This document shows positions 1 to 64,000 of a stretch of DNA of 64,000 nt, piece by piece; positions within the stretch are counted from its first letter, which is position 1, and each line of letters starts with the position of its first letter. Position numbers and translations under genes: made by a program. The notes under the pieces are model-generated. The model did not search any database. It saw only the letters and a list, made by a program, of their open reading frames with translations, and was not told the origin of the DNA. Origin of the DNA: Pegea sp. RAD2-039 (lineage: Eukaryota; Chordata; Thaliacea; Salpida; Salpidae); assembly GCA_034620365.1 (NCBI GenBank), contig JAQGEQ010000045.1:620001-684000 (forward strand), given 5' to 3'.

Positions 1-1036
1 TATTACTGAAAAAAATATTATTTATAAACAGAGTGTTTAAACCAAACGTAAAATATACTTAAAATAACTAAACACAGTGGTTTAAAAATAATTTGAATAA
101 GATAAATGACAGTTAAACTTTAGAAATAAAATGTATACATAGACTTAATCTGCAAACATTTTCTTTATCATTTAGTAAAATCTATTTATTCAATCTACAG
201 GTTTTTTGCATAAATACTTATATAATATGAACATATATTTCTGGCATTTTAAAATTATTTATCACTAAAAATCTGTTTTTTATAGCAACATAGACTAACA
301 AAGCCGTTAAAAATCAAAAAGTTTAGCTTGGTTGAGAAAATTGGTTCTCTAAAATCATTGATAATCTAATAATCAATAGCTGGGCAAAAATTATTCAAAA
401 TAAAGATACAATAGACCACAAAATAGTAAAAGCAAACTTTTTTTATTAGAATGATAATGTTTAATTTTCTATAATCAATAAAATTATAATTTAGTTTTAT
501 AATCAGTTAAATTTGAGACTCAGAAGTATATCTGGAAGAGATACTTTTATTCTAAAGGTCATTTTTTTAAAATTGAGCGGACCAACTTTACAGTTCACCG
601 AATAACTGAAATAAATCTAATCTTGTCCATAATAATTTAATTCAAAAATGATGATGAATCTTTTTTAGTATCTTTGCCAAATTTACTTTTTTATGGTCAG
701 TATGTATGATTTGTATAACTCAAAAAGTAAATGGAATTTATATTCTTTGGAATATACATCATTTTTTTCATTTCAAAGTTAAAATTTAATTCACTTTTTG
801 TTACCAGCAATTGCCTACGAAATATTTTATGCTTTTACAAAACTGTTTAAAAACTGATTAAATATTACTTATATAAGTAATCAATTATGTAAATATAAAA
901 TGGGACCATAGATAATATTTTAAAAACCAATATCAATATAAAAGTTATTATTCTAAAAAAAACTTTATTAAATCAATAAATTACATAAAAGTAATTTACA
1001 TAGAGTTTTACAAGCTACAAGCGAATATTCACTAAC
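1..1036 (-). other. Kv channel intron, left edge
   Basis: AT-rich sequence with no stretch recognisable as S2 or S3 on the minus strand and no other gene signal. It is read as part of the intron after the S1 exon. Confidence 0.6.
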
Positions 1037-4000
1037 CTTGATGTCAGAGAAGTATTTGTTAAATTGACGTTTTTTGGGGCATATGGCTTACTCAAAGCTG
1101 GAACAGTTTCCAAACAAAAACAAATGATAGAAAGGAAAATGATTGTGATGGAAACAACTGCCACAACACGAGCTGCTTTCGAACTGTCAGACTTTTCAAA
1201 TAAAAGCCAAATTTGTCGTTGTAGTTTGTTGCTGGGTAACTTCTCTCGTTTTCTTTCAATAATTTCAGAGGTGGCTCCGCACTCAGTGAACTCTTGATCT
1301 GAATAAAAACATAAATCTTACGAATCAATATCAAATCCGAATTGGTTTAGAAAAGATTTAGTGAATAGTTTAAAGTAACTTAATTGTTTGCATTTAGCGG
1401 GAACTGTTCATTTTTGTGGTTAATGAATAAATAAGTGATATTATAAGACGCGTATTAAAACTGTTTGATTTATCATTTTCCTGTCACCATCTTAACCTTA
1501 AATTAATCTTTTGGCCTCTTTAAATCTACTCAAGCAATAACTTTACAAGTTTCTTACTTTTAAGTTAAACTATCAAAATTTAATTGAACTTATCAAAAAT
1601 ATAATAATATTAGCTTATAACCTATCAGCAACTTAATCTTCGAATAATTTGTTGATATTCACCTTCAAATACATATCCTTCATCTTCCTGATACATTTGC
1701 ATAGCACCTGGTCCAAGTTGAAAGAATTTGATTTCATCAGCAAATACATCGACTGGAACGTTTCTTGGGCGCTGTAGTCGTCCACCGCTCTGCAGAAATA
1801 ATTTATTTTTACTTTTTATTTCATCTTAAGTATTAAAGTTTGAATAAAATCAATTTCAATCAGAAGTTATACTGAAATAAAAGAAAGTTTCAAATTCAAA
1901 GGTTAGCTCTAAAGTCTTTTCATACCTTAGAAAAATAATTTTGGTTTTATAGTTGAAATTCGATTATTTTTAGCTATTATTTAATCTACTTAAAAATCTA
2001 TTAGATAAACTTTAATGTCAAAACATAACGTAATTTGGATTAAAGTAAGCTTGTAAAAACTTTGGAGATTGTATATCTGTTTTTTTCAAGTATAATACTT
2101 TAGCCTGCTTGTAGTTTAGCTTATAGTTTTATAAAATCTAATCAAATTGAAAAGGTTTTCCTGCATATGCCATACATCAAACATATTCAATGAACTTATA
2201 GACTTAGACAGAAAACAATTTTGTTTAAAAAATCAGTTTGCTTAAGTTTTTTATTAAAAAAGTTTTAAATATTTAAAGAAAAACTGTTATCTGTATATAT
2301 AAAGAATATATACAGATCTAGTCGCTAGGTATGTTCAATTAAGTTGATTACTTCATACTTTTAATTACTTTTTATAAATCAACTTAGTGTTGGTGGTCGA
2401 ATTGATGATAAGAAATCAGTTTTAATTGTCTAGTTTAATTCACTTGTAGATAATTTTTAACAATCAAATAAGTTTATGGTTGAAGCAAATTATATGATGA
2501 TATAAACAAACTAAAAACAAAATAATTTCATTTCTGTAAAAACTGTAAGCAGTTTCAAATTAATTTACTAAACAATCTAGTAATTCAATATAAAAATAAT
2601 CACTCAAAATATCATAAAGTATATCAGGTATTTTACATCTTTAAGCAGTAAGTGTTATAACTAAAGCTGTTAAAAGAAATGTCGATACAGTTGAGGTAGA
2701 ACAGATGAAGCTTATTTGATTGATATCAATCAGTTTTTATGGTAAACATGCTAAGCAGTTATCTTCAAAATACTATCAAAATACACGTGATATACAACTG
2801 TTGTCTTGTTTACTTATTGACCAACAAACTTCTTTTACTAAAGACTTGTAGAAAATTTCACTTCAGCCAGCTGTTTATAATGTGTTTATTTTCAAAGTTC
2901 TTACTTATGAATTGACATTTATAACTAATCGTGTAAGTGATACAGCTCAGCTAGGCTTACTGTTCACATATTTGTCAGCCAGCGACATATACTCATTATT
3001 CAATATTTTCAAAAGAGGTGTGTTGTAGGTTTGGCCTATAAGGGTTCTCAATTTAAGTGGCACTCTTTAATCCCATTTTAAACATCAAAACCTTTTCTAG
3101 TTGATATAGAATTAATGAAGAGATGAGAGCTATTATAGACAAAACGCGCATTTACTAATTTCTTATAAGCTTATCTTTCTATGTTCAAATCTATAATTAG
3201 TGAAACTAAATTTAGGAGAAGCTAATTATAATACAAGACAAGATAAGATAGATTCTCACCAGCCTGATCATTTAAATTTTGTAAAGCAGAAAATATTGAA
3301 GACGTTTTTAGAGTATCAAAAATGCTTAACATTTCATTGAATTGATTTACTAATTTATCACTTGTATAAAATAAAAACAAAGCATCAATTTAGGAGTTTA
3401 AGTAAATATAATTGATGTTAAATAGATTATATACTTTAATATTATATTCTGTAAAGTATTAAAGTTGAGTTTCAAAAAAAGTGACGATTAGAAATTTAAG
3501 TTTGAAAAGATGATGAAAACCTGATAATATTGTAGAATGGCATCAAATGAAGTCCGACTCCGATCAAAGAAGTACTGATTCCGAGATGGATCATAAAAAG
3601 GTTTTCGCTTCTCTGCATGACCGAGTAATGTTTCTGGAAACCTTTGTAAGGTTCGTAGCTGTGTTTCGTAGATTTGTCCAGAAACATTGATAACCACACG
3701 AAGTCGGCAACGCGAAGGATAAGGAAGAACGTCTGGAAATAGAAGAAGTCTCTTAATGAATTCAACAGTTGACTTTTACAGACTGACGTATTTGATATAA
3801 TCTATTATGCTTGTTAAGAGTTACAAATGCTTTGAAGTTATTAAAAGCTCAGGATATAAAAAAGCCTAAAAATCAGATTTCAAATCAAAGCTAATCTTTA
3901 AAAAAATTAGATGTTCTAAATTTAGATGAGCTTTAGAAATAGTTGTAAAAACAAATAGAGATAAAGTTTTAAAAGTGTTGATGGTTTTTAGTAGTTCTAT

Positions 4001-7000
4001 TTACGTATATACAGTAAAGGATTAAGATATTATTTTGATTAAACTGCTTCAATTATCAATAAGCTTTCACAGATTCACTTAAAATAAACCTTCTTTTATT
4101 AGTGTAGAAAATATCAAACTGAAATAGGTGAACGTGTAGCTGATGAATCGATAGGATATCTTCAACAAAACCAATATCGATTGAAGGCTTACCGTCATTA
4201 TGTACATTGTTTTCATAAAACTGATGACAGCACTTCTTGCATTCATTTTCTGAACGTTGCGGCGGCCAAAGTTGACCGAGACTTGCTCCATTTTCTGTCG
4301 GTGTTCGCCGACGTTGTATAGTGGGGGTTAAAAGGGCGGAGGCATTTGGCCGGAAGTCATTGGAGCCTTCAACTTCCTCTGTGTACCTCAAGCCACCGCC
4401 CATCATAGGAGAGGTCTGCACACTGCAGTTTCTTGCTGTTGAAGATAAAATAAATGAAGATATCTCGAAAATAGAGGTCTCAGAACTTAGCCATTTGTAA
4501 TAATGGAAGATATAAACTGCCAAAAGTAAAAATAAATACTGATTTATAACTTGCCTGTACAAAAGCCCTCTAAGTCTGCACCTATATAGAACATTTGAGT
4601 TTGTAAATTTGATTTTAATGATTTCCTATAACAAATAAATTAAAGATTTGAGATTTCTAAAACAAAGTTTTATTCCTGTTCATGACCATTAGCTTGTAAA
4701 AAAAACTTGCTACAAATAACTGACTTTAAACAATTACTTACAACTTAACTTTCTTTTTGTTTTCTTTTTGAACTTATTTAAACTTTTGTCATTCCAATAA
4801 CTTTATAAATTTTGAAATTATAACTCAATGACTTTGAAGCTTTCAGTTATATGCAATAATAAACTGTCTTATTTTCAAACTATGCTTTCTGATATACAGT
4901 CTAAAGCCAACTAATACTCAATGTATGACATCGACTTTCAATCCAAATAATACATAAATAAACCAAGCTCACATACTAAGAAACAAAGCTATGATACGTA
5001 TGACGTATGTTTAATCACATAGATTAAACAAATATGTCTTCAAAAATAAAAGCTTCCGCTGATAAAGTAGATCAGTTTTTTTGGTAGTTTTTAATCGAAC
5101 CAAAACTTTTGTTGAGTTTAAGTATTAGAGACGATGAATGGTAAAATGAAGAAGTCTTTAATTTCTTCTTGGCATTAGGCCATTAATTTTGTAAAACTAC
5201 AATCATTCATTTAGTGTTAGATCTATTTCTCTATTACTAATATAAGTTGGAAATTTTAAAAGTAAAACAATTTACAAAAGGGTTTAATAAATTTATTAAT
5301 TCAGCTGAAGGTTATAAATGGTCAATTTAATATTTAATGCTTAAGTTTTTTTGTTTATTGAAATATTATTTTTAAAATAATTGATTTTGATCATATATGT
5401 CTTTAATAAAGATTATATAGTTAACATAGAATGCAAGTTTATATAAAAAAATTGCTTTTTATCAAAATATAATCATTAAAACTTTACATAAAAGTATCAA
5501 AAAGATAATATCAATTATAATTTGTATTTAAAATCAATAGATAAAATATAACGAAGTAAATGATTGATAATAATATCTAATAGCTTTTTAAAATAAAATG
5601 ATCAAAAAATATACTCACCAAACCGAGATGAATTTGTAAGTGATCCAGAGCTACAAATGTCACTATCACATATATCTTCACAATTCAAGATAGTATGATG
5701 ATGATATGCTGGAACGTCTGAGTCTAATTTCCCAATTACACCAGGGGAAACCTCAAGTATGCTACTTGTACAGCGTTTTAATGTTGAATGGAGACGTGTT
5801 TCTCTACTGTTTGAAGATCCCTGTGGGTGCCGGGTCCCACGTAGCGTATCGACTTTATTGGCTTCTGTACTATTTGGTAGCGACCGGTTTGGTGTTGACA
5901 AACGGCTACTGTTATCTAGCATAGAAAACCGAGATATCTATAAAAATAAATGGTTAGATTTTACAAATAGTTTGAGAAGTAAATGATGACGTATAGATGA
6001 AAATTGATTATATAAAAGTATCCAATTTGTGTTTAGTATCATTACTGATGTTGAATTTCTACTTTTTGTTTTGTATCGGCGACAAACTCATGTACGTAGA
6101 AAAATATTATAAAAAGCAATCAGCCTTTCTTTCAAAGCTTATCAAATATTGCGCTCATAAGTTGATTTAACTAATAAATATTTAAGAAATTTATTTATTA
6201 ATTTCATATTTTATAACTGAATTGATTTTGTAAAATTCTATTTTATAGTTTATTTATACTTTTTATATAAACTTGTATCGTCAAAATGCTACATCCACTG
6301 TTTTTTAAACTCATATTAAGAAATAAGTCAAATATTACGAGTTAGTCGATACGAAAACTTTTTTTTTCTTTTAATTCATTTTTTCAAAGCCAATAAACAA
6401 TATAAATACAATTCGTATCAATTTTTTCACCTTGCTCTAAAAAGGAAATCTAATTTAATCTTTAGCTATTCTAAAGTTTCAAAAATATTTTGTGTTTCCT
6501 AAATTCAGGTCATTTATTTACTGAAATCTAATTCTTCTAAGCTTATAAAACCTGATTCATCTATAAATACATGTATAAGTTTAAACATTTTCATTGATAA
6601 TATTATGTATATACTGGATAATTATATATTTTTCTAAATTATCAAATATTATTCACTCAACAGGTAATTAGAAACATTAATATATTTAGTTTAAAAATTT
6701 TTTTTGGTAGTTGTTTACATGTTTAGACTACCATTTTGGTAGTTACTTTACTGCGTTTGCTAGAAGCAGTTGAATTCCTATATAAGCTAATCTTATTTGC
6801 CAATACTTGTACCTCAAATGTTTTCTCCTGTTATACCACAATTGAATTTAAGAGTGCTAATGAATAGCTGTAACATACAAAAGGTAATGACGAATTAATT
6901 AAACTCAGCAATAATCTACTATGACCAATTATTTATATCTTATTTGAAAATAAACTATTATAGGAAGTATTTCCTAGATTATATCTTCTTTCTTTAAGTG

Positions 7001-10000
7001 TTTATTTCTATTTTAAACTTAACAAAATAAGATGGAGAAGTAAATTTTCTCCCTGAACTAAAGTTTATTTTCTTTTAACATTTAGTTAATTGGGTTTAGT
7101 AAAGTAAGTTAATATTTCGTAATTTTTCTTAAATTATACCTTGTGGCAGTCGACTGATATATTCTCATAACTAGTTTGGTAATTTTTAAACAATCTTAAC
7201 AACTCAAGTGACAACAGCACTACAGATTGCATAAGAAGCAAGTAACCATCATGACTCAGATAGACCTACTTTAAACTTGGATTGACGTATGCAGTAGAAT
7301 AATCTTCTACTCACCATTTAAACTCATTACAAGTATACGTTAGGGCTGTTTTATGGAAAATGATTTATGGTTGCATAAGGTTTTGTAGAATTTTATTATT
7401 TTAATTTTGTTTTTACATTTTAGAAAACTGATTAAGTATTTTATTTACTTTGTAATCGATATTTTTCAAACGAAATTAAAATATAACTTTAAAGGACTGA
7501 TAATTTCTATTTTATTTTTAATATATATAAATGAATCCAAGAATTTGCCAATAATAAATATTCTAATCTGCAAAATATATGTTTTTATTTACCTTAAATA
7601 TTTGAGAAGATTTATCAATTATTAATTACTTCAATAAACAGTGGGTCAAATTTGGCGACCTTTTTAGCCGCCTGCCAACCACACAGGGTCACTTCAAATC
7701 CCTATTCACAACAATTGAATCCCATAGCTAGAAATTATTGGTTTCGTTGATATACAAAGTTTGTTGAGTATAGCAGAGTTCTAAAAGAAATGAAATAATT
7801 GCTGGAGATACAAATTAGTAATTTCAATCTTACTTATTCATCACTAAACATTTATTTGAGATGTATTCCTAAAGTGAGTGGTTCATAGTAAGCTAATAGA
7901 AGCAGAAAACTACTACGAACACTAAAACTATCAACAAACTTTTTATTTGTTGCTCAAGTTAATTTTAATTCAGTTTTTATTCTTTATAGGTCTTTTAAAC
8001 CAAGTTTCTTGTTGTATAGCTATCCTCATTATTTAAATATATAAGGACAATGTCATATGTAAAAAAATAGTTTAAAGATTGTGTTTGTATGTACAGCTAT
8101 TAAACATTTAAATTATTTATGATATAAAAGTTTAATGATAATACAATTTTTCGTTAATCAACTGTTAACGTTTGCTAAAAACTGAAAACATTATAAAATT
8201 GGCATTATAAAAGCTTTAGTTAAGGATTTGACCTTTCACTTGACCTAAAGTAATCCTAAAAGAAAATTTAATGATAGTATTATCGGCCTAACAAAAAATT
8301 CGTTGGCGATTTTGATTTCCTTGAATATCTTTTTAATAATTTTTATATATCCTTGGAATGACTCTTAACTGAAGTTAATTGTTTCGAAGTCTTAAGAGTT
8401 ACAAATAATATTAGTTCAGAGGTTTTCTTTTTAAATAGCTTTCTGCATAATCAACGTAACTTACAAAGGTTTATAGAGAAATTATTTTTGATAAATATAT
8501 TTTTAGTCTATCCAAATTAAGCTGTTTAAAAATCCTTTTTCAAAACATATCTATTTTTCATTTTCATTAATGGCATAGGTAGGTATTTGTTTTATAAAAA
8601 TATCTTCAAAAAAACATTAGACAATTAAAATATCGTTTTTTCATTTTTAAATAAATAAATCCTAAGATAAATCCTAAGATAAATGATAAAAACATCTTAT
8701 GAAAATAATCTTTCTTAAATTATTTCAGCATTTTTATAATAGTTTATTATTTATTATTTAGTTTATAATAATTTATCAATCTACCAAACGCTTAACTATC
8801 AAAAATTGTTCAAAATTGAACCTAAAATTCTAAAGTTGAAACTTACAAAACATTTTGTTGTTTTCTGCAAACAGAATTAAAAAAAAAACTTTATAGAACA
8901 CAACTGAAAATTTAATACAAAACTAAAGAAATATTAAATATGAATATAAAAACCAATTAAAGTTCTTATGCTGTAGGGTATTCCCCTGAAAATAAACACA
9001 AATGAATGTAACTGACCGTTTTACGAAGTTTAGGCGGGTTGTTTATCTCGTGATGGAATAAAGTGAAGTCGGTATCGGTAAAGTTGGTTTTATTTTTCGA
9101 ATCACTATCTCCACTGGTATTTGATCTTGTGGTATTCGCCTGCGAGGTTTGTTTTAAATGATATTATGATTGATCATACATGAAGCAAATGAATAAATAA
9201 TATTCAAGTTAATATAATTATAAAACTTATCCTGAAATAATATTAATTTGCGTTAAGATAGAATTTAGTTTTTTTATGAATTTAAGAAATTAGCTAATTG
9301 CTAAATATTTGATTGAACAATTTTAACTTTTATAAAATTTATTAAATATTTGTAGTATTGCAACGATACTACTAAATTATTTATTTCAAAATTAATTCTT
9401 TGATTTCAAATTCTGAAACATATAAGAATTTTATTCTAATTTTTGAATTCTATTTCTTCTGATTTATTATCAACTTAATTTAAAATTAATTTTATCCTTC
9501 TCGAATCAAATTCAATTAGATATATATTTCTAAATCTTACAGTACATCTGGTATATTTTCTAAATATATAAATTAAAACATCTCTTTAATGTACGGAATA
9601 ATCTTATTTTGATGCAGCTTATTCTATTTCAGTATTTTATTCATTTTAAGTACTAAACTATTCTAGTTTTTGTACTTGATTTTTGTAATAATTAAAAAGA
9701 GGTAGAACCTTTTAGTTTTTGTAAACATAAATTGTTATTAAGTAGTTCACTATTCAATTGACTAATAATATAAATAATTTCCATTTATAGCAAAAGAATA
9801 TATTCATTCTGCTTTTTGCAATTCGGAAAAGAAAACTTTTGAAAATCAATATGTTACGATTAAAGCCTTTGAACTTTTGGTCTTTCGATTAAAAATATTA
9901 AAAATAAAAAGAATCCAATCTTACATAAAAACATTTTCTTTTATATTGAATTTTAAGTTTGATAGTTTTAATTTATTTACAACATTAATAGCTGTAAAGA

Positions 10001-13000
10001 AAGCAAAGTAAATTTTAATGTTAGATATAAATACCTTTCTTAAAATTGTTAAATCAAATAAACTATGTGCAACTAACATAAATTCTAATCTTTATTTAGT
10101 AATCAAAATTTAGTAAAAGTCTTCCAAACGACTATTAAAAAAAATTGGATTAGAAATTGTTGTCTTCAGACGGATTATTTGCAATTGGCTTTGTCAATTA
10201 GCTTGAGTTTCCAAAGTAACTTTTTTAAATTCATTTGAAGTTGTTGTACAATCTATATAATGCTAATTACACATCAATATTTCTTTAATGAGCTTAAAAA
10301 TACTTCAGTTTGTTTTATCTAATAAAAAAGTAATCTTAAAACAATTTTTCAATAAGTAACAGTATCAGAATTATAAAGTAGAAAGCACCTTTGGCAAGTT
10401 TATTCATTCTTCTATAAACTTTAATTCAAGTTTGGATTCAAGTAAATAGAATGAAAATAAAATGTAACATAAAACAGTACGACCAAATTTGGAATTGTAG
10501 TCATCATATTAATTATTTAAAAGTTTTCAATTTGCTTACAAATTGCTTTTTTTTCTTTTTTTATGTAAAGCCTAACTAACTGTGAAAACAACAAGTTTGT
10601 TAGATACTCTTTCTAGCAAATCTTTAATATTGTTTTTTTCATTTTTTTTTATCGTAATTAGATTTCAAATTCTACAATTATTAAGAAAATATATTTTTTT
10701 TATTTATAAAAATAACTTACATCAAAAATTTGGAATTTTCACTTGAATAAAAAACTGTTTAATTTTTCTCAACAAAAATATTAATAAGAATCTAATTTTT
10801 TTAATCATAAAAATCTAAAATCATCTTAGAAACTATATTTGAAGATTAAAGGAATATAACTTTAGGGTTTCAAAAAATATTTTAATAAATAAAAAATATT
10901 ACATAATTTAGAATTAGTAAATTAAGTATTAAATAATTTTCAATCATAAAATAATATATAAAATGATAAGAAATTAAAACCTCTAAAAAATAAACTTAAT
11001 TTAAAATTATTTTATTTGGAAGTACTTTTGTTTATTTATATTTTTACGCTAATCATAGATAGTTTTTTAAAGATCAAATAATATCGATTTTATTAAATTC
11101 TATGCACTTAGATTTTTATCTGATTGTTTTTTGATACAATTTATTTCTATAAAATTTTAGTAACTATTTCATAAAAATCAAATTTCTTTTAATTTAACTG
11201 GATTCTGCAAAACTTTAGTCAAAAACATTTTAAATGATGATATCATAAAAATATTTCCGAAAAATACTTTTTGTTCAATTTTCAGAATTCATTTTTGTGT
11301 CACTATGATTTGATTTGAAAAATATTTCTTAAAAATGTATACAGTTAAATATTTTTATCATTTATATTTACTACATAATTTTACATAAAATATATATTCA
11401 TTATTTTTTGGAAATTATGAAAAAATATTTTTTAAAGCATATTTTAAGGATAAAAAGAATAAGTTGATTTTAATTATATTTTTGATATATTGAAGAACAC
11501 TTAAAAGATCTTTAATCAAATTATCATTTTTAGATAAGAATTTAACACAAAGTACTAACAACCGAAAAAGCATTTTAAAAATATTAATCTTTTGTTTAAG
11601 AGTTATACAATTGTACAAAAAAGTACAGAAGCAAGTTATACCAGAAACTTAAGAATAAAAGAACACAATTTCTAACCGACTAGCTGCTAAGATTACAGCA
11701 GAATTATTAACAGGGTATATAAACTAATAACTTTGTAAAAATAGACAATGTTGAGTAACTTATAAATAAAAAAGTCAATTACTGGTATTTGGAAATTTAA
11801 ACCTTTAGTCTGTCATGTAATATTTAGGAAAAATATAAACTGGTTTTGATTTAGTAAAGTTCATTTTCTTACCTAAATATTCCATCTATTAAATTAATCG
11901 TTCTAATTTACATAATACAGTTTAATCAAAACGATCTAATGTTTAAAATAACAAATATCAACTTTAAGTAAAAATTATAAGAAAGCTGCTTGTTCTACAC
12001 TAATGTTGACCTCTTTAAAAAGCCATGCGTACATACGTAAGTGGTAACCTAAAACTAACCATAACTTTTCATATTTACTGATAAGACTGATATAAAATTG
12101 TAGATCTTTTTTTGGCGTACAGAAAGTCAACTAAAAACTAACTTTGATTTTTATCAATAAAATTTATCTATTTTTTTGATCAAAAACCGAATTAAACTTC
12201 TTGTAAAATATCAAAAATTTTGATTCTATAAAATCTTAAAATAATAATTTCACTTGATAAGACCATAAAATGTTTAACATATGTTATCGACTCTACAACA
12301 ATCATACATAGTAGTTTCTATTTATAATATAAAGGGTCGAATTAAAGTTTATTAAAGGTACAAAGGTCAGACTTTGTGTCTTAACTGATTTATCGACGTG
12401 AAAAGATACTTTTGAATACAATACTTAAGTAACAAAAATTTACTGTTGTTTATAATAATCTCTATTGTTTTTTAATCAATCTCACTTATCTTTTCAATGT
12501 TTACTATTCCCAATATAGCCCCATTAAAAGATTAAGTAATATTTAGCGTTAACCGTAAACACATATTTTCAATTTGTTACGTAATGGTATAAAACTAAAA
12601 AAGATTTTGCTACCACTGTGATCTCTAAAGAGATTATTTTCACAGGTATGGGAGCATAAGTATGAGGGTGACAAACGGGTTAGCGATGCACAACAAATGA
12701 TTTCATCTCCTCAATTAAAGTTCATCTCAACTAAAAATTGCTGGTTAATAAATTTAATGAAGCCATAAAAATTTATTTCTATTTAAAGACTTACTAGCTG
12801 AAATAGATAAAATAAATTTAAAGCCGACATCTTACCATTTTTTACAGTTTATTAGAACGCGTATTACTTTTTAAGTTAATCACTACTTTTCAATCTAAAC
12901 ATTAAAGTATAACTTATTCTGAACTTTCTTATGTCGCAGCAAAGGTGTAGACAACTCTATATCACTCAATAAAATCGTTTTATAAAAGAATGAATTAAAG

Positions 13001-16000
13001 AATGTTACTTAAAAGAAAGTTGTGAAGAAAAAAGGTTAATCTTTAAGCCGCTTCTTATCTATAACTACATTCTGACAAATGATTTATTGCAGATTCTATA
13101 ATTACTTTACAAGCCACATGTTGAAATAGAAGTTGTGATCAAGAAATTTTTACCACATTTCAATCTTTAATGAAGTTTTTTTTAATATTTGTATTGAAGA
13201 AGTTTTACGATTTTAGAATAATTTGAAAACTTTTTTTTAATGAACAACTGTATAAGCAATCAGAAAAACTTTTTATTAATTGACAATTAAATTTTACTAA
13301 ACTGAAATATTTTTTAATGTATTTGAAAAGTGGAGATGACTTTACATTCTTCATCAGCTAACATTTTCTTCTACTTTACTTGCTTCTTCTTATTTTGTTT
13401 CTCTTTTTTTATCAAGCTTAAGGATTTTAGTTTTGAATGCTTACATGACTTATACCTTTTATTAGTTGTTTTACAGTTTAAATGATTTTAATGATTATTA
13501 AGATTTGTATAAAGTTTAATTTAACTGAAATCTTTTTACACTCATTTAATCTTTAAACTGGATTTTAACTTAACAAAAATACTTAACTTTTATACAAACT
13601 AAAAACTGTTTCAACTTTTACACTTACATTAGAGATAAAAGTTTTTAGATATAAATTTTACAGAAATTTATTTTTAATTTTTGTTGTTGAACGTTTCTTA
13701 GCCAAACTGTATAACTTGAAATAAAAAATAACAAAAGTATCAGTTTACTTTCTATCTTCATTAGTCTTTACCTTTCTAACTGCGCATAGTATATCTGAAA
13801 GGTTACATTTAACAGTTATAACGTATTCAGTTCATTTATCTTTCAATTTTCTAACTTCTTCGTCACTCACGTTTCAAGCATTTAATAACAAAGACAATTA
13901 ATAAGCTGTCTTCTCTGCCAGCTTTTCTTCGGTCTTCAAACAATAATCCATCTATTTGGCAATCATATCAGCTCGAATACACGTACAAAAGCTACTCACA
14001 TTACTTGACGTTACTCATGAAACTAAGTATTATTTTTACTACGCAAAAAACGTAAAGATTTTGGTTGTACGTGTTTTGCAGGAATTAGACAGAAAATCAA
14101 TATTTGAAATCTATTATTGCCTTTTTCTACATAATTGAAAATGATGTTCACAGAAATGTTAGGGACCAATTTGTTGATATGCACAACGCTACTATTTATT
14201 TCTGATAGCTTGTACTAGCACTATATCTTATCTTATTTTAGAAAATATACTGAAAAGTAATATTTTTAAACTGTTTTAAGAAATAAAAAGCATCAAAATA
14301 CTTCTTTCAATTAATCACTAAACAGAAACCACAAAAAAAACCCTACACAGAAAGTTTTTCTGCTCTAAAATAGATTTTTGATTAAACAAATATGTTTTAT
14401 AAATTTCAAGTGTTCGTAAATGTTGTTGGATTTCAAAACATTATTGGTTATTTTCTCTTCAGAAAAGTCTTGGAAGTACGTTTTCAATAAATTTTTACAA
14501 GACATATTTTGTTTTGATTTAATAATACTTTAAAATGTTGATAAAATCTTATAAAAATTTATTGTAGCTTCTAACTTATTTCTATAAATCATAATTTAGA
14601 TTATTTAATGATAATTTAGATTTTATTAAACAATTTATAATTAGCAATCATGTATAAACAAAACTTTTGTGATTCTCACCAAATATTTGATGTCATTATC
14701 AGCAAAAAACTTTTTTAATATGAAAAGCAAGTTTTTACCTGTCAACAAAAGTCGATACTTATATATAAATAAAGCCACTGACACATAATTCACTAATTAG
14801 TATCAAAATCTCTCTGAGGCATAAGTTAAATATACAACATATAGTTTTGATTGCCAATAACCGATCAAAAGATACTGTAATTTAAAAGTATCAACATGTA
14901 GTCGCTCATGTCTTTTATTTGAACACATCTATGTCATGTAAAAAGTCAATATCAGATGATTTAGGAATGATTTTTTATGCGGGTTGAATTTGTATCAGAT
15001 ATTTTTGATTCGTCAAACAAAAAAGTTGTAAAAAACGCCAAAATCTTTGTTACTTTTAAAAACTTCAATATTAATATTAAATACAATTTTAGTATTGTAA
15101 CTATAAACACCAGGCATACTAAAACTTGATAAATCGACACTTACATAGAAGCTAAATATTGATGAATATCGAATGAATTACATTGGTACCTTATGCTTGA
15201 AATAATCGGTTTACAATTTATTTGCATAATTTTGAATATTGTTAAGAATCTACTAACTTGTGTGTCTATTTCTAAGTAGTAAATGCAAAGATAAGAAAAA
15301 TATAATCCAATAATTTTGAACTATTGTGCCACTTTTTATAATAATTTCTAAAAACTAACGAATTTTTTTGAGTCATGAAAAGTTTAAAAGTAAAAAAAAC
15401 TCTTTTTCTCAATGGATAAATGTTTTGGTTACATCATGGTAAAAGCAAAACATAAAAGAATTACTAGCTAAATATTATTCAAGTTCAAGTTTAAATGAAA
15501 TAAAGTCCGCTAAATTTGCTGCGTAAACTGGATTTAACATTTTTGTTTAGAAATAAGCAGAAAGTTTATATGCAACAATACAAAAAAAAAATCAATATCA
15601 AAATGTTTACTTTTGAGTGGAAATGAACCGACAAGTAAGCATAGAGTTTCATTTATAACAAGCAGATTTGAAGCAAATATACTTATTATACTCTCTGATA
15701 TAATTATTATCAAGATATATAGTTTATGAGCTGTCAGATATCTAAATATACGAGAAATAGTTAACATACTCAGCTAGAAAATTGTTTCTGTTGTATAATA
15801 TCGATCAGAATATATAATTTAGAAATAAATTAACATGAGATAAGGACAGTAAAATAGTTTACAAAATAGAAAAAAAAAACTTTATAAATGATTAAGCTAA
15901 CTTCCTAAATATTTAATAATTAGTTAGGAAGTTGTAATTAATAAGATTTCACCTGCTGTTGTTGATGATGATGTTGTTGTTGGCATCTTCTTTTCATTTT

Positions 16001-19000
16001 TAGCGTTATCATACTCCAAAAAGACTCGTTTGGCGTTTAAATGATCAATTTTTAACTGATATATTTTACTTTGAATGATTTGTTCAGTTCAATGAGGTCT
16101 TTTTAAAGTATACAGGAAACAGTTCTTTACACTTGAAGTAGTACATGTGGGCGGGTATTAGATGACAAACTGGAAATCAGAAGTAGTAGCAGTAACTGCC
16201 TATTTACAAGTCTTCCTGTCAGATACAGATATCAATATTTCACTGAATTTCAACTTTATTCAAATCATATTTACATAAATATTTTTATAGCTACTCAAAC
16301 GACTAGCCTTATGTTGAACTTTTTAAAATAAAGTTTTGGTGTTCAAATATAGTGTTGGTTTCATAAGAACACACTACATTTAAGTAATCAAACAACAAAT
16401 CAATTAAATTATTTATTATTTTGTAAGTTTAATGAAAAATAAATATTTGTAACTTTAACTTTATTTTAACTGATCAATAATAATTTTTTTCTGAGCTTAT
16501 GTATATTGTAACTTTTGATATTATTGAAATAAATATATATACACAATAATGTTAAAGTTTAGATAATTGAATAAGTTGTCAATATAAATAGCAATCTCTT
16601 TAATTCATAAATTCTTTAACTCTTTTAAAATTTAACTGCTAATAAAAACAAATTTATTGATTTCAGAACCAAAGTTAAAAGAAAACAGTTCAATTCACTT
16701 TACATTCCAAATCTTAATGTATTGCAATTACTTTAATAATCAACAACAGCTAATGGTTGGAATTAGTTTTTAAAAATTGCAAAAGCTCCTTAATTTATGA
16801 TCAGCAGAAAAACAGCTGATAAAATATTAATTGAAGTCAAAATACTGACGAAAACGTTAGAGCAATATGAAAAAATAAAAGAAAAGTAACATTTAGTGCT
16901 CTGCTATTTGCTACGTTTTATTCACAATATTTCCTAAGTTATAAAATACTGAATATATAATCTCTCATTTTTTATTTATTCAATAAAAAAGCTGTATAAA
17001 TATTTTTGACCAACAATTAGTCAGCTATCTATCTATCTTTGCATAAGAATTTATCGTTTCTAACCTTAACCGTTCACAAAATCCCACGAGGGCTTTATCC
17101 AAGCAAGAAAAGATATTGAAGTTAAGAACTCACGCATTTAATCGTTCATGGAAACGTACTGCGTTAGCGCGTATTTTGCGTGAGTTGCTCGCACAGTAAG
17201 CACTTTAGTGCTCCAAAGTTACCAATAAAAGTTTCTCTGTCAGTGTTACTTAATCAGTAAAACTAAAATTGTAAACATTTGGAAACTTTTGTTGAAAACA
17301 TTTTGTAAAAAAAGCTGGCATTTAGACTCCATTATAAAAATGGCTAACTATCATAATCGATTCAACAATTTCGCAAGTACAATCTTATTTATTTTTTCTA
17401 GTAGGTTACTTTTGAAAGTTTTTAACTAACTTAATGAGATTATATAAGATACAACAATGTAAATTAGATTACAAGAAAGTTAATGCTATTGTAAAGTTAT
17501 TTTGTTTGTTCAAATTTTACATTTAATTGAAAGCTTTTAAATTAAAACAAATTGTAGAATTTGTTGAACACTTATTTGATTTGTATTTTTAGAATTTCAG
17601 CTAAAATAGAATTGAACATTTATTTTCTAAACTAAATATAATATTATTAAGATTTATTTTCCATTACAACGTTTAATTAGTAAGTTTTCCACCTTTTAAT
17701 AACTATAATCAAAGCATAGGAAGTAAAATACAAACAAATATTCTAAAAATGAACTTTTTTATGTCCTTTGCAGCTGAATTTTTAGAACATTTATGTTTCT
17801 ATTTATGTAGAAACATATTTTGTTGTTTTATGTAAAATGCTATCAACAGTATAAACGTTTATTTGCCCATTTTAAGTTCCTACAAACCTAAATTTAAATG
17901 TATTAATTAACACTCTACACTTAACTAATGTGCTGAGGGTTTATTGTCATCAGTAAATTAAAAGTAACAGTTGAATAGAAAACAATATTTCCTATTTTAT
18001 AGCAGAAAGCTTTTAGTTGAAATCTTGTTTAGTAGTTGTCTGTAAAAAACAAGAAAATAGAAAATATATTATTTTTAAAATCGAAATCTTATCTGAGAAT
18101 TTATTGAATTTAAAACTAATTTTTTGATGATTATATCTTTCCAGTAAAATGAGTTTTTGATTGATTCATCGAACAGTTAATATAAAATAAGAACTCTTCA
18201 AGTTTTCTTAAGAAAGTTTGATTAATATTTTTTCTGGTCTCCAACGTAAAACTTCTAACTTTTAATACAGAAGCGACATTTAGTGGATGTTTTATATAAT
18301 CTAAGTTTTAATGATAAGCTCTTACAAAATTCAATAAGTAAGTTGATACACTCTATCAACTTTATGATTATCTAACAAACCAATAATAACAAAGCCTACC
18401 ACTTAAAACGCTTACAATTAATCTTACAATCAATATTACATTCTATACATTGAATGGCAAGTAAGCTATTACAACTGAAAACTATTCAACACATATGAGG
18501 TATAAGACAAGTTTCAATATTTGTTATAACTTTTATAATTTAATATTTTTGATCAATATTCCAACTGAAAAAATTAACTTTTTAATCGCCTTTCTTTATA
18601 TTTAAGAAAGATTTAATTAAATATATAAATATAATTCTATAACTTTACATACAATCAGTATTTTAGTTATTCCATACTTTAGAAGTTCAATCAATTAAGC
18701 TGCCTGAAAAGCTTATGTTATATATTCAGGTACAATTTCTATCAAATAATTAGCTTTCTTCAATAATAATCCTAAAGCTCCTAAATGGTTAGAGATGCTG
18801 AAATAAACAACCTAATTGATCAATAATATATCATCTTTACTGACTAAGTTTTACTTTGTAACAAATAATTTTGTGCAAACTACTAGAAGAGATGATTTTC
18901 GAGTTTACAGGGCTTTTGCTCCCTTGTGAATAGCTCTAATTGATGAAGTCTTGTTCATTCTGATTTGTTACAAAGTTGTTTTGAAAATTTAAGTCAAAAC

Positions 19001-22000
19001 AAATATAGTTTACTACGTTTAAATAGATCTCAAGTAATCATTTAGTTGGAAAGATTGTTTTAGTTTGAATTAATTATTTGAGTATACAATTACAGTTATG
19101 TTTTTATTTTTAGAACTTTAAGTTTAATACAATAAATTTAATTTAAGTTTCGACTAGTACCTTATATCATACTTTATTAAAAAATCATATTTAATTAAAT
19201 TTATAAATTTGGTAAACTTTTTTTTACAAAATTAACAATTTTATCTCTTAGAACAATTTCAAGATCTTGTTATATTTTAAGTTTTACAGAATACTTTAAA
19301 AGCTAAACTAAATTGTTAGGCTTATGTGGTTTTAGATTTGTTAAAATTAGGTTTTATATATCTTTTTTTAAATAATAAACGATAAATAGTAAAGATCTGG
19401 TTTATTTTAAAATTGCATTAAAAAAGCTGCTATCTAAACCACAACGAAAATAACTTTAAAATAAAATCAACTAAATAAGAAATCAAAGTTACAAAAAGCA
19501 TTGGATCCAACTTATAGAATTTAAAAGCTTTGCCAGAACATTTAAACAAAATTCAAATTTTATTATTTTGTTTAAATGGTTTCGATTGTATCTAAAACAA
19601 ACTAATCATTATAAACTGCAAATACTGATAAAATACCTTTATTCTTATTAATTCTAATAAATTTTTGATTTTATTCAATTTAAAGTTTTATAAGAATGAA
19701 ATAACAAAGAAAAATGTGACTTTATTTTTAAATACAATCGATTTAGAAATCAATAATTGTCACTTCTACTATAAAACTGTAACATCTTGGTTGAAATTTT
19801 CAGAAAACTTTATGTCACCTTCAAATTTGTATTAAAGTATTACTTTCATATGTGTTCTAGTCACTGTGTGTTTAGAAGACAGATTAAATTACAATTAAAT
19901 AGGTTTTCTTAACCAATTAAACTAATATATATTACATTTCATTCTAATAAGCCTTATTCAAAAACGTAGTTATTATGTTCTTAAGATCTGTAATCAACTG
20001 AATGTAAAAACTCAAATAGAACATTTGTCATTTTTACATTAAATAAACTTTAATTGTGATACCAACAACAATAACATCATAAATAAATTTTCTACAGTCG
20101 GTATTAGATTAGAAAATATTAAATAAGATTAAGAATATGTTAAAGTTATATTTAAAATGTTTTCAATTTTTCAACAAATCAATACTGTTTGTGAGTTTTG
20201 TAATTAAAATGTATAAACTAAAAACTAAGTTTCAATCTAAATTTCGGAAGATCTAAATAAATATAAAGTAGAATAGAGCCTGATGTAGATATTTGATATA
20301 AGAAATTAAAAATAATTTAACTACGAGTTCTTAATTCAGTTACTTTTGAATACAATAATACATAACAACTTCAGTTTAGATATGATTTAGTTGATGTGTC
20401 AAAGTATTTAGCTTTTTATCTGTTTACCTAATATATATTTAAAGGATCTAGACTTTTAAAAATTTTTGAACAAACCACACAATCTAATTATTAACAAATT
20501 AGCTTTTATAAATATGTTCTAATAAATAACAAGTGTTTATCTAAACATTTTGCATTTTCAAATACTTTTAAAACTTCAAATAACCAAACATCATAACAAA
20601 GAAAAACTTACAATTTAACCTATAAAAGTTACTTTTGTGAAAGTTTTCAAAGTTACATATTTTCTCTTATGTCAGATTAAGTGTCAAATTTCTGAAGTTA
20701 CTTCAAACGTAGTCAACTGATTTAAACTTTTATCTAAAAGCTAATTTTTACTAAAAATAATTCAAAGTTGAAATATTATCAAATTTTTTGAACAAAATTA
20801 TCTCTCTAGAAATTCGAGTATAAAATTAGTATTGATTGATTTTGAGTTCTTGTTGAAATTTCTTTTTCAAAGTGTCGAATTTCTGATTATTTTTTTTATA
20901 AATAAACTTAAATATGTATTTCTAATAACAATTATTCCAAATAAGGCTGAAAATTAAAGATTAAAAACTCAAAGTGACAAAATCTTCAAAGTTATGATTT
21001 ATTAATGAAAGAACAATTTTAGAAGAAGACACTTTAAACTTTTGGTAAACTTCAAGTAGAAAGTTAAAATTTGAAAAATATTCATGATTTACAAACATTT
21101 GGTTTTAATTTTAACTTTCAGCATTTAATAATTATCAGTACTTTTATGCTTCAGCTAAAATTATTTTTTAATTTGGTTTTTAAACTTTTCAATTTCCTTT
21201 TATTTTTCTAATTTCATCATTTATCAAGAAGCTCTTTTGAGAGAGAAATTTGAGAAAAGTTTCTGTGGTAAAAGAACCCACTTTTTAAAGACTTATTCAC
21301 CTTATATTAATTTATAATTGCACTCATTAACTTCAATAATAAAATTACGTTTATAAAACTTATTAAAATTTCGATATTTTTTAAAAAGCTCTATAGATAA
21401 AATAAAACAAAAGAACTTTTTTAATACTGACAAAAGAAAATTATTTGATTTTATTTAAATTATAATAAGTTATCATAAAATGTATTTTAGATTTAAACGC
21501 TTTATAAGTTTTTAAGATTTATAATAAATGCTGATAATTGAAGTTATGCAATAGTATAAATAAATAACTCAGATGCTACTAAGTATTACTGATGTCTAAT
21601 TAAGTTGAGAAATTGATAATTTTGTAGGTACACTTAAGTTAGATTTTAAGATTATTTTAACAAAAATCAAGGAAATTAATAAATATCTTACCTTTTTCAT
21701 TATAACTGCAAGTTTCCTATTAAAGCTAAATAAGAAATTGTAAAGATATTATAAAGAAAAATCCTTATTAGCAACCAAATCTCTCATATCTTCTTTTTTA
21801 TTTAAAACCAATTATGTGAAACCGTATTATCATTCTAAGAAATTCTATCTAAGCACTGTTTATATTCAAGACTGACTGTTACAACAAAATACATTATTAA
21901 ACTATAAGAAAATATATTTTTAAATACAATTAATATTGCAACTACAAAAAAAGTACTTTCTAGTAATCGTTTTTTTTAATAACCTCTTTCTAAATTTTAA

Positions 22001-23125
22001 TCCAAAAGAAAATTCTTTTTCTATAAACAAGACCTTGTGATAAATTTAAACAAACTTTTATAATAACTAGTATCCTATAAATTACATAACTAGGAAAATA
22101 ACTATCGGTTTCTAATGTATCTGTCCTTTAACACAAAGATAACAACTTTATCTTCACCTTAAATATCCATTCAATATCAAACTACTTTTAATAGTCAAGT
22201 TAACCTAATTTGTTTTATTTTATTATTTCATTTTAAACTATTTTTTTTCATCGTCACAAACTTCTTTTTTTATTAATAAGATCTTTTCTAAAATCGCAAC
22301 AACAAACTTTCTACTTCTTTCTATTTAGCTAGCTAATAACCTCTACATTGTATTTACCTATCTTAGCTGTCTTGAGTTATTTTATTGCAGATGATATATT
22401 GAATATACTCTACATCTGCTACAAACTAAATGTAATGTAAGTTTCTTGGCTCGTAGCCATCCAGGCACAAAGTAGAAATCTAAATAAAGTTTATTCAATC
22501 AATTGAATAGCTTTCTTGACCAGTAAAGTCCTAGCTTTTACCACAAACTATACGACAGACTAAATGACTGAATTAACTTATCCATTTCCAAATAACCAGT
22601 CACTTAGTCAAGTCAACTTTGTATTAAGTTTGATTTTTTGACGTAAATAGCAACCTCTATCTTGAAGGAAAGTAGACAGTAATTCATAATACAGATCATA
22701 TAGCAAATGGCTTAATGGAACTGCCAATGAATGAACTCATTTTAGTAGCTTAGAACGCAATAGGTTTGACTCAAGTAGAAAATCTTGTTTTTTGTGAAAG
22801 CGCTTTATAAATAATCTATGGAAGTCTTCATTACACTTATTATAGATTAAATTTTTACCGAAATCTACTTGAGCTAAAGTGCAAAGTCATCTCAGCAATT
22901 ATAAGATAGAAGTTTAAATCTTTGATAAGCAAATAACAAAAGCAATTAAAATATATCTTAAAAAAAATAAAACTTTTTAAGTTTAATTCTATTTGAAAAA
23001 GATATTGTTTATATCTTAGGTAGATAAGCTCTCACCTGTTCTCGAAGGTTATATGGAACAGCGTGATGACCCTCATTGGGACTTTTGGAATGCATTGGAG
23101 TGTTCCCTGCTGCCATTGAAAGCAT
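1..23125 (-). CDS. Shaker/Kv1-type voltage-gated K+ channel gene, 5' half (C-terminal exons beyond left edge)
   Basis: This is the tetrameric plasma-membrane K+ channel subunit that repolarises excitable cells. Coding exons in transcript order are 23125-23036 (first exon A) or 16012-15953 (first exon B), then 9139-9017, 5937-5619, 4435-4193, 3732-3521, 1789-1663 and 1298-1037. All junctions have GT/AG ends and agreeing phases. The last four exons give a Cys/Ser-rich linker, a complete Shaker-class T1 tetramerisation domain ([16 protein letters not shown] then SGGRLQRP and EDEGY) and the S1 helix ([16 protein letters not shown], then a hydrophobic run ending CFCLETVP). S2-S6, the voltage sensor and the pore lie left of base 1. 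The region before T1 is about 230-250 residues, much longer than in Drosophila Shaker. The family call is strong. Membership of the three exons before T1 rests on strand, phase and base composition. Confidence 0.85.
1037..1298 (-). CDS. Kv channel T1-S1 linker, S1 helix and S1-S2 loop exon
   Basis: A 262-nt exon with acceptor TTTTATTCAG and donor CAAG|GTTAGT. It encodes the linker ending in [13 protein letters not shown], the Kv1-type [16 protein letters not shown] lead-in, S1 ([20 protein letters not shown]) and an extracellular loop with NLT and NTS N-glycosylation sequons. It exits in phase 2. The next exon, S2 onward, is outside the window. Confidence 0.92.
1663..1789 (-). CDS. Kv channel T1 domain exon 2
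   Basis: A 127-nt exon with acceptor TTTCTGCAG and donor GAAG|GTGAAT. It encodes [25 protein letters not shown] and QEDEGYVFE. It completes T1 and leads into the T1-S1 linker. It enters in phase 0 and leaves in phase 1, agreeing with both neighbours. Confidence 0.92.
3521..3732 (-). CDS. Kv channel T1 domain exon 1
   Basis: A 212-nt exon with acceptor TATTTCCAG and donor TATCAG|GTTTTC. It encodes [17 protein letters not shown], then [18 protein letters not shown] and [10 protein letters not shown]. This is the first two thirds of the Shaker (Kv1) T1 tetramerisation domain. The match is near residue-for-residue, so the family assignment is firm. Confidence 0.92.
4193..4435 (-). CDS. Kv channel linker exon just before T1
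   Basis: A 243-nt exon with acceptor TTCAACAG and donor GACG|GTAAGC. It begins [15 protein letters not shown] across the junction and ends with a Cys-containing stretch ([15 protein letters not shown]). The phase-1 exit joins the T1 exon to give an Asp codon. The paired cysteines immediately before T1 are unusual for Kv1 channels. Confidence 0.7.
5619..5937 (-). CDS. Kv channel N-terminal linker exon, Ser/Thr-rich
   Basis: An exon of 319 nt (106 codons plus one base), with acceptor TTTATAG and donor TTTG|GTGAGT. It is polar and Ser-rich, with no membrane segment. It starts in phase 0 and ends in phase 1, matching its neighbours on both sides. The sequence is visibly less AT-rich than the flanking introns. 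Shorter frames on the opposite strand here are shadows. Confidence 0.65.
7640..7760. other. Less AT-rich island with a small hairpin in a Kv intron
   Basis: In an otherwise AT-dominated intron, this stretch holds the arms TTGGC (7652-7656) and GCCAA (7674-7678) around a T-rich loop, followed by GGGTCACTTCAAATCCC. It could be a regulatory block or the remnant of a small repeat. I do not recognise it. Confidence 0.25.
9017..9139 (-). CDS. Kv channel N-terminal linker exon (phase 0-0)
   Basis: An internal exon of 41 codons, bounded by a CGCAG acceptor and an ACG|GTCAGT donor. It is rich in Asn, Thr, Ser and Asp ([20 protein letters not shown]). Being phase 0 at both ends, it accepts either first exon and could also be skipped without a frameshift. 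No domain is recognised. Confidence 0.55.
9140..15952 (-). other. Long Kv channel intron
   Basis: About 6.8 kb of AT-rich intron with only short, low-complexity reading frames. A patch near 12600-12720 is somewhat less AT-rich but shows no exon. The other Kv introns over 300 nt (1299-1662, 1790-3520, 3733-4192, 4436-5618, 5938-9016 and 16013-23035) are similar. The exceptions noted separately are at 7640-7760 and 17060-17215. Confidence 0.6.
15953..16012 (-). CDS. Kv channel alternative first coding exon B (ball-like N terminus)
   Basis: Twenty codons start at ATG 16012, with an in-frame TAA upstream, and end at an AG|GTGAAA donor in phase 0. The peptide starts [10 protein letters not shown] and continues into a Gln/His run. 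A hydrophobic tip followed by a basic cluster with a Cys resembles N-type inactivation ball peptides of Shaker B and Kv3.4. No good acceptor with a pyrimidine tract precedes the ATG, which favours a first exon over an internal one. Confidence 0.5.
17060..17215 (-). promoter_or_regulatory. GC-richer island; possible untranslated leader exon for Kv first exon B
   Basis: This is the least AT-rich patch in the 16-23 kb intron, with several CpGs such as GCGTTAGCGCG. On the minus strand a GTGAGT donor begins at 17133. It lies 1.1 kb upstream of first exon B (16012). It could be the promoter and noncoding exon of that isoform, but no transcript evidence is available from sequence alone. Confidence 0.3.
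23036..23125 (-). CDS. Kv channel alternative first coding exon A
   Basis: Thirty codons start at ATG 23125 and end at a GTGAGA donor (23035-23030) in phase 0. The peptide begins [20 protein letters not shown], and an in-frame TGA lies shortly upstream of the ATG, so this is the first possible start. The phase fits the exon at 9139. A second first exon with the same phase lies 7 kb downstream at 16012, so the two look like alternative promoters. The peptide has no recognised domain. Confidence 0.6.
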
Positions 23126-23957
23126 AATCTTCGATTTATTTCAGAGCTTTGCTAACTTTCTTTAAAATTAAAACAATCTTCTTACTTTAACAGAGATTAC
23201 AGCTTCCTTGAAAGCAAAAAAGAATACTTCAATCGACATTAAATAAAAGCAAATATGTTTTAACTTTGTAAACATTAACTTTCATCTCATTTAGCTCAGC
23301 AAGTTTGTATCTTATATATTCAATTGAAAATATTTTAACTTAAAAACTTTTACTTAATTACTCTTCACATAAAGTTCTTATACCAAAAGTAATCTTATAA
23401 CTTCTAGATTGTCAGCTAAGAGTCTTATACGTAAGATAAAGATGAATAGCTGAAACATTTAAAGGTATTTTATGTTTTAATTAGGATAAAGAGTAAAAAA
23501 ATTGATAGTTATTATCTAGAATTCATAAAAACATTTCAGATTATTATCAATTAAAATAGTTGGATAAGTTTTGTTGAAATTATTTGAATAGTAAATGATT
23601 CAAAACGAGTTTTCAAAGTGAAACTTAAAAGGATTTTTCTCACAACTTATTTCAACTTCTTAAATTAATTATGAAAAACTTTTCTATAAAACGGAGTCTA
23701 TAAAAATAAAACATCAATTACAAGAAGATTTTAAAAAGAAAATAATTAAAAATTCAAATTTTACAGTTCTATTTTTATCAGTATTTTTGCGGTTAAAAGA
23801 CTCTTTATAAAAGTTTCTTTGATAATTTATTTTAGACTGGGCATTCTTCAAAACTGAAACTTCTTTCTGAAAACCTTTTGAAATGAATTTCAAAGCTAAA
23901 TTAGCTACTGTGTAACTGTAGATTACCTCATGCAACATACTAAGTGTAAATACACAT

Positions 23958-23965
23958 TGACGTCA
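23958..23965. promoter_or_regulatory. Perfect palindromic CRE (TGACGTCA)
   Basis: An exact cAMP response element 833 bp upstream of the start codon of Kv first exon A. Perfect 8-mers of this composition should be rare in such AT-rich DNA. Its position makes it a possible upstream element of the channel gene, though a chance match is not excluded. Confidence 0.35.
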
Positions 23966-26900
23966 TATTGAGAGGTTTCAAGTGGTTGTAGTATAAATAA
24001 ACAAAAGTTTAAAATAACTTAAAAGTGGTCGGAAATAAATAATTTTAATTTGGAAATTTCATTCTAAAGATTTTGTAATTTTTATCAGAAACTAATAAAA
24101 TGATTGCTGATAAGACAATGAAGTCTTAACTGTAAAAAAATTATGAATATATGTATTTATAATTAATATTTTTCAATCAGCTGATTAATTCCAGTTTTTA
24201 ACACTAAATAAAAACAAACTTGATGTTAAAGACATGTTCCGTTTTAGGATTTTTAAAAGCATGGGTTATCGATTAGAGAAATTATGAAGATTAGAGTTCA
24301 GAGACTTTATTAAAACACTTTCTTAATCGATAGTTTAGAGCTTAATGAGTTGGTTATGAGTTTATAACTTTTTTTTACATTAATTTATTTAAAGATGAAA
24401 AGAAAATTTGGATTTTTTAATTTGATTTAAACTTGGTTAAAATGTAAGTAAAAATAAAAATGTTTTTTTCAGCGTATACTCTAAATTAGATCTATTTTTT
24501 TTTCAGATAATATTACTAAACACAAAATTGTAACAAGCAAGTTAAATTATCTAAACAAAAAAATCTTTGTAACTTATCTACTAAAGTACATTTGAATGAA
24601 ATTAGAAAAAAACTTTTTTTGGTCAAAAGTTATTTTTATTACAACATTTTTTAGGATTGTAAAACCAACCCAGATATTTAAGAAGTAAAAAATATATTTT
24701 TAGCCACAGACTAATATTTTTACCGAGTTAACTGTTAAGATACATTTTAAGAAATAATTTTATAGCTGTGAGTTTTCAGAAAAAAAATCTACTACAAAAC
24801 GTCAACATTAAAAAGGTAGGAATAGGAAAAACCTTTCATTATTCTTACTTCCTTGCTTAGAGCCCAGAAGTTTAAAATTAAGCTTTTATCTACATATAAA
24901 GTTTAAATTTTGGAAACTTCTGATAAATCGATTGAAACTATCATAATAGATTCCAACATTTTCAATTTAAATTTTATAACGTTAAAACAAAGACTGGCAT
25001 TAGTGAGTTCGTACTTATGCTTTAATTATTTTGTAGAATAATTTAATAAAAAAAAATAGTTGAAAAAGAATAAAGAACTGAATATTATTAATTAACTAAT
25101 ATCAAAATATTTTGTAGATTTATATATTAGGAACTAATTTGTCAATCAAAATAGGTTTATATTAAAGAATTTATTATTTATTTATATGACATCAGTAACT
25201 GTTATATACCAATAAACAAGAAGATTTGATTTTTAAAGTCATAAAATTTGATATAAGATTGTTCTTATGATTATACAGTAAATATTGAAAGTAAATTAAA
25301 CATCGAAAACTTTTTTAAGTTGTTTACTTCCTCATTTACTAAATCAAAAACTTAAAGGCGCCTTAAAATTGAATTTATTCAAATAAGCTGCTACTTTTTT
25401 TGTTTCTCAGGCTTTGAAAATAGCTCAACTCTTTTCCAAAAGTTTACAGATAAAGAACTTTTTAGCAAAACGACCTATTTTTTGAAAATAAATAACAAAA
25501 TCTGTTGTTCATATTTTGGACTAAAGATGAGAAAGAACTAAATAAAGTCTATTATATCAAAAAATAATGATTAATTTTTATTCTGCTTTACAACCTTCTG
25601 AGGCTTTTCAGTTCTTTGCATCTTAAACTTGGAATAAATGTTAAAGACATAAAACGTCAGATGCTGCTAAAAAATCAATTTAATTTCTTTTTTGCTAAAC
25701 CTTCACCTGCTGAGACATTTACATAATCATCACCTCTTTCCTCATTTTTCTTAAACTAATTTTTCTTTCGTCTTTTGCACGATTGGTTTGTATTGATTTT
25801 GCAAAACTTTTTGTTCTGAAAAGTCACAGAATGCCATGCAGAAATTTTCATAAGTTCATTAAACTCATTTTAAGCAGCCAGTCACTAGAGAATTGTTTAT
25901 CATGCATCTAATTCTGAAGTGTTTTCTATTTTTCTAAGGTGAAGATCAAAATATCTTCAACTAGTTTTTGGAATTGGCTTTTTTAACAGTAAGGTCTTTT
26001 AAAGATATAAGATGAATAAGAAGCTTTAACATAATTGTAGATCTAAAATCTTACAAACTCTCTAAGATAAAATGATTATGACTTAAGACTTTGTAGACAG
26101 TTTGTTTATATTAAAAGTTTTTTTCAATTTCTATGATAGTAAATATATAAAAGGTTTTTGGATTATATAATTAATAAAAACATAACACAACAAGCTTGCT
26201 TATTCACAAATTCGTTTATTTTGATTTATTCTGATCAGCAACTAGCTTTTGGTTGACTTATTTTAATACTTTTAAGATTAAAACTAAAGATGTTATCAAT
26301 TTAGCTTTACTAATCATTACTGATTTACGTTGGTAGTCGTACAAACAAGGCTACCTTCTGTTAAAGTCTCATTAACAATATTATTTGACTGTCTTCAAAA
26401 AATTAAAGATAAAAAACACAAGCATATAAATTCATTTACTAATCAACAGCTGTTTCTATATTTCCTTTTTTCAACAATTTTCTTTTTATTCTTTCTATTT
26501 GTTGCTTTGATGTTTAAATTGAAATTTTTTTGGTCCTAAAAGCTTTACTATTTCCCTTTTTCACTTTAAGCGCTTTCTTTTGTATCTGATAGAAAACTAT
26601 ACTTTCAACAACAAAGTTATCTCCAAAATATTTATTGAAAATTAGAAATAGAACTTTCATTTATTCTTACCTGACTCGCATCATCACTAATTATTTCTTA
26701 CAAATAGTTATTGGTAATTATAATTTTTCTAATAAAATACCTTTACAAAAATCTGTACATAATTTTGTCATATAATAAATTTTACTTCTAAGTAATTATA
26801 ATTATTAAAACTTATAACTTTAGGGATAATTTGTCAATGATTGAATAGAAGTTTCCAACTCTTAGTTAATATGTTAGATGTGAACATTGCTACATAAATT

Positions 26901-29900
26901 ATTAATTAACTGTGAGACAAAATAAAAGAAATAAATTCTTGTACAAATAATATGTAAAGGCAGAAAAATTGTTAAATGATGTACAGTCCTGATATAAAAC
27001 CAGATTTTTCTAAAAAAAATCAATAGTTTAAGGGTTTTATTAAGAACGGTTGAAATTCAACTATAAAATTTGTATAATAGATAAGTTTATGACACAAAGC
27101 TGAGATTTCTTTGATGGAACTTTGTTTTTCAGATTTCAGAATAACTAAGACATAAAAATATTATTTTGGATACTTCTTCAACTGTAGAAAGATTAAACTT
27201 TAAATTGAAATGCATAACTTTAAAATTGCTACTTTATAGTTCAAAGAAAATCAATATTAGAAAAACACAAATAAATTTCTATTTGAGTTTAGTTATTTCA
27301 GATAAAATTGAAGAATGGTACTTATAAATAATTGTAAATCAAGTAATTTATATTACATTATTATTATATTATTATCTATGAACTCACAAAATTAATGTTC
27401 TAAATGAAGCTTGCTAATTTATTAATTTTTAAAGTTTAATAAACAGACTAAGAACTAAAGTAAATCAAACAATGTATTTAGAACATTTAATTGATCAAAT
27501 CAATCTACACTCATATAAAAAATAAACCATTTTGTAGATTTTTTGGTTTAAAAACCACGATAAAAACATTCTTGAATACTTTTAAAGCTTAAAAAATCTT
27601 TATATTTTAGCTATGTGTTGAAATTGTTCAGGAATCTTCACATTTCACTTTTGTAGTTACTTATCGATGTCTTAAAGTTTATTTTATCATTATTTGAAGC
27701 ATTTTTAAAGTTGTTAAATTCGAAAAGTAAAAATTTTTCAATTATTGTAACTACTGTAGAGATAAGCTTACAAGTTTTTCATAAAATATGTATTTTTGAA
27801 GTATTTGTATTATTAAAAGTTGCTTTTCAAAAATATATTAAAGCTGGTAAAAAACAAAAAGCAAAAATAAAATCATTTACAACTATTTTGAACTATTTAA
27901 AATATAGAAATTACTTAAGTTTTTTCTTGATAAAAATCTTAATACTTATATCAAAATCTAAAACTAAAAAGTTGTTTTAATCAAAATGAATATTCTAAAG
28001 TATCAAAACTGATATTAGACAATTAATTTGTGTTTTGTAAATTTGTAATAACTCTTTGGTACAAAAGTGTTTCTTCTATTTGGTATAAATTTCAATAAAA
28101 ATAAGAATTAAAAAAATATTAAAAATGTTGATTGTATTTTACTCCAAATATTTTATGAAAAGTGTTATTCAGTTAATTATGAATTAAGTAAACTACTAAA
28201 TAGTATTTTTTTATTAAACTTAATTCTATTAATTAACATTTTTCTTCAAATTATTTACTTGTTTCTTAATTTATATAAAAGTATTACAAATAAACAAAAA
28301 TTAAAAAAAATTAAAAATAGTCTTTCATAACTAACTTTATGCTTCTAAAAACAGAGTTTAGTTTTGATATGGTTCACAAAAATTCGGTTTATTCAAAATG
28401 TGAACAGAGTCATATCATCAACCTTTGAAATTTAAACTTTCTCTTTTAATGTTTACTTTGATTATATAAATATATAAGGTTATGTGAAAGTATAAGGCTT
28501 AGTGACAACTATTTATTACTTGTAAAAAATTTATATTAAATTTATAAATTTTTACTAGATTTATCTTACATAGTGTGACTATTTTAAAACAAAGTTTATT
28601 ATCAAACTGTTTTCATTTATTCGGAGTTTGTTTTATTGTAGAAACTACTTTAATTGTTATTGAACTTTACAAAAGAATCGATACTAAAATTAAACAAATT
28701 AAAATGCTAGAAAACAAACTGATAAAATTTAATAAATAAAGTATTTGAAAGTTAGCAACTTAATCCACTGTTATAAATTAAGAAAATAAAGATTTATTCT
28801 GATATAAAAAGGTATTTTTGGAAAAGAATCTCTTTTAAATTCGGAAATTTGAAAACTTCTTTTAATTATCTGATTAGATTTTGTTCTATTAATGGAATAA
28901 AATTAGCAACACCATCAAGTTATGGTATTTAAGAGTATCGAATAAAATATGCATAGAAATTTGCAATTACTATTCTTAGAATAATTTTTCAAAATGTAAA
29001 TTATCCAAGAAGTTTTAGAAATCTATACAAGTGTGTAGCTTTTGTTTCAATGCTTATATTGATTTTGTTAACATTTACTTATTGATTTTGTACAGAAAGT
29101 ACAAAAAGTTTGGAAATTTTTAATTACATTAATCTATAAATATAAAACTGTTTGTTTTGTCTGTTACTAATTGATTAAAATATTTTCACATATTCTGTAA
29201 GCTTCCAACAAAGTTGTCTTTCATCTTTCAACTGCTGTTTATCGTTAAAATTATATTTTGATTAAAGATTTATAAAACTGAAAAATGTTTTTTTCCTGAA
29301 TAAAGCTTGTGGAATAATTAGAAGAATGTTTATTACACTTTCTATTTTATATTAAAATCTCTTTCTGATTATAACAATAATTGATTTATATAATAATTGA
29401 TTTAAATACAAATCTTTCCGAATAAATTCTTTTTTATTCCTTATTTTATCTTCTAACATCTTATATAAATTGAATTGACTAAACTATGTTTTAATGTTTT
29501 ATTAACTCTATCAATTATTCAAAGTAAAACTGTTTCATAGTAATAAATATTAATCTATATTATTCAAAAGTAAAAGCATCTTTACACTTTTCATTTAGAT
29601 AAAAAAAGCCACGTTAAAAAAATGAATTACAATTTTTAATAATTCGTCTCGACTCTTTGAAACCAATGAATATTTTGAAGAAGGTTCATTAATCAAAATA
29701 TTGGTTTTCTATTTATACATTTTCTGAGACCAGAATAACTTTGATGCTGAAATGATTGAAAATCGAAAAACCTTTGAAGAAATATTTTTAAATATATAAT
29801 TAATTCACAAGTCTGAAATTTAACATTTTCTTGAATTTTGTTAAAATATAAATTAAAGAAATTTGTAGCTTGTAAAGACTTAATTTATGAAACTTATTAT

Positions 29901-32599
29901 TCATAATAAAAGGATTAATATTGCTCAATGTTATCTCATGCTTTATTTTCTATACAAATATTTTCATTATTTTTATATTTCAACTTTTTAAAACTTGAAC
30001 TTTTTAAAACTTTTAGTTTAAATTTTTAAACTTTATCAATTATGTTTTTTGAGTAAAAAATTTTTGCATACAGACAAACAAAAATAAAATTTAATTGTTT
30101 ATAAACATCAAAATTATATAATCACTTTAAATCATTTGGTTTATAAATATTATTGCTTAAAATAATTAGTAGATTTTTTAGAAATAAATAATTCATTTTG
30201 AAGACCATATAATTTACATAATCAGTTTTTTTTTGTTTTAACCACAGATTAAAAAACATCTTTATCATAATTTGTGTTATTTCGAATGGTAAGAGGGATT
30301 ATGAGTTTGGTTTATATGTTTTGAAAAGTAACCTATGACAAAAAAAAAGAAAATTTACTCTAGCATTCTGTTGACTTTAAAATTTGTAGGTACAAAACTA
30401 GTTAGCATTTACAAAATATTTTTGAAAGCTTCTTATACAATATTTTATTCATGTAAAATTAAAAAAAAAGTACTGACATTACAAGCCCTTTGAGATTTAA
30501 ACTTTATAATTTGATACTTTCATAAAGTAGTTATTTCTATGAAAAATCAGTATTTCAATTTTCATTGTTGTAAATAAATACGAAACATTTAAAAGTTATG
30601 TTGATTTGATAAACAAGCTGATAAAAACTTTATATATGAATTAAACTATTAGATCTTTAATTTTTATGCATTTTAAATAAACGTAAATGTTTCAAAAATA
30701 AAAATGATTTAGATTGTAAGCTTGTATTGTTTAAAATCGTGTAATCAATATTAATGATATCCTTGCTAACTCTGTTGGCTTGCTTTACACAAATTTAACA
30801 AAATATGTTTTGTTAGTTTCTTGAAACCATCCATAATTAGTTTGTTACTTGAAAATAGAGTCTTATGCTAAAAAGCTGTGAAATGAGTAGCCTACTAAAG
30901 AATGTGGAAGTAGTAGATACATTTTGTGAGTACATAAAGATACAATTGTAATTTAAAATCCTCTAGAAAAGTTTTAATTTTTCAACTACATCAAAAAATA
31001 AATGTTATAATTTTGAAGCTTTTAGTAAAATAATTATGTTAAACAAATCTTTTAAACTTGATTATTCTAACTAGTATAATATAAACTTAAATGTATTACA
31101 ACTTTATTTTTATAATATAGATTACTAAGCCTAAATTAAGGAATATCTATTCACCAACAGTTTCAAATATAAACTATTGTAAGCTTATATTTAATGAAGA
31201 ATAGTTTTTTGAGTTAAATTTAATTTATTGCTTTTTTACTTTCTAAAAACTACTTGAATAAACAAAAAGGTAACAAAAAAGTTATACTTAAACGAGATTA
31301 TATATTGATGATATTTTTGCTATTTAGGTTGTTGACAGCGTTTACAGATGGTAACAAATCAGGTTTTCCAGTTTAACATTTTAATTATTCATACTTTCAC
31401 TAGTTGCTACTTATGATGATTAACTACCAGACACTCCTACTAAAACAATAATTCTAAGTTTCTAACCTATCAGGATACTTTAATAAACAACAAATGATAT
31501 TGAACTGAGCTTGTAAGTAATACAAACAAAATAATTTCTTTATCTACAACTGATATCAGTTTCTCTTTTGAGATTCAACAGTTGTTTTAATAGTTGTTGC
31601 TATTAAACTATAAAGTGCATTTTATTAGTAGGTAAAAAAATAAAAACAGATTTTGCTTTAAAATATTCATTTAATAAAGCTTTTACACCAGTAATCAGAA
31701 AAAATTAAATCTGTTTTTTTTTAAGTATTTTTTACAATTGTTTAACTTGAGGTTAACCCTGGTTTTGGAGATTTTAGTGATCTAGTAACTTGAGAAACTA
31801 ACCATTAATCAACTTTTTAATTATTTTCAGTTTTTGTTTAAATTAGTTAGTCATAAACTATGAACTAAAATTACTAAACTTACTTCAAAAACAGTTAAAA
31901 ACGATAACAAAATATAAACAAAAGTTTAAACAAGAAATAACAATTCCTTCAATTATGTATATTCATGTTCAGTATTAGGTTTAGTCTATAATCAAAATAT
32001 TTAATTGACGTAATCAGATACCAAATATAAGTCTTTATTATTTTATGAAATACTTTATATGTGTTGCAACAGTATAAGTTACGACCATAATATCCCATTT
32101 TTAAGTCATTATTAATCTTTTTTTTGATTGTTAAAACCAATTTTTTTCTACTTTTTCTATTTTGTAACATTTTTAGAAATTGAATAGAAATTGTATTGCA
32201 TATCAACTTTGGGTTTGGAAATACGTCATAATTCAAACACTTGTTGCAAAATTATAAATATATTTAGTTATATGTGAGATAATAAAAAAATAGTTTATCT
32301 ATCATTTTTACTTTTAATCTTTTACTTATCATTTCAAACATTTTGTCCGATACACCAACATTCAAATGAAATTTATTTTTTCTTTGAGTAATAAATGAAA
32401 CTACATTTTATAAAAACATATATGAATCTAATTTTAGTAGAGATTAAAAACACTACAAATTTAAACAATTTTATCTATATAATCAGTCTTCTATTTTGAC
32501 TAAAACTCAATTTACTAAATTTATTTTCGAAAATTAACATGTTTATTGATCAATAATTTATTAAGTATAATAATGAATATGAAAATAGCGTAAGGCAGA

Positions 32600-32610
32600 T
32601 TTGGCGGGAA
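32600..32610. promoter_or_regulatory. E2F/DP consensus site upstream of CDK2
   Basis: TTTGGCGGGAA is the reverse of the consensus TTCCCGCCAAA. It stands out in a nearly pure A/T neighbourhood, about 700 bp upstream of the CDK2 start codon. E2F control of S-phase kinase and cyclin genes is well established in animals. Confidence 0.5.
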
Positions 32611-32800
32611 CTTTTATCATAGGTAACATACTTTTCTTACAAAGTATTCTCTCAAAATATATATTTATTAATTACGATAATTAAAAGTTTAAAAATTATT
32701 ATTTACATAGATTTTTTATATAATTTAGATCAATTACGAAATGTTTTGTTCAAAATAATTTTTTTATACTTAAATTAATGTAAAATTATTGAAATTTTTT

Positions 32801-32840
32801 GTTTTCGTAAAAAATTTTCGGTTTTCGTAAAAAATTTTTG
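32801..32840 (+). repeat. 20-bp direct tandem repeat, two copies
   Basis: GTTTTCGTAAAAAATTTTCG is followed directly by the same 20-mer with a single C-to-T difference. It lies about 470 bp upstream of the CDK2 start. It contains CG dinucleotides in an otherwise CG-poor stretch. Confidence 0.8.
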
Positions 32841-33294
32841 GTTTATTGGTTTGCTTGCGGTCTTAAAAATATATTTTTAAATTTTATTTCGATTTTACTT
32901 AATCTAATATTATGTTGTAAATTATTCTTTTTTTTATTTGTTATTTTAAGAGTTTAATCTAAATAAACTTTTTAATTTAAATTTTTATTTATTTAATTTT
33001 ATTAAAAGAATTTATTATTAAGAATTTGAATAAATTTATTAAGAAATTAATTTCTTTTTTAATTTTGTACAGTTTTTTAAAATTAATTTTATTATAATTA
33101 GTAAATAAACTTTTAATTAATAGTGATACTAATTAAACCTTAATTAATTACTTTATATAATCCACTTGTAATTATATAAAATTGGTTTTATTTAGGTTTT
33201 AAACTTTAATATTAACTTTTATTCAAAATATATATATTAAATACTTAAGTTTATATATGGAATATAACATTTAAGTTATTCTCTAAATATTTTC

Positions 33295-33296
33295 AG
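33295..33296 (+). other. Splice acceptor 8 nt upstream of the CDK2 ATG
   Basis: A pyrimidine-rich ATATTTTCAG ends 8 nt before the start codon. It implies either an untranslated first exon upstream or trans-splicing of a spliced leader, which Hydra and flatworms are known to use. Confidence 0.5.
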
Positions 33297-33304
33297 ATCT
33301 AAAA

Positions 33305-35252
33305 ATGGATAATTTTCATAAAATTGAAAAAATTGGAGAAGGAACTTATGGAGTTGTTTATAAAGCTCTTAATAAAAAAACTGGGAAGACTGTGGCTGTA
33401 AAAAAGATCCGTTTAGATGTGTAAGTCTTCAAAATCATAAATATTTTACAATTATAAAATTTATATCTTTTTAATGTTTCAATGGTTTATTTAAAAGTTT
33501 AATTTTTCACTTAAATTGAATAATAAAATATTTTTTATATTTTTATTTTAGAGAAACTGAAGGAGTTCCTAGTACAGCTATTCGAGAAGTCTCTCTTCTT
33601 AAAGAACTAGATCATCCAAACGTTATCAAGTAAATTTGATATATTTCTATTTAGCCATTAAACTTACTTCATTATGATCATACTTAAAATCAATCTTATT
33701 ATTTAGAATAATGGATGTTCTATATGCTGAGACTAATTTAAATATTGTCTTTGAATATCTTAACCAAGATCTAAAAAAGTACATGGACTCACAGCCTGAT
33801 GGCCTGCCTCTAAACCTGGCCAAGGTCAGATTGGACTTTAATTTTTAGTTTTCAAAATCATAGAATTTGAGTATAATTATAAATTATTATCTTTTTATAG
33901 AGCTACGTTAAACAATTGCTTGAAGGAATTGCATATTGCCATTCACATTGTGTTTTACATCGCGATCTAAAACCACAAAATCTTTTAGTTGATGCTGAAG
34001 GGTTTATTAAATTAGCTGATTTTGGTTTAGCTAGGACTGTGGGAATACCAGTAAGAATGCTCTCTCACGAAGTAAGACTTTTTTTTTACATCTTTAGCAC
34101 TTCTAACATTTTATTATAGGTGATTACTTTATGGTATCGTCCACCTGAAATATTACTCGGACAAAAGAAGTATTCTGCATCAGTAGATTTATGGAGTATT
34201 GGCTGCATATTTGCTGAAATGGTAACTTTGAATTTTTATCAGTTGCGAGTTACATTGATTCAGACACATTCTGTCAATCGACATACTTTTGTGGGGTTTT
34301 GAAGGTAGCTACGAAAATGGCCTTTTTCAAGTTGGGTTTAGTTTTCAAAGTAAATGGGGGAATTTTAGAGAAATTTCTCCATAAAAGCAGTCTTTAAAAG
34401 GCGATCTGCCATCAGGTTTCATCTCAGATCCTCATCTTCTTCTAAAATCTTCTGAGACTCCCTTCATGATACTCTAGGTCGTTTCTAAATATAGTTTTAG
34501 CTTCTGTGATGATGTTGATCTCTGAGATGCTAAGAAGTCGTAAAAATCAGATCAAGATGAGCGTTGAAGGGTGCTTTTGTAATTCAGAACTGTTTTGTGA
34601 TCGTTTTTTTTCAACAATTTTTGCTCTAAAAACTGCTGAAGTTGTAACTCATTGGTTTAAATGAAGAAAGAAGTTGCTAGGGACCTAACAATCACTTCTA
34701 CAGCTTCTATCGTAGATTTCCGGGGGTTTCTTGCTTCAAGCAAACTACTAATTGATAAGATATTATGAGGAGCAAAAAAAGAAGTCTTGAGTACATCTAA
34801 AGTCAACTTGTCAAAATAATCCTGGTTTTCTGTTAAAGGTGAACAAAAAGACTCTTTTTCCTGGCGACTCTGAGATTGATCAGCTCTTCCGCATCTTTCG
34901 AACTTTGGGGACTCCAACTGAAGAGGTGTGGTCAGGCGTCACTAACCTCCCTGATTATAAAGACACATTCCCAGTTTGGCCACGAGCCCCTATTCCGGAG
35001 GTGCTGCCGAAGTTTGATCTTCAATCCATTCAACTTATCGAGGTTTGTTTCATCTTTTTTAAAGTTTTTAATCATTTGAGTTCCTTGTAAAGTCTTCTAA
35101 ACTCTTTCTACAACAAAAAATCACTTTTAATGAATCTTCTTTTTCAGCAACTACTTCTATATGATCCAGCGCATCGGATATCAGCTAAATCCGCTCTTCT
35201 TTATCCAGTTTTTGAAAACATCAGCTTTCCGAAACCTAATTTTAGCAATTAA
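33305..35252 (+). CDS. CDK2: CDK2-like PSTAIRE cyclin-dependent kinase
   Basis: A Ser/Thr kinase that binds cyclins to drive the G1/S and S phases. Exons are 33305-33420, 33552-33629, 33707-33824, 33901-34071, 34120-34221, 34839-35042 and 35148-35252. All have GT/AG ends and together give 297 residues (human CDK2 has 298). Seen in order: [11 protein letters not shown] with inhibitory Thr14/Tyr15, catalytic Lys33, an exact PSTAIRE helix in [11 protein letters not shown] (the CDK2/3 form rather than CDK1's EEGV), HRDLKPQN (Asp126), DFG (Asp144), [10 protein letters not shown] and [18 protein letters not shown]. The T-loop reads RMLSHEV where human CDK2 has RTYTHEV, so the CAK-site Thr160 is replaced by Ser159 and the two residues before it differ. 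An AG acceptor at 33295-33296 sits only 8 nt before the ATG. Exons 6-7 and intron 5 look less AT-rich than exons 1-5. CDK3 is the alternative name. Confidence 0.93.
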
Positions 35253-35665
35253 GTATTTTCGCGTTCCGTTCAATCTTAATGTGTTTTGCCTGCGTTGTTC
35301 TTAGTTTTTTTTTCTACTTCTTGTCGCCATACACTAAACACACAAACTTATTTGCTTCTAATGATTAAGTTAACCCACATTTAACATCAATCAACCTGTT
35401 TTAAGGTACACTTTAACAACACTGTGTTTACCTAATGCTTTACTAACACATTTTTGTTGTGATTTTTATATTTAGTAATTTGGAAAGATCTAGAATGACT
35501 CAGTTTTCCTTGCCATAAACCTGGCTTGCTCAAAGGGCTACAAACACCTTAAGCTTTTTAGTGCTATTGTGCTTTATTAGTTGTTCTGTAATTAATTGAT
35601 TTGTTATTTTTTTGTACAGTTGTGAATTTTTGCCGTAATTATGAAAAAAATCGTAATTTTGGTCC

Positions 35666-35671
35666 AATAAA
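35666..35671 (+). terminator. CDK2 polyadenylation signal AATAAA
   Basis: The first canonical AATAAA after the CDK2 stop codon, about 415 nt downstream. It implies a 3' UTR ending near 35690. Confidence 0.55.
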
Positions 35672-35689
35672 TCAATCTAAAACCAGAAT

Positions 35690-36279
35690 CTTTTTGTTAA
35701 ACAGTCTGATGTAGTTTTATAGAAAACTTTTGATGTAAGATGTTCACAGTTTATCTTTTTTTAGAAATTATTTCAAACAATTCAACTTCAGATTAATTCC
35801 AAGGATAAAAATGGAAATTATTTGAAGAGAAATGTAACTAAAACTGATTTACAACAAATACAGGCGGTTAGAAAACTTATTAATTTCAAATTTTATATAT
35901 ATGTCAATTACTAGGTTACCATTTTGGTTATTTAATTATTAACAATCTAATTGCTAACAACCTAAAGCTCACTAGTTTTAATTATAAGACTTTTATTAAT
36001 TTCAAATGAAATATTGCAAGCAAAAAAAGAAAGGCACAACTACAAAAAACTTGTTTAATCTTACAAAAAAGAAAGAATCGGTATTTCGTTAGCCTCTATA
36101 GATACCCTTTTTGTTTTTCGAAAGAAACATATAGTATGTGTTCGTCCGCCTATATGATTACGAACCAAAAGAAATACGATAAGGCTCTAGCGCAATAATA
36201 TTGTAAGCTAAATAACAAATCTATATTCGGAATAGAGAATAGAAACTTATTTTTGCATACAATATACTCAGCCATCATT
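35690..36279. other. Gap between the convergent CDK2 and HERC4 3' ends
   Basis: About 600 nt between the two predicted poly(A) signals. It includes a slightly less AT-rich stretch at 36090-36200. No gene is seen. Confidence 0.5.
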
Positions 36280-36285
36280 TTTATT
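36280..36285 (-). terminator. HERC4 polyadenylation signal (minus strand AATAAA)
   Basis: The complement reads AATAAA about 60 nt past the HERC4 stop codon, a normal distance for a short 3' UTR. Confidence 0.5.
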
Positions 36286-36344
36286 TTGCAATAAATTATT
36301 GTACTATACGAAATATGATTTCAATGGAAATTGGAATCGAGTAA

Positions 36345-39300
36345 TTAAACCAAATGGAATCCTTGATTAAACTTGATAGCCTGCAAAAGTTTTTCTTTTA
36401 AGACATCAACTGAGGAATAAATGGGCAAATCGAGTATATTAAAACAAGTATGAGCGACTGGTAGGTAGTTATCATCAACATTGACAGATTGGATTGTTAT
36501 CTTAACACCGTTTATAGGTATCTTATTTGAACCTGTTAGAAACAACAAAAACTGTTTCTTCTCTTCAAGTGAAAGACGGTGGAAAACCACCCAAAATCTT
36601 TCAATTACAGGATGTTGTCTATAATAAATCCCTTTATAATCTGTGGATTTCTCTAAATCGTCCCAATTGTAATTCTGATTTCCAACAACCATCTCCATAA
36701 GCTCCATCGGTCGAAATAGGTTTAGTATATTACCTCCACAAACCTTGTGGAAACCATCACTAAATGCTTGGAACTGACGTTGAACCGAATCATTAAACAG
36801 ATGAGATATATAACGTTGTACGTACTCTTCACGGTTTGATTTATTCACAGGAATGTTTGAACCATTTGGAATTAAATCTACTGTTATATTTTCACCATAG
36901 TTGTCTTTATCAATACTAAATGTAAGACAAAAAACATCTTCAATGCTCTGATTTTCAGTTTCTTCAAATTCTAACAAAATTTTCATGCTGTTGTACATAG
37001 TAGGGTCAAGATCTCGTAAATCTATCAGGTTTACAGACTCACCTAATAGCTTACGATATAATGCTAAAGGAAAGCAGATATCTATGATGGTACTGTTGTA
37101 GATAGCCAGGCCACAGATTAGACCGATTAAAAAATACATTCCATCGCTTTCTAGTTGAATATCAACAAACCACATCAAACCACTTTCGGTGTAGTTTCTA
37201 AACATTCCATATTTAGGGTCTAATATTTCTTTCAATATCAACATAAAAAACTCTTTCCGGACGCCACCGGCATCTTCGCCTTCTTCGCCTTGAAATCTAA
37301 CCATCAGAGGCTTTTTTAAACTCTCCATTCGAACTAAACCAAGTTGGTTTAAAGTATTATTCACGATGTCATCGCGTTTCACTTCTAGCTCTAAACGAGG
37401 TTGTTCTAAATCAGGTGCTTCTGAATTTCGATAAAATGAAGCAACGTTTCGACTTTGAGCGCTGAAAAAAGCAGCTTTCATTTGGTAGTGAGCATCTATT
37501 TTCAAAAGTTCAGATTTGATTGTTGAGTTTAATAAAAACGGATAGTTACAAAAAATCGGTTTTTTATCATTTTTTCTGACAAATTCTAAATAATCTTCTT
37601 CAAGTTTTATCAACTCTGATAATTCATTAATGTAAAACTTCTGGTAAGGAACTATAAGTTGTCCTTCTATCATATTTACATTATGAAGTTTCTTCATAAC
37701 TTCAAGAGAGCTCTTAGTCACATTTTCAACATCACTATACAAGAAAGGTTTTTTCAAGACTTCAATAATCATCTCTTTGTAAGTATCCACGATTGATAAC
37801 AAGTAAGTAGACTCAAGCGATCGAAACCATTTATCTAGAATCGTTGTTGCTTTTTTACTCAAAGCCAATAGCTTAAGTGAGAAAGGGTGAGTTAATAAGT
37901 TATAAAACTTCTTTTGTCTAAACAAAGGACACTCTAAAAGAAAGATATATAAACGAAGTGATTCAATATCAGGTGGATTAGAAGATAAACCTGAAATTAA
38001 ATGTCCTGAGAGATTAGAAGATATAATCTCTACAATTCCAGGAAGCTTTGATCTGCATAATTTACTAAATCCGAGTCTGGCCGCCATCATGCTAACACCT
38101 GAGTAAGTTGGTGATGTTTTTTCATGATCAGTAGATAAAAAACAAGTATTTAAACATGATTGTGAACTCATCACTGTTGTTAAAGTCTCCAAATAACGTA
38201 AAACAGTTGCATTTCCTATTTCTGCATTGGAAAGAGTTGAAATTAGCTCACTTGATAAAGTACAAATCCGTAAAGATGTGGACTCATATGCAATTAACTT
38301 ATTTTTAGAAACACATATTATTGATGAGTTCCCACCAGCTACTAAATTCAAGCAATTATCAAGTTTTTCTTCCATAGTAGATGAGTTTCTTGTGAAATGC
38401 ACTGCTTTTTCATCTGTGCAACTTTGAGACCACGGCCCATTGAGAGAAAAAGGTAAAAAGTTGGTTTTACTACTACCCTCATAACCAAGTTGATTTTGTG
38501 TGTTTTCACCAAAAGTATAAACTTGATTTTTATCACCAACAAGCACAACTGTGTGGTTTCTTCCACACGCCACTTGACTCACATTACTACCCATCAATTC
38601 AAAGACTTTTTGAGGATTTACATTATGAAGACCAGCAGATGTCCCATGTCCTAACTGTCCATGTTCATTTGAACCAAATGTAAACACCCCACCATCATCA
38701 GTTAAAAGTACTGAATGTAGTTTTCCAGCTGTAATATACTTAACTTTTTGGTGACGTTTAATAGAGCTAAGACGAGTTGGTAGCCATTTATTTACTGTAT
38801 CACCCACACCTAACTGTCCCATATCATTCCGACCCCAACCAAACACAGTACCAGACAGTGTAAGAGCAAAATTATGAAAATATCCAGCTGCTATATGTAA
38901 AAATGGGATGCCAACTAACGTTTTTAATTGTGTAATACTACTAGTTGATATGTCCTGGCCAATGCCAAGTTGACCAAATTCATTGCTACCTGTGGACCAA
39001 ACAGTCCCATTTGATAATAAAAATAAAGAGTGTGAGTGACCACATGCAATTGAGGACACATGTAATTGGGTAGGAAAATATTTGATGAGTTTTGGTTTTG
39101 TTATTAAAGTCACATCTATAAAACCTAGCTGGTTATTATCATTTTTACCCCATCCATAAACCCTCATCTGTTCATCTACTACAAGTATGTGAGCGCCACC
39201 AACTTTTATATATTTTATAGTGACAGTTTCTAAGTACTTTACTTTGGTTGTTTCAGTAGAATGTCCAAGTATTTCTGGGAAATTGCCAAAAGTATGCAAA

Positions 39301-39464
39301 GAGCCATCACTATTTAATATTGCAAATATATTTTCATTACATACAATATCTACAGGTTGATGTGAATGAAAAAGATGACTCAATTTCAAAATTGATTCAC
39401 CATTTCTAATTTGTTCTTGAATGTCTTGTAAAAAATCAGTATCACCATATTTAAACAAAGTCAT
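36345..39464 (-). CDS. HERC4: HERC4-like HECT E3 ubiquitin ligase, intronless
   Basis: A cytosolic E3 ligase that accepts ubiquitin on a HECT cysteine and passes it to substrates. One uninterrupted 1039-codon frame (human HERC4 is about 1057 residues). Residues 40-350 hold an RCC1 propeller with repeats such as GWGKNDNNQLG, STGSNEFGQLG, GWGRNDMGQLG and TFGSNEHGQLGHG, each followed by a GxxH-type strand. The C-terminal third is a HECT domain: FQGEEGEDAGGVRKEFF, DPKYGMFRNYTESGL, and near the end AHTCFNILDLP with the catalytic Cys at about residue 1007. An acceptor-like TTACATAAG lies 9 nt before the ATG. The lack of introns contrasts with the intron-rich genes around it and may mark an old retrocopy. 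HERC3 is the nearest alternative; HERC1/2 are far larger. Confidence 0.93.
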   Translation of the reverse strand: MTLFKYGDTDFLQDIQEQIRNGESILKLSHLFHSHQPVDIVCNENIFAILNSDGSLHTFGNFPEILGHSTETTKVKYLETVTIKYIKVGGAHILVVDEQMRVYGWGKNDNNQLGFIDVTLITKPKLIKYFPTQLHVSSIACGHSHSLFLLSNGTVWSTGSNEFGQLGIGQDISTSSITQLKTLVGIPFLHIAAGYFHNFALTLSGTVFGWGRNDMGQLGVGDTVNKWLPTRLSSIKRHQKVKYITAGKLHSVLLTDDGGVFTFGSNEHGQLGHGTSAGLHNVNPQKVFELMGSNVSQVACGRNHTVVLVGDKNQVYTFGENTQNQLGYEGSSKTNFLPFSLNGPWSQSCTDEKAVHFTRNSSTMEEKLDNCLNLVAGGNSSIICVSKNKLIAYESTSLRICTLSSELISTLSNAEIGNATVLRYLETLTTVMSSQSCLNTCFLSTDHEKTSPTYSGVSMMAARLGFSKLCRSKLPGIVEIISSNLSGHLISGLSSNPPDIESLRLYIFLLECPLFRQKKFYNLLTHPFSLKLLALSKKATTILDKWFRSLESTYLLSIVDTYKEMIIEVLKKPFLYSDVENVTKSSLEVMKKLHNVNMIEGQLIVPYQKFYINELSELIKLEEDYLEFVRKNDKKPIFCNYPFLLNSTIKSELLKIDAHYQMKAAFFSAQSRNVASFYRNSEAPDLEQPRLELEVKRDDIVNNTLNQLGLVRMESLKKPLMVRFQGEEGEDAGGVRKEFFMLILKEILDPKYGMFRNYTESGLMWFVDIQLESDGMYFLIGLICGLAIYNSTIIDICFPLALYRKLLGESVNLIDLRDLDPTMYNSMKILLEFEETENQSIEDVFCLTFSIDKDNYGENITVDLIPNGSNIPVNKSNREEYVQRYISHLFNDSVQRQFQAFSDGFHKVCGGNILNLFRPMELMEMVVGNQNYNWDDLEKSTDYKGIYYRQHPVIERFWVVFHRLSLEEKKQFLLFLTGSNKIPINGVKITIQSVNVDDNYLPVAHTCFNILDLPIYSSVDVLKEKLLQAIKFNQGFHLV

Positions 39465-42044
39465 TTTAATATCCTTATGTAAGAAAATTCAATAGATTGT
39501 TATTCAGGATAAAAACATAAAATTGTTGATTGAAATAGTTTATTCTGAGCCAAATCAAAAACCAAACTTTTAAAATCAGAACATACAATGATTTTAAGAT
39601 TATTTTAAAAAAATCAAACAATATTTTTTTAACAAAATATTATATTAGAAAGTAACATTTTTACATAGCTAGTTAAATCATCAACAATATCATAAAAACA
39701 AATATTTATACACATAATAAGACAACAAATAAATAATGAAATAATTGATAAAAATAGATAAAAATAGATGTAAATAAATACAATTCTATAAAGTTCAAAT
39801 TAATAGATGAAATGAATGAGAACAATAAAGAAAAAATGAAATATAAGACCTTCAAAAGTAACTTGACCAATTCTAAGAAAGAAAAGACTAATTATTTGTA
39901 AAATCAAGTCTAAAATAGTAATAATAAAGATTTCATAAACAAATATTAATCAAATTCAAACTTTGAATCACTTAAATACAAAACTAACAAAGATTAAACA
40001 GTTATATAATAAACATAATATTTTGACTAAATCATTTTGTAAAGAAACTAGGAAATAGTATATGTTAGTGTAATTATTACCATCAATTTAATCAGCTTAA
40101 TACTTTAAAAGTTATAAGAAATCATAAAAATATGAGAATTGAAAAAAACCTTCAAAAAAAAACAAAAAAAATAAGAATAATTTGAAAAATAAGCAAAGAT
40201 AAAATAACCATTTTAATTTAAGTCAAATTTGTAAACTTAAAATAAGTAAGTTTTGTACAAAAATACATTTTTTAATAATAAATAAAAGCATTTGGCAATT
40301 TAGATAATTGCATAATATACAAGCTAAAAGTTTGTAAAAAAACACCATTTTTAAAACTATTTCAACTAACTAACAAAAACTATCTTTGATAGTATTCAAA
40401 CTATTATTTATTATTTTTTTATCTATGAAATATAATCATTCAAATTGCAAGGTTTTTGTATGAAAAATAAAAAAATTTGATTCATAAATACAGTTTATAC
40501 CAAAGTAAACTTTCAAATAAATTCTAATTACGCCTATCAGTGTTGGTAAGTCATAACAAAGTTGTAAATATGTTAAACTTTACAAAGGTTTTGCTATTTA
40601 CATAAGTAATTATGACAATATATCATTCATAATAAAAAATTAGTTTAATATTTTTTCTTTATTCTAACTAATCGCAATAATCAAGTAATATTTTACAGAA
40701 TTTAATTTTATCAACTATCAATTTTTAATGATCAGCCGTAAAATACAAATGAATAAGAAATATTTCTTCTTATAAAACGGTAAAATAAAGAATTATAATA
40801 TAGGAAGTAAGGAAGTTAATTTAATCAACATTTTTTATGAATTTTTGTTTCTAAACTTACTTTACTTTCAAAAGTAATAGTAACTGCTTCAGCGATGACT
40901 TAAAAATCACATGAATGAAAAACCACTCGTTTTTACTTTGATTATGCACGACCATAAGGCTTCAAATCTAAATAACCCTTAACTTTGATTTGTAAGCTCT
41001 ATATTAGCTATTTTGCAGAAGTTATTTAAATAGCTGGGCTTTTTGTGGCTAGTAAGGGTCTCTAGCATTGTTGATCATCAAATATAGATCTTTTCATGAT
41101 AGTAGAGATGTTAAATCTTTCAACTAAGGTAGTGCTATAAAGTTATTTCTTTAAAGGCATTGTAATGTATTTAACATTGTGTAATGACTTCTCTGTGCTA
41201 ACATCACTATTATCTTATATCTTACATGAGTGTACCATTTATATAAAAATTTTAATCAAATTATAACCTTCAAATTTAAATATTATTAAAATTTTTAAAA
41301 AATGTTGATTAAATTTCCATAATAATTATGCATTATAGTTTTTAGACTACAAAATGCTGTGCCAATTATAAATAAAGCTTTTTTGTCAGCAAAAAGGCAT
41401 AATATCTAAAATAGATAGTAAAGCACGGTTAAAATAAAAGATTTGATTGAATCATGTAATTTGATGTTTAAAACTTTCATACAAATATTTATTTCTAAAA
41501 AACTTTTACCTTTAATGAAATGTAAACTGTAGAACAATTAATTTAAACATTATTAATATTTAATTGTATATTCTGTTGTTTACCTTATATAATAATTATA
41601 TTACAAATATATTTTGATAACTCTTTGCCAAGTATTTTAAATTTTATCTTATCTAGAATGTTTGTTTATCAGATTTTTTTTCTTAAGAATTTAATTTTTG
41701 ATTTCAAGAAAAATATTTTCTTGTTTTATAAAATGGCATTTGTTATGATGAGATAACATTTAAAGAGTTGTTTAAAGATACTTTATTATTATTGAAAATA
41801 TTCTTTTGTATTATTTATATTATAATCTTTAATTATGGATCAAAATTAATAATAAATTTACAATATGAAATATTTTGAAACATAAAAATTAATTAAGATA
41901 ACATTTTTGTAACTCTATAAATTTATGAAATAATTTTGTAATATTAAAAAAAATTATAAAGTTTAAATTTGATTATTTTACTCTATAAGAAGCTCATAAA
42001 TAAAAATCAAACTTTCTTTTAACTATAGAGGAAGTAGAAACAAA
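39465..42044. other. Divergent intergenic region between HERC4 and Canopy
   Basis: About 2.6 kb of AT-rich DNA with no coding stretch recognised. It must hold the upstream regions of both genes. Splice acceptors close to both start codons (39475-39474 on the minus strand, 42027-42028 on the plus strand) suggest that leader exons or trans-splicing precede both. Confidence 0.55.
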
Positions 42045-42692
42045 ATGTCAATTAGAACATTGACTATATTGATGTTATCTTTTTATCCTTTTGCTCTTTG
42101 TGATCAAGCTATTGAAGAACCCACACAATGTGAAGTCTGTAAATATTTTGTGATGGAACTTCAACAACGATTAGATGAGACTGGAAAATCTCATGAAGTA
42201 CTACATGTTGGTCATGGTCTTGCAAAAAAGAAGAAGTTTTCTTATCACACATCTGAACTTCGTTTAGTTGAAGCTATGGAGGGAATTTGCGAAAAAATCT
42301 TGGAGTACAACATGCATAAGGAAAGAAAAGGAAGTTTACGTTTCGCAAAAGGGCAGAGTGAAACAATGAAAACTCTTCATGGTCTTGTTAATAAAGGAGT
42401 GAAAGTTGATCTTGGCATCCCTTATGACCTGTGGGATGAACCTTCAGCAGAAGTGACTTTGATGAAGAAACAATGTGAACAGATGTTAGAACAACATGAA
42501 GATATAATTGAAGATTGGTACTTCAATCGTCAGAATTCCACCAAATTAATCAACTTTCTTTGTCGAAATTCAGTTTTGAAAAAAGGTAACTTATCATGTC
42601 TTGATGAGACATGGACTGGTAAAGAAACTAAATATTCTAAAGGAGAGGAAGATGATATCAAAGAACCAATTAAACGTAAAGATGAGTTTTGA
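42045..42692 (+). CDS. Canopy family (CNPY3/4-like) ER saposin-like protein, intronless
   Basis: Canopy proteins are ER-lumen saposin-fold chaperone partners; vertebrate CNPY3 and CNPY4 (PRAT4A/B) assist Toll-like receptor folding. The 215-residue frame starts with a signal peptide (about residues 1-19, ending FALC). The CNPY3/4 core follows: CEVCKYF, RFAKGQSETMKTLHGLV, KGVKV, IPYDLW, KKQCEQ and IEDWY. Six mature cysteines (29, 32, 82, 144, 173, 185) match the saposin pattern. Sequons occur at NST (164-166) and NLS (182-184). The protein ends KRKDEF, close to the KDEL-type retrieval signal (human CNPY3 ends PDEL) but with a terminal Phe. There is a single exon, whereas vertebrate homologues have several. 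An acceptor AG lies 16 nt before the ATG. Confidence 0.92.
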   Translation: MSIRTLTILMLSFYPFALCDQAIEEPTQCEVCKYFVMELQQRLDETGKSHEVLHVGHGLAKKKKFSYHTSELRLVEAMEGICEKILEYNMHKERKGSLRFAKGQSETMKTLHGLVNKGVKVDLGIPYDLWDEPSAEVTLMKKQCEQMLEQHEDIIEDWYFNRQNSTKLINFLCRNSVLKKGNLSCLDETWTGKETKYSKGEEDDIKEPIKRKDEF

Positions 42693-43450
42693 TTTTAAAT
42701 ATATTTTAAACATATCTCTGTAAGTATTTTATAAGTTTAAGCAATATTTTTATTTTTTATTATTTTTTTTTGAACTCTTAGAAAAATAAGTTAATATTTT
42801 AGAAGATTTATATCATTATTCAAAGAATTATTGAATTAATTTGTAATGAAAACATCATTCAAACTAAAACTAAGGTTATAATTCAAAGTTTTTATTTCTT
42901 TTTGGTTTTAGTTTTTTTCTCAATTGTTTGAACTTCAGTATTTATGTAACTGCTATTGAATGTAAAATGTTGTTCTTTTTGTATCATGCATACCTATTTA
43001 AAAAAGAGTTTAAAAATATTATTTGAATCATGGTGTGTTGTATTTGTATACATATTAAAAATGTTTAATTTACCTTGACATTTAAATAAGTTGAATTTGA
43101 TGTTGTCTTTCATACAATACTAAATAATCAAAAGTTTGCCTTAAATTATTCTAGAAGATTTGATGAAATTAAAATCTGTATAGATTGAAATATGACAATG
43201 TAAAGTCTGTTTGTAGACAACATTTTAATTATCATCAGTTATTTTTGATCCAATATCCTTTTAAGCTTAAGAATGGTTAAAACAAATCAATTTTTAATAA
43301 GAATGATTTCAATTTAAGTAACGAAAAAAATTGATTTTATTTTAAGAGTTTTTATTTCTTTTATGACGTCATTATATGTTAATGTGACGTCACTACTTTT
43401 AATATATCAGCAAATTTCTTCGTTTGACTCTGTAAAGAGAATTTTGAAAA
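42693..43450 (+). other. Canopy 3' region and BTB-kelch promoter region
   Basis: About 760 nt containing the Canopy 3' UTR and the upstream region of the BTB-kelch gene. No reading frame of interest. The twin CREs at 43364-43392 are the only clear regulatory motif. Confidence 0.5.
43364..43392. promoter_or_regulatory. Pair of perfect palindromic CREs, 21 bp apart
   Basis: TGACGTCA occurs at 43364-43371 and again at 43385-43392, start-to-start 21 bp, i.e. two turns of B-DNA on the same face. The second ends 58 bp before the start codon of the BTB-kelch gene. This is the classic site for CREB/ATF bZIP dimers. Confidence 0.65.
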
Positions 43451-46400
43451 ATGGTTCTTTATAATTTTTATGAGAATGGAAATTCTTTTATTAACAAATT
43501 GCAATACTATTACGACAATGATAAATTTTGTGATGTCATTTTAAAGCTTGATGATATTGAAATAAAAGCTCACAGGGTTGGTGGTTTGAATCTATTTCTT
43601 GTAGCCATCTTTAGCTTATTCTAAATACATTTTTGAGATACTTATAAAGACTAGGATCTTATAAATTTTATTAAAAGTTAAATTATGATTCTTAGAAATC
43701 TTCAGTGAAAAAAATAATATTTATAAATCGTTTTGATAAACAAACAAGAAGTTAAAGTAGTATCTATTAGTTGCTATTTTGATAATTAAAAGATAAAACT
43801 TTAATATTAGACTAACTTTAAAATTTCAGTTAGTTCTTATATCGAAAAGTGAATATTTTGAAAAACTTTTTGAAAACCAACATAATTCAGCTGATTTACA
43901 AAATGAAGTGATTTTTGTTCAAGATGTTGACAGCAAATTCACACAGTTGTTGATTTCATCGTTTTATAAGTACGTTATCACATTAAACAAATTAAATATC
44001 ACTGAACAATATTTGTGATTGTAGAGATTATATTGAAATAGAAGATGAGACAGTTGAGGATATATTAGTGGTTGCTAATAACTTCCAAGTTTTCGAAGTT
44101 GTTCATTTATGTTTAAATCATTTAACAAACAATTTGGAGAAAAAAAATTGTGTAAAAATCTACCAAGTAAAAATTTTTTTAAATTGTTTTTTTAATGTTC
44201 TACATCTAAATTGTTTTCATAAAATTACGTTTTAATGGAAGCAATAAATAAATACTTCATATCTAGCTGATTAAAAACAAATTTTAGAATACTGCTATTT
44301 AAAAATGAGTTAAACTATCTATGAAAGGTACAATTTTGTAGAAAATACAAATCAACTTAGTCAAAAGTAAGAAAAATGTTAATAAAGATTATTTTGATGA
44401 TAAAATTTAAGTCTTGGTGGAAATAATCACAAAAAAATGATTTTGAATAAAGCTAGTTTCTATATTAAATAAATCAATACACTCTAAAGATTGTATCAAA
44501 ATAAAACGTCTGCAGCTTATTGTAGTCAACTAAATTAAAGAAGTTACCAGAATTAGCTGTTGGTTTAAAAGAAATAAAAAACAGTTATAAATAGTTTACA
44601 ACAGCTTTAAATCAATAATACCAAAAATATTTAGAAGTTTCCAACTTATAGGAAATTAATTGCAAACTTAGTTCAGTTAATTTGCTTAAACTTAGAAAGT
44701 TTTAAATAATTTAGCTAATAAAGATTAATGTTGAAGCTATGTTTAGATTGCTACTCGTTTTGGCTTCAAACAGCTTCAAGAGAAATGCTACAAACTGATC
44801 CATCAGAACTTTAAAGATATCTGCAACCAGCCAGAGTTTTCTCAATTATCTTACATGGATTTAATCTCGTTAATTTCAAGCATGCAAACTGATTTTTGTG
44901 ATAAAACTGAACAATTTGGCGCTTTACTAAGCTGGATTGAAGCAAATCCGTAAGCTCAAACCCCTGTTAATTGCTTACTTTTCTGCAAATTTAATTTACA
45001 ATGAGAATTACACACTCCAAAATTATAAACTAGAAAACTGTTTACTTTTCAGTAAAGAGCGAATTAGGTATTTAAGTAGGTTGATGGAACGTATTCAGTT
45101 TTCTTTAAATCTTGAAAACGATCTAATTAATGAGCTTGATGCATCTTCGGAAGCTCAAATCAAATTTCCTTATTTTTATGATCTTATGAAGGAAAGCATC
45201 CTCTACCACTTGTTACAATACCGCCGAAAATTATTAACCACTTCAAACAACAATCTCACGAAATCAGTGAGTTCAATCAAAATATCTTCTAATATTGGAC
45301 CAACTGACTTTTCTATTAAAAGATTAAAGGAATTATTAGTTGTGGTGGATTAGCTCTCAAGAAACAGGGATGTCTTAGTGATAAAGTCTTCTTTTGTGAT
45401 GTTGAAACTGGAAACTGGGAAGCATTGACTAGCTTACCAGAAGCTTTATACCATCATGCAGGTGAAAGAATCTTTAAACTTGATAAATAATATCAAAAGT
45501 TGTCTCATTTGTTTACTAATATGTTATAAGTAGTTAACTTTTATTAAAAAATAATTATTAAAAGGTTAGTTCGAAAAATTTAACTAGTTTTAGTAAAAAA
45601 GTAAGGAAAGTAGGAAGTTAAATAATTTCCTTTAAAATAAACGTCATATTTGAAGTTGCTGTGAAAGATGATGTACTTTACGTAGCTGGCGGAAACACAT
45701 CAGAAAGTTGTGATGAAATTAGCGGAAAAGTAATAAATTACATTTGAAAAAGTTGACAAATAACTTATAGATTTGAAAATGACTAAAATCAAGTGACATA
45801 AACAAACAAAGAAGATAAAAATTATATAAGTTTATTTTGTAAATTACAAATAAAAAGATGCATTTGCATCTATTTTCAGTTTTGGACATTTGATCCGAAA
45901 CTAAACGAATGGTTTCGATTACCAGATATGATGCTCCCACGGGAGTGTTTCCAAATAGTTTTCTTGAAACATTCTGTCTATGCTGCAGGTAGAAATTTTG
46001 CTTACAAAAGAAATCAACTGTTATAAAATTGAAATATTGATAATTAAATTATGTAAAGTTTTTTGAATCACTTTAAGGAGGCAGAACAAATGGGGCGACA
46101 ACAGGAAGTGTCGAGAAGTTTGATCTTAAAACAGATCAGTGGACAGAAGTCACCTCTTTGTCCAGTCCACGAAGACACGTGGCACTAGCTTCGACTGAAG
46201 ATGGCTATTTATGGGCTGCAGGTGGTTTGAGTGATGAGGTTGTAACTCGTAGGTTTGAGATGTAAGTAAAAAATTGAGATATTTTTCGTAAGAAGTCTTT
46301 AACATTTATATGTAAGTTCTTGTATCTACGGATGTTATTAGCATAAAAACTGGCTTCACAGCACTATTGCTTGCTTAGTTTTAAAGTTAAACCAATTGTT

Positions 46401-47795
46401 TAAAATGTTCCAAGTTACAACTGATCTTACAATTTCGCTAAATATTTTTATTCACGAGCTCCAAGTGAAAGCTATCTGATTTCAATTATTTTTTAATGTT
46501 ATTTTTGAAACAAACGTTTAGTGAAACATTTTAATTATTTTAAAGGTTCAACTCAACCAGCTTACAATGGGAAAGAAAACAACCTCTGAACAAGGCTCGC
46601 TTTTCAGCAACTCTGAGCTTCATCAACAACAAGTTATGGCTGGTTGGAGGAGCTACAATCGAAGCGAACGATCCTTCTGCTAGCGTCGTAGGAGCAGATG
46701 AGGTGAAAAACGTTTTTACAATAAATAAAACTTTGAAAAATTGGAAGTATTATACGATATTTCATGTTTTCTAACTGAGAACTATTTGTGTTAATTAATC
46801 TTTTATTCAAATAATTGTGATTATTACAAGATGATTTTTCATGACACGCAATTAATCAGATATTAAAAATTGTATCATTACTTTTAATCTTTACTATTTT
46901 AGCAAAATTATAGTAATTAATCAACACAAATTTATTATATTTAGCAATTTATAAAATCAACTGCCTAAAAACTGTTAGTTACAACATTTTCTTCACGCTC
47001 TTTGCTCCATAAATATATTTTAATTAAAACGTTGATATTATAACTACAGATTGTAGATAATTTTTTATTAAATTTGTCTATTTGTAATTCAGATTGAAGT
47101 TTACGACTTTTTAAGCGATCAATGGACAATATACGACCCTTTATCCTGTAAAATATCTGCAACACTGACTCCACCGACAAGCGAATGTGTTGATAGTGAA
47201 ATAAAGTAATTTAAAAAATGATTTAGATTGATATACTGCTCATGTACTTGTAGCAGTTATTATGAAGTTAAAAATTGTATCTAATTAGTTTCGCTATCTT
47301 TGAATTTACACAAAAATCTTTAATACTTGAATATATAGTTTTCTTATTGGTATATATCGTATATAAACGATTATTACTCTATAGATGCGTAATTTTCAAA
47401 TCTTTCTATATATGTCAATTCATAAACTTTCAACTCTTTCCACTTTCATATTAAATAAGAAATACTTTTTAAAATATTACAGAGATTCTATGAAAGTTCA
47501 AACGACCAGAAGTGAGTATGGAGCGTGCAGAAATGGTGATACAATATACCTGGTTGGTGGTTATGGTTGGAACAAAAAAGTTCGTTTAAACGATGTGGAA
47601 TTGATAAGTACAAGCAACGAAGAAGTAAAATCAATTATTCAAGAATATCCTATACAGTGTACAGGACTTGCTTGTGGATTTATTAGTATCCCTAAAAAAT
47701 ATTCGATTGTAAAAAATAAGGAAGCAAGCTGTGAAGGTTCTGTGAAACGTTTAAGAAAAAGATTTGAAAATGGAAATAATTTGACAGCTAACTGA
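43451..47795 (+). CDS. BTB-BACK-kelch (KLHL-type) Cullin-3 adaptor
   Basis: KLHL proteins are substrate receptors of Cullin-3 ubiquitin ligases. Twelve exons: 43451-43576, 43830-43969, 44025-44166, 44747-44949, 45053-45266, 45323-45461, 45656-45729, 45880-45988, 46078-46261, 46546-46702, 47093-47205 and 47483-47795. All phases agree and give 637 residues. The BTB domain (about 16-125) shows FCDVILKLDD, IKAHR|LVLISKSEYFEKLF and DYIEIEDETVEDILVVANNF. BACK (about 137-245) shows HQNFKDICNQPEFSQL and LLSWIEANP. Kelch blades run from 276 to about 600 (ISCGGLA, YVAGG, YAAGGRTNG, LWAAGG, LWLVGG, IYLVGGYG). The C-terminal tail is basic (VKRLRKRF). Twin CREs lie just upstream. The 56-nt intron 45267-45322 is the most easily missed junction: reading through it stays open but stops at 45351-45353. 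Which KLHL orthologue this is cannot be told. Confidence 0.9.
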
Positions 47796-47815
47796 GTCAT
47801 TAAATATCATCTTCT

Positions 47816-47821
47816 AATAAA
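47816..47821 (+). terminator. BTB-kelch polyadenylation signal AATAAA
   Basis: A canonical AATAAA 21 nt after the stop codon; a second overlapping AATAAA follows. This implies a very short 3' UTR. Confidence 0.5.
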
Positions 47822-48428
47822 ATAAAATTATTTGTCAAAATATAGATTGACTAAAAAGCTAATTTTATAAAATCAATTATAAGCTGTTATATTAGTGTCT
47901 GTCTGATTATTCTTTTGATGAGCTTTTTAATTGTATACTTTATAAACAAAAATATAATGGATTTCATTAATTTGTTATCTTCTGTACTTTTAACAATAAA
48001 CTTTACTTCAATTTTTAAATCACAAAATTCAATTTAAATATATAATATTTAGTTCTTTAAAACTTATTTGGCAGTTGAAGTAAAAGTCTTTAAAACTTGA
48101 AGCCAAATGATTTATCAACCAATTTAGGTTATGACCATAATTATAGCATACACGCAAGTTTGAAGCGTGATTTTGTCAGTTTACTTAAGTTTATATTTAG
48201 TTCAGATGTTATACATTTACTTGTAATTGCTTCATATTAATTTGTGATTAGTTGATTTATTTTTTAAGAGGTTTATAAAACCAAACGCTATGATTTGGTT
48301 TATAGAGGCTTAACATTTGTTGAGTACAATGTTTTAGCAATTTGGGTTTAAATAAATCTTTTTTAAAAGTTTTTGATTCTATCAAATATTTATTATTATC
48401 TAAAAGTGGATTATTAAATGTTATTAAA
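47822..48428. other. Intergenic region before the SMYD3 duplication
   Basis: About 600 nt of AT-rich sequence with no coding or RNA gene recognised. It ends at the left border of the 4.5 kb duplicated unit. Confidence 0.5.
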
Positions 48429-48808
48429 AATTAAAAACATACTTTTATAAGTATTACAATTTTTCTATTATTTATATGATATATTATTATATCATTAGTA
48501 TACTTAACAATCTATGTTATATTGTATGGGGGCTAATGAAAAGCCACGTGTCACATCTTTTTATCTATATTTCCATATTTTATTATATATTATGTATTAT
48601 TTTGTATAATATTGTTTGTGAGAATGTATGTTACCATCCTTTTCATTTATTATAATAAGTAATTTTTTATCATGATTTTTACAAACCTGTAGTTACATGA
48701 AAATTTATTCTTATTTATTGATTGGTATTTATTGATTTATTCAATATTTAAGTATTAATTTTTAGTTTATTTAGGTTGTACTTGATTTATAGTTAATATC
48801 ACAAAGTC

Positions 48809-51305
48809 ATGTATTTTACTGCGGAAGAAATCCTAGGGAAGGGCCTGGGTTTAAAAGCATCTCAAAACATAAAAGTAGGAACAAAAGTAATGATTGAAGA
48901 ACCATTTGTGTATGCTTTCACACCAGAAGAGAGAAAAAGCTGTTGTCAAACGTGTCTTACAGAGTAACTTGTGATTTTTTTATTAATTTATTCAATTATT
49001 TTACATTTTTGATGATTTTTAATTCCAGGAAAACTTTATTTATCTTTTTTATATTCCAATTATTTATCTTACCTTTTTGTGATTAATGTTTATTTTCTAA
49101 AGTTGATTATTTTATTTTTAGATCTAAACAACTAAAAGCTTGCTCAGGATGCTTAAGATGTTTTTATTGTAGTAGAGAATGCCAGGTAATTTTTGTTTGA
49201 TACAAATATTTGTTTTGTGATCAGAAATTTCTCTAATATGTTTTTTATTTTGGTAATCAAATGAGTTATACTTTTTGAGAAGAAGTCTGCTGCATTCTTT
49301 TTCTATCTTTTCTTTACTCTTAGATTTATATTTATGAAAACAGAGTATATCTATAAAAGAAAACAGCTTTTATTGAAATCTCATTTACAAATATTAGTAG
49401 TGGCTTTCTGAACATAAAACAAACATTTATTTTAAGACAAATTCAGAATTTAAGACTTTTTTATGTCTACATCAATTAAATTTCTTTTGAGTTTATTAAT
49501 TTATTCTTAGAAAAAAAGTTGGCCTTTACATAAACATGAATGTAAACAATTGAAAATATATAAAGATGTGGACCAACTATCTGATCTAAGTTTGATTTTT
49601 GCAAGAGTAATGAATAATCTTGTAAGTAGGAGATTTGTCATCTTCTTAATAAAACTGGTTCAAAAAATGATTTAATTTAGAATATTTATGATAATAATTT
49701 TAAGCTGCTTTGTTTTTGTTATAGAAACTAAATATTGATGGGAAAGAAAGTCATCTAAGAGATATTTTTGATCTTAAATATAGTAAGATATGATCTTAAC
49801 TTTATTACATTTATGGTTGTAGCTCATTTCTCAAAGTGAAAAAAAGTAATTTGATAAAAATTCATTTATTTTCAGCATTTGAATCATCAACTAGAGATAT
49901 TCAAGTAAAACTTGGAAAGGTTTTGATGAATTCTGTACCAATATTCAAAAATTTTCCCACAAAAATATCAAATGCTAAAGAAGCCCTTCAACTTTTGTCT
50001 GCAGTAAGTCACTTTTATGTCTCTAAAACTTTTTTACATCTTCAATTTATTCTAAAGTCAATATTTAAGTTACAAATGTCACTAATTACTGAGAATAACA
50101 TTTACTAGATGTTTTTATGATAAAAACTCAATTATTTGCAGATTAAAAGTAATGTTTTTACAATACGTAGTGTGCAAAGAGATTCTCCTATAGGATGTGG
50201 GCTTTTTCTAAAGTAAGAGATTAGAACTTATAAAAGTCCTTCTTCAGTAGTTAGCATTTTGTATATACAGCACAAGTTTATTAAATCATGATTGCAACCC
50301 AAACTGCTTCTACTGTTTTGAAAATAAAAATCTTATTGTTACTGCAATTCGTGATATTAAATGTGGTGAAGAGGTATTTTAATCTATTAAAAGTTAGTAT
50401 ATATTTGATGGTTTTTATGTTCTAGTTATCGATTCCATATATAGTGACTTTAAATACAACTGATGAAAGACGAAAAGAATTAAAAGAGATTTTCAACTTT
50501 GATTGTTGCTGTACAAGTTGTCAGTCAAAATTTCAAGTTAGTTTTCATTCATTTACCTCAAACTGTATGGAGCTGACTTCAAATATTATTAGGATGAAGA
50601 GATGTTAGCCGGTGGATTATCTGGAAATAGATTGATTGAAGTTAAAGAAATTATTAAAAAACTGGAGTTGGCTACTAGAAAGCAATTAAAAGATTTGGAA
50701 CTTGCTAATAATTTGAAAATTGCTAAAAATACTCTAAAACTCCTGAATAATGTTCCAGATACTTATGTTTACAAGATAAAGGTTAAAATATTTTTATAAT
50801 ATTTCAAATTTGAAAAATTCAAAAATAATTTCTATCTTGAAGACATCATAGATGAAGTCATTGAGTTTTTTTTTCACTTTTTCAGCTTTTTACATTAGTT
50901 GCTCTCGTAGCAATCGATGCTGAAGACTTTTCACTAGCTTTAAAACTACATCAACAAAGCTTGGTTGGATTTAGGTAAATATTTGCTGAAAAATTAAAAA
51001 AAAATCTCATTTAAATCTTTTTGTAGAAAATATTTTCCCAAATATCACCCTCAGCTTGCAGTTCAATATTTAAAAATAGGAAAATTGTTGATGAGAGAAG
51101 AAAAATATAAAGAAGCTGATGTCATGTTAGATCAGGTTGATCAATATTGTTTCTAATATGTAGGATTGAGTGATAATAATCAATTAAATCTTTTTAGGCT
51201 GTTGAAATATCGAAAGTTCTTTATACGCCGAAAAGTGAATTTCTACAAGAAGCCATTTTGCTCTCTTGTGAATGTAGATTAGAGTTAAGAGCCATAAAAA
51301 GTTGA
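48809..51305 (+). CDS. SMYD3: SMYD3-like SET and MYND domain lysine methyltransferase (intact copy)
   Basis: SMYD3 methylates lysines on histones and cytoplasmic kinases using S-adenosylmethionine. Twelve exons: 48809-48963, 49122-49185, 49511-49621, 49725-49782, 49876-50003, 50142-50212, 50271-50373, 50426-50536, 50593-50781, 50886-50974, 51027-51135 and 51198-51305. They give 431 residues (human SMYD3 has 428). The SET N-part has GKGLGLKA. MYND zinc ligands are C46/C49, C59/C62, C68/C72 and H80/C84. The SET core has LNHDCNPNC (about 200-208) and CGEELSIPY. Post-SET cysteines are DCCCTSC. The TPR-like C-terminal part has FPKYHPQLAVQYLKIGKL, matching the SMYD3 pattern. An acceptor AG at 48791-48792 lies 16 nt before the ATG. 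Introns are short, 50-330 nt. Confidence 0.9.
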
Positions 51306-52930
51306 AACCTTACTTAAAGCTTTCATTCCTTTTGTATATATTAACAGATGTAACTTGATTTCTATGAGTCATCATTAACTATAAATAAGAAGATTATTCA
51401 GAGCCTAAAGTCAATTTGTATGAAAAAAATATTTAAAGATGATCTGAAATAAGAGACCCGGCTGTCTATCTAGGTTAAAGGAAGTTTAGTTCGCAAAGCA
51501 TGTCATATACTGACCTACTAAGATAGAATTTGATCTGATTTGGCAGCTTGTACATTTGTAGGTGTACAAATTTCCACCTGTGCGTTTTCTAATCTCGCCA
51601 ATAAAATATGTTCTTATCACTAATAAATGGTAATATTTATTAGAAGGTTTTTTTGGTAAGTTATTACAATTCGAAAGTAATATCAATAACTTCCTTATTT
51701 TATTTATATTATAAAGATTTATAAATTTAAACAAATGAGTTAACTTTCCCTCATATCTCCAGCTGTCTTCAATAAAATTATTTTAAACTAAGCAACAAAT
51801 TTGTTTTGTCAAAGAGCAAATAATTTTTTTAGTTTTCAAAATTGATGAAGCAGGTTTAAGAAGAAAGTAGAATTCTTCTTTTAATAAAGTAAAACTGGAA
51901 TTGCCAATAATTAAAGCAATAAAATTCACCTAAAAGTAAGCTGAGCTGTTTGACAAAAGTAAATACCTCAGTTGAAATACCGCCAGTAGTGATAATACTT
52001 TGAAAAGTAATTATATTTAATCGGGAGAAAAAAAAAACAATTAAGTTTTTAAAGCAATACAGTCAATGTCGTACATTTGCAATATTTATGCAACTTTAAA
52101 CACCCATTAATGAAATAGCAATGATTCTTTATAAGGAGCTACATTCAAATAAATAAGGTAATTAACACAACGATAAATAGATATTTCATTCAACACATTT
52201 ACATCAGCAGTAAAATACTTTACTGTTTTACATTTCAAATGTATAATAATTTTCAAACCAGTAATTTGACTTGAATTGCCGGCATCACTTTTAAATTAAA
52301 GTCCTGTTTCGGCTGAGAATGGCTATGCTGGTTGTGCTCAAGAGGTGTTGTTAAAACGAAGCAAGATTCAATTAAATATAAAAGAAAATACTCAAAAAAC
52401 TTTAAAAAAATGTATGACAGAGTATAATGAATCATTTTAAATATACACCGTTTATATGCTTATAGGAAGATGCAAGCATGAAAGAATGAGCTTCTCAATA
52501 TTTGTAAGGGTATCTGTGCTTCTCAGTTCATTTTGTATACGCAGCATGTCAAATTTTACAGCTTCGTGGATATTTTAAACTCTTAGTTAGAGTTCAGCAT
52601 TTTAAGCTACAATTATCGATTTTGATAAAGTGACAATTATTAAATCTTAAATGTATTGGAAATTCTACGCGCTTTTTATCGTAATTAGAAAGGTTATATT
52701 ATAAATGATTATATTTAGTATTTATAATATATATGCAAAGACACTGTTTATCCTTTTTAGTATAAATTGAAATTTGTTATATTTTTATTCTAAACTTTAA
52801 ATTATAATAAACTTTGTAAACTGCAATAAATAATTTTAAGAATTTTTATTTATTAACTACGGCACATAATTAAAAGATTCGCTACTATCAAGCAGATTAG
52901 ATACAGTAAGACTCTTCAAATTTCTTATAT
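51306..52930. other. Downstream part of duplicated unit with unassigned less AT-rich islands
   Basis: Follows the SMYD3 stop and is repeated at 55806-57433. Three islands (about 51460-51610, 52260-52370, 52445-52565) are visibly less AT-rich than their surroundings. Their minus strand has short open stretches of protein-like composition (for example LRIQNELRSTDTLTNIEKL and HNQHSHSQPKQDF). I could not join them by splice signals or assign a family. They may be exons of a minus-strand gene, or relics. Confidence 0.35.
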
Positions 52931-55900
52931 AATTAAAAACATATTTTTATAAGTATTACAATTTTTCTATTATTTATATGATATATTATTATATCATTAG
53001 TATACTTAACAATCTATGTTATATTGTATGGGGCTAATGAAAAGCCACGTGTCACATCTTTTTATCTATATTTCCATATTTTATTATATATTATGTATTA
53101 TTTTGTATAATATTGTTTGTGAGAATGTATGTTACCATCCTTTTCATTTATTATAATAAGTAATTTTTTATCATGATTTTTACAAACCTGTAGTTACATG
53201 AAAATTTATTCTTATTTATTGATTGGTATTTATTGATTTATTCAATATTTAAGTATTAATTTTTAGTTTATTTAGGTTGTACTTGATTTATAGTTAATAT
53301 CACAAAGTCATGTATTTTACTGTGGAAGAAATCCTAGGGAAGGGACTGGGTTTAAAAGCATCTCAAAACATAAAAGTAGGAACAAAAGTAATGATTGAAG
53401 AACCATTTGTGTATGCTTTCACACCAGAAGAGAGAAAAAGCTGTTGTCAAACGTGTCTTACAGAGTAACTTGTGATTTTTTTATTAATTTATTCAATTAT
53501 TTTACATTTTTGATGATTTTTAATTCCAGGAAAACTTTATTTATCTTTTTTATATTCCAATTATTTATCTTACCTTTTTGTGATTAATGTTTATTTTCTA
53601 AAGTTGATTATTTTATTTTTAGATCTAAACAACTAAAAGCTTGCTCAGGATGCTTAAGATGTTTTTATTGTAGTAGAGAATGCCAGGTAATTTTTGTTTG
53701 ATACAAATATTTGTTTTGTGATCAGAAATTTCTCTAATATGTTTTTTATTTTGGTAATCAAATGAGTTATACTTTTTGAGAAGAAGTCTGCTGCATTCTT
53801 TTTCTATCTTTTCTTTACTCTTAGATTTATATTTATGAAAACAGAGTATATCTATAAAAGAAAACAGCTTTTATTGAAATCTCATTTCCAAATATTAATA
53901 GTGGCTTTCTGAACATAAAACAAACATTTATTTTAAGACAAATTCAGAATTTAAGACTTTTTTATGTCTACATTAATTAAATTTCTTTTGAGTTTATTAA
54001 TTTATTCTTAGAAAAAAAGTTGGCCTTTACATAAACATGAATGTAAACAATTGAAAATATATAAAGATGTGGACCAACTATCTGATCTAAGTTTGATTTT
54101 TGCAAGAGTAATGAATAAACTTGTAAGTAGGAGATTTGTCATCTTCTTAATAAAACTGGTTCAAAAAATGATTTAATTTAGAATATTTATGATAATAATT
54201 TTAAGCTGCTTTGTTTTTGTTATAGAAACTAAATATTGATGGGAAAGAAAGTCATCTAAGAGATATTTTTGATCTTAAATATAGTAAGATATGATCTTAA
54301 CTTTATTACATTTATGGTTGTAGCTCATTTCTCAAAGTGAAAAAAAGTAATTTGATAAAAATTCATTTATTTTCAGCATTTGAATCATCAACTAGAGATA
54401 TTCAAGTAAAACTTGGAAAGGTTTTGATGAATTCTGTACCAATATTCAAAAATTTTCCCACAAAAATATCAAATGCTAAAGAAGCCTTCAACTTTTGTCT
54501 GCAGTAAGTCACTTTTATGTCTCTAAAACTTTTTTACATCTTCAATTTATTCTAAAGTCAATATTTAAGTTACAAATGTCACTAATTACTGAGAATAACA
54601 TTTACTAGATGTTTTTATGATAAAAACTCAATTATTTGCAGATTAAAAGTAATGTTTTTACAATACGTAGTGTGCAAACAGTTTCTCCTATAGGATGTGG
54701 GCTTTTTCTAAAGTAAGAGATTAGAACTTATAAAAGTCCTTCTTCAGTAGTTAGCATTTTGTATATACAGCACAAGTTTATTAAATCATGATTGCAACCC
54801 AAACTGCTTCTACTGTTTTGAAAATAAAAATCTTATTGTTACTGCAATTCGTGATATTAAATGTGGTGAAGAGGTATTTTAATCTATTAAAAGTTAGTAT
54901 ATATTTGATGGTTTTTATGTTCTAGTTATCGATTCCATATATAGCGACTTTAAATACAACTGATGAAAGACGAAAAAAATTAAAAGAGATTTTCAACTTT
55001 GATTGTTGCTGTACAAGTTGTCAGTCAAAATTTCAAGTTAGTTTTCATTCATTTACCTCAAACTGTATGGAGCTGACTTCAAATATTATTAGGATGAAGA
55101 GATGTTAGCCGGTGGATTATCTGGAAATAGATTGATTGAAGTTAAAGAAATTATTAAAAAACTGGAGTTGGCTACTAGAAAGCAATTAAAAGATTTGGAA
55201 CTTGCTAATAATTTGAAAATTGCTAAAAATACTCTAAAACTCCTGAATAATGTTCCAGATACTTATGTTTACAAGATAAAGGTTAAAATATTTTTATAAT
55301 ATTTCAAATTTGAAAAATTCAAAAATAATTTCTATCTTGAAGACATCATAGATGAAGTCATTGAGTTTTTTTTTCACTTTTTCAGCTTTTTACATTAGTT
55401 GCTTTCCTAGCAATCGATGCTGAAGACTTTTCACTAGCTTTAAAACTACATCAACAAAGCTTGGTTGGATTTAGGTAAATATTTGCTGAAAAATTAAAAA
55501 AAAATCTCATTTAAATCTTTTTGTAGAAAATATTTTCCCAAATATCACCCTCAGCTTGCAGTTCAATATTTAAATATAGGAAAATTGTTGATGAGAGAAG
55601 AAAAATATAAAGAAGCTGATGTCATGTTAGATCAGGTTGATCAATATTGTTTCTAATATGTAGGATTGAGTGATAATAATCAATTAAATCTTTTTAGGCT
55701 GTTGAAATATCGAAAGTTCTTTATACGCCGAAAAGTGAATTTCTACAAGAAGCCATTTTGCTCTCTTGTGAATGTAGATTAGAGTTAAGAGCCATAAAAA
55801 GTTGAAACCTTACTTAAAGCTTTCATTCCTTTTGTATATATTAACAGATGTAACTTGATTTCTATGAGTCATCATTAACTATAAATAAGAAGATTATTCA

Positions 55901-57433
55901 GAGCCTAAAGTCAATTTGTATGAAAAAAATATTTAAAGATGATCTGAAATAAGAGACCCGGCTGTCTATCTAGGTTAAAGAAAGTTTAGTTCGCAAAGCA
56001 TGTCATATACTGACCTACTAAGTTAGAATTTGATCTGATTTGGCAGCTTGTACATTTGTAGGTGTACAAATTTCCACCTGTGCGTTTTCTAATCTCGCCA
56101 ATAAAATATGTTCTTATCACTAATAAATGGTAATATTTATTAGAAGGTTTTTTTGGTAAGTTATTACAATTCGAAAGTAATATCAATAACTTCCTTATTT
56201 TATTTATATTATAAAGATTTATAAATTTAAACAAATGAGTTAACTTTCCCTCATATCTCCAGCTGTCTTCAATAAAATTATTTTAAACTAAGCAACAAAT
56301 TTGTTTTGTTAAAGAGCAAATAATTTTTTTAGTTTTAAAATTGATGAAGCAGGTTTAAGAAGAAAGTAGAATTCTTCTTTTAATAAAGTAAAACTGGAAT
56401 TGCCAATAATTAAAGCAATAAAATTCACCTAAAAGTAAGCTGAGCTGTTTGACAAAAGTAAATACCTCAGTTGAAATACCGCCAGTAGTGATAATACTTT
56501 GAAAAGTAATTATATTTAATCGGGAGAAAAAAAAAACAATTAAGTTTTTAAAGCAATACAGTCAATGTCGTACATTTGCAATATTTATGCAACTTTAAAC
56601 ACCCATTAATGAAATAGCAATGATTCTTTATAAGGAGCTACATTCAAATAAATAAGGTAATTAACACAACGATAAATAGATATTTCATTCAACACATTTA
56701 CATCAGCAGTAAAATACTTTACTGTTTTACATTTCAAATGTATAATAATTTTCAAACCAGTAATTTGACTTGAATTGCCGGCATCACTTTTAAATTAAAG
56801 TCCTGTTTCGGCTGAGAATGGCTATGCTGGTTGTGCTCAAGAGGTGTTGTTAAAACGAAGCAAGATTCAATTAAATATAAAAGAAAATACTCAAAAAAAT
56901 TTTAAAAAATGTATGACAGAGTATAATGAATCATTTTAAATATACACCGTTTATATGCTTATAGGAAGATGCAAGCATGAAAGAATGAGCTTCTCAATAT
57001 TTGTAAGGGTATCTGTGCTTCTCAGTTCATTTTGTATACGCAGCATGTCAAATTTTACAGCTTCGTGGATATTTTAAACTCTTAGTTAGAGTTCAGCATT
57101 TTAAGCTACAATTATCGATTTTGATAAAGTGACAATTATTAAATCTTAAATGTATTGGAAATTCTACGCGCTTTTTATCGTAATTATAAAAGTTATATTA
57201 TAAATGATTATATTTAGTATTTATAATATATATGCAAAGACACTGTTTATCCTTTTTAGTATAAATTGAAATTTGTTATATTTTTATTCTAAACTTTAAA
57301 TTATAATAAACTTTGTAAACTGCAATAAATAATTTTAAGAATTTTTATTTATTAACTACGGCACATAATTAAAAGATTCGCTACTATCAAGCAGATTAGA
57401 TACAGTAAGACTCTTCAAATTTCTTATATAATT
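52931..57433 (+). repeat. 4.5 kb tandem duplication, copy 2
   Basis: Head-to-tail second copy. The offset from copy 1 is 4502 at the left, 4501 after a one-G indel (48530s) and 4500 after the one-base loss in the SMYD3 coding sequence. Either a very recent tandem duplication or two haplotypes joined in assembly. Confidence 0.93.
53310..55805 (+). pseudogene. SMYD3-like gene, second copy, with a coding frameshift
   Basis: Exons correspond one to one with copy 1: 53310-53464, 53623-53686, 54012-54122, 54226-54283, 54377-54503, 54642-54712, 54771-54873, 54926-55036, 55093-55281, 55386-55474, 55527-55635 and 55698-55805. In exon 5 one C of a CCC run is missing (54485-54486, where copy 1 has CCC at 49984-49986). 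With normal splicing the frame is lost and ends in exon 6, before the NHxCxPN catalytic motif, leaving only the MYND and early SET part. All splice sites are preserved. At least nine other codons differ in amino acid (for example A5V, N109K, E248K, K376N) against one silent change that I saw. If the missing C is a sequencing error, this is a second functional copy. Confidence 0.65.
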
Positions 57434-57756
57434 TGTTTACTTTTTATTAAAAAAAATTATAGTTGAAAAAACATGGTTACTACCTTTATTGCTGTTTAGT
57501 TTATGTGTTTTTATTACTTTATTCGAACTAACTTTTTTTAACTAGAGACTGCTACGAGACTAATTTAAAATTGCGGATGAATATATAAAGCAAACTTCAA
57601 ACAGGCTATTTTTCTTTAATATTTAATAAATTAAAAATATTTTCTAGTTTTCATGTATAATAAATGTAAAATAACGTTTTTATTTCATAGAAATAAGTTA
57701 AACAGTGTTGTTTGTTAAAATAATCAAAGAAAGTAGTTCCTCAAAATCAAATACCA
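57434..57756. other. Intergenic region upstream of the CREB promoter
   Basis: AT-rich sequence between the right border of the duplication and the CRE-rich block. No gene is recognised. Confidence 0.5.
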
Positions 57757-57865
57757 TGACGTTTCTTGTATTTTTCTGTGGTGACGCGATTTATGTCATT
57801 TGACGCGGTGTTACGTAGCAAAGCTCGTGTCCAGTGGGAAGCAGCATTTCAACACGACACAACTA
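57757..57865 (+). promoter_or_regulatory. CREB promoter and untranslated first exon with clustered CRE half-sites
   Basis: A local CpG-richer island in AT-rich DNA. TGACG half-sites lie at 57757, 57782 and 57801, with TTACGTAG at 57811. A consensus donor AC|GTAAGT begins at 57866. Joined to the acceptor at 59284-59285, it forms a 5' UTR intron of 1.4 kb ahead of the CREB start codon. The transcription start cannot be fixed by eye. Mammalian CREB1 is also controlled by CREs in its own promoter. Confidence 0.55.
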
Positions 57866-59285
57866 CGTAAGTACGACATCAAAACAAAACCACGCTTTCA
57901 TTAAGGGGTAGAACAGCCTGGTTACTTTGTTACGATTTTTTTTTATATAACTTTATATACTAAGTTGTTCTGCCTTGTGTTTTTAGAGTAAGCTTATTTT
58001 GTTAGCCCATTAGCCTGTATTAAACAAAAGCTTAAATTCAAGTTGTTGATAAGCCTGATGTTTCTGATTTTCAGTCTTTTAGCCATTATTTAAAAGGATG
58101 CTTTTTAATGGAATTAGTAGAGTCATGAACAATTTAAATGAATTGACGTTTTTGTGTATTATCATCTTTAATACATATTTCTAAATGAAAAGTTAAAGAT
58201 GTTATATACCAAGTTTTTCCTCACCTACAGCTACCTAATTATAGGTAAACTACTTCATGATATAATTGAACAAAATATAAAACATTTCAATTTATGGCTA
58301 GTATATACTAATATAGGATTATAAGTTAAGAATGTAAGTGATTAAACCTAATCTTTAAAACTTACATTTTACAACTTTTTACACAAATATAAATTTTAGA
58401 GTTTGTTTAATTTCTTTATTATTTTTAGCTTTCTAAAATAATTAGATAATTGCTTGATATATATTCTTATTTAATTGTTGTTTTGTGTAAATTACGTTAT
58501 ACAAGCTGTTAATATTTAGCTGCTAATGTATTCAAATTTATTTGTTTTTGGTAATCATTTATGGAATACATTATATTCAAATTGTATTTATACTTATTTA
58601 TTTTTTTCTGGTTGAAATTGAATGGTATTTTATGAGCTTTTATATATTTCTTATTATATATTTTTATAGATAAGCTGAAAATTAAAGCTTATTTAATTAG
58701 AATTAAATTAATTAAATAGTTTTATTTATTGTTATTATAATAAGAAATATTACTTATTATTTATTCAAAATTATATTAATATTATGTGATGTTACTAATG
58801 GTTTGATAATATAATGAATTTATATTTGCTTGCAATTTATAATTAAACTTAAGTTGCATTTTATGGTTTTATTTCTTATCATTATTATAAACATGGTATA
58901 TATATAATAACTTCATTTAGATTTGGTAGATTATATAGATACATACAGATATATTATACTTTAGGGATTATGAAATAATTTTTGTTGTCAAAACTTGGAT
59001 ATTGTTTAAGATTTTTGAAGACCAAAAGTTACTTTTTGTTTATTTAGTCCATTTGATGTTTTGTTATTGAAATTTAATGTTAATATTTTTTATGATGTTT
59101 TATACAAAGTTGTAGTTTCAATAGTATATCAAAATTATTTAAAAGTTGATTATAAAATAATCAGTTAAAGTCTTAATATATTGATTTTACTGCATAGTAA
59201 GAAGCTTTTTTTCTGGTAAACTTTCTCATTATATCAATTACTTATTAATTATTTTGATGTTTATCAAATGTTTTATTTACTGCAG

Positions 59286-59369
59286 AAATCTATAAAGACC
59301 ATGGATTCCATTGTTACAGAATCAAATGTAAATGACGATAGGTCATCTGCCCAAATCCAAATACATGTT
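59286..59369 (+). CDS. CREB: CREB exon with start codon
   Basis: Acceptor TTTACTGCAG, 15 nt of leader, then 23 codons from ATG 59301 ending QIQIHV at a GTT|GTGAGT donor, phase 0. Confidence 0.88.
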
Positions 59370-62300
59370 GTGAGTTTTTGTTTATATATTTTTTGTTTAC
59401 ATTTCTATCAGAGATTTTATAGATAATTTATTCTTGTTTATATTCAGAACAAATTTTAGTGTATAGTCTCTAAGCTATTGAGTTTTAGTGTTGCAGAAAT
59501 GTATTATTTTTAGCTGAATTTATTTTTATAGGCAGATTTATGTGAAAATACTGAGAATTAACTGTCATAATATTCAATAGTATTTTTTCCAACAACTTAG
59601 TTCAGTTTTTCTGAAATCTATCTATCTCATGTATTTGAACATGTGTATTTAGAATTTAGACAGGTTAGTATGTTAAGCTACAATTAAACAGTTGTTTATT
59701 TAGCTAGTGATTGTTTAAGAACATTTAGTAATATTTTTTTGTTCAGATGATTTAATCTTTTTATTTCTTAGCCTAAAATATATTTTTTCTCATCAAATTT
59801 TTTGTGTTAAAAAGTTATTTTATCATTTGGATTATTTCAACTATTTTATGTAATTTAGATTCTTATAAGTTATATAACAACAAAAAATATTTAGATAAAT
59901 TTTCTTATTCTATAATCTTATTAATTTGATTTTAAGTTCACTTAATTTTGTCAAAACTTTTCTAGTTACAAGTGATGTAGCTTTTAAATACTTTTCATAT
60001 TTTCTAACATTATCAGATTATTTTCAATTTACTCTGACATCTGTCTAAAAAGTTTATTTTAAACTTGATAAAGTTTTGTGTTATTGAAATTATATAATTA
60101 TCTCTTGTGTTATTAATCAAATAAATAAAGAAAATATTTGCTTAATTAGAAAGTTCATATTTACTAATCTTTTAGACTTTAAATAGTTTTTAGTGAATCG
60201 TACTATTTTTTATTTTGTTGTTTGTAAATTATTTCAGAGAAAAAGAGATTATATTTAAATAAGATAAAATAAATTTTTTTTATATTTTAATTAAACTTGT
60301 ATTTTTATACTTGTAATTAGTATAGCAAAGTCACTTAACATATTAGATAAACAGGAAAGCGGCAACAGCAAGCTGTTTACTCCACCATATTTCTTTCATC
60401 CCATAAATTTTCTTTCATTTGATTTATTGAAGGAAGGGAAAGTGAGCAGGTAGGCGAGAGGTGGTGGCAGCAACTGTATTGACTTTCAATTTGTCACTTG
60501 TACATGAAATCTTTTATCAGTTTGTTTTATTGTTGAAAAATATCTCTGATTTATTATTTATTAAAGATAAAGTGTGATAATTATAAGGAAGTACTTCCTT
60601 CCTGTACCATATACACCTAAGGTAATCAAATGGTAGATAGCTACTGTTTTTTACCAAGCAGTCTGATTGTCACTAGTGGTGATAAAGACAAGTATTTAGT
60701 AGTTTGTTTTTATGTATGTTTAATATCAGTTTAAGTTGAGGTTAGCCACAGTATTTTGAGTATGTTTGAATAAAATATACAGCGTAACTAGTCGATGTTA
60801 CTTTCTGAAACTTAGTAGATTATAATGTTTTGTTTTAAAGTTTTTTTTTTGACTATTGTCAAGATTGATTTTTTTGTATAACAGGTTGACATTAGGTAGG
60901 TTATGCAGGGTTTAATAGGTAGTGTTATTTGCTGATAGGTTGTAGATTTATGTCTAGTTGGTTTGGAGTTGAAAGTAAACTATGATGAGTATGTTGCCTC
61001 ATATTGAAGAGTGGGTAAGCGAAAAGATGTTAGATGTGTGAAGATATCATTTATTCTTTTTAAATTTCACAAATATCTCATAAATAATCTTGTATGGAAT
61101 CAAATTAGTTTTTCTTTTTCAGTCGGGTGCTGCTGGTGGGGATCCTCAAATTGTAACTATGCCTCTGACAATGGCTAATGCTATATCTGGGCAAGGACAA
61201 ACGCTATTAGCTTCAAATAATCAGCAACAAACAGTTACTCAAGCACCTGGTACTACACAAGTATGTCACTAAAAAACCACAAATAGTTTGTAGTATAAAA
61301 GTCTGGCTTCTATTTAAAAGTACAATCACTTTACTGTGTTTGATGCTATGATTGTTTTTAATTTTTTCCTTCATAGAATAGTTTTTTTAAATTGTTTTTC
61401 AGGACCCTGCTAAGAGACGAGAGATATTATCGAGAAGACCGTCATACAGGTGAGATAGACAGTTTATCAATTCTAATATTTATAATAAATTGTTACTAAA
61501 CCATATGTGTATGAAATATATCTGCAGTAACTTACTTGCTTCCTTGTAAAACGGAAACGCCTTAAACTATTTGGCACAAACCTCATTAGTTATCTGTTGA
61601 AGTAATTTTCATGTATGTTCAGCCAATGGACATCTGTTTTAGCATTTATCTAGTTTTAATTTAGAAGTTTGAGTTTTTTTTATTTATTAAATGGCGTCGT
61701 TGTCGTTCAGTGTAATATTAATTGTATTTAATTCACGTTCCATTTGTTTTTTTTCTTTTTTATGTGTACTTTAACTCTACCATGTCATACTGTCCTGGAG
61801 TTTATTTTGTTATTCTTTCTCAAGTCTTTGAATATTTGATTAAATAGTGTTTTTGAAATATAAAATCAAGCTATCAACTTTCAGAAATATTTTTCACAGA
61901 TTTAATTGCTTTGTCTCGAATTTCATAGCTAGATACAATTTCATCAGTTTTATAGTTTTCGAAAAACAGATGAATAAAAAAATAAACTTTCTTCAGACAG
62001 AGAAGGGTAATGAGTTGTTAAGCTTGTCTCTAATTACATCACTTTCACTTCTACGATTGCATTCTAACTCTAATTGGTCTACTTTGTTTTGAAGCAAGCA
62101 GTTTTCATTCAAAATCTTTTCAACATTAAGACATTGAAACTAAACTTAGTTGTTATTGAAAAGTCGTCTGTAAACAAATGTCATTTTGATCTTCAGTAAG
62201 GTTTTTACTCGCCGGCAGTTTCATCTTTTCGACTGGTTTCTATTTTCTAATGTTTTTCTCGGATAAACATATTTGTGTAATATCTTGAAACTTTGTTTGC

Positions 62301-62892
62301 TGATATCATTTCCTTTTATTTAGGATGATATGATGTAAACATGCGTTAATTGGCTGGTGGGCGAGGTTATTTGTTAGTTACTTATATCAATGACGCAAGC
62401 CTTATTTGCAAGTGGCAGTTTTTTTGCAGATAATTTTATGTTTATTAAGCATTTTCCCGGCATTGTGCTCATTTTAGAATTGTATTCAACAAAGAAACTG
62501 ATATATTTCAGTCTTTAGAAGTAGTTTTTAGAGAGTAATTATTGAGTTTTGGTTGATCAGAATGGAAATGTACGGAACTAACCCGTATTATAACTCATAC
62601 GAGAATGATCAAACTTATAAATGGTGAGACTTTGTGAATTCTAATCTAATGAAAAGGTTTTAATTGTTTACTAATCAATTTGTTGTAAATATTCTCTCTT
62701 CATCACCTCTATTTGTAATCAGGAAAATATTGAATGAGCTATCTGGTCCTCCTGAAGTTGGATCAAGAGTTAAAGATGAACCCAGTGGAGGAAGCAAGTC
62801 GTCAGAAAGTTCAGAATCTGATTCAGGAAGTCAAGGTATGACATCAATGCAACCACCAACCGCTATTGCTTACCAAACAGGAAGCGGTACTG
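59301..62892 (+). CDS. CREB: CREB transcription factor, N-terminal half (bZIP beyond right edge)
   Basis: The nuclear bZIP activator that recruits CBP/p300 after phosphorylation of the KID domain. Coding exons: 59301-59369, 61123-61260, 61403-61449 and 62723-62892, with optional exon 62561-62623. The N terminus (MDSIVTESNVNDD) is followed by a Gln-rich activation segment (about 24-69: SGQGQTLLASNNQQQ). The KID follows with RREILSRRPSYRKILNELSG, carrying the PKA/CaMK Ser of RRPSY at about residue 83 (human Ser133) and the upstream GSK3 Ser. A Ser/Glu cluster (KSSESSESDSGSQ) comes next. The start has a good context (AAAGACCATGG), 15 nt after an acceptor. The last exon exits in phase 1 at ACTG|GTAAGA. 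The second Gln-rich segment and the bZIP are outside the window. The family call is firm; ATF1 and CREM were not separate genes before vertebrates. Confidence 0.93.
60355..60441 (+). CDS. Candidate in-frame cassette exon in CREB
   Basis: A less AT-rich patch in the second CREB intron. It is open for exactly 29 codons between an AAACAG acceptor and a GGGAAA|GTGAGC donor, phase 0 at both ends, so inclusion would keep the frame. The peptide begins ESGNSKLFTPPYFFHP. The pyrimidine tract is poor and no homologue is recognised, so this is a weak call. Confidence 0.25.
61123..61260 (+). CDS. CREB: CREB Gln-rich activation exon
   Basis: Acceptor TTTTTCTTTTTCAG, 46 codons in phase 0-0, donor CAA|GTATGT. 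Gln-rich, with small hydrophobic residues, like the Q1 domain of vertebrate CREB. Confidence 0.9.
61403..61449 (+). CDS. CREB: CREB KID phosphorylation-site exon
   Basis: A 47-nt exon encoding DPAKRREILSRRPSY plus two bases of the next Arg codon, with a TTGTTTTTCAG acceptor and a CAG|GTGAGA donor. It holds the PKA-target Ser and KID helix A. Confidence 0.92.
62391..62398 (+). promoter_or_regulatory. CRE/C-EBP composite-like site TGACGCAA
   Basis: A CRE half-site fused to a C/EBP half-site, 171 bp upstream of the internal ATG at 62562. It could belong to an internal CREB promoter. Confidence 0.3.
62561..62623 (+). CDS. CREB: Optional CREB exon between the two KID helices (internal first exon or 63-nt cassette)
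   Basis: A GATCAG acceptor-like site, then an ATG at 62562 opening MEMYGTNPYYNSYENDQ, closing at AAATG|GTGAGA in phase 2. Joined to 62723 it gives a Trp codon and continues KILNELSG in frame. Read as a cassette after the RRPSY exon it also keeps frame (AG plus A gives Arg; 63 nt equals 21 codons). The segment is Tyr/Asn-rich and less AT-rich than its flanks. As a first exon it yields a CREB without the phosphorylation Ser; as a cassette it separates KID helix A from helix B. Confidence 0.55.
62723..62892 (+). CDS. CREB: CREB KID helix B and acidic/Ser-rich exon
   Basis: Acceptor TTTGTAATCAG; encodes KILNELSGPPEVGS, then VKDEPSGG (a SUMO-type motif VKDE) and a Ser/Glu cluster. Donor ACTG|GTAAGA, phase 1. 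Confidence 0.9.
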
Positions 62893-64000
62893 GTAAGACT
62901 TTTTCATATGGCAATAATAATTTCTTTTTCGTTGGTTTCTTTGAGGTATTAATTTATAAACCCTTTTTTTTATTTGATGTAGTTTCATCTTTGGTTGATA
63001 TCTAATCTTGTTTAGAAAGCAAAAGTTTGTCATCTACTTTTTATTTTTGAACTTGGAAACCTTTTCTGTAGTTTTGTGAACAAACAAGGGTTTATGTAGA
63101 GATGGTTTATAGAATTGATGAGATGTTAGACTGCTTCATGAATCGATTATATAAGATTAGTGATGACACTACAATTTTTCCTACTACACATTTCACTTTT
63201 TACAACCTTTTGCATAAATGCGAAATAACTAAATTATTTATTGGCATCTACCCAATAGTAAGAATTAAATAGATACAAGTATATTGATGTTTCTTGAGTT
63301 TGGTAAACAACACCGTTATTCTTCTAATTGTATCTTTTATGAGTTATTTACAAATTTTTTTGGTATTTGATGTCAACTTTTATGTTTCAAATGTTTATAG
63401 AATTGAATCAAAACTTTGTTGTTTGGAATCTACAAGTTTTGTGTCTCACTAAATCCTTTATTCACTCACATCTGCTCCTAATCTTTTGATGATCAAAAGA
63501 TTCAACTCCTCATTCTATTTGTATAAATCTCTTATTCATCTAACAGACAAATCTGTTTTCATTTCAATCAGAATCACCTAGCTGGTTGTGGCACCAAACT
63601 TTAACACAAACTCAAATTCTTTTGAAAGTAAACTCCTAATTTTTAAGTTTTTTTTATCAACAACTCGAGATAGATATCTTCAATCATTTTGTTCTTACAT
63701 ATCAATTCATGTTTCGTTTTTACCAAATTTGACATTTCTAAGAAAAAAAGAACTCAAATTTCTACTAATTTCCAATAATATTGGCATGAGTAATCCTGAT
63801 GTTTTGATTATAAGATCGTTCAACAATTTGCCAGCCTACCAATTAGATATTTGTTTGTTTGTTTGTTGTTATTATGGTCTCAACTTTTCTCTTTGTTTAT
63901 GTTATAGTATGAGAGGAAATCACTTTTGATAGACTAACAACATGTTACTTAAGTTACAAAATATTTCAATTTCTTTCAGCTTAATGCGACTGAAATATTT
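62893..64000 (+). other. CREB intron at right edge
   Basis: AT-rich, with Phe/Leu/Asn-rich frames only. A short (GTTT)n run lies at 63851-63866. An acceptor-like TTTCTTTCAG ends at 63979, but joining it in the required phase gives an immediate stop. No bZIP exon is present. Confidence 0.55.

Follow-up and report, generated by a model that had tools for sequence, protein, structure and literature searches.

A candidate alternative first exon within the KID-splitting intron of a CREB gene

Mammalian I-CREB, a repressor without the PKA site, comes from the CREB gene itself and arises by internal re-initiation after in-frame stops, not from a new start exon. Loss of the PKA box is already known, and common, among CREB-family repressors, and the internal-promoter route has a precedent in ICER. 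This repressor is described as the product of P2, an intronic, internal promoter of vertebrate CREM with a cluster of four CREs; it keeps mainly the DNA-binding domain and competes with activators for the CRE (PMC3941242). Among invertebrates, the C. elegans protein CRH-1f, a truncated CREB without the KID, has been termed a repressor isoform (PMC6774408), and the CREB1 repressor of Lymnaea, described as a splice isoform, has a bZIP without the P-box and heterodimerises with the activator (PMC3105992). CREB splice isoforms are described in Aplysia, Drosophila, and other animals (PMC11333461), and the P-box of mammalian Creb and Crem is reported to be encoded by two exons (PMC10454534). Titles and the opening parts of abstracts on cnidarian or alternative-exon CREB forms, mostly from non-subscription journals, describe no start exon inside the KID, which is a statement about those texts and not a claim of absence from print. 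The new points at the locus considered here are the peptide of a candidate start exon and the placement of that exon midway through the KID.

The window, the 64,000-nt stretch of DNA that was analysed, spans positions 620001-684000 of contig C14, has a GC content of 25.4% and contains a CREB gene on the plus strand that continues beyond the window end to the bZIP and stop, its exons joining in frame past position 64000. In window coordinates, run on past 64000, the exons lie at 59286-59369, 61123-61260, 61403-61449, 62723-62892, 64805-64918, 65017-65158, and 65227-65374. The first coding exon of the full-length form (MDSIVTES...IHV) has its ATG at 59301 and a start inferred from an AG; it is followed at 61123-61260 by an exon that is Q1-like by eye (SGAAGGDPQIV...GTTQ), placed by its in-frame join and coding score. 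The KID is divided between two exons. Its first half, DPAKRREILSRRPSYR, is encoded at 61403-61449, matches positions 7-23 of the pKID profile (34.9 bits), includes the PKA site, and ends in RRPSYR at an AG followed by a GTGAGA donor. The second half begins with G and then KILNELS (KILNELSG...) in the exon at 62723-62892, defined by exon joining, whose acceptor is common to all forms considered here. The intervening intron, 61450-62722, is 1273 nt long.

The full-length protein obtained by exon joining has 275 aa and no internal stops. It matches Pfam pKID over profile positions 6-41 with 58.5 bits (cut-off 25) and bZIP_1 with 70.8 bits. In a PDB search, its KID resembles the solved CREB KID peptides 2lxt and 1kdx, and its bZIP matches the CREB1 bZIP structure 5zko (E 5.4e-23). 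With both a pKID containing the PKA site and a C-terminal CREB bZIP, the gene belongs to the CREB/CREM/ATF1 family. A pKID profile search of the genome (105.7 Mb in 387 contigs) up to E 1 gave a single match, at contig positions 681400-681450, which is the exon ending in RRPSYR. One further locus was considered as a CREM-like second gene and set aside, as its open frame is Jun-like by eye; it was the best of 15 genomic bZIP matches, of which it and CREB were checked. Among possible phylum markers, COX1 and GFP gave no match, both results being uninformative, and 71 homeodomain matches fit an animal without pointing to a phylum; the earlier attribution to a hydrozoan is a guess.

Within the KID-splitting intron, the original prediction had pointed to a 63-nt open segment at 62561-62623, plus strand, with an AG immediately before it (62559-62560), an ATG at 62562-62564, and a GTGAGA donor at 62624-62629, and all of these features hold. 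The claim that it is in phase 2 at both ends, as is the RRPSYR/KILNELS junction, proved exact, the two flanking exons lie where they had been placed, and exon joining confirmed the frame calculations along with the two proteins predicted from them. The segment encodes MEMYGTNPYYNSYENDQTYK(W), and the hexamer of its donor is identical to that after RRPSYR. If it is a first exon, the predicted protein is MEMYGTNPYYNSYENDQTYKW-KILNELS..., a chain of 211 aa that begins MEMYG; if it is a cassette, the predicted protein is RRPSYR-MEMYGTNPYYNSYENDQTYKW-KILNELS, 296 aa. Neither contains internal stops. The first-exon form gives no pKID match up to E 1 and keeps bZIP_1 at 71.3 bits; it would retain KID helix B (KILNELS) along with the bZIP, while Q1, helix A, and the PKA site would be missing.

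Several searches around the candidate were negative. No second copy of its sequence or peptide was found in the genome, the first 29 residues of the first-exon form gave 0 matches in the PDB up to E 10, no repeats of at least 20 nt across 57000-64000 were reported overlapping it, and Rfam gave no match in the window at the gathering threshold. Bacterial-type scans, which are irrelevant to an animal gene, gave 6 promoter-like sites in the KID-splitting intron, where 6.2 are expected, and within the candidate, on its minus strand, 1 terminator-like site, where 0.3 are expected.

The composition and coding score of the segment bear on whether it is an exon or a chance open stretch within the intron. 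Its GC content is within the usual range for the intron; its base usage (A 43%, T 25%) differs from that of the surrounding intron (T 42%). Among 1086 windows in the KID-splitting intron, 1.1% are as poor in T and 1.2% show as strong an A/T skew; the corresponding values across all CREB introns are 1.5% and 1.0% of 6107 windows. The coding score was 6.4, 5.2, and 5.8 bits under three successive coding models: the training of the first included CREB and left out 12 of 22 listed kinase segments; the second left out CREB and the HECT gene and used 16 non-redundant kinase segments of 21 listed, from 30 kinase loci; the third included the HECT gene. The candidate has the top coding score among the 42 open AG..GT segments of the intron that are in phase 2 at both ends, and of the open 20-codon windows outside it, 0 of 250 in that intron and 1 of 1409 over all CREB introns match its score. 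On the antisense strand of the CREB introns this score is reached by 28 of 1034 open windows, so that A-richness accounts for part of it. Extending the frame upstream to the next phase-compatible AG (62533) lowers the score from 6.4 to 4.2 bits. At 5.8 bits over 20 codons the candidate yields 0.29 per codon, true CREB exons ranging from 0.05 to 0.57. The segment thus looks coding, although its signal, at 5-6 bits over 20 codons, is modest and partly due to base composition.

A chance origin would fit a candidate that is short, modest in coding score, and ordinary in its acceptor, and that had been picked by an earlier reader out of 64 kb. Against this, simulated introns equalled the candidate in both donor and coding score (under the model without CREB) in 7 of 3000 cases when an AG start was specified; the count was 3 when an ATG start was specified instead and 0 when both were, again out of 3000 each, although these rates are optimistic, since the simulated introns were assumed to be homogeneous. 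A filter applied to 94 kb of real sequence, on both strands and in any phase, retained segments whose ATG context is strong, whose donor scores at least 6.65, and whose coding score is at least 5.8. Nine passed: the candidate, three in annotated exons (of the CDK-type kinase, HECT/RCC1, and CREB genes), and five more. Two of these five, at one locus, match pyridoxal-dependent decarboxylase, one above the cut-off of 27 (44.3 bits) and one below it (23.9 bits); another matches ribosomal protein S8 with 22.6 bits, just below the cut-off of 24; the remaining two have no Pfam match, and one of them is low-complexity by eye. Six of the eight segments besides the candidate are therefore annotated exons or have Pfam support, and along with the simulations this makes a chance stretch an unlikely explanation.

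If the segment is an exon, its boundaries and start codon bear on how it would be used. The splice-site models draw on three genes, CREB, the CDK-type kinase gene, and the SMYD-like gene (the latter two by-eye readings), which together supplied 22 acceptors and 22 donors. The candidate donor scores 6.7, within the leave-one-out range of the 22 model donors (4.3-9.1), a level reached by 5 of the intron's 82 GTs, itself included. Its acceptor scores 6.5 within a range of -1.8 to 18.0 for the model acceptors, and AGs that score at least as well make up 16 of the 58 in the KID-splitting intron (again including itself) and 95 of the 309 in the CREB introns together. The donor is good and the acceptor is not distinctive. 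The intron contains 23 ATGs, and only the candidate start codon, in the context ATCAGAATGG, combines a purine at -3 with a G at +4.

Splicing of 62561-62623 as a cassette between 61449 and 62723 would insert 21 residues between RRPSYR and KILNELS, so that the PKA site would be kept and helix B shifted 21 residues away, which would weaken phosphorylation-dependent binding of CBP. The predicted protein has its pKID match cut to profile positions 6-24 (43.2 bits), from 6-41 (58.5 bits) in full-length CREB. The AG at 62559-62560, a length divisible by three, and a stop-free frame all suit a cassette, as does the 99-nt intron it would leave downstream, which is comparable to the 98, 68, and 142 nt introns of CREB. 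The phase match adds little, however: once the donor and an in-frame start codon are given, all it requires is an AG at -3/-2, whose A belongs to the strong start context anyway. Given that context, only the G at -2 has to be supplied for an AG to stand one base before the ATG, and the length of 63 nt is then a consequence. The acceptor score is matched or beaten by more than a quarter of the intron's AGs, only 7 of the 22 model acceptors score as low or lower, and there is a further AG at 62545-62546, 14 nt upstream. An ATG in strong context as the first codon of a cassette would have to be a coincidence, and the rarer one. A cassette is accordingly improbable, and the first-exon reading is preferred to it by about four to one on the unique strong ATG context, the ordinary acceptor, the good donor, and a CRE half-site upstream.

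The AG one base from the ATG might also receive a spliced leader, the leader RNA being joined at 62560/62561. Spliced leaders are described on many genes of Hydra (PMC7986045), which counts in favour of such trans-splicing, and by eye an AG stands 8-18 nt before the ATG of several genes in the window; for the start codons at 59301, 33305, 53310, and 42045, acceptor-like AGs lie 8-16 nt before them. There is no excess of such sites close to starts, however: of 20 start codons counted, 11 have an acceptor-like site scoring at least 5 within 0-25 nt, 11 have one at 26-50 nt, and 8 have one at 51-75 nt. A whole-genome search with the end of Hydra SL-B1, the sole leader searched, gave one match, which has 3 mismatches and lies within an exon that by eye encodes an Ig domain. 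We regard trans-splicing as very improbable. Taken together, composition, frame, and the coding, splice, and start scores suggest, with a probability of roughly 57%, that the segment at 62561-62623 forms the coding portion of an alternative first CREB exon. Of the proposal that the segment is a switch exon, the part that stands is that it looks coding, with the first-exon form fitting better; the cassette form is less favoured.

An alternative first exon would call for a promoter within the KID-splitting intron. The probable main CREB promoter contains three CRE half-sites at 57757-57806 on the plus strand (TGACG at 57757, 57782, and 57801), which are three of the 44 occurrences of TGACG/CGTCA in 84 kb, and GC content by this promoter is 47% at 57800-57899. 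Upstream of the candidate, a motif search found a CRE half-site, TGACGCAA, at 62391-62398 on the plus strand, 171 nt before the candidate ATG; it is the one TGACG half-site in that part of the intron, with no cluster. For the extended form TGACGC, the 84 kb contain 5 occurrences against 5.0 expected, so it is neither rarer nor commoner than chance would give. Two of these occurrences, at 57782 and 57801, precede the probable main first exon and one is in the KID-splitting intron, where 0.076 are expected. As the motif was picked after inspection, the half-site at 62391-62398 is only suggestive of a promoter element of the candidate. Counting against a first exon, there are just 2 CpGs at 62350-62449, and a simple pattern gave no TATA match in 62300-62600.

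For the first-exon form, we infer a route in which transcription would start from a promoter within the KID-splitting intron, translation would begin at ATG 62562, and splicing would join 62623 to 62723. The product would be the short CREB described above, with helix B, the downstream region, and the bZIP, and without the PKA serine. A bZIP protein without the PKA box is described as dimerising with the activator and competing for CREs (PMC3105992, PMC3941242). By analogy, the short form may dimerise with full-length CREB and occupy CREs while being unresponsive to cAMP, and CREB-driven transcription would therefore be damped. The upstream CRE half-site could let CREB induce the short form, providing feedback. 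A tentative and rather doubtful extension is that the only pKID-type CREB gene found here holds a CREB-responsive intronic promoter and a start exon in the middle of the KID, so that a single gene would give both the cAMP-driven activator and its feedback repressor, as an ICER-like circuit that has no CREM gene beside it.

The predicted short form resembles ICER in its retained DNA-binding domain, being without the PKA site while keeping the bZIP, and would likewise compete with activators for the CRE; it may also resemble ICER in starting from an internal intronic promoter with CRE sequence, here a putative one. It differs in having one half-site where P2 has four clustered CREs, and in its position in a gene that also encodes full-length CREB and is the only pKID match found, whereas ICER comes from CREM. 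ICER also starts further downstream than the candidate form. As with I-CREB, the CREB gene itself would be the source of a repressor without the PKA site, although I-CREB depends on re-initiation and the candidate on a new start exon. With CRH-1f, as that protein is described, it would share the nature of a truncated repressor form of an invertebrate CREB, but the candidate form breaks inside the KID and keeps helix B, whereas CRH-1f is without the KID. The reported Lymnaea repressor likewise has a bZIP without the PKA box; there it is a splice isoform, whereas an internal first exon is proposed here.

If real, the candidate would be an internal start exon that switches CREB off in an animal with one pKID gene found, and the boundary it uses would be the intron inside the KID; in mammalian Creb and Crem, too, the P-box is described as encoded by two exons (PMC10454534). 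It supplies an exact junction to seek in the transcriptomes of other animals. If it is instead a cassette, it would provide a natural test of the distance tolerated between helix B and the phosphoserine.

Other genes are also present in the window. A SET-domain gene occurs in near-identical tandem copies at 49800-51282 and 54301-55782, 4.5 kb apart, with a SET match of 39.4 bits at 54751-54882, and is SMYD methyltransferase-like by eye. The minus strand has a HERC-like open frame at 36345-39488, whose 1047 residues include a HECT domain as well as RCC1 repeats. The CDK-type kinase gene at 33305-35252, which formed part of the splice-site training, has about seven exons by eye. The genome as a whole has at least 137 Pkinase matches, and protein kinase genes are clustered on contigs C75, C265, C260, and C21, many of them with the whole domain in a single open frame.
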